Translations under genes and position numbers: made by a program
In this document: positions 1 through 32,057 of the stretch, piece after piece
Layout of the letters: the number at the start of each line of letters is the position of its first letter
How positions within the stretch are numbered: position 1 is the stretch's first letter
Source: a virus
Direction: 5' to 3' (one strand)
Virus record (IMG/VR): IMGVR_UViG_3300043436_003416
Location: 1-32,057 of that record
DNA: 32,057 nt
The notes under the pieces: generated by a model
What the model was told of the DNA's origin: nothing
Database searches by the model: none
What the model saw: only the letters and a program-made list of their open reading frames with translations

Positions 1-93
1 TACTAAATTTTCATTTCTAGCAATTGCATTTTGAACATCATAGTCTCTTACTTCTACAAGATTATTGTACAGTTTTTTAACTTCTCTAAGCAT
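1..93 (-). CDS. Partial small hypothetical protein, runs off the left edge
   Basis: An ATG at 93 opens a frame that stays open for 31 codons to the edge of the window (begins MLREVKKLYNNLVEV). The start overlaps the end of the upstream gene (stop at 86-88), the compact coupling seen throughout this genome. The visible part is charged and probably helical. No family can be named from this fragment. Confidence 0.6.
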   Translation of the reverse strand, partial: MLREVKKLYNNLVEVRDYDVQNAIARNENLV

Positions 94-232
94 CTTTATA
101 AATTTTATCAATTACTGCTTGAAACTCTTTTACTTTTTTAAGTCCTATTTTTTTAATAAGACTTGTAATGTTTATAGTAGTTTCATCAAAATAAGCTTTC
201 AAAGCTTCTACTTCTTCTTTAGTTAATTCCAT
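86..232 (-). CDS. Small hypothetical protein (48 aa)
   Basis: A complete 48-codon frame from ATG at 232 to TAG at 86-88, beginning MELTKEEVEALKAYFDE and ending IDKIYKDA. It is rich in Lys and Glu and probably two or three helices. It sits 11 bp after the upstream stop and overlaps the next start by 8 bp, as expected for a translated gene in this operon. I do not recognise the family. Confidence 0.65.
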   Translation of the reverse strand: MELTKEEVEALKAYFDETTINITSLIKKIGLKKVKEFQAVIDKIYKDA

Positions 233-243
233 AAATAATTATT

Positions 244-702
244 TTATAGTTGTTTTAAATCTTCTTCTTCTCTTCTTAAAATAATTAAATGCAAAGCATC
301 TAGTAAATCTATAACATACTCCTCATCATATTCTTCTATTGTAAACATATCTGGTGTAACAGCATCAAGATCAGTTACATCTAAACTTTCAAGATAGTCA
401 AGAGGAATAGTAGGTTGAGGATCGATCTGGTGATTTAAATATGAATATATTATTTTTAACCATTGAGTTTCTGTAATATGATTAAACACATAACTCAAAT
501 CTTTTTTTATCTCATGTAAATAAACTTCTGCTTCAGAATCTTCACCATAGTGTATAAGAATAGGAGTATCTTCATCTATATCATCTGTCAGTGGTTCAAT
601 ATAAGTAATATTATAATTAGTCTTCTCTATAGGATCAGGATCATTCCAAACAAGTGGGATCTTGTTTTCTATAGCTTTTTTTAATTCATTTAGATTTCTC
701 AT
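244..702 (-). CDS. Acidic hypothetical protein (152 aa)
   Basis: I choose the start at 702 (MRNLNELKKAIENK) because the frame upstream of it lies inside the HNH gene; the two genes then overlap by 17 bp. The protein is strongly acidic, especially the C-terminal third (Asp/Glu-rich near the motif FTIEEYDEEYVIDLLDAL). A short acidic protein could mimic DNA or bind a basic partner, but that is speculation. It lies downstream of the HNH and primase genes in one minus-strand run. Family not recognised. Confidence 0.75.
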   Translation of the reverse strand: MRNLNELKKAIENKIPLVWNDPDPIEKTNYNITYIEPLTDDIDEDTPILIHYGEDSEAEVYLHEIKKDLSYVFNHITETQWLKIIYSYLNHQIDPQPTIPLDYLESLDVTDLDAVTPDMFTIEEYDEEYVIDLLDALHLIILRREEEDLKQL

Positions 703-1090
703 CTTTTGTTTTTTTATCATGACAAGCACTACAGAGCACTTGCAAATTATCTGATTCACAAAATAGTCTTTCTACAAACCCAGGAAGATCATTAGCACAT
801 CTTAATGTACCAGCAGGAACGATGTGATCAACATTGATATTCTTTTCAGGATGCCATTGTTTACACTCGTTACACTGATACTCAAACTTCTGTCTTTTAT
901 TTGGACCCTTATAAGTTCTACGTGATTTTATTTTACACTGCGTTATAGGTTTCCACCATCTAGACTTTTGTCTCAACGCGCTTCTAATAAAACTCCAAAA
1001 AGCTGATTCTGTCATTGTTCCTGCATTTCTTGGTTTAGGAGTGACAGCTTTTACTTTTCTAGGTTTAGTGGTTGTCTTCTTGCGTTTCAT
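686..1090 (-). CDS. HNH endonuclease
   Basis: A 134-residue protein with a basic N-terminal tail (about residues 1-25) and a zinc-bound HNH fold. Visible landmarks are CNEC (Cys73, Cys76), the catalytic-region VDHIVPAG (Asp88, His89) and LCSACHDKKT (Cys120, Cys123, His124). The two CxxC pairs are the usual structural zinc ligands of this family, and the DH plus later H are the nuclease motif. It cuts DNA by a one-metal mechanism. In a phage it could be a homing nuclease, a packaging nuclease or a recombination enzyme; context (overlapping the primase gene by 26 bp, no terminase beside it) favours a replication or homing role. Confidence 0.88.
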   Translation of the reverse strand: MKRKKTTTKPRKVKAVTPKPRNAGTMTESAFWSFIRSALRQKSRWWKPITQCKIKSRRTYKGPNKRQKFEYQCNECKQWHPEKNINVDHIVPAGTLRCANDLPGFVERLFCESDNLQVLCSACHDKKTKDEKSK

Positions 1091-2054
1091 TTATTTTCTT
1101 ATTTAGTATAGGCACAAGATGTTCTCTAACTTTCTTTGCCCCATGATCTTTAATACTGTCTGATATATCTTTACTCAAAGGTAGCAAAGCAACTTTAATA
1201 AAGGGATATTTCTCCTTATATTTCTGCATTGCTTCTATACCTGGTTCATCATTATCAAACATAATAATAATATTTTGATACTGGTTTTGCCAACATTCTA
1301 TTTCAGCAGAGGGTATCATAGTATTTTCTGAATCTGCTGCAATAACATTTAAACTAGTCAGCTTTAAGGACTTAACAGACATTAAATCTTTTAGACTAGA
1401 CGTAATTAAAAGATTCTTATATTCAGGATTGCATTGTTCTACACCTTGTATATAAGATTTTACTTTAATGAACTTTTTATCTAAAGTTTTTGGTTGATAG
1501 ATTTTATAAAGAGTGCCATCTTTTTTGAAATAACCATATAAATAGCTACCTTTTATTTCAATCTGATCAATGTCTTTTTCCATAATATATTTTTCAAGTG
1601 GAAAAACTTGATGTTCTTCTAAAAGTTTGGAACCAATGTTAAACTGTGTCCAGTAATATTGATCTTTTGTTGTCCAACCTCTTTTAGTAAAACCAGTCAC
1701 TTTAAATCTAGCATATTTCTTAATTTCTTTAGATTGATATTCGTTTCCATTTTTAAGAATATAGTCATTATATTCTTCTATGATTTTAAGAGATGCTTGG
1801 TGGTACTTCAGCTTATACATCTCTTTTACCAAATCTATACCAAAACCAGATTTACCAGATGAAAAATCTTTATACCTATAGGTATTATACTCATCAGTAT
1901 AAATACACATACTAGGTGTGCACTCTTGATTAAATACAGATTTAATCTTTATGTGCTGTCCTTCTAATTTATAATTAAGCTTACAATAGTGTTCAAATAT
2001 CCATGTAGCAGGTACATCTTTTACATCATGTACCAAATTTTTAGTTCTAAACAT
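1065..2054 (-). CDS. DNA primase, TOPRIM domain
   Basis: A 329-residue DnaG-type primase that would make RNA primers for the helicase encoded upstream. The N-terminal third has a TPS...YKDFSSGKSGFGIDLV stretch typical of phage primases that lost the zinc finger. The TOPRIM half shows LLITSSLKDLMSV (about 215-227) and FDNDEPGIEA (about 266-275; Asp267 and Asp269 are the metal-binding acids). The usual TOPRIM glutamate of the first motif (EG) is replaced by Ser. I start at 2054 (MFRTKNLV), not at the earlier ATG at 2093, because that ATG lies inside a terminator hairpin. It overlaps the HNH gene downstream by 26 bp. Confidence 0.88.
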   Translation of the reverse strand: MFRTKNLVHDVKDVPATWIFEHYCKLNYKLEGQHIKIKSVFNQECTPSMCIYTDEYNTYRYKDFSSGKSGFGIDLVKEMYKLKYHQASLKIIEEYNDYILKNGNEYQSKEIKKYARFKVTGFTKRGWTTKDQYYWTQFNIGSKLLEEHQVFPLEKYIMEKDIDQIEIKGSYLYGYFKKDGTLYKIYQPKTLDKKFIKVKSYIQGVEQCNPEYKNLLITSSLKDLMSVKSLKLTSLNVIAADSENTMIPSAEIECWQNQYQNIIIMFDNDEPGIEAMQKYKEKYPFIKVALLPLSKDISDSIKDHGAKKVREHLVPILNKKINETQEDNH

Positions 2055-2066
2055 AGACGTAAATTT

Positions 2067-2098
2067 AAAAAAATTAGGGGAGTGTAGAAACACCCCCC
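2067..2098 (-). terminator. Rho-independent terminator between SSB-like gene and primase
   Basis: On the minus strand a nine-pair hairpin with a four-base TTCT loop (arms at 2077-2085 and 2090-2098) is followed by a run of seven Ts (2067-2073). The one non-Watson-Crick pair (2081 with 2094) is G-U only in the minus-strand RNA, which supports that orientation. The same GTGT-TTCT-ACAC core recurs in the terminator after the tmRNA. Confidence 0.85.
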
Positions 2099-2125
2099 TG
2101 TCATTCTTAATCTTAAATCGAGATA

Positions 2126-2746
2126 CTAAAAGTTAAAATCATCATTAGCTGGTTCAAACTTGTCTACTGACTTGTTCTCTAAAGCTTTATAATGATATTT
2201 GTTATTTTTATCAAACACATCTAATTTAGTTTCAAGAGCATTACAGAATTTAAACTTGGGCAAAGACAATTTTACAATTGTTTTACCATTGTATTCTTCT
2301 TCTGTACCTTTAAGAAACCAGTACATATCGTTACCTTTAAGCAAATCAATTGCGTGATCCACCCAATCCTCAATAGAGTTAATTTCAAATTCAGATGAGA
2401 TGTTGTCAAGACTTGATCTAATTCCCAACTCTTTACCCATAACAATGAGTTTGTTAAGAATTTCATTTTTATTAATATCATCTGTGTTAAACTGATCTGT
2501 CCAGATAGTTGCGCTTACACGAGAAGATTGACCTTTAAACTTAGGTCCTTCTAAATCATTTTTATCAATAGCCCATCCTTCAAAGTTTGGTAAAGCAGGT
2601 CCCTCAAGAACCAACTCAAGTTGCTTTTTATCACCCTTGCTGGATGTTCTAACTTGACCACTAACAATATGCGCATAAACCACGCCTGGTTGGAGAGATT
2701 TAGATGCTCCACCACCTTTGACTTCTTGTCCTTTTGTACTAAACAT
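2126..2746 (-). CDS. Putative single-stranded DNA-binding protein
   Basis: A 206-residue protein likely to coat single-stranded DNA at the fork. The evidence is indirect: the N-terminal half is beta-rich with QLELVLEGPALPNFEGWA followed by a basic KFKGQSSRV stretch, as in OB folds, and the C-terminus ends in an acidic tip with an aromatic last residue (ANDDFNF), like the partner-binding tails of SSB proteins. It lies directly before a Sak4-like ATPase and after it comes the primase; SSB genes beside Sak4 genes are a known phage arrangement. The sequence match to a specific SSB family is not certain. A terminator follows it. Confidence 0.7.
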   Translation of the reverse strand: MFSTKGQEVKGGGASKSLQPGVVYAHIVSGQVRTSSKGDKKQLELVLEGPALPNFEGWAIDKNDLEGPKFKGQSSRVSATIWTDQFNTDDINKNEILNKLIVMGKELGIRSSLDNISSEFEINSIEDWVDHAIDLLKGNDMYWFLKGTEEEYNGKTIVKLSLPKFKFCNALETKLDVFDKNNKYHYKALENKSVDKFEPANDDFNF

Positions 2747-2776
2747 AATAATTGAAATTTAACAGTTAAAAAAAAT

Positions 2777-3460
2777 TTAATTTTCGAAATCTATAATTGC
2801 TTGTTTAACAAGAGCTAAATCGTTTGGTATTTCAAAATTATTGAACATACCTCTTGGCGACTTACATGTATTCTCACCATTGTTAGTAGTTTCAAATACG
2901 TAGCGAATAACGCCCTCTTTGTTTTTCTTTACCTTACCAAATAGAACAATAGAGAATAAACCTTCTAATGTAAGTTTTTCATCCACCATGCGACCTATGG
3001 TTTTAGCTTTAAACTTGCGTTTACCTTCCACATCTAAACCTTCTTCAGCGTGTGTTAAAAAGAATATAGTAAGGTCATCACGCATATCTTTAGGCATTCT
3101 AGATATTCTAGCAATACCTGCACCTATTTGTGTGAATTTCTCATAACCTTTTTCATCTGCTCTATCAAAGAATTCAAATGAACTCATATACTGAAAATCA
3201 TCAACAATGATTGTTTTGATTTCAGGACGTTTTTCATTTACATATCTGATACAAGCCTCGATGTTTTGTACACCTGCTTTGTCATACATGTTACCTCCTG
3301 GATGGTCTTTACTCCACAAGGTATATTTTTTCTTCCAACCTTTGAATGGAAGTGGTTTGTTTGCAACATTTATAATAAATGTTTCTTTTGGATCTAAGGT
3401 TTCAATACTTGTTGATTTACCAGATCCTGATTCTGCAATAATTAATACGCCTTGTCCCAT
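2777..3460 (-). CDS. Sak4-like RecA-fold ATPase (phage nucleotide-binding protein)
   Basis: A 227-residue P-loop ATPase. Walker A is AESGSGKST (9-17), Walker B is TIIVDDFQYM (about 83-92) and FFLTHAEE (about 133-140) is the following strand with a polar tip. Its length and single RecA-type core fit the AAA_24/Sak4 family of phage single-strand annealing ATPases, which act with an SSB encoded next door; the SSB-like gene is 30 bp downstream. It probably promotes annealing recombination on replicating phage DNA. An alternative is a helicase-loading ATPase. The start at 3460 is 8 bp after the upstream stop. Confidence 0.8.
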   Translation of the reverse strand: MGQGVLIIAESGSGKSTSIETLDPKETFIINVANKPLPFKGWKKKYTLWSKDHPGGNMYDKAGVQNIEACIRYVNEKRPEIKTIIVDDFQYMSSFEFFDRADEKGYEKFTQIGAGIARISRMPKDMRDDLTIFFLTHAEEGLDVEGKRKFKAKTIGRMVDEKLTLEGLFSIVLFGKVKKNKEGVIRYVFETTNNGENTCKSPRGMFNNFEIPNDLALVKQAIIDFEN

Positions 3461-3468
3461 ATCTATCT

Positions 3469-4068
3469 TTAGTTTTTTACAAGATCATTAATCCATTTTT
3501 TAAGACTAACTGGTTTACCAGTATGGATTGTAATATAGTCTCTTATTGTCATATCACTAACAGGAGCATCAATAGTGTTAGAAATTGCTTTTGTTGAATT
3601 TACTTCTTTTTCAAATGCAACGTAAGAATCTAACATATTTACATTCTTATTTTCAAATTGATTTAAATAATTTTCTTTTAAGATTGTAGCTGATTGTCTA
3701 TTCATTTTAGTGAAGTCGCTTAAAGGTACTAAATATTTCTCTTTTGACGATTTTTTCTTTTCGTCTTTTTCATACTTTTTTAGATAATCTTCAGTGTATG
3801 GTAAACGATAAATAGTTCTATCAGGATCTGTAGGATTTAAGTCAGCATCAATTAATTCAATATAATAACCGTTTGGTTTTTCAAATTCATTTACAAAAAA
3901 ACTAACAACCACTTTACCTTTATGGGTAAAAGGTGTTTTCATATTAAAATCTGATTTGTTAATTCCAATATCGTCTATAAAATATTTATTATATTCTTGA
4001 ATTTCTTTAAGTTTAATTTGCCTATAAACTGTTCTTTCGTCATCAGACATGCTTTTTAATAAAGACAT
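3469..4068 (-). CDS. Hypothetical protein in replication operon (199 aa)
   Basis: A soluble, Lys- and Asp-rich protein (begins MSLLKSMSDDERTVYR, ends KKWINDLVKN). A highly charged segment (YEKDEKKKSSKEKY, about 99-112) splits it into two halves and may be a flexible linker. It sits between the DnaB-type helicase and the Sak4-like ATPase with gaps of 18 and 8 bp, so it probably works in replication or recombination. No motif identifies a family. Confidence 0.75.
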   Translation of the reverse strand: MSLLKSMSDDERTVYRQIKLKEIQEYNKYFIDDIGINKSDFNMKTPFTHKGKVVVSFFVNEFEKPNGYYIELIDADLNPTDPDRTIYRLPYTEDYLKKYEKDEKKKSSKEKYLVPLSDFTKMNRQSATILKENYLNQFENKNVNMLDSYVAFEKEVNSTKAISNTIDAPVSDMTIRDYITIHTGKPVSLKKWINDLVKN

Positions 4069-4086
4069 AATATTTAATTTTAATAG

Positions 4087-5133
4087 TTATAATTCACTTC
4101 CAATATCTGCAGAAGGAGTTCTTCTGGAATTTCTTGGAACATAACCAGGTTGTATATTAAAACCAGGTGCTATTGTTTCAACTATCTTTTGTTGCGAAAA
4201 TATACCTTGCATAAAAATAAGTTTAATGTTATTAGTACCATTTCTTACTTTTAACAAGTGAGCAAATATGCCATCTTCTGTAACAGTATAACTTTTAGGA
4301 CCATATGCAGTTATATCAAATGTGTATGGTCTAGATAAAGCAATTACTACATCAGAGGCTTGCATCATTGCATCACCGCCAAATATATCTGAACTTGTAG
4401 GATAGTTTTGAATACTACCTGGAGTTTTTCTAAGTGGATCTTCTATATTTCTGTTAAGCTGTGTAAGCATAATAATAATAATTGGAAGCTCCTGTTTTAA
4501 TCGTATAAGAACATCAGCTGTATTATAAAGAGTATTTAATTTTTCTTTTTCATTACTGTCTTTTTTAATTAACCAGCTATGATCTATTGTTACAATAAGA
4601 GGTTTGCCACCTAGTTTATTATAATAAAAGTGAACAGCTTTTTCTAAATCTAATGCAGTGATAGATCTATTGATTTGACCACGATATACACCTTGTGAGT
4701 GCAGTCGTTTACAATCATCTAAATATTTCTCTGCTTGTTTAAATTTAAAATCATCTAATTCTTTTTTAGTAGATAACAATTCATTATAATCTAAACCAGT
4801 GGCTGCTACAATCTCACGCTGACCGTATTGCTCATTAGTCATTTCTAATTGAAATTCTAAAATATTAAAGTCTTGCGTTGGATTAAGTGCTTTACATTCT
4901 CTCAAAAGGTTACTAACAAACATAGTTTTACCAGCACCAGGTCTTGCACCAATTGTAACCACTGATCCCCATTCAATACCTCCTGCAGTTGCATCATTTA
5001 TATTTTGCCAGGGTGTAACAAAAGATTTAATTCTACCTTTTCTACGATCATCAATATTCTTAATACTTTTTTCTATTACTTCCCAGTGAAGTTTAAAACC
5101 ATAAGGTCTTTCACTACTCTTTTTCTCACTCAT
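4087..5133 (-). CDS. Replicative DNA helicase, DnaB motor domain
   Basis: A 348-residue RecA-fold helicase that would unwind DNA ahead of the phage replisome. Motifs: Walker A GARPGAGKT (62-70), Walker B LIVTIDHSW (179-187), MLTQLNR (222-228) and the DNA-loop/switch segment GDAMMQASDVVIAL (253-266). Family members are normally about 450 residues with an N-terminal hexamerisation/primase-binding domain; only about 50 residues precede the motor here, so that domain is absent. Unhelped DnaB-like rings need a loader, and the unknown genes beside it (5325-5891, 3469-4068) are candidates. The start overlaps the end of the upstream membrane gene by 8 bp. Confidence 0.92.
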   Translation of the reverse strand: MSEKKSSERPYGFKLHWEVIEKSIKNIDDRRKGRIKSFVTPWQNINDATAGGIEWGSVVTIGARPGAGKTMFVSNLLRECKALNPTQDFNILEFQLEMTNEQYGQREIVAATGLDYNELLSTKKELDDFKFKQAEKYLDDCKRLHSQGVYRGQINRSITALDLEKAVHFYYNKLGGKPLIVTIDHSWLIKKDSNEKEKLNTLYNTADVLIRLKQELPIIIIMLTQLNRNIEDPLRKTPGSIQNYPTSSDIFGGDAMMQASDVVIALSRPYTFDITAYGPKSYTVTEDGIFAHLLKVRNGTNNIKLIFMQGIFSQQKIVETIAPGFNIQPGYVPRNSRRTPSADIGSEL

Positions 5134-5338
5134 CTAGTTTTAATTTTATAAGTGTAAATTTAAGTAATCTCATTGATAAAATCAAGAGTAATTCAATTAA
5201 GAAATATCTAAAAAATCCAATGTCAATTATTAAATTTTTAATTAAAAGCCAACATAAAATAGAAAATAACAAAGAAAGAGTTGCTTTATGAAAATATTTT
5301 TCATATGTTTTCATTTCTTTTGTTTTATTTGCTTGCAT
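5126..5338 (-). CDS. Small membrane protein in replication operon
   Basis: A 70-residue protein with a charged N-terminus and two hydrophobic segments (about 20-40 and 42-60) that should span the inner membrane, ending in KLKLDE. The first start (5338) overlaps the upstream gene by 14 bp; an inner ATG at 5314 is preceded by an A-rich leader directly after the upstream stop and may be the real one. Placed between helicase and an unknown replication gene it might tether the replisome to the membrane, but this is inference. Family not recognised. Confidence 0.7.
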   Translation of the reverse strand: MQANKTKEMKTYEKYFHKATLSLLFSILCWLLIKNLIIDIGFFRYFLIELLLILSMRLLKFTLIKLKLDE

Positions 5339-5891
5339 TCATATCTTCTTTTACAATTTCACAATAATCAGCTAGTTTTGATGTAGATTCCTTACTTATT
5401 GTATCCTTTTTAATAAAGTTTGAGCTATTAGACATAAATTCATTATTCCTTTGACTACATTCGAAAGAATAATAGTTTGCAGCTTCTAATACCACATCCC
5501 AATCATACTCTGGATAGTTTTTAAAGAACCATATAAACTTCTGTTTTAATTCACGTGCTGATTGTCTACCTGGACCAGTAGATAGCTTTTTAGGAAAGTA
5601 TTGTTTATATTCATCAATACTCTTTTGAAAGTTATCTCCTAGTACATCAGATGTAACAATCTTTTTAGTTTTAACAAGAAGAGTTTCAAACTCATCTAAA
5701 ATATTTAGTGCTTTATGTGTTAAAACACCTTTTTCTGTAATTAACCCCTTTATTTCTGCAACATGCTTTTCAGCTGTTTGGTTAATTAAATCATTGCTAG
5801 GCTGTATTCTTTCTCTACAGCAATCTAAAAAGTAGATTTGATTAGGGCTTACCTTATACTTTATCAAGGTTTTCCATAACTGGTGACTCAT
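5325..5891 (-). CDS. Hypothetical replication accessory protein (188 aa)
   Basis: A soluble protein that looks mostly helical. The C-terminal half carries aromatic-rich KQKFIWFFKNYPEYDWDVV (about 117-135) and a Lys/Ser-rich tail ending in EDMNASK. It lies between a DnaA domain-IV protein (38 bp overlap upstream) and the helicase, where many phages encode a helicase loader or initiator cofactor. That role is inferred only from position; no Walker motif is present, so it is not a DnaC-type AAA+ loader. Confidence 0.75.
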   Translation of the reverse strand: MSHQLWKTLIKYKVSPNQIYFLDCCRERIQPSNDLINQTAEKHVAEIKGLITEKGVLTHKALNILDEFETLLVKTKKIVTSDVLGDNFQKSIDEYKQYFPKKLSTGPGRQSARELKQKFIWFFKNYPEYDWDVVLEAANYYSFECSQRNNEFMSNSSNFIKKDTISKESTSKLADYCEIVKEDMNASK

Positions 5892-6315
5892 GTATACTTT
5901 TTATATGGTTAATAATATTAAAATACCGCATTCTAAATACTTCGTCTGTTTGATAAAGATTTCTAAATGTTCTTATAGAGTTTATTACAGTTGTATGATC
6001 TCTACCAATATGTTTTCCTATACTAACGTATGTATGTTTCATTAATTTAGCTATAAAACAAAAAGTATGTCTAAGATCCTTTACTTCACGAACTCTACAG
6101 TGTGCTTTTAATTTTATAGTTTTATTTCTAATAACTGGTAAAAACTTATCAAAACATTCTTCTAATTCACTCAAACTTAACACGTTATAATTTGTTTCAT
6201 TAGAACCTTTATCAGTAATTACAATAGGAGCATACCCCACTTTTTCTGTAAATTTTCTAATAAAATCATTAATTAACTCATTTTCAATCCTTTTTTTGTA
6301 CTCACTGGGGGTCAT
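5854..6315 (-). CDS. DnaA domain IV-like DNA-binding protein
   Basis: A 153-residue protein whose C-terminal part matches the DNA-binding domain of the bacterial initiator DnaA: RVREVKDLRHTFCFIAK (about 74-90) followed by SIGKHIGRDHTTVINSI (about 98-114). GRDHTTV is the DnaA signature that reads the DnaA box. There is no AAA+ domain, so it cannot form the ATP-driven DnaA filament. It is the first gene of the minus-strand replication run, a fitting place for a phage origin-binding initiator or a competitor of host DnaA. Its leader faces the late block across a divergent intergenic region. Confidence 0.88.
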   Translation of the reverse strand: MTPSEYKKRIENELINDFIRKFTEKVGYAPIVITDKGSNETNYNVLSLSELEECFDKFLPVIRNKTIKLKAHCRVREVKDLRHTFCFIAKLMKHTYVSIGKHIGRDHTTVINSIRTFRNLYQTDEVFRMRYFNIINHIKSIHESPVMENLDKV

Positions 6316-6433
6316 ATTTATTAGGTTTATTGTAAAAGAATTTGTATATTATATTGAGGAGAAAACCTCAAATTTAAAGGTTTTTTACTCGATTTATTTA
6401 TATTTTATTTGTATTTATGAAAATTTTTACAGC
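6316..6433. promoter_or_regulatory. Divergent intergenic region between replication and late blocks
   Basis: About 118 bp of very AT-rich DNA between two genes that diverge, so promoters for both blocks are expected here. Two short inverted repeats are visible: GAGG/CCTC near 6356-6369 and AAACCT/AGGTTT near 6364-6385 followed by Ts. These could be an operator or a plus-strand attenuator. I could not fit an exact Bacteroidota TTTG/TAnnTTTG promoter pair. Confidence 0.5.
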
Positions 6434-6754
6434 ATGTCTACCACTACTGCACAAAAAAACAGTATTTTAACTACAGTAAAACTTTACTTTTTTCCTTCCA
6501 TAGTAACAGTTATTAGTATGATGATTTGGAGGGATTTAAGTGAGCTAAGATCAGATGTAAAATCACTATTAGCTCAGTCAAACATAGACAAAACTAGGAT
6601 AGATAACCTAGAACGTGACGTTCGTTTTTTAGAGCAAAGAGTATTAGGTGGTATTAAACCTATAACACAAACAACCTCAACTTATTATCATCGTGATAGA
6701 CTTTTTAAACATGAAGAGTTTTATGATGTAAAAAAGAATTTGGTTAAAACATAA
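6434..6754 (+). CDS. Membrane-anchored coiled-coil protein (106 aa)
   Basis: I start at the ATG at 6434 (MSTTTAQKN), since the upstream extension would run through the divergent promoter region. One membrane segment (about 15-32, LYFFPSIVTVISMMIW) is followed by a heptad-rich coiled coil (about 33-75, including DIDN-type LERDVRFLEQRV). A short Thr-rich and charged tail ends it. As first gene of the late block it could be a holin-like or membrane-anchoring factor; no family is certain. Confidence 0.75.
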   Translation: MSTTTAQKNSILTTVKLYFFPSIVTVISMMIWRDLSELRSDVKSLLAQSNIDKTRIDNLERDVRFLEQRVLGGIKPITQTTSTYYHRDRLFKHEEFYDVKKNLVKT

Positions 6755-6760
6755 CACACT

Positions 6761-8209
6761 ATGCTAGTAGATGCCCAAGTAATATCTCTTTTAAAAAGTA
6801 TTAACAACAGACTCTGTTGTATTAATGGAGGTGATATTCCTCCTATTGATGTCAATATAGTAAGTCCTGATCCTATTAATGTCAATGTAACAAATCCTGA
6901 TGATATTGATGTTAATGTAACAAATAATGTAGATGTTACAGTGACTAACACAGATCCTATTGATGTTAATGTTGTAAATACTTCTACAACTCCTACAGCA
7001 ATTACCTTTGCTCCTTCTGTGGCACAAGATGCTTTTGGAAGACTGAGAGTATCTGGACCATTAACATTATTTGATTCTTCTCATAGATATAAAGATAACG
7101 GTCTCTGGGCTACTTCTACAGCAAGTGGAGGAGCAGCAGTATTTAATGCAAATGAAGGTCTAGTAAACCTTAATGTTAATACTACCAGTGGATCACAAGT
7201 ACTTAGAGAAACCTTTAAAGTATTTTCATATCAACCTGGTAAGAGTTTGTTAGTGCTAAGTACTTTTGTAATGAATCCTGCTCAAACAAACTTAAGACAA
7301 AGAGTAGGATACTTTGGTACACAAAATGGATTATATGTTCAACTAAATGATTCCACTCTTAGCTTTGTTGAAAGAAGTTTGGTTACTGGAGTAGTTACTG
7401 AATCTGTAGTTGATCAATCAGCGTGGAATGTTGATCCCATGGATGGTAGTGGCCCTTCTGGCGTAGTATTAGATATTACAAAAGCTCAGATATTATTTAT
7501 GGATATTGAGTGGTTGGGTCTTGGAACTGTTAGAATGGGGTTTGTTATAGATGGTAATTTTTATGTTTGTCATAATTTTCATCATGCTAATATTATTACT
7601 TCTACCTATATAACTACAGCATCTCTACCTTTAAGATATGAGATTACAAACACTGGAGTAACTGCAAATGCTAGCACATTAAAACAAGTATGTTCTACAG
7701 TAATATCTGAAGGAGGATATGAATTAAGAGGAGCTCAGCAAGCTGTAGGAACACCTATCACAACACCTAAAACATTTGCTGTAGCAGGAACTTATTATCC
7801 AATGGTAGGAATTAGACTTAAAACTACTGCATTAGATGCTATAGTTATAAGTACAGCGGTATCTTTATTAGGAATTGGTAATGGTAAAAATTATGCATGG
7901 AGAATTGTGCAATCTGCTACAACAACAGGAGGATCTTGGGTTTCAGCAGGTACAGATTCATCTGTAGAATATAACCTTACAGGAACATCTGTTACAGGTG
8001 GTAGAGTATTAGCACAAGGATATGTTAATTCTTCTAATCAAGGTTCTCCAAGTATCAATATATTAAAAGAGGCAATATTTGCTAGTCAACTTGAAAGAAA
8101 TTCTTTTACAAGTACACCTCTTGAATTAGTTATTGAAATGGCTATAGATGCAACTGGTGGAACTTTAGGAGCATACGTTTCATTAGATTGGGAAGAAATA
8201 AGTAGATAA
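6761..8209 (+). CDS. Virion structural protein, fibre or baseplate type (482 aa)
   Basis: An N-terminal helix with a twin cysteine (LLKSINNRLCCINGGD, about 10-25) resembles the N-termini of the next two late proteins and probably anchors it to the virion. Residues about 27-73 are short repeats of the type PIDVNVTNPD, likely a beta-rich shaft. Then comes the motif DAFGRLRVSGPLTLFDSSHR (about 90-109), known to me from structural proteins of diverse tailed phages, and a long beta-rich, Thr/Ser-rich body with few charges. These features fit an adhesin or decoration protein on the particle surface. Which structure it joins cannot be told from sequence alone. Confidence 0.8.
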   Translation: MLVDAQVISLLKSINNRLCCINGGDIPPIDVNIVSPDPINVNVTNPDDIDVNVTNNVDVTVTNTDPIDVNVVNTSTTPTAITFAPSVAQDAFGRLRVSGPLTLFDSSHRYKDNGLWATSTASGGAAVFNANEGLVNLNVNTTSGSQVLRETFKVFSYQPGKSLLVLSTFVMNPAQTNLRQRVGYFGTQNGLYVQLNDSTLSFVERSLVTGVVTESVVDQSAWNVDPMDGSGPSGVVLDITKAQILFMDIEWLGLGTVRMGFVIDGNFYVCHNFHHANIITSTYITTASLPLRYEITNTGVTANASTLKQVCSTVISEGGYELRGAQQAVGTPITTPKTFAVAGTYYPMVGIRLKTTALDAIVISTAVSLLGIGNGKNYAWRIVQSATTTGGSWVSAGTDSSVEYNLTGTSVTGGRVLAQGYVNSSNQGSPSINILKEAIFASQLERNSFTSTPLELVIEMAIDATGGTLGAYVSLDWEEISR

Positions 8210-8216
8210 TAATAAT

Positions 8217-9512
8217 ATGGCACAGGGTGTATACGATTTATTGCAAGAAACATTAAAGCTTACAACAAATTTGAATAAGCAGCTTTGTTGTGAAGGTTCT
8301 CTCCCACTAACTACTACCACCACCACTATATTTCCTCCTCCAGGAGGAGAGTCAGTTACAGTTTTAATTGGATACCAAACAATATCACCAGTAGAAGATA
8401 TTGTTTTATCTAACACATTAGAAGATTTTTGTATTTTTGTTAATAATGTATTAAATAATAATATAAACGGTGGAGCAGGATTTGTTTTTGATCCAACAAC
8501 TTATTATTATATTAGTAGTACTAATACATTGTATAATCTTGTTACTAATAGTATTGCTGAAGATGGTTACTATTTTGTATTTCCTGGTGTAGTATTCAAA
8601 GTTATTAATGGATTAGTGCAGGTAATTCAGTCTGAAGCTGAATTTTTAGAAATATGTAATATAACTACAACAACTACTACAACACTTGAGCCAACAACTA
8701 CTACAACTACTGTGAGTCCTTGTGCAACAGCCACTTGTGGAGAGACATATGAAGGATATGGATATTTATACAATTGGTTGGCAATATTTGGATCAGGTGC
8801 TGAAATTAATGGAGGTAGAGAAGATGGTGGCATAGTTAATAAATTACAACCAGGAGGTGCTCCTAACACATGGGTGGTTCCAAGTGATGTTGATTGGACT
8901 ACATTCACTACATATTTAGGTGGTGAATCTGTTGCAGGTGGTAAACTAAAAACTATTTGTACTAATCCTTTTACTACAAACAATGGATTGTGGTTATCTC
9001 CAAATATTCTTGCCACAAATGAAGTAAATTGGGTAGGTGTTCCAGGTGGCAACCGTAATAACGATGGACCATTTTCCTTGATCGGCATAGAAGGTTACTG
9101 GTGGAGTTCTACGGAGTTCAATACTAGCAGTGCCTGGAACCGCAATATGCGTTACAATTCCAGCAATGTGTTCAACAACAACTTCTCTAAGAGAAATGGG
9201 TTTTCTATTCGTTTAGTAAGACTAGCAACTTCTGCAGAGCAATTACTTCCTGATGGAACAACAAGTAATGACAATCCATTATTACCTCATTACGTAGGAA
9301 ATAGTAGAACTTATATTACAGTGAAAATAGGAACTCAAGTATGGACAGCTCAGAATTTAATAGATGAACAATACAATGATGGTAGTCTAATTCCTGAAAT
9401 TACAGATAATACAGCTTGGTCTAATTTAACAACAGGAGCAAGATGTTCTTATAATAACGGACTTATTACACCAAATCAAGGTCAAATAACTCTTTGTGGA
9501 ACACCTATATAA
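8217..9512 (+). CDS. Fibre/adhesin with permuted FISUMP (C-type-lectin-like) domain
   Basis: A 431-residue late protein, probably a receptor-binding or display protein. Order: anchoring helix ending NKQLCC (to about 25); Thr-rich linker; a beta-rich domain (about 45-145); a second Thr-rich linker (about 150-168); then FISUMP motifs YLYNWLAIFG, WVVPSDVDW, AGGKLK, WWSSTE (295-300), SSAWNRNM and GFSIRLVR (328-335). The motifs that normally open a FISUMP domain (VKIGTQVWTAQNL and SLIPEITDNTAWSNLTTGA) come after these, at the C-terminus, so the domain appears circularly permuted. The stretch 9081-9212 differs in base composition from the rest and is described separately. Confidence 0.82.
   Translation: MAQGVYDLLQETLKLTTNLNKQLCCEGSLPLTTTTTTIFPPPGGESVTVLIGYQTISPVEDIVLSNTLEDFCIFVNNVLNNNINGGAGFVFDPTTYYYISSTNTLYNLVTNSIAEDGYYFVFPGVVFKVINGLVQVIQSEAEFLEICNITTTTTTTLEPTTTTTTVSPCATATCGETYEGYGYLYNWLAIFGSGAEINGGREDGGIVNKLQPGGAPNTWVVPSDVDWTTFTTYLGGESVAGGKLKTICTNPFTTNNGLWLSPNILATNEVNWVGVPGGNRNNDGPFSLIGIEGYWWSSTEFNTSSAWNRNMRYNSSNVFNNNFSKRNGFSIRLVRLATSAEQLLPDGTTSNDNPLLPHYVGNSRTYITVKIGTQVWTAQNLIDEQYNDGSLIPEITDNTAWSNLTTGARCSYNNGLITPNQGQITLCGTPI
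9081..9212 (+). other. Candidate hypervariable region of a diversity-generating retroelement target
   Basis: This part of the FISUMP gene (residues about 289-332) is rich in AAC/AAT codons and in NNC/NNT codons (TTC, AGC, TCC, CGT, TAC) at places where family members often carry Asn, the pattern left when a reverse transcriptase mutates template adenines. By hand count G+C is 53 of 120 bases at 9081-9200, against 38 of 120 at 9241-9360. The protein segment forms the ligand-facing part of a lectin-like fold. No template repeat or reverse transcriptase is visible in this window, so the call is a hypothesis. Confidence 0.45.
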
Positions 9513-9532
9513 AATATTAAAACTTAGATAAC

Positions 9533-10102
9533 ATGGCACTAGCATTATATGATTTAATAAGCAATATTAATAAGCAAATTAAAAATATTTGCTGTAAGGT
9601 GAACGCTCTATTAGATAGTGGTGCTGGATCATATAGAGTGTACACAGCTTTGTTAACACAGAGTGGTGGAGGTAATCCAGATACCTTAACATCTGGGGCT
9701 GTAACAAAAGGAGTCACCTATACTATATCAGGTACAGAAGTTGGAGATTTTACAAATGTAGGTGCTCCGAGTAATCAAGAAGGTACATCTTTTGTTGCTA
9801 TCAATAATGATGTTCCTAATGATTATGGTAACGGTGGTTTAGCTTTTGATTTAGGAGCTCCAGTAGTAACAGTGTTAGAGAATACTATTGGGAATATTTG
9901 GTTTACTTATATTGGTGCGGGGAACTACTATGTAAATAGTGATGCATTATTTACTGCAGATAAAACTTATCCTCTATTTGGAGGATTCTATAATGGTGAA
10001 AATTGGATTTGTATTTATGGTAATACAAATCTTATTGAATTGGTTGGTTCAAATGATGGTTCTTTGGTTAATGCCCCAATAGAAATTCGTGTATATAATT
10101 AA
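9533..10102 (+). CDS. Late structural protein with CC anchoring helix (189 aa)
   Basis: The N-terminus (ALYDLISNINKQIKNICCKV, residues 4-23) repeats the helix-plus-CC module of the two preceding late proteins. The rest is beta-rich, Gly/Thr/Asn-rich, with few charges (YTISGTEVGDFTNVGAPS about 63-80), as in phage decoration or fibre-tip domains. It lies 20 bp after the FISUMP fibre gene. It is probably displayed on the virion through the shared module; the C-terminal domain family is not recognised. Confidence 0.72.
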   Translation: MALALYDLISNINKQIKNICCKVNALLDSGAGSYRVYTALLTQSGGGNPDTLTSGAVTKGVTYTISGTEVGDFTNVGAPSNQEGTSFVAINNDVPNDYGNGGLAFDLGAPVVTVLENTIGNIWFTYIGAGNYYVNSDALFTADKTYPLFGGFYNGENWICIYGNTNLIELVGSNDGSLVNAPIEIRVYN

Positions 10103-10107
10103 ATTAT

Positions 10108-10362
10108 ATGGCAACAAAAACTAAAAAGACAACATTTACAGTAAAGTCTTACTGGGCACCCACTCCTAAGAAGGCTAGAAAAATAGGAGATGCACTACTT
10201 GGTGTATTTTCTGTTACATCTATGTCATCTATGATTATGGATCACAAAGGTCTTTCTATTGCTTCTTTAGTGATTGGTGTAGTAGGTAAGGTGTTAAGCA
10301 ACTTCTTTGCTGAAGAACCTGTATATGTTCAAGAAGGTGAAACTGAAACTCAAAGTGATTAA
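10108..10362 (+). CDS. Small membrane protein, holin candidate (84 aa)
   Basis: A basic N-terminus (Lys-rich to about residue 25) precedes one or two hydrophobic segments (about 26-45 and 48-68) and an acidic tail ending EGETETQSD. Size, topology and position one base before a spanin-like gene and 1.1 kb before an endolysin fit a holin, which would open the inner membrane at lysis. Holins are too diverse for a firm call by eye. Confidence 0.65.
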   Translation: MATKTKKTTFTVKSYWAPTPKKARKIGDALLGVFSVTSMSSMIMDHKGLSIASLVIGVVGKVLSNFFAEEPVYVQEGETETQSD

Positions 10363-10363
10363 T

Positions 10364-10981
10364 ATGAACTTCATAAAAAACAATTTTCTTAATCTAGTGG
10401 TACTAATAGTACTTGGAATTGTCTTATTTCAAACTTGTGGGAAGCCTAAAGAGGTTGTTACTCCCACAATTAAAAGAGATACAGTATGGGTACACAAAGA
10501 CAGCACTGTGTATTCTAGACCTCAAGTGGTTAAAACTGAGGCGTATGGTGTACCAATTGACAGATGGAACACTGAGTATCTACCTGATAGTAACTATTCT
10601 AAACTGGTAGTACAGTATGAAGCTGTTGTAAGAGAGCTTCTTGCTAAAAATATTAGCGTAGATAGTGTTAAAATAGATTCTATAGGATATGTTCATGTTA
10701 CAGACACTGTAACTAAAAACCTGATTACAGGTAGATCATATAAATATTCTCTCAAGTATCCTATAATTACAAATACAATTACAATACCAGAAAAGAAGAG
10801 AAATCAATATTATGTTGGTGGTTTAGTACAAGCCCAGCCTCTTATTGATATTAGACAACTAAGTGCTGGTTTGTTACTAAAGACTAAGAAAGATCACATA
10901 TATGGTGTAAATGCTGGGTTTACTAGAGATGGTCAAATTATTTATGGTGTACAAACCTATTGGAAAATAAAACTTAAATAA
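10364..10981 (+). CDS. Membrane-anchored periplasmic protein, spanin-like (DUF6808-like)
   Basis: I start at 10364 (MNFIKNNFLN), one base after the previous stop. A hydrophobic segment (about 8-25) ends in FQTCGKP, which could be a lipobox or just the end of a membrane anchor. The body repeats hydrophobic-Asp-Thr/Ser motifs (RDTVWVHKDSTVY, VKIDSIGYVHVTDTV), typical of extended coiled or beta periplasmic proteins of Bacteroidota phages, and ends with a beta-hairpin-like YYVGGLVQAQ...GVNAGF part. Within a lysis cassette it may link inner and outer membranes. The family name is a resemblance, not a verified hit. Confidence 0.7.
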   Translation: MNFIKNNFLNLVVLIVLGIVLFQTCGKPKEVVTPTIKRDTVWVHKDSTVYSRPQVVKTEAYGVPIDRWNTEYLPDSNYSKLVVQYEAVVRELLAKNISVDSVKIDSIGYVHVTDTVTKNLITGRSYKYSLKYPIITNTITIPEKKRNQYYVGGLVQAQPLIDIRQLSAGLLLKTKKDHIYGVNAGFTRDGQIIYGVQTYWKIKLK

Positions 10982-10982
10982 A

Positions 10983-11480
10983 ATGTCTAAAAAAAGAGCC
11001 TTTGTACGTTACACAAAATCAGGAAAAATAGTTCCTGGTTCACTTATTATCACTACAAACGGTGGATATCCAGATAAATCATCTCTTTGGCAAGAAGTTA
11101 CAGTAGATCAATGTTGTGATGATACTACTTCTTGTAATAAAAAAACAATTCTTTTAAATATAGATTTAGAAGAATTAGCTTCTATTCCAACTCCTTATAT
11201 TTCAACAGAAATTTGGATTGGTTGTAGAACTCCTGAATCTAGAAATACTTTTAGTTTAGGTCAAGGTGATTGGAACTCATTTGAAGAATTAGTTACTTCT
11301 TTAAATAATTTTTTTTCAAATAGTATAGATATTAAAATTATTTCTGAAACACAAATATCATTTACTTATTGTGAATCAAATGTGCCTTGTTTAGTCGAAT
11401 GTGGCTATGAAGCATCTTTTTCTATTTATGATGGAGTTTCAAGTATGATTCAAATAGCGGATGGCACCACTAATTGTTGA
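10983..11480 (+). CDS. FVRY-module protein 1, putative virion display protein (165 aa)
   Basis: Residues 1-47 form a module shared with two later genes: MSKKRAFVRYTKSGKIVPGS, then YPDKSSLWQEV and DQCCD. The module is basic at the start and ends in a CC pair. The rest (from about 50) is unrelated to its paralogs, with several cysteines (CRTPES, YCES, CLVECGY) and a beta-rich look. Same anchor with different heads suggests interchangeable surface proteins. The start lies one base after the spanin-like gene stop. Confidence 0.72.
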   Translation: MSKKRAFVRYTKSGKIVPGSLIITTNGGYPDKSSLWQEVTVDQCCDDTTSCNKKTILLNIDLEELASIPTPYISTEIWIGCRTPESRNTFSLGQGDWNSFEELVTSLNNFFSNSIDIKIISETQISFTYCESNVPCLVECGYEASFSIYDGVSSMIQIADGTTNC

Positions 11481-11510
11481 ATTGAAATATTAATATAAAT
11501 ATTAAAAACT

Positions 11511-11927
11511 ATGGTAACTTCAGCTCAAGCTCTTAAAAAATATGGTGATCCTAACCTTCAGAAGGCTATGGTTATGTGGGATGTACCTGGATATATGGAA
11601 ATAGGTGTTATTCCTAAACGTATTTATTGTAATAGAGATATGATTGAACCTCTGTCTAAGGCCTTTCATAATCTTATACAAACAGGACATGTAAAAGAAT
11701 TAAAGACTTGGGATGGTTGTTTTAACATCCGTAAAAAGAGAGGACTGAGTTCTATGTCTTTACATAGTTGGGGTATTGCTATTGATGTCAATGCCTTTGA
11801 GAATGGTCTTAATATGACTCCTAAGTTGTCTCCAGGGTTTGTAAAATGTTTTACAGATGCTGGTTTTGACTGGGGCGGTACATGGAAACGTAAAGATGGT
11901 ATGCACTTTCAACTTTCTAAAATATAA
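11511..11927 (+). CDS. Endolysin, M15-family peptidase
   Basis: A 138-residue zinc peptidase that should cut peptidoglycan cross-links at lysis. The M15 signature is complete: SLHSWGIAIDVN gives zinc ligands His85 and Asp92, and DGMHFQL gives His132. Asp129, three residues before His132, is the likely general base region. No signal peptide is present, so export would need the holin. The length fits a single-domain phage endolysin of this family, with no separate cell-wall-binding domain. It lies within the late block next to the holin and spanin candidates. Confidence 0.9.
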   Translation: MVTSAQALKKYGDPNLQKAMVMWDVPGYMEIGVIPKRIYCNRDMIEPLSKAFHNLIQTGHVKELKTWDGCFNIRKKRGLSSMSLHSWGIAIDVNAFENGLNMTPKLSPGFVKCFTDAGFDWGGTWKRKDGMHFQLSKI

Positions 11928-11930
11928 TAT

Positions 11931-12011
11931 ATGATAAAAAGTACAAACATTTATGGTTGCGGTTGTGGTAAGCCCAAACCAAGACCTACTACTACTAAAC
12001 CTAAAAAATAA
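11931..12011 (+). CDS. Micro-protein, Cys/Gly core with Pro/Thr/Lys tail (26 aa)
   Basis: A complete 26-codon frame: MIKSTNIYGCGCGKPKP followed by a Thr- and Lys-rich tail. It sits 3 bp after the endolysin stop and 6 bp before the next ATG, so it fills the gap exactly. The GCGCG core is reminiscent of the Cys/Gly patches in the tiny lipoproteins at 30891-31037 and 31730-31858 but there is no lipobox. Function unknown. Confidence 0.55.
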   Translation: MIKSTNIYGCGCGKPKPRPTTTKPKK

Positions 12012-12017
12012 AATAAA

Positions 12018-12464
12018 ATGGCAAAGAAAAGAGCATTTGTAAGGTACAGCAAACAAGGAAAAATTGTACCTGGGAGTTTGATCCTAACAGCAGGATCTTA
12101 TCCTAATGGTTCTTCTACATGGAAAGAAGTTCCAGCAGACTTATGTTGTGATACAACATGTCCTGCATCTTGTAATAGTCAAGAAACTATAAATCTATCC
12201 TATTTTTCTGCAAGTGAAGGTTTTACTGGAGGATTTCTTTTACAATTAGCTTGTGATGGAAATTTCTTTTCAACATCTCTAATACTTCAGACTACTACAA
12301 CACGTTCTGAAACTGTTAGTGCATTAAATACTATTTTTTTTCCTATAGTAGGAGAATTTTCTTTAGACCAAGATGATAATTTTATATTCACACTAAATGA
12401 ATGTCAATATAAAACATTTTGTCCTCAAGGAGTATTGTCATTTGAAATAATTCAAGCACCTTAA
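12018..12464 (+). CDS. FVRY-module protein 2, putative virion display protein (148 aa)
   Basis: The N-terminal module (MAKKRAFVRYSKQGKIVPGS, then YPNGSSTWKEV and DLCCD, to about residue 45) matches the genes at 10983 and 12475. The following domain is Cys-rich (CPASC, LACDG, LNECQYKTFC), with a Thr-rich central part, and has no similarity I can see to the heads of its paralogs. Probably a surface-displayed protein that shares one docking site with its paralogs. The A-rich leader (aaaataaaATG) is typical of this genome. Confidence 0.72.
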   Translation: MAKKRAFVRYSKQGKIVPGSLILTAGSYPNGSSTWKEVPADLCCDTTCPASCNSQETINLSYFSASEGFTGGFLLQLACDGNFFSTSLILQTTTTRSETVSALNTIFFPIVGEFSLDQDDNFIFTLNECQYKTFCPQGVLSFEIIQAP

Positions 12465-12474
12465 AAAATAAACT

Positions 12475-13197
12475 ATGGCAAAAAAACGCGGTTTTGTAAG
12501 ATATACAAAGAAAGGTAAGTTAGTACCTGGAAGTTTAATAGTAACTACTAGTGGTGGTTATCCTGATAAGTCTTCTTTATGGAAGGAAGTAGATTATGAT
12601 CTTTGTTGCGATAGTGTTTGTTCAGCAACACCATTTTGTACAGAAAATTGGACATTTGAAAACTTTGAAGGTACCACATTTAGAAATGGTGATGTTATTC
12701 CTCAAGTAACTGATCCTGGTCAATGGGCTACATTAACAACACCTGCTTGGCGTTATTATAATAATGATTCTGCTAATGGAAGAATACATGGAAAGTTATA
12801 CAATTGGTATGCTATTAATGATCCAAGAGGATTATCTCCTGTTGGTTGGAGAGTTCCATCTTTACAAGATTGGCAACAACTTGCTGAATGTTTAGGAGGT
12901 GCAGAAACAGCTGGACAAAAATTAAAAACAACAGGTAATTTAAATACTAATGATGGATTATGGACAAGTTTAAATACTGGTACTAATGAAGTTGGATTTT
13001 CAGCATTACCTAGTGGAACTATTGATATGAATGGGTCATCTACTGGGTTAGGTACAACAGCTGCATTTTGGACTTCTTCAGAACAAGCAGGTTTTGGAAT
13101 AGCAGCAACTCTCTTTAATAGTCTTTCTCTTTTGGTTATGGGAGGTGCATTAAACCCAAAATTTGGTAGATCAGTACGATTAATAAAAGAAATATAA
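12475..13197 (+). CDS. FVRY-module protein 3 with canonical FISUMP domain (240 aa)
   Basis: The FVRY module (to about residue 46, ending DLCCD) is joined to a complete FISUMP domain in normal order: NWTFENFEGTTF, DVIPQVTD, WRYYNND, GKLYNWYAINDPRGLSP, GWRVPSLQDW, LGGAETAGQKLK, TNEVGFSALPSG, FWTSSE and FGRSVRLI at the end. FISUMP domains have a C-type-lectin-like fold and bind surface ligands. Unlike the gene at 8217, the variable-site segment (FGIAATLFNSLSLLVMGGAL) is not Asn-rich and its base composition is like its surroundings. Probably an adhesin. Confidence 0.82.
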   Translation: MAKKRGFVRYTKKGKLVPGSLIVTTSGGYPDKSSLWKEVDYDLCCDSVCSATPFCTENWTFENFEGTTFRNGDVIPQVTDPGQWATLTTPAWRYYNNDSANGRIHGKLYNWYAINDPRGLSPVGWRVPSLQDWQQLAECLGGAETAGQKLKTTGNLNTNDGLWTSLNTGTNEVGFSALPSGTIDMNGSSTGLGTTAAFWTSSEQAGFGIAATLFNSLSLLVMGGALNPKFGRSVRLIKEI

Positions 13198-13209
13198 AAA
13201 CTTAAAACA

Positions 13210-13335
13210 ATGGCAAAAGGTAAAATCACAGACTCAAAAAAAATTACATTTGGTAAACGTAAAGGTGGTAAAGCTGCTAAATCACGTGGACCAAAAGACA
13301 AATCTGTTTCACAATATCGTGGACAAGGTCGCTAA
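13210..13335 (+). CDS. Small basic protein (41 aa)
   Basis: A complete 41-codon frame: MAKGKITDSKKITFGKRKGG, then a Lys/Arg-rich middle and the end SVSQYRGQGR. It is 12 bp after the FISUMP gene and is the last gene before the late terminator. Very basic, so it may bind nucleic acid or an acidic virion component. A similar YRGQGR ending is, to my memory, common in small proteins of Bacteroidota phages, but the function is unknown. Confidence 0.75.
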   Translation: MAKGKITDSKKITFGKRKGGKAAKSRGPKDKSVSQYRGQGR

Positions 13336-13384
13336 CCCTCTCTCATAAATAAGCTATTAGTTCCTCCCTCCTGCTAGTAGCAAA

Positions 13385-13424
13385 AGTAAAAAGCCCCTTT
13401 TTACAGGGGCTTTCTCTTTTTTTT
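13385..13424. terminator. Bidirectional rho-independent terminator
   Basis: An eight-pair hairpin AAAGCCCC/GGGGCTTT (13390-13413) is followed on the plus strand by CTCTTTTTTTT and on the minus strand by TTTTTACTTTTG. It ends the plus-strand late block and the minus-strand VWA gene, which converge here. Confidence 0.92.
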
Positions 13425-14925
13425 AGTTAATCACCTTACCTTCTTCATCCACTTTAAAGATTCTATTACCATCAAAAACAATCACTTGATTTTTGTCTGA
13501 ATATTCTTTTATTATTTCTTTCTGAAAATGATGAAATCTTGCACCCTTTATACCAATAAAGAAAGCTTTATCAGAATAAATGCGACAACAATCTTCTGCA
13601 TCTGTAATTATAAGAGCATTTACACCATTTTGTTCTACTTTATTAATCACTGAATCAATATGAGTGCCACCTCCAGAATCCATCATTGCTATATCAAGTA
13701 TGTTATCTTTAACTTTACGAACTCTTGTGTCAAATTCATAGATTTCATTTAACATATCCATGGATTTCATTTTAGCTGCAAAGCTTTTAGCAAAGTCTAA
13801 CTTATCAATATGATCACCTTTTGAATTTTGGACACCACAACTTTCACCCATTGAACCTGATACATCAATATAAATATCAATTTTACCCATTTTTTGAGTG
13901 TCTTTGATGTTTATATCTTCAATAAAGATTTTACGAAGTTTGGGATGTAGTAGCTCAAATTCATCTAATCCAGCTACATTATCTGAGTTAAGTAGATCTT
14001 CATACTTTACTTTATCTTTTGCACTAAAATAGCTAGTTGATTTATCTAATAGTTTCTTAATTCTATCTTTTAAAGAACCCATTGATAAGCTCAAACTTTC
14101 TAAATTAGCTGCTATATTTTTAAGATAGTCAGGTGTAAGTTTACTTGCATTAGCTTCGCCACCTTTACTTTCTCCACAAGATTCAAATAACTTTTCTTGT
14201 GTATCTTCAGGCATAGCGCCATCCATTTGCTTACAAAGATCTTGGGCTTGTTGCATTGCAGAATCAAGCATAGATTTACCAGTTCTTGAGTTTAACATCT
14301 TATCTAATGTTTTATCAACTCCCTGATTGTCAAAATCATCACCGTTATTCATGCTATTTTCAAGATCTTCAGCAGCTTCAGGATCAGTATATCTAAGCAT
14401 AGTTAATCTAGCTATAAGATAACTAACGATATTGCGAGTGAATATGGCTGACTTTAAATTTGATTTTTCAGTCATCACTTTACCTACAGGATTGTTAGCT
14501 TTTTCAAGAAACTTATACTTTGTATAGTTTCCAGCTTCTCTATCAACAAAATCAAGCTTTTCAATTTTGTTGTAATACATCTTGAATATATCATTAGATA
14601 TATGCTCTGGAAACTCTTCATAAGTTTCTTTAAACTTTTTAGCAAATTCTTCTGGTGCTGGTTTTGAGTCTAAAGCTTTAAATTCACTGTGTGTAGAAAA
14701 TTTCTGAAAATGCTCTGTTATTGTATCTTTACTTGTTAAATGTGTATCAACAATATTATACAAACGATTTTCATCAATGTAATGTAAATAAGGTTTAACA
14801 AGGTCTGGTTTTTTATAGAAGTTAATCTTTCCAAATAAACCATCACTGTCTTTATAATAGCTATCAATTTCACCTTTCTTTACTTTTTCAAGAATAGTAT
14901 ATACATTTTTATATTCTTTTGCCAT
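13423..14925 (-). CDS. VWA-domain protein, partner of MoxR-type ATPase
   Basis: A 500-residue protein with a helical N-terminal region (about 1-340) and a C-terminal von Willebrand A domain. The metal site (MIDAS) is complete: DVSGSMG (354-360), the Thr of GGGTHID (418-424) and TDAED (441-445). In MoxR/VWA pairs (CobS-CobT, RavA-ViaA, NorQ-NorD) the VWA protein brings a substrate to the AAA+ ring for remodelling. The partner gene is directly upstream, separated by a terminator, so levels of the two may differ. Substrate unknown. Confidence 0.88.
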   Translation of the reverse strand: MAKEYKNVYTILEKVKKGEIDSYYKDSDGLFGKINFYKKPDLVKPYLHYIDENRLYNIVDTHLTSKDTITEHFQKFSTHSEFKALDSKPAPEEFAKKFKETYEEFPEHISNDIFKMYYNKIEKLDFVDREAGNYTKYKFLEKANNPVGKVMTEKSNLKSAIFTRNIVSYLIARLTMLRYTDPEAAEDLENSMNNGDDFDNQGVDKTLDKMLNSRTGKSMLDSAMQQAQDLCKQMDGAMPEDTQEKLFESCGESKGGEANASKLTPDYLKNIAANLESLSLSMGSLKDRIKKLLDKSTSYFSAKDKVKYEDLLNSDNVAGLDEFELLHPKLRKIFIEDINIKDTQKMGKIDIYIDVSGSMGESCGVQNSKGDHIDKLDFAKSFAAKMKSMDMLNEIYEFDTRVRKVKDNILDIAMMDSGGGTHIDSVINKVEQNGVNALIITDAEDCCRIYSDKAFFIGIKGARFHHFQKEIIKEYSDKNQVIVFDGNRIFKVDEEGKVIN

Positions 14926-14935
14926 AAACTTAATT

Positions 14936-14966
14936 AAAAAAGGGTACCATTTTTTGGTACCCTTTT
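14936..14966. terminator. Terminator between MoxR ATPase and VWA genes
   Basis: A perfect seven-pair hairpin GGGTACC/GGTACCC (14942-14948 and 14956-14962) with a seven-base loop, flanked by A and T runs that extend the stem and give a T tract in the minus direction (TTTTTTAATT). It would cut most read-through from the ATPase into the VWA gene. Confidence 0.88.
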
Positions 14967-14978
14967 GTTATTAAAAAA

Positions 14979-16322
14979 TTAGAAAGAACGATCATCTACT
15001 AAAATTTCATCAAATTCTTGAGACAGCTGCTTGTTTTTTCTAGCAGGATGGTTTTCAAGAATATAAGCCATAGAGATTTCTACTTCTTCCACTTGTGTTT
15101 GATCCATAGCACCTCGTGAAGCATATGTATTTACCAAACTCTCAATTTCAGCTACAGCTAGCTCAAGCTCTTCATTAGTATTACGAGAATGTAACATCTC
15201 TACTTTAGACATAACAGCTTTAACTTCTGCACTCATTAGCTTATTTTGAAGTTCGCTTGCTGCTGATTGACTAATCATAATCTGAGCAGTTTTTACAAGA
15301 GCTTTGTCTACACTAACATCCCAAATATAAGAAACAGCTTTAGCCAGTCTAGGTACAAAAGTTAATGTACGATCAGAACTAGCTGCATAACCTACTTCTA
15401 GATATTTGTCAAGCTTGTTAAGAGGAATTTCTACGCTTTCAACTTCTGCACTGTTAGGAATACCAATAGTAAAGTTTTCACGATAGTTACGCGCGCCTTT
15501 AGAATAATACTTAGACATTTCACCAGGTGATACTCGACCTACAGTCATTTTGAGCATAAATCTATCCCAGAATGGAGAATCCATTTCATCTTTTGGAATT
15601 TCATTACAAGTGGCAATGAATAATTTCCATTTACACGGAATCTTATGTTTACCATTAAACAAAAATCTCTCGTTCATTACACCCAACATTGCATTTCTAA
15701 TAGCAGAACTAGCTTTGTCCACCTCGTTAATAATTACAATATCAGCATCTGCAATAGGTGTGTTAAGTTGATACTGATTTTTAGTAAACAATGTATCTAG
15801 ATCAGGCATACCCTTAATTTCGCTTGCCTTGGTGCCTTCATCTGTTTCCAAGATGTACATTTTATTAGCAAAATCATCAGCTGTCATCTTACCATCTTTA
15901 TTAAGCCATGCTTTTGCATACTCAATAATAGTTTTGGTTTTAGCAACACCTGGCTCACCCACTAACAATAAGGGTAAACCTGTAGATTCTGCTAATGCTA
16001 ACATCTTAAATACTTCTTCCTTGTTAATCAAGGATGTCTCAATATGTCTAACTTCTTGTGTTGTACGCTTTGTAATAGTTTTTACCTTACCCATATTTTT
16101 TGTTTTAAAATTTTCTAAAAGTAATTCAGTGCTTAGTTTAGTAGTGTTTTGTACAGGTTGTTGTTGTGTAGGTACTACTTGATTAGTAGGAACCCATCTT
16201 TTTACACCAGAACTATTTGACTGTACTTGCCAAAATCTACCATCATTACCTTGTAATATACTTCCATCTGAATATGCTGTTGCACTAACAGATGGACTTG
16301 GTCTATTTCCTCTATTACTCAT
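14979..16322 (-). CDS. MoxR-type AAA+ ATPase
   Basis: I start at 16322 (MSNRGNRPSP; 447 aa), just after the stop of the upstream gene, instead of an earlier ATG inside that gene. A small N-terminal part has DGRFWQVQSNSSGVKRWVPT, perhaps a substrate-binding module, then a Gln-rich linker. The AAA+ core shows Walker A GEPGVAKT (122-129), Walker B IVIINEVDK (about 195-203), sensor-1 IATCNEIP (about 236-243) and the arginine-finger region SPFWDRF. A helical C-terminal domain follows. With the downstream VWA gene it forms a MoxR-VWA chaperone-like pair; the target could be a phage or host complex. Confidence 0.88.
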   Translation of the reverse strand: MSNRGNRPSPSVSATAYSDGSILQGNDGRFWQVQSNSSGVKRWVPTNQVVPTQQQPVQNTTKLSTELLLENFKTKNMGKVKTITKRTTQEVRHIETSLINKEEVFKMLALAESTGLPLLLVGEPGVAKTKTIIEYAKAWLNKDGKMTADDFANKMYILETDEGTKASEIKGMPDLDTLFTKNQYQLNTPIADADIVIINEVDKASSAIRNAMLGVMNERFLFNGKHKIPCKWKLFIATCNEIPKDEMDSPFWDRFMLKMTVGRVSPGEMSKYYSKGARNYRENFTIGIPNSAEVESVEIPLNKLDKYLEVGYAASSDRTLTFVPRLAKAVSYIWDVSVDKALVKTAQIMISQSAASELQNKLMSAEVKAVMSKVEMLHSRNTNEELELAVAEIESLVNTYASRGAMDQTQVEEVEISMAYILENHPARKNKQLSQEFDEILVDDRSF

Positions 16323-16326
16323 ATTA

Positions 16327-16686
16327 TTATAGTTGGGCAAAAATGTCGACAGCTTCAGATACTGACTCAACTCTATCCAACATTGTTTGTTTACTGACCA
16401 TATCATTCTCTGGTTCTTGTTCACTGTGAATATCTGACCTGGAAGATGTGGATTCGATGGTTTTGGTGGAAGATTCTGTGTCATCTATAATATTAAATAT
16501 AGTTAAAGAAGTATCAGCATCTTTAAGTTTTGGATGTTTTCTAATAGCTGATATTTGCTTTTCATTAGCACCGTATTTTGTTTCTACTGATCCATATCCT
16601 AGATCATCTTTCTTTAACCAAGTTAAACCTTCGCTAAGGTCATTTAATAATTGAGATACTGTTAAATCCACTTTGTTGATAGCCAT
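16327..16686 (-). CDS. Hypothetical protein upstream of MoxR ATPase (119 aa)
   Basis: The N-terminal half (LSEGLTWLKKDDLGYGSVET, then GANEKQISAIRKHPKLK) resembles a small helix-turn-helix with a basic recognition helix. The C-terminal half is Ser/Thr/Glu-rich and probably disordered. The stop is 4 bp before the ATPase start, so the two are likely co-translated. A DNA-binding adaptor for the ATPase is possible; I cannot name a family. Confidence 0.75.
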   Translation of the reverse strand: MAINKVDLTVSQLLNDLSEGLTWLKKDDLGYGSVETKYGANEKQISAIRKHPKLKDADTSLTIFNIIDDTESSTKTIESTSSRSDIHSEQEPENDMVSKQTMLDRVESVSEAVDIFAQL

Positions 16687-16718
16687 AATTGTTAATTATT
16701 AATAGTTATTAGTTGTTA

Positions 16719-17435
16719 TTACCAGTTAATAGCAAATTCTTTACCATTTTGACCTGTAATAATTTCATTTATTTTATTAAATACATCATTACAATCCCAT
16801 TTACCTCCATTGTATGCTGCAGAGGCTGGATGAGATACTTTTATAATGTGATGCTGATTTCCTATCAGCGACTCAAACTCTTGAGATTGCTTGCCTAACA
16901 AAACAAAAATTAGTCCTGAGTTTGTATAGTTTAGTATATCTAATACATAAGCTGTAAACTCTTTCCATATAGGTACATGTGAACCTATCTTATCTATTTC
17001 ACATGTAAGAGCTGAGTTTAGCATTAGTACACCTTGATTTGACCAACGTTTTAAATCTGGATCTTGCTGTGTGGGAAAATCTTGATGTATAGTTGTTTCA
17101 ATTGCTTGAAAAATATGTCTTAAACTTGGCTGTGGTTTACCTGTTAAACTACAAGAAAATGAAATACCATCAGCTACACCAAATTGTGGATAGGGATCTT
17201 GTCCAATCATTACCACTTTTAGATCATTTATTGGACATTCTTCAAACGCCCTAAATACATATTTAAGAGGAGGAGTAAATCTTTTACCATCTTCTCTTAA
17301 TTTATATAACACTTCTAAGATTTTATCAAAGTCAGAACTTTGAACAAATCCTTTAAGTTTACCTGCCCATCCAGAAGGTTTAAGTTTATCAATAAGTTTT
17401 TGTTTAACATCTTCAAGATTTACTTGTTCTGTCAT
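16719..17435 (-). CDS. ung: Uracil-DNA glycosylase (UNG family 1)
   Basis: A 238-residue enzyme that removes uracil from DNA. Motifs in order: water-activating loop IGQDPYP (77-83, catalytic Asp80; the usual His after PY is Pro, a variant I recall from other UNG-like enzymes), DGISFS (89-94), uracil-binding MLNSALT (138-144) and the intercalation loop SHPASAA (201-207, His202). The common HPSPLSA form is changed to HPASAA. The length is normal. It lies before a small hypothetical gene and may keep uracil out of phage DNA or attack uracil-bearing rival DNA. Confidence 0.92.
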   Translation of the reverse strand: MTEQVNLEDVKQKLIDKLKPSGWAGKLKGFVQSSDFDKILEVLYKLREDGKRFTPPLKYVFRAFEECPINDLKVVMIGQDPYPQFGVADGISFSCSLTGKPQPSLRHIFQAIETTIHQDFPTQQDPDLKRWSNQGVLMLNSALTCEIDKIGSHVPIWKEFTAYVLDILNYTNSGLIFVLLGKQSQEFESLIGNQHHIIKVSHPASAAYNGGKWDCNDVFNKINEIITGQNGKEFAINW

Positions 17436-17467
17436 AATTTTAGTTTAAATTTGTAATAAATCATTTT

Positions 17468-17845
17468 ATGGAAAATAAATTACCAAAATCGAAAATAATA
17501 AAGAAAAATTCAGTTATAAAAGTAAATTTTTCTACTGGTATGCTTGTACGACTTCAACAAATACAGGCATATCTTATAAATAGTGCTTCAGATGAACAAC
17601 TAAAAAAATATGGTGAAGAAATAAAAAAATATGATAGTATTATAAAAAATACTAGCACTTTTTCTGAAGAATGGATGACTCATCTTACAACAATTACATT
17701 ACTTTTAGTAGATATACAAAAGTATGCTGATGAGCAAAATCTAACAGAAGAAATAGATACTGAAGATACTTTAAAACAAATTATAAATAATTCTATTGAA
17801 GATTATAATTCACCTGATACCCAATCTCAATCGCAGCCTGAATAG
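17468..17845 (+). CDS. Lone plus-strand hypothetical protein (125 aa)
   Basis: A plus-strand gene within a long minus-strand region. The N-terminus is Lys-rich and basic, the middle is helical (FSTGMLVRLQQIQAYLI) and the tail is acidic, ending SPDTQSQSQPE. It diverges from the ung gene with 32 bp between starts and its last 53 bp overlap the end of the convergent gene at 17793-18194. A-rich codon use matches the neighbours, so I accept it as real. A separately timed regulator is possible but unproven. Confidence 0.7.
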   Translation: MENKLPKSKIIKKNSVIKVNFSTGMLVRLQQIQAYLINSASDEQLKKYGEEIKKYDSIIKNTSTFSEEWMTHLTTITLLLVDIQKYADEQNLTEEIDTEDTLKQIINNSIEDYNSPDTQSQSQPE

Positions 17846-18194
17846 CTAACGACAATTCGTCTCTAGAACACTCTGCAAAAGATTTAGCAAGAAAGTATTC
17901 TTTACCACTAACTTCTCGCGCTATACACAAGCCTGCTTTATCTTTAACAAGTAGTTTTACATTTTCTACTGTTTCACCTATATGTGTAGCTAATTGTTTA
18001 ATCATTACATGAAGCTTAGCTAATTGTGGTAATGTACCATCGTCATGTGTTGCTTCAAAAAAACATTCTACAATTTGTCCTTCTTCTACATGTGAAACAA
18101 ACATCTCATATTGTTTAGAAGAAGAAAGGCTAGCAAATTCTAGCCTTCCATTCTTCTTAATATATTTACCTACAAAATGTAAGTCTTTTTTCAT
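17793..18194 (-). CDS. NinB-like recombination protein (tentative)
   Basis: A 133-residue protein. The pattern VECFFEATHDDGTLPQLAKL (about 42-61) followed by a helix and LVKDKAGLC (about 82-90) and AECSRDELSLAIQAAIEIG (about 109-127) recalls small phage recombination-mediator-type proteins (NinB/Orf) that bind single-stranded DNA and SSB. The resemblance is weak by eye. It overlaps the SF2 helicase start by 4 bp (ATGA), so the two are translationally coupled, which fits a recombination role. Confidence 0.6.
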   Translation of the reverse strand: MKKDLHFVGKYIKKNGRLEFASLSSSKQYEMFVSHVEEGQIVECFFEATHDDGTLPQLAKLHVMIKQLATHIGETVENVKLLVKDKAGLCIAREVSGKEYFLAKSFAECSRDELSLAIQAAIEIGYQVNYNLQ

Positions 18195-19276
18195 ACATCT
18201 AAATATTTAATTTTAGATTGATCTAAATCTTTAAGAGCTTCATTCACCCATCTCTCGTCAACAGTGTCTTTATAACAAAGAATATGAATAGTAGATGTTT
18301 GGGTGGGATTAAGTCTTAACAGACGACCTATTCTTTGATTTGCTTTACGCTCGTTACCATATGAATGCATAATAATGCCAGCTTCTAAATTAGGTATATT
18401 AACGCCTTCATTTAGTTGCATTACACATGATAATTTTTGAATAGTGCCTTCCTTAAACATTTCAAGATTTTCTTCTGAATCAGAATTATTAGAATGTACA
18501 GAATATTTACAAAGTTTATCTGCTTGTTCTTGAGTATTACAAAACACAATACATTTCTGTTTAATGTGATTTAATAACTCTTTAGCATACACTTCTTTTG
18601 TTTTATATTCCATGATAGCTTTCATACGCATAATAGAAGCAATTTGCTCTTGCTTTTTAGTCTCTGCTTCCATTATTCTTTTATTTTGGTAAGCATAGTT
18701 TTTTACTTCTGACGTATAAAAGTTATTATTCTTAAATTGTACATGAATATTATTTTCACTTGAAAGAGACATTCTATGTACAATAATTCTGTAATCATTT
18801 AAAATATCATCTCCTACAGCTTCATCTGTAATATAGTTATACATAATAGGGCAGTATTGAGAAACCATTTCACCTTTTTCAGATTTATGATATCTAGGAG
18901 GTGTACCTGTTAAACCCAATATTCTACCATTAAACATTTTTAGAAAAATATCATGTGTATATAACAAACTATGACATTCATCTAAAACTATTAGATTAAA
19001 CTCAGAAGGATTATATTTATTTAAAGAAAGATAAGTGGTAAATTGAACATTGTCAATGTTAATGTTAAATCTTTTCGCATCATCAATCCAAGATTGAAAA
19101 ATAGAAAGTTTAGGAGCTATTACAAGAGCTTTAACATTTGTTTTATTTTGCCAATAATCAATATATTTAAGACCAATGAGGGTTTTACCAACCCCCATTG
19201 ATATTCCTAAACCACATTTTCTATGCTTAAGTGCAATGTTTAATGCTTCTTGCTGGACTTGCTCTCTTTTATTCAT
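18191..19276 (-). CDS. SF2 DNA helicase, UvsW-like
   Basis: A 361-residue superfamily 2 helicase with both RecA-like lobes. Motifs: Walker A SMGVGKT (26-32), motif Ia VIAPKLSIFQSW (52-63), DECH box (99-102), motif III LTGTPPR (122-128), motif IV IVFCNTQEQA (243-252), VMQLNEGVNIP (285-295) and motif VI NQRIGRLLR (313-321). The size is that of small phage UvsW-like enzymes that move replication forks or branch-migrate recombination intermediates. The start overlaps the previous stop by one base (TAATG type junction). Confidence 0.9.
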   Translation of the reverse strand: MNKREQVQQEALNIALKHRKCGLGISMGVGKTLIGLKYIDYWQNKTNVKALVIAPKLSIFQSWIDDAKRFNINIDNVQFTTYLSLNKYNPSEFNLIVLDECHSLLYTHDIFLKMFNGRILGLTGTPPRYHKSEKGEMVSQYCPIMYNYITDEAVGDDILNDYRIIVHRMSLSSENNIHVQFKNNNFYTSEVKNYAYQNKRIMEAETKKQEQIASIMRMKAIMEYKTKEVYAKELLNHIKQKCIVFCNTQEQADKLCKYSVHSNNSDSEENLEMFKEGTIQKLSCVMQLNEGVNIPNLEAGIIMHSYGNERKANQRIGRLLRLNPTQTSTIHILCYKDTVDERWVNEALKDLDQSKIKYLDV

Positions 19277-19521
19277 TAGTCAAATACTCGGTTAACTGTT
19301 TGATCAAATGGATTAAACTCAACTTGATTGTAACTACGATATGAACCTGCTTCAAATACCATTTTAGCATGCTCGTCATGTGTAAGAACACCAAGATCTT
19401 TTAGCATAAAATCAATAGACGTGGGGTTCTCTTGATATTGCATTTCTTTTTTGCTTTCGAGAATGTGTTTGTGACCCACAATCTCACCTTCTCCTAATAC
19501 AATGCGTTTTGCTTTTTGCAT
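19276..19521 (-). CDS. Conserved small protein, GHKH...LTHDEH family (81 aa)
   Basis: The pattern GEGEIVGHKHIL (10-21), LTHDEHAKMVFEAGSYR (46-62) and QVEFNPFDQTVNRVFD at the end belongs to a small beta-rich (cupin-like in appearance) protein that I recall from many phages and bacteria, always without a known function. The conserved histidines could bind a metal. It overlaps the helicase start by one base and is probably co-expressed with it. Confidence 0.75.
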   Translation of the reverse strand: MQKAKRIVLGEGEIVGHKHILESKKEMQYQENPTSIDFMLKDLGVLTHDEHAKMVFEAGSYRSYNQVEFNPFDQTVNRVFD

Positions 19522-19533
19522 AGTTTTAAATTT

Positions 19534-19761
19534 TTAATTATCAATAAAGTGATCTAATTCATCTGTTATATCAACTAGTTCATCATAAGCTTTGTCAATA
19601 GTAGTATACGCTTGACCAGCTTTAAAACCAGCTGCTGCAACACCCATATCTTCTTCTTTGATTTCTAGAAGTTTTTCAGTTGCATTTACTAAATCATCTG
19701 TAATTTTAGAAAGCTTATTATGAAGCTCTACTAAATCATACTGTTCTTTTTTTAGTGCCAT
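19534..19761 (-). CDS. Small helical protein (75 aa)
   Basis: An acidic, heptad-rich protein (LVELHNKLSKITDDLVNAT, later AYDELVDITDELDHFIDN) that should form a helical hairpin or coiled coil, with a Gly/Ala break (GVAAAGFKAGQAY) in the middle. It lies 12 bp from both neighbours. No recognised family. Confidence 0.7.
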   Translation of the reverse strand: MALKKEQYDLVELHNKLSKITDDLVNATEKLLEIKEEDMGVAAAGFKAGQAYTTIDKAYDELVDITDELDHFIDN

Positions 19762-19773
19762 AGTTTTTATTTT

Positions 19774-20259
19774 TTAATTATTTAAATTTTCTTCTTCGTC
19801 ATCTTCATCTTGAAATACTACTTCTACACTTCTAAGTGTTCCATCAGGCATATAATTAGCAAAAACTGGGTACATACCATCTCCAAATGCTGTACTAAAT
19901 GCTACACCTGCACCCACATGACCCATTTTAAATCTAAGTTCACCATGACCTTCCTCAGATAAAGTAGCTTTAGCACATGCATTATAACTAAAAGGATGGG
20001 TGGGTTCTTCACTATAAGCGACTTCTTCCCATTCACCAGTTTCTATTAACTCATTCATGTTTTTAACATACTTAGGTATAACTTCCATATAGTTTGAAAA
20101 ATCTTTCATATATTGAAGTTTTTCTTTAGTGACTTTGTGTTCATAAATTCTAACATCTTCAAAGTCTTCTTTTTCCCATTGACTATCTATATAACATGGG
20201 TCACATAATAGGAGCTGACCTGAGTCAACTCCTACATGACCGATTAATTCTATACTCAT
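19774..20259 (-). CDS. DUF4241-like protein (161 aa)
   Basis: Begins with IGHVGVDSGQLLLCDPCYI (about 5-23) and has GAGVAFSTAFGDGMYPVFA (about 117-135) then SVEVVFQDEDDEEE at the acidic end. GVDSGQ..DPCY and GDG.YPV are the marks of a widespread beta-rich family of unknown function that I associate with DUF4241. The middle (about 45-95) is helical and charged. It is part of the accessory minus-strand run, 4 bp from the upstream gene. Confidence 0.72.
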   Translation of the reverse strand: MSIELIGHVGVDSGQLLLCDPCYIDSQWEKEDFEDVRIYEHKVTKEKLQYMKDFSNYMEVIPKYVKNMNELIETGEWEEVAYSEEPTHPFSYNACAKATLSEEGHGELRFKMGHVGAGVAFSTAFGDGMYPVFANYMPDGTLRSVEVVFQDEDDEEENLNN

Positions 20260-20263
20260 AATA

Positions 20264-20983
20264 TTAAGTTTCTGAATACATTAATTGAAGGTATTGATCT
20301 TTATCTAAATGATAAGAAGGTTTTTCTTCACTATTTTTAGATTTCTTTACAACAATAATATCACCTTGTCTATAGATCTTTTCAGGATTTGTAATGTCTA
20401 TACGTATAGTCCAAGCAATTGCACGTATAGCATCAGCTTTTTTTGGATCATCACCCCACCATCTACTTCCTGTAGCTGCTTCTTGATTAACATACAACCA
20501 ATATTCTCTATTAGTTGTTGTACACCAGCATCTTACAGCGTATACAGGATTTGGTTCTCTGCCCCATCTGTCTTTTTCAAAGAGTTTTGTTCCTTTAATT
20601 TCATACAGCTCATAGACGTCTTCAAATGTACGAAAAACTTCCTTATTTTCATCATCCCAATTAGCTCTCTTTTTAGTGATAACTTGCCTATCTAAAAGCT
20701 TGGGATCTAATGATTTAAAGAGTTTTTGTACGCCTATACAGTCAAAATATGTACGTCTAGTTTCTGTATTTTCTTGTCTAAGAGCTTCTTCTACAGTAGC
20801 AGGTGATATACTATCCCAATATTCTTCTACAAACTTTCCAAAGTCTTCAAGACTAGGATTTGTAATAACATCTTTTTTAAAATCTATAAATTCTGGATAT
20901 TTAGCTTTCCAGAGTTTAAAGGCTTCACTTAATTTGAAGCCCCCTTGACCACTAACAATATAACTTTGATTTTCGTATTGCAT
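20264..20983 (-). CDS. Hypothetical protein (239 aa)
   Basis: Begins MQYENQSYIVSGQGGFKLSE. A helical, acidic N-terminal region is followed by a Trp/Arg-rich part (EKDRWGREPNPVYAVRCWCT, then REYWLYVNQEA and GSRWWGDDP), and a C-terminal part DITNPEKIYRQGDIIVVKKS that looks like a small beta-barrel. Such mixes suggest an enzyme or nucleic-acid binder but no catalytic motif stands out. Family not recognised. Confidence 0.75.
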   Translation of the reverse strand: MQYENQSYIVSGQGGFKLSEAFKLWKAKYPEFIDFKKDVITNPSLEDFGKFVEEYWDSISPATVEEALRQENTETRRTYFDCIGVQKLFKSLDPKLLDRQVITKKRANWDDENKEVFRTFEDVYELYEIKGTKLFEKDRWGREPNPVYAVRCWCTTTNREYWLYVNQEAATGSRWWGDDPKKADAIRAIAWTIRIDITNPEKIYRQGDIIVVKKSKNSEEKPSYHLDKDQYLQLMYSET

Positions 20984-20994
20984 TGTTAATTAAT

Positions 20995-21696
20995 TTAAAT
21001 GTCAACTAATGTGTCTTCTTCTGTAATTTCTAAATAAATATCTTTAGGCTCTGAAGATGTTGTACCTATACTTAATGAACCAATAATGTATTCTATACAA
21101 TCATCTTTAATGTTACCATCTTTAGGCTCTAGGTTAATAGTTTCCCAAATACTACGATAGTCTTTTCCTGAAACATTAATAAAGTCTTCTATAACAGCAT
21201 TCACTTCTTCTTCCATTTTTTCTTCAAGACCACCAATAAATACAATGTGTTTATCAGATAAGAAACCATTCTTAATATTAAATCTACAAGTTACATTACA
21301 TGTTTCACCTTCATTACCTTCAATACTAATAGAAAGATTATCATACCATAGATCTTTAGGCACTTGTATAACAATATTACAACCATGTGACATTGTTTCA
21401 TCTTCAGAATAGTCATCTATTCCTTCAAATGATTGACTTTCTGGATTATATTCAGCACTACCTGAAGCACTAAATTCACCAGCCCAAGATCCATAGTCTA
21501 ATACATCATACATTTTATTTACTAAATATTCTGTATATTCATTATCTACAGTTTCTCCATCAATTTCAAAATGTGCCCAACCAGAGTCTCCTCCACCATC
21601 CCAGAGGATAGATAATTCGTGACCATCAGCTACTTGTTGATTACACCACTCTAATACAGAAGGTTTTACTTCTAATTTTTTAGGTTTTTTTGCCAT
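20995..21696 (-). CDS. Acidic hypothetical protein (233 aa)
   Basis: I start at 21696 (MAKKPKKLEVKPS), because upstream of it lies a separate micro-gene and the ATG follows the recurring leader AAAAAAGATTAGTTATG. After a basic N-terminus the protein is very acidic (DDYSEDETMSHG about 95-106; EEKMEEEVNAVIEDF about 157-171). It contains LSILWDGGGDSGWAHFEIDG (about 28-47), a motif I cannot place. Could be a DNA mimic or inhibitor, which is speculation. Confidence 0.75.
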   Translation of the reverse strand: MAKKPKKLEVKPSVLEWCNQQVADGHELSILWDGGGDSGWAHFEIDGETVDNEYTEYLVNKMYDVLDYGSWAGEFSASGSAEYNPESQSFEGIDDYSEDETMSHGCNIVIQVPKDLWYDNLSISIEGNEGETCNVTCRFNIKNGFLSDKHIVFIGGLEEKMEEEVNAVIEDFINVSGKDYRSIWETINLEPKDGNIKDDCIEYIIGSLSIGTTSSEPKDIYLEITEEDTLVDI

Positions 21697-21698
21697 AA

Positions 21699-21779
21699 CT
21701 AATCTTTTTTTCTTTGAAATAATAGGTAGATGATAAAGCCTGTTAAGTGACATATCATCCACCATGCTTTTTTAATCAT
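21699..21779 (-). CDS. Tiny membrane protein (26 aa)
   Basis: A complete 26-codon frame MIKKAWWMICHLTGFIIYLL followed by FQRKKD. One hydrophobic helix is flanked by positive charges. The start overlaps the stop of the upstream gene in an ATGATTAA arrangement and the stop is 2 bp before the next ATG, so it fits the operon exactly. It ends with the same KKD-TAG-TT-ATG junction found at two neighbouring genes. Function unknown. Confidence 0.6.
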   Translation of the reverse strand: MIKKAWWMICHLTGFIIYLLFQRKKD

Positions 21780-22092
21780 TGTTTTTTAATTGTTCTCTGT
21801 ACCATTTAGCACCAGCTATAAATGCAGGTAATTCATGAATATCATAATCATCTCCACTATTTACAAATCCATCTTCACCTATGGCATGACACCATTCTTT
21901 TCCTGCTTTCTCTATTTCTTCATCTGATATTTCTGTATATAAAGTTTCTTTGGCTTTGTTATAACCTGCTTTAAATCCAGCCCTAATAAATTCAGCATCA
22001 AGTTTCATAACTGGATTGTATTGGTGAGCCAACTTATCAATTTTATCTTCCATTATTTCTGTAAGGAGTTGCTTTTGCTGTTCTTTGTTCAT
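21772..22092 (-). CDS. Paralogous hypothetical protein A (106 aa)
   Basis: Helical protein beginning MNKEQQKQLLTEIMEDKID, with FIRAGFKAGYNKAKETLYTE (about 50-69) and WCHAIGEDGF. It shares the EQQK-LL/I-EIM opening and the G-Y-KA-ETLYTE segment with the next gene upstream (22095-22637, about residues 82-150), so the two arose by duplication. The GFKAG/GYNKA pattern is similar to small phage proteins of unknown function. Leader: AAAAAAGATTAGTTATG. Confidence 0.75.
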   Translation of the reverse strand: MNKEQQKQLLTEIMEDKIDKLAHQYNPVMKLDAEFIRAGFKAGYNKAKETLYTEISDEEIEKAGKEWCHAIGEDGFVNSGDDYDIHELPAFIAGAKWYREQLKNND

Positions 22093-22094
22093 AA

Positions 22095-22637
22095 CTAATC
22101 TTTTTTAGGTTGTTTAAGTGATTTGATAATATCGCTAGGTGTAAGCTCATAAGATTCGTTATTTGCTTTTACATAAGCATCAAAGGCTGCTTGCCAAACT
22201 TGTTCCTCTGTATATAGAGTTTCTTGAGCTTTTCTATAACCATCTTTCCATATTTCTCGTTGAACAAAAGTAGTGGCATCATCCCCTTTAAAAGTTTTTT
22301 CAGCTAATTTATCAAGCTCATTTACAGTGTCATACAACCCATCCTTAGCATCTAAGTCCATAATCTCTTTGATAAGTTCTTTTTGTTGTTCTTTAGATGG
22401 AATTAGTTTAGCATAAGTGTTTTCCTTTCCTGGTTTTTCGTATGTATCTGATACTATATCAAACTCTACATTAGGATAAGCAGCAATTCTTGCTTCTATG
22501 TTATCAAACACTTGAGAATCACGTTCTATTTGTTTTACATCATCAGGATGTAATGGTATATAATTTGACCAAAGGTCTGCATAACAAACAGTTCCTACCA
22601 TCCATCTTTCTTCTATTTTAATTAATTTACCTTTCAT
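22095..22637 (-). CDS. Paralogous hypothetical protein B (180 aa)
   Basis: An N-terminal domain of about 80 residues (WMVGTVCYADLWSNYIPLHP) is joined to a copy of the helical domain seen in the downstream gene (KEQQKELIKEIMDLD, then GYRKAQETLYTEEQVWQAA). It ends LKQPKKD. The extra domain makes this the likely composite form. It stands 2 bp from each neighbour through the repeated junction. Function unknown. Confidence 0.75.
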   Translation of the reverse strand: MKGKLIKIEERWMVGTVCYADLWSNYIPLHPDDVKQIERDSQVFDNIEARIAAYPNVEFDIVSDTYEKPGKENTYAKLIPSKEQQKELIKEIMDLDAKDGLYDTVNELDKLAEKTFKGDDATTFVQREIWKDGYRKAQETLYTEEQVWQAAFDAYVKANNESYELTPSDIIKSLKQPKKD

Positions 22638-22639
22638 AA

Positions 22640-23023
22640 CTAATCTTTTTTAATATAGTCTAACTTCTCATCAGCTATTTCTTTCATCATTTTTCTACCA
22701 TCTCCTGGTTTATACATCCATCCAACAACATTCATATTGTCTAAATAGTCCTTAATAGTGGGTATCCATCCAATATCTTCTTTGACATGTTGTTCTCCAA
22801 GAGCTCTAACAGGAACCATTTTCCCATCAGAGTTTGTTATATACACTCCAAACTTCTCTTCACACCAAAAAATACCCTCAGCGTGATGTCTGAGGGTACG
22901 ATGTCTCATGTCTGGATAGTGTGCTTTGGTTTCATCAAACCAATTATGTATTGGTAAATAGTCTTCTATATTTCCTCCCCATTTTTTCTGGGAAGAGATT
23001 GCATGATGTAAAGGATGTGACAT
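22640..23023 (-). CDS. DUF6915-like phage protein (127 aa)
   Basis: A His-rich protein with HPLHHAISSQKKWGG (3-17), YLPIHNWFDETKAHYPDMRH (about 22-41), LRHHAEGIFWCEEKFG (about 44-59) and EQHVKEDIGWIPTIKDYL (about 77-94). This set of motifs is conserved in a phage family I know as DUF6915. The clustered His/Asp residues look like a metal site, so an enzyme is possible, but no activity is known to me. Ends YIKKD with the recurring TAG-TT-ATG junction. Confidence 0.8.
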   Translation of the reverse strand: MSHPLHHAISSQKKWGGNIEDYLPIHNWFDETKAHYPDMRHRTLRHHAEGIFWCEEKFGVYITNSDGKMVPVRALGEQHVKEDIGWIPTIKDYLDNMNVVGWMYKPGDGRKMMKEIADEKLDYIKKD

Positions 23024-23026
23024 GAT

Positions 23027-23128
23027 TTATATTTTGCATAAAAAATAAAGAGCTGTTGCTGCAGCTATCCATAATGCTGTAAATAAAATAGTTTCAATTA
23101 CTAATTTATTCTTCGATTTTGTTTTCAT
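23027..23128 (-). CDS. Tiny membrane protein (33 aa)
   Basis: A complete 33-codon frame beginning MKTKSKNKLVIETILF and ending YFLCKI. A basic N-terminus is followed by one hydrophobic helix (about 9-30). It overlaps the end of the upstream gene by 23 bp and its stop is 3 bp before the next ATG. Location and composition support a real inner-membrane micro-protein. Function unknown. Confidence 0.6.
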   Translation of the reverse strand: MKTKSKNKLVIETILFTALWIAAATALYFLCKI

Positions 23129-23303
23129 CTTTTATTTTTTGATATAGATAATTATCCCAAAAATACTCACACTCATTAGTTTGGTGATTATATGGGGGGT
23201 TCATAAAATATGATTGTCTAAATTCATTTGGAGTTGCTAAAAATCTATAGCATTTTTCTTTGAGTGGACATTTTTCTCCACTACACATACTTATGTCTGG
23301 CAT
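23106..23303 (-). CDS. Small four-cysteine protein (65 aa)
   Basis: The N-terminal motif MCSGEKCPLKEKCYRF (6-21) gives three cysteines, and a fourth lies in NECEYFW (43-49), a likely zinc or iron-sulphur site. SYFMNPPYN lies between. I recall the CSG..CP....CYRF pattern from small phage proteins of unknown function. Possible nucleic-acid or protein binding is inference. It is 3 bp from the upstream gene. Confidence 0.75.
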   Translation of the reverse strand: MPDISMCSGEKCPLKEKCYRFLATPNEFRQSYFMNPPYNHQTNECEYFWDNYLYQKIKDENKIEE

Positions 23304-23306
23304 AAT

Positions 23307-23963
23307 TTAATAATTTTTATTTGTTTTAGTTTTTTTTTGATCTTCTAAATCTTCTAATCTTTCAAGTTCTTCTTTTAAAGAATGGTGACTATGTCCTGCT
23401 GTAAACTTTGTATTTGAATCAATGGCTTTAATTTTTAAAAACATATCTTCTTTTGCTCCATCATTATAGAATTTAGATTCAATAGCATCAGATAAAAAAT
23501 GCATTTGATCATTACCTGCTACACTAATTCTAAGATCATACCAATTCCATTTAGTTTTATAATCCCATATCATATAGCCTTTTGTAAGCCTTCTTAATAA
23601 ATCGTGTAATACCCAATTTCTAACTCTTACTATAGAATTATCAGATCCAAAAAGATGTAAGAATCTTAGCACCCATCTTGGGCACCACCAAGGTTTAGCT
23701 TTATAATCCATATAAATAACTAATGGCTCCATAGCTTTAAATATGTCTCCCTCTTCATTCCAAGGAACAGAACCAAGATATCTATATTTCTCATGAAAAT
23801 CTTTAGGAAAGAATATTGCTCTAATATCATCCCATTGTATATCTCTAGTATGTATTATACCTTTCTTTCTACCTTTCCAAAAAAGCAGGCTTTTAAGTAA
23901 ATCTATAGCTTTTTCTTTAAATGATTTAGGTGTGTAGAATTTACTTTTTTTATCTATTTTCAT
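23307..23963 (-). CDS. Hypothetical Trp-rich protein (218 aa)
   Basis: I prefer the start at 23963 (MKIDKKSKFYTPK), which overlaps the upstream gene by 14 bp; an ATG at 23996 lies inside that gene. The protein is basic and Trp-rich (KAKPWWCPRWVLRFLHLFG about 88-106, then KTKWNWYDLRISV). It ends in an acidic helix and KKTKTNKNY. The gene at 27506-28039 has a similar style (helical, WWD) but no clear homology. Function unknown. Confidence 0.75.
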   Translation of the reverse strand: MKIDKKSKFYTPKSFKEKAIDLLKSLLFWKGRKKGIIHTRDIQWDDIRAIFFPKDFHEKYRYLGSVPWNEEGDIFKAMEPLVIYMDYKAKPWWCPRWVLRFLHLFGSDNSIVRVRNWVLHDLLRRLTKGYMIWDYKTKWNWYDLRISVAGNDQMHFLSDAIESKFYNDGAKEDMFLKIKAIDSNTKFTAGHSHHSLKEELERLEDLEDQKKTKTNKNY

Positions 23964-24162
23964 CTGATATAAATATTTTAAGAGTTTTACCATCATCTTG
24001 AATAGACATTTCTACACTAATACCATGTTTAACTAACACTCTTCCTGGTTTATTACCAGAGTGATCTATCACTTCAAATCTAGTTATATCTTTTAATGGA
24101 TTTTCTGCCTCTTCATTTTCTTCCCAACATTGCCAACCACTTGGTGAGTTAATTATTGTCAT
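23950..24162 (-). CDS. Hypothetical protein (70 aa)
   Basis: Begins MTIINSPSGWQCWEENEEAE, with GNKPGRVLVKHGISVEMSIQ (about 36-55) and DDGKTLKIFISDENR at the end: a small beta-rich fold. It is the first gene after the repeat region 24166-24297, whose last copy forms its leader. Its end overlaps the next gene by 14 bp. Family not recognised. Confidence 0.72.
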   Translation of the reverse strand: MTIINSPSGWQCWEENEEAENPLKDITRFEVIDHSGNKPGRVLVKHGISVEMSIQDDGKTLKIFISDENR

Positions 24163-24197
24163 AAATTATTTATTTTTATACCCTAACAGGTATTATA

Positions 24198-24236
24198 TTA
24201 CTCAATTTGTTTCATTTTATACCTTATAAGGTACAT
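24198..24236 (-). CDS. Micro-ORF 2 (12 aa)
   Basis: Reads MYLIRYKMKQIE then TAA. It matches micro-ORF 1 at seven positions (M-Y-x-x-x-Y-K-x-K-Q-x-E), with different codons for both tyrosines and one lysine, which suggests selection on the peptide. A basic, Tyr-bearing peptide of this size could be functional or could be a leader peptide for gene 23950-24162. Confidence 0.35.
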   Translation of the reverse strand: MYLIRYKMKQIE

Positions 24237-24258
24237 TATTAGTTATTTCAGTATTATA

Positions 24259-24297
24259 TTACTCAAATTGCTTGCTTTTGTATCCTTTAAAATACAT
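24259..24297 (-). CDS. Micro-ORF 1 (12 aa)
   Basis: Reads MYFKGYKSKQFE then TAA, with an A/T-rich leader ending CACTAACAATG. It is the upstream copy of the tandem pair, 61 bp from micro-ORF 2. A third, start-less remnant (YLLGYKNK then TAA) lies at 24166-24192. Confidence 0.35.
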   Translation of the reverse strand: MYFKGYKSKQFE

Positions 24298-24314
24298 TGT
24301 TAGTGGAAAATATT

Positions 24315-24479
24315 TTACGATTTTGAGGTTATAGTGGAAAATATTTGCACAACTTCTTCTTCTGTGTAAAATTTTCTTGGTTGTGCTCCAACATATGGTA
24401 TGTCAGTTGTAGTGAACCATCTACCATCTTTATACTTATACCACTTATTTTCTCCTAGCCATTTTAAAAATTCTATCAT
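24315..24479 (-). CDS. Small hypothetical protein (54 aa)
   Basis: I start at 24479 (MIEFLKWLGENKWYKYKDGR), since the longer frame begins inside an inverted repeat and the upstream gene's end. The protein is aromatic-rich (WFTTTDIPYVGAQPRKFYTE) and ends IFSTITSKS. The DNA for its last residues contains AAATATTTTCCACTA, which recurs just after the stop, before micro-ORF 1. Confidence 0.65.
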   Translation of the reverse strand: MIEFLKWLGENKWYKYKDGRWFTTTDIPYVGAQPRKFYTEEEVVQIFSTITSKS

Positions 24480-24511
24480 AATAATGTTGTTTATTTTCAA
24501 CAAAAAGTGTC

Positions 24512-24537
24512 TAATTGTGGAAAATATGCCACAATTA
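24512..24537. repeat. Nine-pair inverted repeat with AAAATATG spacer
   Basis: TAATTGTGG and CCACAATTA (24512-24520 and 24529-24537) are perfect arms around eight bases. It covers the stop of the upstream gene and precedes the 24479 start. The inner half, TGTGGAAAATAT, resembles the AGTGGAAAATATTT at 24302 and 24333. It could be an operator or a weak processing hairpin. Confidence 0.6.
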
Positions 24538-24813
24538 AACATTTGATTTAAATCCCAGTAAATACATTACACATGCTTTGTATATTAACAATTTAGCAAA
24601 CCAATAAGATATAGAACTCGCTCCATACTCGTCTTTACTTGTATAAAGAACATATTTTTTTGAAATATTTACTATATCCCAATCATGCTGAGAATCAGCA
24701 AATTGTATTACAGCGTATCTGTATCTACTTCTAAAATAAAAGTATTTACCCATAAACCATCCTTCAGCTTGTACAGGAGCTATTCCTGAAGGTTTGCGTT
24801 TCCATTTAATCAT
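24535..24813 (-). CDS. Hypothetical aromatic-rich protein (92 aa)
   Basis: Begins MIKWKRKPSGIAPVQAEGWF and has FYFRSRYRYAVIQFA (about 27-41), then a hydrophobic C-terminal helix (KLLIYKACVMYLLGF about 74-88) that could touch a membrane. The start is 2 bp after the stop of the tiny membrane gene 24816-24908. Family not recognised. Confidence 0.7.
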   Translation of the reverse strand: MIKWKRKPSGIAPVQAEGWFMGKYFYFRSRYRYAVIQFADSQHDWDIVNISKKYVLYTSKDEYGASSISYWFAKLLIYKACVMYLLGFKSNV

Positions 24814-24815
24814 AA

Positions 24816-24908
24816 TTAATATTTTTTAGTTTGTTTCCATACATCAATTACACCATAGACTGCTATAACTAATGTAAAAACTATAAATCCTAATACTACA
24901 TATCCCAT
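24816..24908 (-). CDS. Tiny membrane protein (30 aa)
   Basis: A complete 30-codon frame MGYVVLGFIVFTLVIAVYGV then IDVWKQTKKY. One membrane helix fills residues 2-20 and a basic cytoplasmic tail follows. It lies one base after the HNH gene stop and 2 bp before the next ATG, an exact fit. Function unknown; tiny phage membrane proteins often block superinfection or host enzymes. Confidence 0.65.
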   Translation of the reverse strand: MGYVVLGFIVFTLVIAVYGVIDVWKQTKKY

Positions 24909-24909
24909 A

Positions 24910-25299
24910 TTAATTAAGTCTTGAGTTACTTAAATTTAGTTCTTTAGCTTCCAAAGGGTTGGTTTCTATCCAAGAATGACATGTTCTACATACAGACAAC
25001 CACGTACTCATTTTTAAATAGTTATCCCCTGTTCTTCCTTCTTTATGATGTACATCAGTAGATGCACCTGTACAACCAACAAGTTTTGCTTGACAGTTAG
25101 GATTAGCAATTAAAAATATGTTGCGTTTCTTAGAATACTCATCCATTTCCACCTGCCTCTTTTTAGAGACAGGGGAAATAGATTTTGGTTTTTCTATGGA
25201 ATACCAACATTCTTTACAATACTTTTCTTTACCATGTGATTTCCAAATGTGTTTTTCTTTTTCACATTTGGCACATTTTTTAAGTTTTGCCTTAATCAT
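24910..25299 (-). CDS. Zinc-finger HNH nuclease, NinG-like
   Basis: A 129-residue protein. A zinc ribbon is formed by CAKC (Cys9, Cys12) and CKEC (Cys28, Cys31). The nuclease part shows DVHHKEGRTGDNYLKMSTW (82-100), then CRTCHSWIETNP (104-115), giving the histidine pair and second CxxCH. NinG-type proteins help phage recombination by cutting DNA. It overlaps the upstream gene's start region by one base. It is the second HNH protein in the window and is not closely similar to the first. Confidence 0.85.
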   Translation of the reverse strand: MIKAKLKKCAKCEKEKHIWKSHGKEKYCKECWYSIEKPKSISPVSKKRQVEMDEYSKKRNIFLIANPNCQAKLVGCTGASTDVHHKEGRTGDNYLKMSTWLSVCRTCHSWIETNPLEAKELNLSNSRLN

Positions 25300-25814
25300 T
25301 ATGCTAAATTAAAAAAGTTTTCTGGTAAAACCTTGTATTGTACAAGTCTTTTTGCCAAGCTTTCAGAAGTGATTTTCAGGTCTTTTAGAGATAATGGAAT
25401 TTTTACAGATGTATCAACTCCTTTAACATCTATCAGAGCTTTAGCAATTTTTGATTTTGGAAATAATTTAGAAAGAAACCCGTCTATATTAGCATTAGCA
25501 ATTTCAAGTTTATAAGCGTTAATGACTTCTTTTGCATGTGCATGTATAGATTGAATTCTTTTAATGTGATGAGGACGCATTTCCATAATTACCTCATTTG
25601 AATAAGCTTTAAATCCATAAACAGCTTCATTGTAAAGTTTTAATTGAGCTCTATTAAACTCAAACAACTTCTGTTGATAACGTGCGTTACCATTGATTTG
25701 TGTTGATTTAACAACTTCTCTTTTAGGTTCATAATTAAGAAAATGACGTTTTTTGTCATCATAACTAATTAAAATACCTCTAGAGTTTGAATTGATTGAT
25801 TTGTTTGGATTCAT
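25299..25814 (-). CDS. Hypothetical protein (171 aa)
   Basis: Begins MNPNKSINSNSRGILISYDD; basic, helical middle (FNRAQLKLYNEAVYGFKAYS about 53-72; HHIKRIQSIHAHAKEVINAY about 82-101) and a C-terminal part with KVLPENFFNLA at the end. The basic helical part may bind nucleic acid. It is the first gene after a terminator and its stop overlaps the HNH start by one base, so the two share a transcript. Family not recognised. Confidence 0.75.
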   Translation of the reverse strand: MNPNKSINSNSRGILISYDDKKRHFLNYEPKREVVKSTQINGNARYQQKLFEFNRAQLKLYNEAVYGFKAYSNEVIMEMRPHHIKRIQSIHAHAKEVINAYKLEIANANIDGFLSKLFPKSKIAKALIDVKGVDTSVKIPLSLKDLKITSESLAKRLVQYKVLPENFFNLA

Positions 25815-25824
25815 ATATTTGATT

Positions 25825-25860
25825 TAAAAAATAAAGGGCCCAATTAACTTGAGCCCTTTT
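25825..25860 (-). terminator. Terminator after gene 25878-26354
   Basis: AAAGGGC/GCCCTTT arms (25833-25839 and 25853-25859), with an inner CAA/TTG helix beyond one mismatch, are followed in the minus direction by TTTATTTTTT. It isolates gene 25878-26354 from the next gene. Confidence 0.88.
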
Positions 25861-25877
25861 GTTGTGAAAAATAAATA

Positions 25878-26354
25878 TTAGAGATCTAATACACCATCAC
25901 GCTTTCTAGAAATTGTTGAAGTGAGTGCACGTTGTGCAGCTTGTACTTCGCGAATTTCTTCTGCGTTTGTATGGTGAATTACTTCATCTTCAACTTTTGT
26001 GTTTGTTGTAAAATAAGATCTCCTATAAATAGGTTGATCATCATAACGACAAACAACGCCTGTATCACCAGCTATCTTAAGATCACGGTCTGGGTTGTCC
26101 ATCGTAAATGGAACTAAAGATTCAATAATTACAATTTTACCAGAAATTTCCTGATTTGCTTTGTAATTAAGACCTTGTAAGTCTTCAATTTTACCTTTAA
26201 TAAAACTTGATCTTTTAGATGTTTTGAGCCAGCCTGTATCACTAATTACAGGTGCCACTTGTTCTACACGAACATATCCATATTCTGGATTGTTTTTGAA
26301 AACGCCTATTACATTATCGTTTTCATCTGCTTTTACTACTACTTTTGAGTACAT
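25878..26354 (-). CDS. Hypothetical protein on its own transcript (158 aa)
   Basis: Begins MYSKVVVKADENDNVIGVFK; a beta-rich N-terminal part (GYVRVEQVAPVI, GWLKTSKRSSFIKG about 42-55) is followed by IVIIESLVPFTMDNPDRDLK (about 74-93) and GVVCRYDDQPIYRRSYF, and a basic helical end with ALTSTISRKRDG. Terminators on both sides make it a monocistronic unit, often a sign of high expression. I have seen similar proteins in Bacteroidota phages but cannot assign a function. Confidence 0.78.
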   Translation of the reverse strand: MYSKVVVKADENDNVIGVFKNNPEYGYVRVEQVAPVISDTGWLKTSKRSSFIKGKIEDLQGLNYKANQEISGKIVIIESLVPFTMDNPDRDLKIAGDTGVVCRYDDQPIYRRSYFTTNTKVEDEVIHHTNAEEIREVQAAQRALTSTISRKRDGVLDL

Positions 26355-26373
26355 TTAAGTCTAAATTTGAGTT

Positions 26374-26404
26374 AAAATAAAAAAGCCCCTGAACTGTCAG
26401 GGGC
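26374..26404 (-). terminator. Terminator after gene 26429-26683
   Basis: A perfect eight-pair hairpin GCCCCTGA/TCAGGGGC (26385-26392 and 26397-26404) with a four-base loop, followed in the minus direction by TTTTTTATTTT. It is among the strongest terminators here. Confidence 0.93.
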
Positions 26405-26428
26405 GTGTCTAAAAAATATGTAGAAATA

Positions 26429-26683
26429 TTAATCTTCTACATTAAAATCTGCGTCTAAGAAGTTTATTTTATCATCATCCTTCACATCTGGTAATTCTAT
26501 TGGTTGTATTAGATCAATCTCATCTTCTGGAGATTGTTTAGATAATACTGACCCAAACCAAGGATTTTCTTGCACTTCTCCATAGTTATAGGCAATTAGA
26601 TACTCAAGCTCTTCGTCAGTCATTTCTACGAATTGCTCAGTACTAATTTCTATAACTTTACCGTTTGGTAATTGATACAACAT
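26429..26683 (-). CDS. Acidic hypothetical protein (84 aa)
   Basis: Begins MLYQLPNGKVIEISTEQFVE with EMTDEELEYLIAYNYGE (about 19-35) and ENPWFGSVL, and a very acidic tail. Small acidic proteins with an LPNGKVIEIS opening are, to my memory, common in Bacteroidota phages. It is followed by a strong terminator and preceded by an inverted repeat (26694-26723) that could control it. Function unknown. Confidence 0.75.
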   Translation of the reverse strand: MLYQLPNGKVIEISTEQFVEMTDEELEYLIAYNYGEVQENPWFGSVLSKQSPEDEIDLIQPIELPDVKDDDKINFLDADFNVED

Positions 26684-26693
26684 TTATATTCGT

Positions 26694-26723
26694 TTATACA
26701 TAAAAATACTAATATATGTATAA
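26694..26723. repeat. Nine-base inverted repeat upstream of gene 26429-26683
   Basis: TTATACATA (26694-26702) and TATGTATAA (26715-26723) are perfect arms 12 bases apart, within the 78 bp gap before the ATG at 26683. The position and AT-rich spacer fit an operator or a promoter region for this separately terminated gene. Confidence 0.55.
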
Positions 26724-26761
26724 TAAACATTAGTTATATCTAATAAGTACGGATAATAAAG

Positions 26762-26947
26762 CTATAAATTACTTTTTTTAGTTTTTGGACGTGATGATTC
26801 ATGCATTTTTTTCTTCCAATAAGCATTTGTTTTATTAATATGCTCTTGTTTTTCTGCAAGTTTTTCACCACATTCATACAACATATCTTTCACCGCTTTT
26901 AGCTCTGCTTCTAGTAAAGCTATTTTTTTCTTTCCAAATAAATCCAT
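26762..26947 (-). CDS. Small coiled-coil protein (61 aa)
   Basis: After MDLFGKKK a continuous heptad pattern (IALLEAELKAVKDMLYECGE) continues to about residue 47, then a Lys-rich end. It should form a short dimeric coiled coil with a basic tail. The start is 2 bp after the upstream stop. No family recognised. Confidence 0.65.
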   Translation of the reverse strand: MDLFGKKKIALLEAELKAVKDMLYECGEKLAEKQEHINKTNAYWKKKMHESSRPKTKKSNL

Positions 26948-26949
26948 AA

Positions 26950-27495
26950 TTAATCTTTAATTGAATCATATAAACCTGAAAATCTTCCACCTGGTGTTGT
27001 TTGTTTTATACCAAGATCTTTGAAGTTAATATTACCTGTTTTTAAACTACCATCTTTTTCAATAGAAACGTTTGTTCTTTCAATTTCAAAAATTTTACAC
27101 TCTTTAACATTTTCAGATTCAATATTAATAATAATAACTTCTGAGTTAATAGGTATATTATCAATATCAACTTTAGATTTAGGTTTTACATCTGATACTC
27201 TCATCCAAGCTTCAGCAGACCACGCAACACCAATAATTATAAATTCTTCTTTAACATCTTTTACAGCATCTTTTAAAAGAGAATCTATAAAAAAGTCTTT
27301 ACCATCATCTGATTTTAATAAATCACTTGGTATTGGTATATGTACAATTGCAGGTCTTTCATCATAATCTTCAGCATCTTTCTTAAATTCACAAAATAAT
27401 GCTACATGTGCAAAAAGATCACCTGCTTCTTTAAAATACTTTTGAATGTTATCAATATAAGCATCTTTTAATTCAATAAACTGTTCTTCAGTCAT
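26950..27495 (-). CDS. Hypothetical protein (181 aa)
   Basis: Begins MTEEQFIELKDAYIDNIQKY. The middle has AIVHIPIPSDLLKSDDGKDF (about 49-68) and EEFIIIGVAWSAEAWM (about 83-98), an alpha/beta look; the C-terminal part is beta-rich (SEVIIINIESENVKECKIFE) and ends GGRFSGLYDSIKD. The arrangement recalls proteins of unknown function found in many phages. It lies 10 bp from the upstream gene. Confidence 0.75.
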   Translation of the reverse strand: MTEEQFIELKDAYIDNIQKYFKEAGDLFAHVALFCEFKKDAEDYDERPAIVHIPIPSDLLKSDDGKDFFIDSLLKDAVKDVKEEFIIIGVAWSAEAWMRVSDVKPKSKVDIDNIPINSEVIIINIESENVKECKIFEIERTNVSIEKDGSLKTGNINFKDLGIKQTTPGGRFSGLYDSIKD

Positions 27496-27505
27496 ATAAT
27501 AAATT

Positions 27506-28039
27506 TTAATCCCACCAAGTTTCTATATACTCGTTGAGAAGTTTAAATAAAAGTTGTTTAGCTCTTTTGTGGTTTTCCCATGACATATGCATAGCAATGT
27601 ATGACTTGTCTTCTTTTCTTAACATCACTCTATTTATTTTTAGCACTTTTTTATAAACAAGAGGATATTTTTTAAAGTAGTCATTATAGTTTTCTGATAA
27701 TTCTTCTATACGAAGTTGTTTATGATCTGGCATATCTGGCACATCATCAAAATGAAATACAGATTCTTGATAATCCATATGTTCCATATGATAAAATTCA
27801 TCTTTTACTTTCTGTATAAGACGAACACATGTCATCATTCTTTCTGCATCTCTATGAGCATCTAAATGACGACTTTTTTCTTTAATGTATTTAGCTTGTT
27901 TTATAAGCTTTTTTTCTAGTATGATCCATATATAATAATCATCCCAGTCTTTGTCTTTCCAGATAGTTTTAAACCAATAAATTAGATTTTTTACACTTTC
28001 AATAAATGTTTTAATAGAGTATTTGATGTCTTTATACAT
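27506..28039 (-). CDS. Hypothetical helical protein, common phage type (177 aa)
   Basis: A helical protein with DWDDYYIWIILEKKLIKQAK (about 31-50), DAERMMTCVRLIQKVKDEFY (about 64-83) and the end LLFKLLNEYIETWWD. The pattern 'kL..qa..i......r.m..ci.Li.k...ef......WWD' is one I associate with widely distributed phage proteins of unknown function. It is the first gene downstream of the tmRNA terminator. Leader: AATAATTAGTTATG, a relative of the recurring junction. Confidence 0.78.
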   Translation of the reverse strand: MYKDIKYSIKTFIESVKNLIYWFKTIWKDKDWDDYYIWIILEKKLIKQAKYIKEKSRHLDAHRDAERMMTCVRLIQKVKDEFYHMEHMDYQESVFHFDDVPDMPDHKQLRIEELSENYNDYFKKYPLVYKKVLKINRVMLRKEDKSYIAMHMSWENHKRAKQLLFKLLNEYIETWWD

Positions 28040-28050
28040 AACTAATTATT

Positions 28051-28085
28051 TTAAAAATAAAATCCCAGTGTAGAAACACCAGGAT
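28051..28085 (-). terminator. Terminator of the tmRNA transcript
   Basis: A ten-pair hairpin (arms 28062-28071 and 28076-28085, loop TTCT in the minus RNA) includes two G-U pairs that exist only in the minus-strand RNA and is followed by TTTTATTTTT. It lies 28 bp beyond the tmRNA 3' end. Confidence 0.88.
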
Positions 28086-28112
28086 GTTGCTAACCTATGA
28101 AAAACACCTTAG

Positions 28113-28505
28113 TGGACCTGAGGGGAGTCGAACCCCTGTCCAAACAAATTACCAATAACACCATTCTTACATGCTTAGTCAATCTATAGCTTGACAACTA
28201 TGTACTAAAAGTCAAGGTTTAACTTTACTTTTTGCACCGTATGGGTAAATAGCCCAGTTGCTCCACCACTTGATTTTATGACTATCAAGAAAACTATTAC
28301 TATTTTCTGTTGCTAAGCATAGATGCTCCCTTAACTTAAGCTAATTCAAGCTCAGAACCTTCAAGCTCTGCTACGAGAGACTCAAAAGTGTAGTTAGAAA
28401 GTTCAACTGTTGTGTTGTCCTTTGTGATTAACCAATTGGTTTGAGTATTGGCTACCTCTTGCATGTGATGCTACCTGTTCTTTGCTGTCAAATCCAGGCA
28501 GGCCC
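28113..28505 (-). ncRNA. ssrA: Transfer-messenger RNA (tmRNA)
   Basis: A 393-nt tmRNA that would rescue stalled ribosomes. The tRNA-like part is complete: acceptor GGGCCTG at the 5' end pairs with CAGGTCC at the 3' end, with the G3-U70 pair that specifies alanine; T arm AGGGG-TTCGACT-CCCCT; D-region CTGGATTTGACAG near the 5' end. The stretch GACTAAGCATGTA upstream of the T arm is identical to that of Escherichia coli tmRNA. The resume codon GCA (28371-28369) follows CGTA and opens the tag AELEGSELELA, ended by TAA (28338-28336). CCA is not encoded (ACT follows), so it must be added. The tag does not end in the usual ALAA. The gene lies 5 bp after a tRNA-like gene and ends before a terminator. 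Confidence 0.96.
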
Positions 28506-28510
28506 ATTAG

Positions 28511-28579
28511 TAGTCAGGATAGGAATCGAACCTACTATCTCCCTTTTGATCAGTTGCGTCTCCAATACGCCACCTAACT
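28511..28579 (-). tRNA. tRNA-like gene with abnormal anticodon arm
   Basis: Acceptor AGTTAGG/CCTGACT pairs fully (one G-U), D arm GCGT-ATTGGAG-ACGC is perfect, and T arm GTAGG-TTCGATT-CCTAT is canonical with one G-U. Between the D and T stems only 20 bases remain (22-23 are needed) and they do not form a five-pair stem with a seven-base loop, so no anticodon can be assigned. Discriminator A; CCA not encoded. Only five bases separate it from the tmRNA, so it may be a decayed tRNA kept as a processing signal. Confidence 0.6.
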
Positions 28580-28581
28580 AC

Positions 28582-28679
28582 ATTGTTAACACTAATCCCC
28601 TTCATTTTTTGATCAACTTACTAACCAAAACTCTTTTTAATTTGTTTTGAATTGATTTAAAATAATTAGTGCTAACAAT
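28582..28679 (-). ncRNA. Nested long hairpin in the leader of the tRNA-like/tmRNA transcript
   Basis: Three nested helices: 15 pairs (28582-28596 with 28665-28679; one pair, 28589/28672, is G-U only in minus-strand RNA), five pairs (28612-28616 with 28652-28656) and six pairs (28626-28631 with 28644-28649). It begins 2 bp upstream of the tRNA-like 5' end. No known RNA class recognised; it may be a leader structure, a riboregulator or an independent small RNA. Confidence 0.55.
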
Positions 28680-28694
28680 AATTTAAATGATTTT

Positions 28695-28835
28695 TTATCC
28701 TAACATTTCTTTTCTATAAGCAATAGCTTCTTTACGTTTAGAAAAGAATTTAGAATAGCGTTTACCATTTCTTTGATAACGCACTCTGTAAGAGCTACCT
28801 TCTTTGGTAACATTACGCATTACATACTGATACAT
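28695..28835 (-). CDS. Small AP2-like/arm-type DNA-binding protein (46 aa)
   Basis: I start at 28835 (MYQYVMRNVTKEGSSYRVRY). The pattern YRVRYQRNGKRYSKFFS then KEAIAYRKEMLG is that of a three-strand sheet plus helix as in AP2 or integrase arm-binding domains, rich in Lys and Arg. It is a DNA binder in all likelihood. It stands inside the RNA island between the nested hairpin and the unassigned RNA region, so a link with RNA or homing elements is possible. Confidence 0.68.
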   Translation of the reverse strand: MYQYVMRNVTKEGSSYRVRYQRNGKRYSKFFSKRKEAIAYRKEMLG

Positions 28836-28880
28836 AAAAATTGATTTTAGAATCCAAATATAAGCGAAATGAAACAAAAA

Positions 28881-29138
28881 ACAAAATGTCTATGCTGAGG
28901 ACTTTAGTTCTAAGTCATCATCGTTAGAACCCATAATTACTAAGTCTTCACGCTTTCCCAGGCCTTATGTGTCATGCGGGGCATTACTAACTTTTCATAG
29001 TACTTCTGTTGAATCCAGGTTAATACGCTAAAGGCTCTCAACATCAGACAATAGCAAAGAAGGCCTATTCCACTTATAACAGCTCAAATAATCGTTATAT
29101 AACATTATTTGGATGCTATATTGGGGCCTTCTAATAAT
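28881..29138 (-). ncRNA. Unassigned structured non-coding region 2
   Basis: A 258-bp gap without a gene on the minus strand, rich in helices: an eight-pair outer stem AGAAGGCC/GGCCTTCT (29058-29065 with 29125-29132) enclosing an eight-pair hairpin (29085-29092 with 29104-29111); a six-pair TGTTGA/TCAACA (29007-29012 with 29038-29043); and a seven-pair GTTCTAA/TTAGAAC (28907-28913 with 28924-28930). It is more GC-rich than most gaps here. A T-rich run lies near 28881. Ends are uncertain. Confidence 0.55.
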
Positions 29139-29417
29139 TTATTTTAGTATAACTGTTATATGACTACTATAGCCACCGCGAGAGATTCTAGATATAACAC
29201 CTTTGTTTACAAGAGATTTTAATATTCTCTTAATTGTGGAGTGGTCAACGCCACATTCTGCAGCCATTTTATCTACACCTACGTACAATTCATCTGTTTT
29301 ATTATTAGCATATGTACATAGATATGAATAGATAGCTTTTTCTCTTAATGTAATATCAGGATCTCTCATTACATTATTAGAAATCATTCCAAAACCACCT
29401 TTTGTACGTATGCTCAT
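29139..29417 (-). CDS. Winged helix-turn-helix DNA-binding protein (92 aa)
   Basis: I start at 29417 (MSIRTKGGFGMISNNVMRD). The motif LREKAIYSYLCTYAN (about 24-38) and the recognition unit VDKMAAECGVDHSTIKRIL (about 48-66), then LVNKGVISRISR, are those of HTH_36-type winged helices found in replication initiators and regulators. It ends in a beta wing. It sits between the two structured non-coding regions and follows a terminator, so it probably has its own promoter in 29418-29434 or is made from the RNA region. It may regulate the RNA island. Confidence 0.8.
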   Translation of the reverse strand: MSIRTKGGFGMISNNVMRDPDITLREKAIYSYLCTYANNKTDELYVGVDKMAAECGVDHSTIKRILKSLVNKGVISRISRGGYSSHITVILK

Positions 29418-29434
29418 AATAAAATTGTACGTGT

Positions 29435-29464
29435 AATAAAAAACCAAGGCTTAACGGACCTTGG
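29435..29464 (-). terminator. Terminator ending structured RNA region 1
   Basis: A perfect six-pair hairpin CCAAGG/CCTTGG (29444-29449 and 29459-29464) with a nine-base loop is followed in the minus direction by TTTTTTATT. It closes the non-coding transcript that begins after the ParB-like gene. Confidence 0.85.
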
Positions 29465-29719
29465 AAAGACCAGTAACTATTTCATGACATCGTCTTAATT
29501 GACACATCTAGAGTAGTATCGAGCCCAGTCAGAGACATTTTGTTATGTTTTATTATAACTTCTGTCCACCGAGTGTCATATTATACACCATTATGATAGC
29601 ATCTACTACCAGCTGAATAGAATCTCGTCTATTACAAATCTCATGGTTGATCAATCCTAAGTCCAAATCGCTTAGGGTAAGAGCGTACCCCAGTGCTAAC
29701 CTACGCTAGCCTCAGCATC
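29435..29719 (-). ncRNA. Unassigned structured non-coding region 1
   Basis: A 285-bp minus-strand region with no gene between the ParB-like stop and a terminator. Visible helices (minus RNA): six pairs at 29656-29661/29671-29676; GGGTA/TACCC partly overlapping it; six pairs at 29616-29621/29628-29633; and a compound helix 29533-29537/29563-29567 enclosing 29542-29546/29555-29559, again with a G-U pair only in the minus strand. This density plus a terminator supports a discrete RNA. I could not match it to RNase P, 6S RNA or a group I intron core. Confidence 0.6.
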
Positions 29720-30496
29720 TTAAGAAAGCTTTTCAAATAACTGAGATAATTTACCTTCTTCTTGTGTTGCAAGAATAAATTTATCTTTGTTTTTAGAAAG
29801 CTTTGTCAAAAATAGTTTATGATCATATTTAGGTGTAGATCTCAAAAACTTTACAAATTCTCTAATAACATATCTGTTTTCAAATCTGTTCATTCTTGGT
29901 ACCACCTTCAGCACATCTGTAGCATAATTAAGAATTGCTACATTTTTTTCTTCGTTATTGATTTTAAATTCACCTGATTTGAGAATTTTAGCAAGATTAC
30001 CACCACCTGCACTATTACCCATCAGAATTGCAGCTAAATCTGTTATTTCAAGATCATAAACTTGAAAATAATGATTAAGTTTTACATAATCATTTTTTAA
30101 ACTTGACCATGCTGTAACATAATCTTGCATAGTCCATGTTTTAGAACTAGCATTCAACATTGCTATTTTCTCTACAAGATCTTGTTTGTTTTCCACTTGT
30201 ATGGTTACATATGGAATTTCCCAACCAAGTCTAATAAGAGCATTAAAAATGTGCTGTCCATCAACAATATATTTACCTGGTTTACCATTAACAAATGATA
30301 ATTCAGCTATAACAACAGGTCTGATAATACCCATCATTTCTAATGACTTAGCAAGTTTAGTCACTTGACCAGGATTAATAGATCGATTAATACCTGCGAG
30401 ATAACTAAATTTAATATTACCTGTTAAAGAAAGCCATTTAATGTTTTTTAATGCTTCTTTATGAAACTGTTTTGCTGTTGCAATTTTTGTAGCCAT
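29720..30496 (-). CDS. ParB-like protein (258 aa)
   Basis: The N-terminal third is a ParB/sulfiredoxin-like fold: INRSINPGQVTKLAKSLEMM (36-55), GIIRPVVIAEL (about 56-66) and YIVDGQHIFNALIRLGWEIP (75-94). The usual GERR motif of true ParB is replaced by DGQH, typical of phage members of unknown activity (nuclease or CTPase-like). The rest is helical with FENRYVIREFVKFLRS (about 207-222). It lies directly before structured RNA region 1, and its stop is 1 bp from it. A role in DNA handling or regulation is likely, not proven. Confidence 0.82.
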   Translation of the reverse strand: MATKIATAKQFHKEALKNIKWLSLTGNIKFSYLAGINRSINPGQVTKLAKSLEMMGIIRPVVIAELSFVNGKPGKYIVDGQHIFNALIRLGWEIPYVTIQVENKQDLVEKIAMLNASSKTWTMQDYVTAWSSLKNDYVKLNHYFQVYDLEITDLAAILMGNSAGGGNLAKILKSGEFKINNEEKNVAILNYATDVLKVVPRMNRFENRYVIREFVKFLRSTPKYDHKLFLTKLSKNKDKFILATQEEGKLSQLFEKLS

Positions 30497-30510
30497 TTCT
30501 GGTTTGTTTT

Positions 30511-30687
30511 TTAGTTTAAATAAATTGGTTTACGACCATGCAATGAAGAGACATTTAACTCTTTACACCATTTGTAAAAATCTTTTTCATCAAATGGTCG
30601 TTCTTTAATTGGCTTTAAAGGAGGAAGTTTTTCTCCTTTAATTCTTTGCCCAAATAACAAGACTTTTACTTTTTCCATGATATTCAT
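30511..30687 (-). CDS. Small hypothetical protein (58 aa)
   Basis: I start at 30687 (MNIMEKVKVLLFGQRIKGEK), right after the upstream stop; 30702 and 30678 are other possible starts. It has a Pro/Lys-rich middle (LPPLKPIKERPFDEKDFYKW) and ends HGRKPIYLN. No family recognised. Confidence 0.65.
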   Translation of the reverse strand: MNIMEKVKVLLFGQRIKGEKLPPLKPIKERPFDEKDFYKWCKELNVSSLHGRKPIYLN

Positions 30688-30688
30688 T

Positions 30689-30880
30689 TTAGAATGATTC
30701 AATAATAGGAAGCAACTCTAGTGCTTCCTTATAAGACTTAGCCCAAATACGATAACCATTTATAATCCACATAGACTTACCATTTTCAAGATTAACTTGA
30801 TCTGGTGGTGGTTCTAATTGATGATCATTTTTAGATAAATCTAAATAGTTTGGAACATCATTTTTTGATAGATTAATCAT
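30689..30880 (-). CDS. Small hypothetical protein (63 aa)
   Basis: Begins MINLSKNDVPNYLDLSKND, has a Pro-rich segment (HQLEPPPDQV) and ends with GYRIWAKSYKEALELLPIIE. The last part (a Tyr/Trp strand followed by a helix) recalls small domains that modify or bind peptides but this is weak. It precedes gene 30511-30687 by one base. Confidence 0.65.
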   Translation of the reverse strand: MINLSKNDVPNYLDLSKNDHQLEPPPDQVNLENGKSMWIINGYRIWAKSYKEALELLPIIESF

Positions 30881-30890
30881 AATAAATAAA

Positions 30891-31037
30891 TTAATAAGGT
30901 TTATTAATACGTTTCATTAACTGTGGCCATGATTCTTTTCCTCTACATCCATAGCCTTTACCACCTCTTGGGTAAGAAACTCTTAAACATGAGGATAGAG
31001 AAACAAGAATAACAATTATAAATAATAACTTTTTCAT
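30891..31037 (-). CDS. Small lipoprotein 1 (48 aa)
   Basis: A complete 48-codon frame MKKLLFIIVILVSLSSCLRV then a Cys/Gly patch GGKGYGCRG and the end ESWPQLMKRINKPY. The signal has a basic start, a hydrophobic core and a lipobox LSSC (Cys17), so the mature protein would be a 32-residue lipid-anchored peptide. Its plan matches the lipoprotein at 31730-31858. Phage lipoproteins of this size often block receptors or infection by related phages. Confidence 0.72.
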   Translation of the reverse strand: MKKLLFIIVILVSLSSCLRVSYPRGGKGYGCRGKESWPQLMKRINKPY

Positions 31038-31039
31038 AC

Positions 31040-31321
31040 TTAGTTTGAACTTTTAGATGTGTTAAAGAAATCATCTCTCTTTTTAAGTTCATCCATTCTT
31101 TCCATAATTTCCTGAACACCTTCGAAAGAACCTTTAGTCATTACATTAATTGTAATAAGATGAGCATGTGTAGCCAATGCTCTAAATAAGTCTTCAAGTT
31201 CTTCTTTAGACTTATTAAGAAGTTTTGCTTCTTCGTATTCAGAAATTGATTCTTTAACATTTTCTACAAGAATTTCGCGTGGCGTAATTGCAGCCAGCAT
31301 AACTGCTAATTGATGATTCAT
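31040..31321 (-). CDS. Hypothetical helical protein (93 aa)
   Basis: I start at 31321 (MNHQLAVMLAAITPREILVE); a start at 31342 would lie in a hairpin. Helical and acidic (ESISEYEEAKLLNKSKEEL about 25-43) with HAHLITINVMTKGSFEGVQE in the middle, and a Lys-rich end. It resembles helical regulators in size, but no family is clear. It starts after the hairpin at 31337-31403. Confidence 0.68.
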   Translation of the reverse strand: MNHQLAVMLAAITPREILVENVKESISEYEEAKLLNKSKEELEDLFRALATHAHLITINVMTKGSFEGVQEIMERMDELKKRDDFFNTSKSSN

Positions 31322-31336
31322 AATAATGATTTTAGG

Positions 31337-31403
31337 GCTCAAAAATGACCCCTAAACATAGTAATAAAATAAATACTACTATGTTTAGAGGGCAAAAATG
31401 AGC
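31337..31403 (-). repeat. Long compound hairpin between genes 31420-31641 and 31040-31321
   Basis: A perfect 12-pair stem (31352-31363 with 31377-31388), extended by a G-U (only in minus RNA) and two more pairs, lies inside an outer five-pair GCTCA/TGAGC stem (31337-31341 with 31399-31403) across symmetric internal loops that repeat AAAAATGA. A short T run follows in the minus direction. It could be a terminator or an mRNA-stabilising element in the leader of gene 31040-31321. Confidence 0.6.
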
Positions 31404-31419
31404 TGTAAGTTAATAAATT

Positions 31420-31641
31420 TTAGTCTTTTGGGTAAAAATTAGTGTCAAAAGTATCGTTAAACACTACACCTAACACAACACTTGTTATTGTACCTATAAA
31501 AACAACATGCATTGGATGTTGAGCCACTGCAAGAAAGCTGCCACCAAATATAGCAACTAAAGCAGGTATTATGCAATACATAAGTGTAAATAAAACAATA
31601 AAAGCAAAAGCTACGACTGTAAATCTTCCTAACTTTTTCAT
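31420..31641 (-). CDS. Small membrane protein (73 aa)
   Basis: Two hydrophobic segments (about 8-32, FTVVAFAFIVLFTLMYCIIP, and 43-60, HPMHVVFIGTITSVVLGVV) are separated by a Gly/Ser turn and followed by an acidic tail ending FYPKD. An inner-membrane protein with two helices. It could be a holin or exclusion protein, but the sequence does not decide. Confidence 0.7.
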   Translation of the reverse strand: MKKLGRFTVVAFAFIVLFTLMYCIIPALVAIFGGSFLAVAQHPMHVVFIGTITSVVLGVVFNDTFDTNFYPKD

Positions 31642-31673
31642 GTTAAATAAATTATAGTTTAATAATAAAGATT

Positions 31674-31717
31674 TAAAAAATAGTGTTTTTTCTCTTTCGA
31701 GCTCTCAGGTGGACACT
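31674..31717 (-). terminator. Weak terminator-like hairpin after lipoprotein 2
   Basis: AGTGT (31713-31717 read on the minus strand) pairs with ACACT (31682-31686) around a 26-base loop that holds the palindrome GAGCTC, followed by ATTTTTTAAA. Weak stem, good T tract; it is placed correctly for ending the lipoprotein transcript. Confidence 0.35.
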
Positions 31718-31729
31718 AAACCTTCGCAC

Positions 31730-31858
31730 TTACTTATTAAATTTTTTTGGGTGCCATACACCACAACCAGATGCTGATGATGATTCCACTACATATCGTG
31801 TAGTGCATGATGAACCCAAGAAAATAATTACGATTAAGGATAATAACAGTTTTTTCAT
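31730..31858 (-). CDS. Small lipoprotein 2 (42 aa)
   Basis: A complete 42-codon frame MKKLLLSLIVIIFLGSSCTT then a Ser-rich region, GCGVWHP and KKFNK at the end. The lipobox is LGSSC (Cys18). Shares MKKLL start, lipobox, Gly-Cys patch and short basic tail with lipoprotein 1. It overlaps the end of gene 31855-32043 by 4 bp (ATGA-type). Probably exported and lipid-anchored; function unknown. Confidence 0.72.
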   Translation of the reverse strand: MKKLLLSLIVIIFLGSSCTTRYVVESSSASGCGVWHPKKFNK

Positions 31859-32043
31859 AACAGATTTAATAAATGTTTTTTACGATTTTGTAATTGTTTT
31901 TCTTTCCAATTGATAACATCTATTTGTAGGTATTTAATATCTTCTCTCATAATATCAAAGTTTTGATACATTTTAGAGTAGATGTGTCTACTAGATTTCA
32001 TTTTCTTGGATTTAAATTCTATAAAATAATTACGACCAATCAT
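31855..32043 (-). CDS. Small basic hypothetical protein (62 aa)
   Basis: Begins MIGRNYFIEFKSKKMKSSRH and continues with helical YLQIDVINWKEKQLQNRKKH before LLNLL. Strongly basic. The start overlaps a TGA (32042-32040) of a frame that runs off the right edge (ATGA junction), which supports the start at 32043. No family recognised. Confidence 0.65.
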   Translation of the reverse strand: MIGRNYFIEFKSKKMKSSRHIYSKMYQNFDIMREDIKYLQIDVINWKEKQLQNRKKHLLNLL

Positions 32044-32057
32044 GTTGTAATAGTCAT
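32040..32057 (-). CDS. Possible 3' end of an upstream gene, cut by the right edge
   Basis: Six in-frame codons (reading MTITT then TGA) end in an overlap with the next ATG. This is the usual junction in this genome, but too little is visible to prove a gene. Confidence 0.3.
   Translation of the reverse strand: MTITT

Follow-up and report, generated by a model that had tools for sequence, protein, structure and literature searches.

One survey found tmRNAs in 402 phage genomes (PMC9004378), and those of mycobacteriophages and of Bacillus phage G are included in the tmRNA Website update (PMC4131195). As a rule such RNAs are recorded in phages without receiving further attention. The tmRNA of Bxz1-type (cluster C) mycobacteriophages carries the tag ATDTDATVTDAEIEAFFAEEAAALV, which, like the one described here, is phage-encoded, acidic (25 aa) and without an Ala-Ala end; however, it ends in ALV and has no recognisable sequence relation to ours, and the hosts differ. 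Mesoplasma florum reportedly has an ssrA tag of 27 aa that is read by Lon, a finding for which PMC11986505 cites Gur and Sauer 2008. That tag is likewise long with a non-ALAA end and shows that the protease specificity of a tag can switch, but it is bacterial, comes from a lineage without ClpXP and is unlike ours in sequence. Within the Crassvirales, tmRNAs are annotated in the crAss-like phages cr7_1 and cr124_1; their TLD end is similar to ours, whereas ARAGORN reads them as permuted genes with a 13-aa tag, (D/G)NVNNIVDYTNVA, unlike the tag here. Phage tmRNAs and long tags are thus already known; what is new is that a whole phage group conserves long tags and that one of its branches has a changed terminus. 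Our literature search on the tags of this group found no paper, which is not proof of absence.

The window that we analysed is a 32,057-base virus record from an uncultured phage, a fragment of its genome. With bacterial one-piece tmRNAs (RF00023) its tmRNA has in common a TLD with G3-U70, the pseudoknot PK1, a resume codon soon after PK1 and a stop-ended frame. It differs in its tag, which has 27 aa and ends in LA (usually 9-10 aa in Bacteroidota, ending in AA), and in its covariance score, 80 bits as against about 120-200 among the Bacteroidota matches listed.

Identity and architecture of the tmRNA gene

The features on which the argument rests are:

28110..28505, minus strand: tmRNA (ssrA) gene, from Rfam RF00023 and ARAGORN (28112-28505)
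28429..28458, minus strand: pseudoknot PK1 (GAG/CTC plus TAGCCAAT/ATTGGTTA), upstream of the tag, from reading of the sequence and a single-strand fold
28336..28419, minus strand: tag reading frame, GAC...GCT TAA, DNTTVELSNYTFESLVAELEGSELELA*, from the alignment with relatives (common start column, coding-type substitutions)
28369..28371, minus strand: GCA after CGTA, earlier taken for the resume codon, internal codon 17 by orthologue comparison
28337..28354, minus strand: short hairpin of the ELELA codons and the first stop bases (TGAGCTTGAATTAGCTTA), from single-sequence folds
29720..30496, minus strand: ParB-like gene (phrog_12305, E 4.7e-16), near the tmRNA in relatives and used to find them

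The cmscan search found a single tmRNA in the window (80.4 bits, E 6.8e-30), with an untruncated match that covers positions 1-374 of the model and lies well above the gathering cut-off of 47 bits. The covariance search that the first-pass annotation had proposed thus bears out its claim of a whole tmRNA, and ARAGORN agrees; the phage origin also holds, and the limits given there, 28113-28505, describe the same gene but are off by 1-3 bases at one end. Its reading of the two ends of the molecule stands as well: the acceptor GGGCCTG/CAGGTCC is paired at 7/7 positions, G3-U70 included, the canonical T arm has a 5/5 paired stem, and the 13-base stretch GACTAAGCATGTA is present. The 3' tail is ACTA, so that CCA is not encoded and is presumably added post-transcriptionally.

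Contigs with orthologues were found through the ParB-like gene and the gene at 27506-28039. Rfam detects tmRNAs in many of these contigs, and two DNA patterns added further ones; two DNA patterns taken from the window tmRNA had no match in viral contigs, and a search with the gene at 25299-25814 gave no relatives. In all 20 phage tmRNAs compared (the window and 19 relatives) the acceptor is paired 7/7 and the T stem 5/5 despite two-sided changes, with acceptors that include GGGCCTG/CAGGTCC, GGGGGTG/CACCTCC, GGGGATG/CATCTCC and GGGCCCG/CGGGTCC, and G3-U70 is kept throughout. Two-sided changes around a constant G3-U70 are, at the level of sequence, the pattern expected under selection for alanylation. 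PK1-like pairings are readable in the relatives too, and the rescue machinery of the window tmRNA is well supported at sequence level.

The tmRNAs of L032, L004 and the window appear mosaic: L032 has its 5' PK1 part in common with L004 and its middle part with the window, and its tag is of the other type, which suggests recombination inside the tmRNA gene. Right before the tmRNA (28510-28579, minus strand) lies a decayed or aberrant tRNA with a good acceptor and T arm, a broken anticodon arm and an enlarged loop; L004 has an intact tRNA-Ile(GAT) at the matching position.

Start, length and conservation of the tag

Conservation places the resume codon at GAC (28419-28417), 9 nt past PK1. Eighteen distinct phage tags were readable, the window's and 17 others in orthologous tmRNAs (L237 was left out of the set for its ambiguous start), and 14 of them were aligned codon by codon. 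The start column common to these 14 lies 86-94 nt from the 5' end and is a codon with first base G and with AA at -4/-3. In a first set, composed of the window and six relatives of ELSxYT/ELSxMT type, differences at codon positions 1/2/3 number 78/50/144 over the 16 codons before the internal GCA, with a pN/pS of 0.54, as against 1.02 and 3.6 in the two alternative frames and 0.9-1.1 in the 30 nt upstream of the new start. A second set of seven tags, of RVAEGEAIL type, gives 61/73/117 and 0.61. The counts were taken over pairs of related sequences, so the events are not independent; both sets agree in direction. Codons 1-16 thus evolve as coding sequence, and the 30 nt before GAC do not. From the common start column and the coding-type substitutions we conclude that the tag starts at GAC and reads DNTTVELSNYTFESLVAELEGSELELA, 27 aa with a net charge of -7, its frame closing with ...GSELELA-TAA.

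Two shorter tags, one starting at GCA (the 11-residue AELEGSELELA of the first-pass annotation, argued from a likeness of CGTA-GCA to resume sites of some bacteria) and one starting at GAA (22 aa, the ARAGORN output on the window), are highly improbable and were rejected: a start at GCA (28371-28369) would be 48 nt too distant from PK1, the codons upstream of it are under coding selection, the GTA preceding it is lost in relatives (CTT, TTT, ATG), and ARAGORN itself uses the upstream start column in L004, L006, L032 and L224. AELEGSELELA is accordingly the last 11 of 27 residues, and its GCA is codon 17. For L004, ARAGORN calls the tag DNTTVELSDYTFESLLAELETSELELA; its 22-aa tag on the window is truncated. 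That call being wrong by several residues, automatic calls need comparative checking.

What the shorter reading had missed is the N-terminal half, DNTTVELSNYTFESL, which is conserved at the residue level across phages, with the pattern VELS..TFES or, in relatives, RVAEGEAIL. The acidity and the ELELA ending that it did describe are real, and four phages have this ending, L004, L212 and L224 besides the window. Tags of the phage group have 24-33 aa (median 27, 18 distinct sequences). Two further long tags were read in L218, a contig of 204,454 bases (AKSEFDFAPSVAEADAFLKAAGFVDAELLAA, 31 aa), and in L245 (AKTSNKVVSIFAKRPAQPALALAA, 24 aa).

For comparison we used 92 tmRNAs from a survey of 198 Bacteroidota genomes. 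ARAGORN gave a tag for 90 of them, with 9 aa in 49 cases, 10 aa in 39 (together 88/90), 14 aa in one and 33 aa in another. The ending ELELA is, as had been remarked, unlike that of bacterial tags, 89/90 of which end in Ala-Ala here; the lone 33-aa tag, ending in PPFR, was taken as an apparent ARAGORN miscall. Median net charge is -1 in the bacteria as against -6 to -8 in the window's group. The phage tags are about two to three times as long as these Bacteroidota tags, whose group may not be the host's, and length together with the conserved N-terminal half separates the window tag most clearly from them.

The tag terminus and the fate of tagged proteins

Most relatives end their tags in an ALAA-like way (ELALAA, EYALAA, EVAVAA, EVAIAA, YQMAA), and one branch has no Ala-Ala: ELELA in the four phages named above, ELALA in L006 and AVLA in L005 and L199. 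L243 bridges the two types, with an N-terminal half as in this branch and the end EAIAA. With ALAA-like ends prevailing among the relatives, weak degradation is not general to the phage group. In E. coli the main ClpX determinant is Ala-Ala-COO-, and changing either alanine raises the KM of ClpXP with little effect on Vmax (PMC7652416). The window tag, ending in ELELA, lacks this terminal Ala-Ala of the ssrA degron, and its Leu-Ala end and nearby acidic residues would make it a weaker ClpXP signal; a change of the penultimate alanine raises KM and is not known to abolish recognition, the data being for E. coli ClpX.

SmpB, ClpP and Lon (Lon_C) were not found in the 114-125 kb relatives, which to judge by their likeness in size are near-complete genomes, and host SmpB and proteases presumably serve the phage tmRNA. 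PF01668 (smpB) matched none of the 62-161 kb relatives that were searched, and the jumbo phage G015 was the only one with a hit; the window covers just part of its genome. The ClpX zinc finger was absent from the four records searched. G015 (L031, a contig of 320,934 bases) carries a tmRNA at 17972-18385 with a probable 26-aa tag, GASYITADGDIVLNGQPVEVAEPAFA, full-length SmpB (303975-304382) and ClpP (43552-44079), and a second ClpP-like gene, a nearly complete set for trans-translation and proteolysis.

We consider it probable that the window tmRNA is a functional one-piece molecule that rescues ribosomes in the normal way, its phage-specific tag being a poorer signal for ClpXP. The RNA architecture, the alanine identity, the frame and start of the tag and the absence of SmpB, ClpP and Lon from the 114-125 kb relatives are indicated by the comparisons above. 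Host AlaRS would alanylate the tmRNA through G3-U70 and CCA would be added, after which host SmpB and EF-Tu would accompany the RNA into stalled ribosomes. There translation would resume at GAC, adding the alanine and the 27-residue acidic tag, and terminate at UAA. It may be active during infection, chiefly recycling ribosomes held on cut or unfinished mRNAs, and the tagged chains, poorer ClpXP substrates than host-tagged ones, would decay more slowly or pass to another host protease. The conservation of the N-terminal half (VELS..TFES / RVAEGEAIL) suggests a second function, perhaps binding of a host adaptor, on the model of SspB and AANDENY in E. coli (PMC8512704), or some other tuning of degradation.

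Tentatively, the long acidic tag class may even have evolved in this phage group so as to redirect rescued chains away from host ClpXP, or towards a particular host adaptor or protease, a possibility on which we lean towards doubt. If it were true, the phage would free ribosomes and at the same time control how truncated proteins, both its own and the host's, are dealt with, and the long tags of unrelated phages (25 aa in the Bxz1 type, 26 aa in G015) would be convergent. The whole group keeps a long tag under coding selection and one branch lacks the residues that ClpX reads, which raises a testable question: does the phage substitute the RNA alone, or also what becomes of rescued proteins? 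For the four ELELA phages, the earlier suggestions (a different protease, slower decay, or ribosome release that spares the products) seem reasonable, given that ClpX recognition is mostly through Ala-Ala-COO- (PMC7652416); the wider group is mostly ALAA-like.

It is rather unlikely that ELELA is an ordinary degradation signal, which host ClpX, or some other protease of the host, would read roughly as well as it reads ALAA, with its oddness due to the hairpin at the stop codon. The last five codons, GAGCTTGAATTAGCTTAA, are identical in DNA in the four ELELA phages while the remaining tag diverges, and they form a hairpin with the stop codon, so that RNA structure may share responsibility for them; the mostly ALAA-like ends of the relatives also fit this reading. 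However, single-sequence folds give relatives a comparable tag-end hairpin, and those relatives keep AA where all ELELA, ELALA and AVLA members have lost it. The residue-level conservation of the N-terminal half across phages could also reflect a dedicated phage adaptor or protease that reads the tag, which we regard as quite improbable, the relatives having neither ClpP nor Lon, and adaptors not being recognisable by sequence here. That the RNA no longer tags and titrates SmpB as a decoy, for which the group's lack of SmpB and the proposal made for mycobacteriophage DS6A, whose gene has the TLD only (PMC4131195), might speak, is more improbable still and was rejected, the entire mRNA-like part and the tag frame being kept under coding selection.

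Host affiliation and other genes of the window

A Bacteroidota host was at first assumed from the helicases, whose relatives are crAss-like, in phages of Flavobacterium and Bacteroides; it was no longer taken as settled after the terminase of the relative L009 proved nearest to that of Leptolyngbya phage Lbo-JY46 (49%). Lbo-JY46 itself has just two genes in common with the window, at about 25%, and no tmRNA. The psbA gene is absent from 12 phage records, and the ParB profile had no match among genome contigs and hence gave no host link. Bacteroidota and cyanobacteria are both candidate host groups.

Two adjoining genes on the minus strand (13423-14925 and 14979-16484) encode a bpMoxR-type AAA ATPase (PF20030) and a protein of 500 aa in which a VWA-like DVSGSMG motif can be read by eye and which has no Pfam match; they are possibly a MoxR-VWA pair in a phage. 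On the plus strand, the virion structural protein at 6761-8209 shares about 65% identity with proteins of cyanophages and Puniceispirillum phage over 400 aa, a similarity far above that of the rest of the window to any phage tested, which points to a recent transfer or domain swap.
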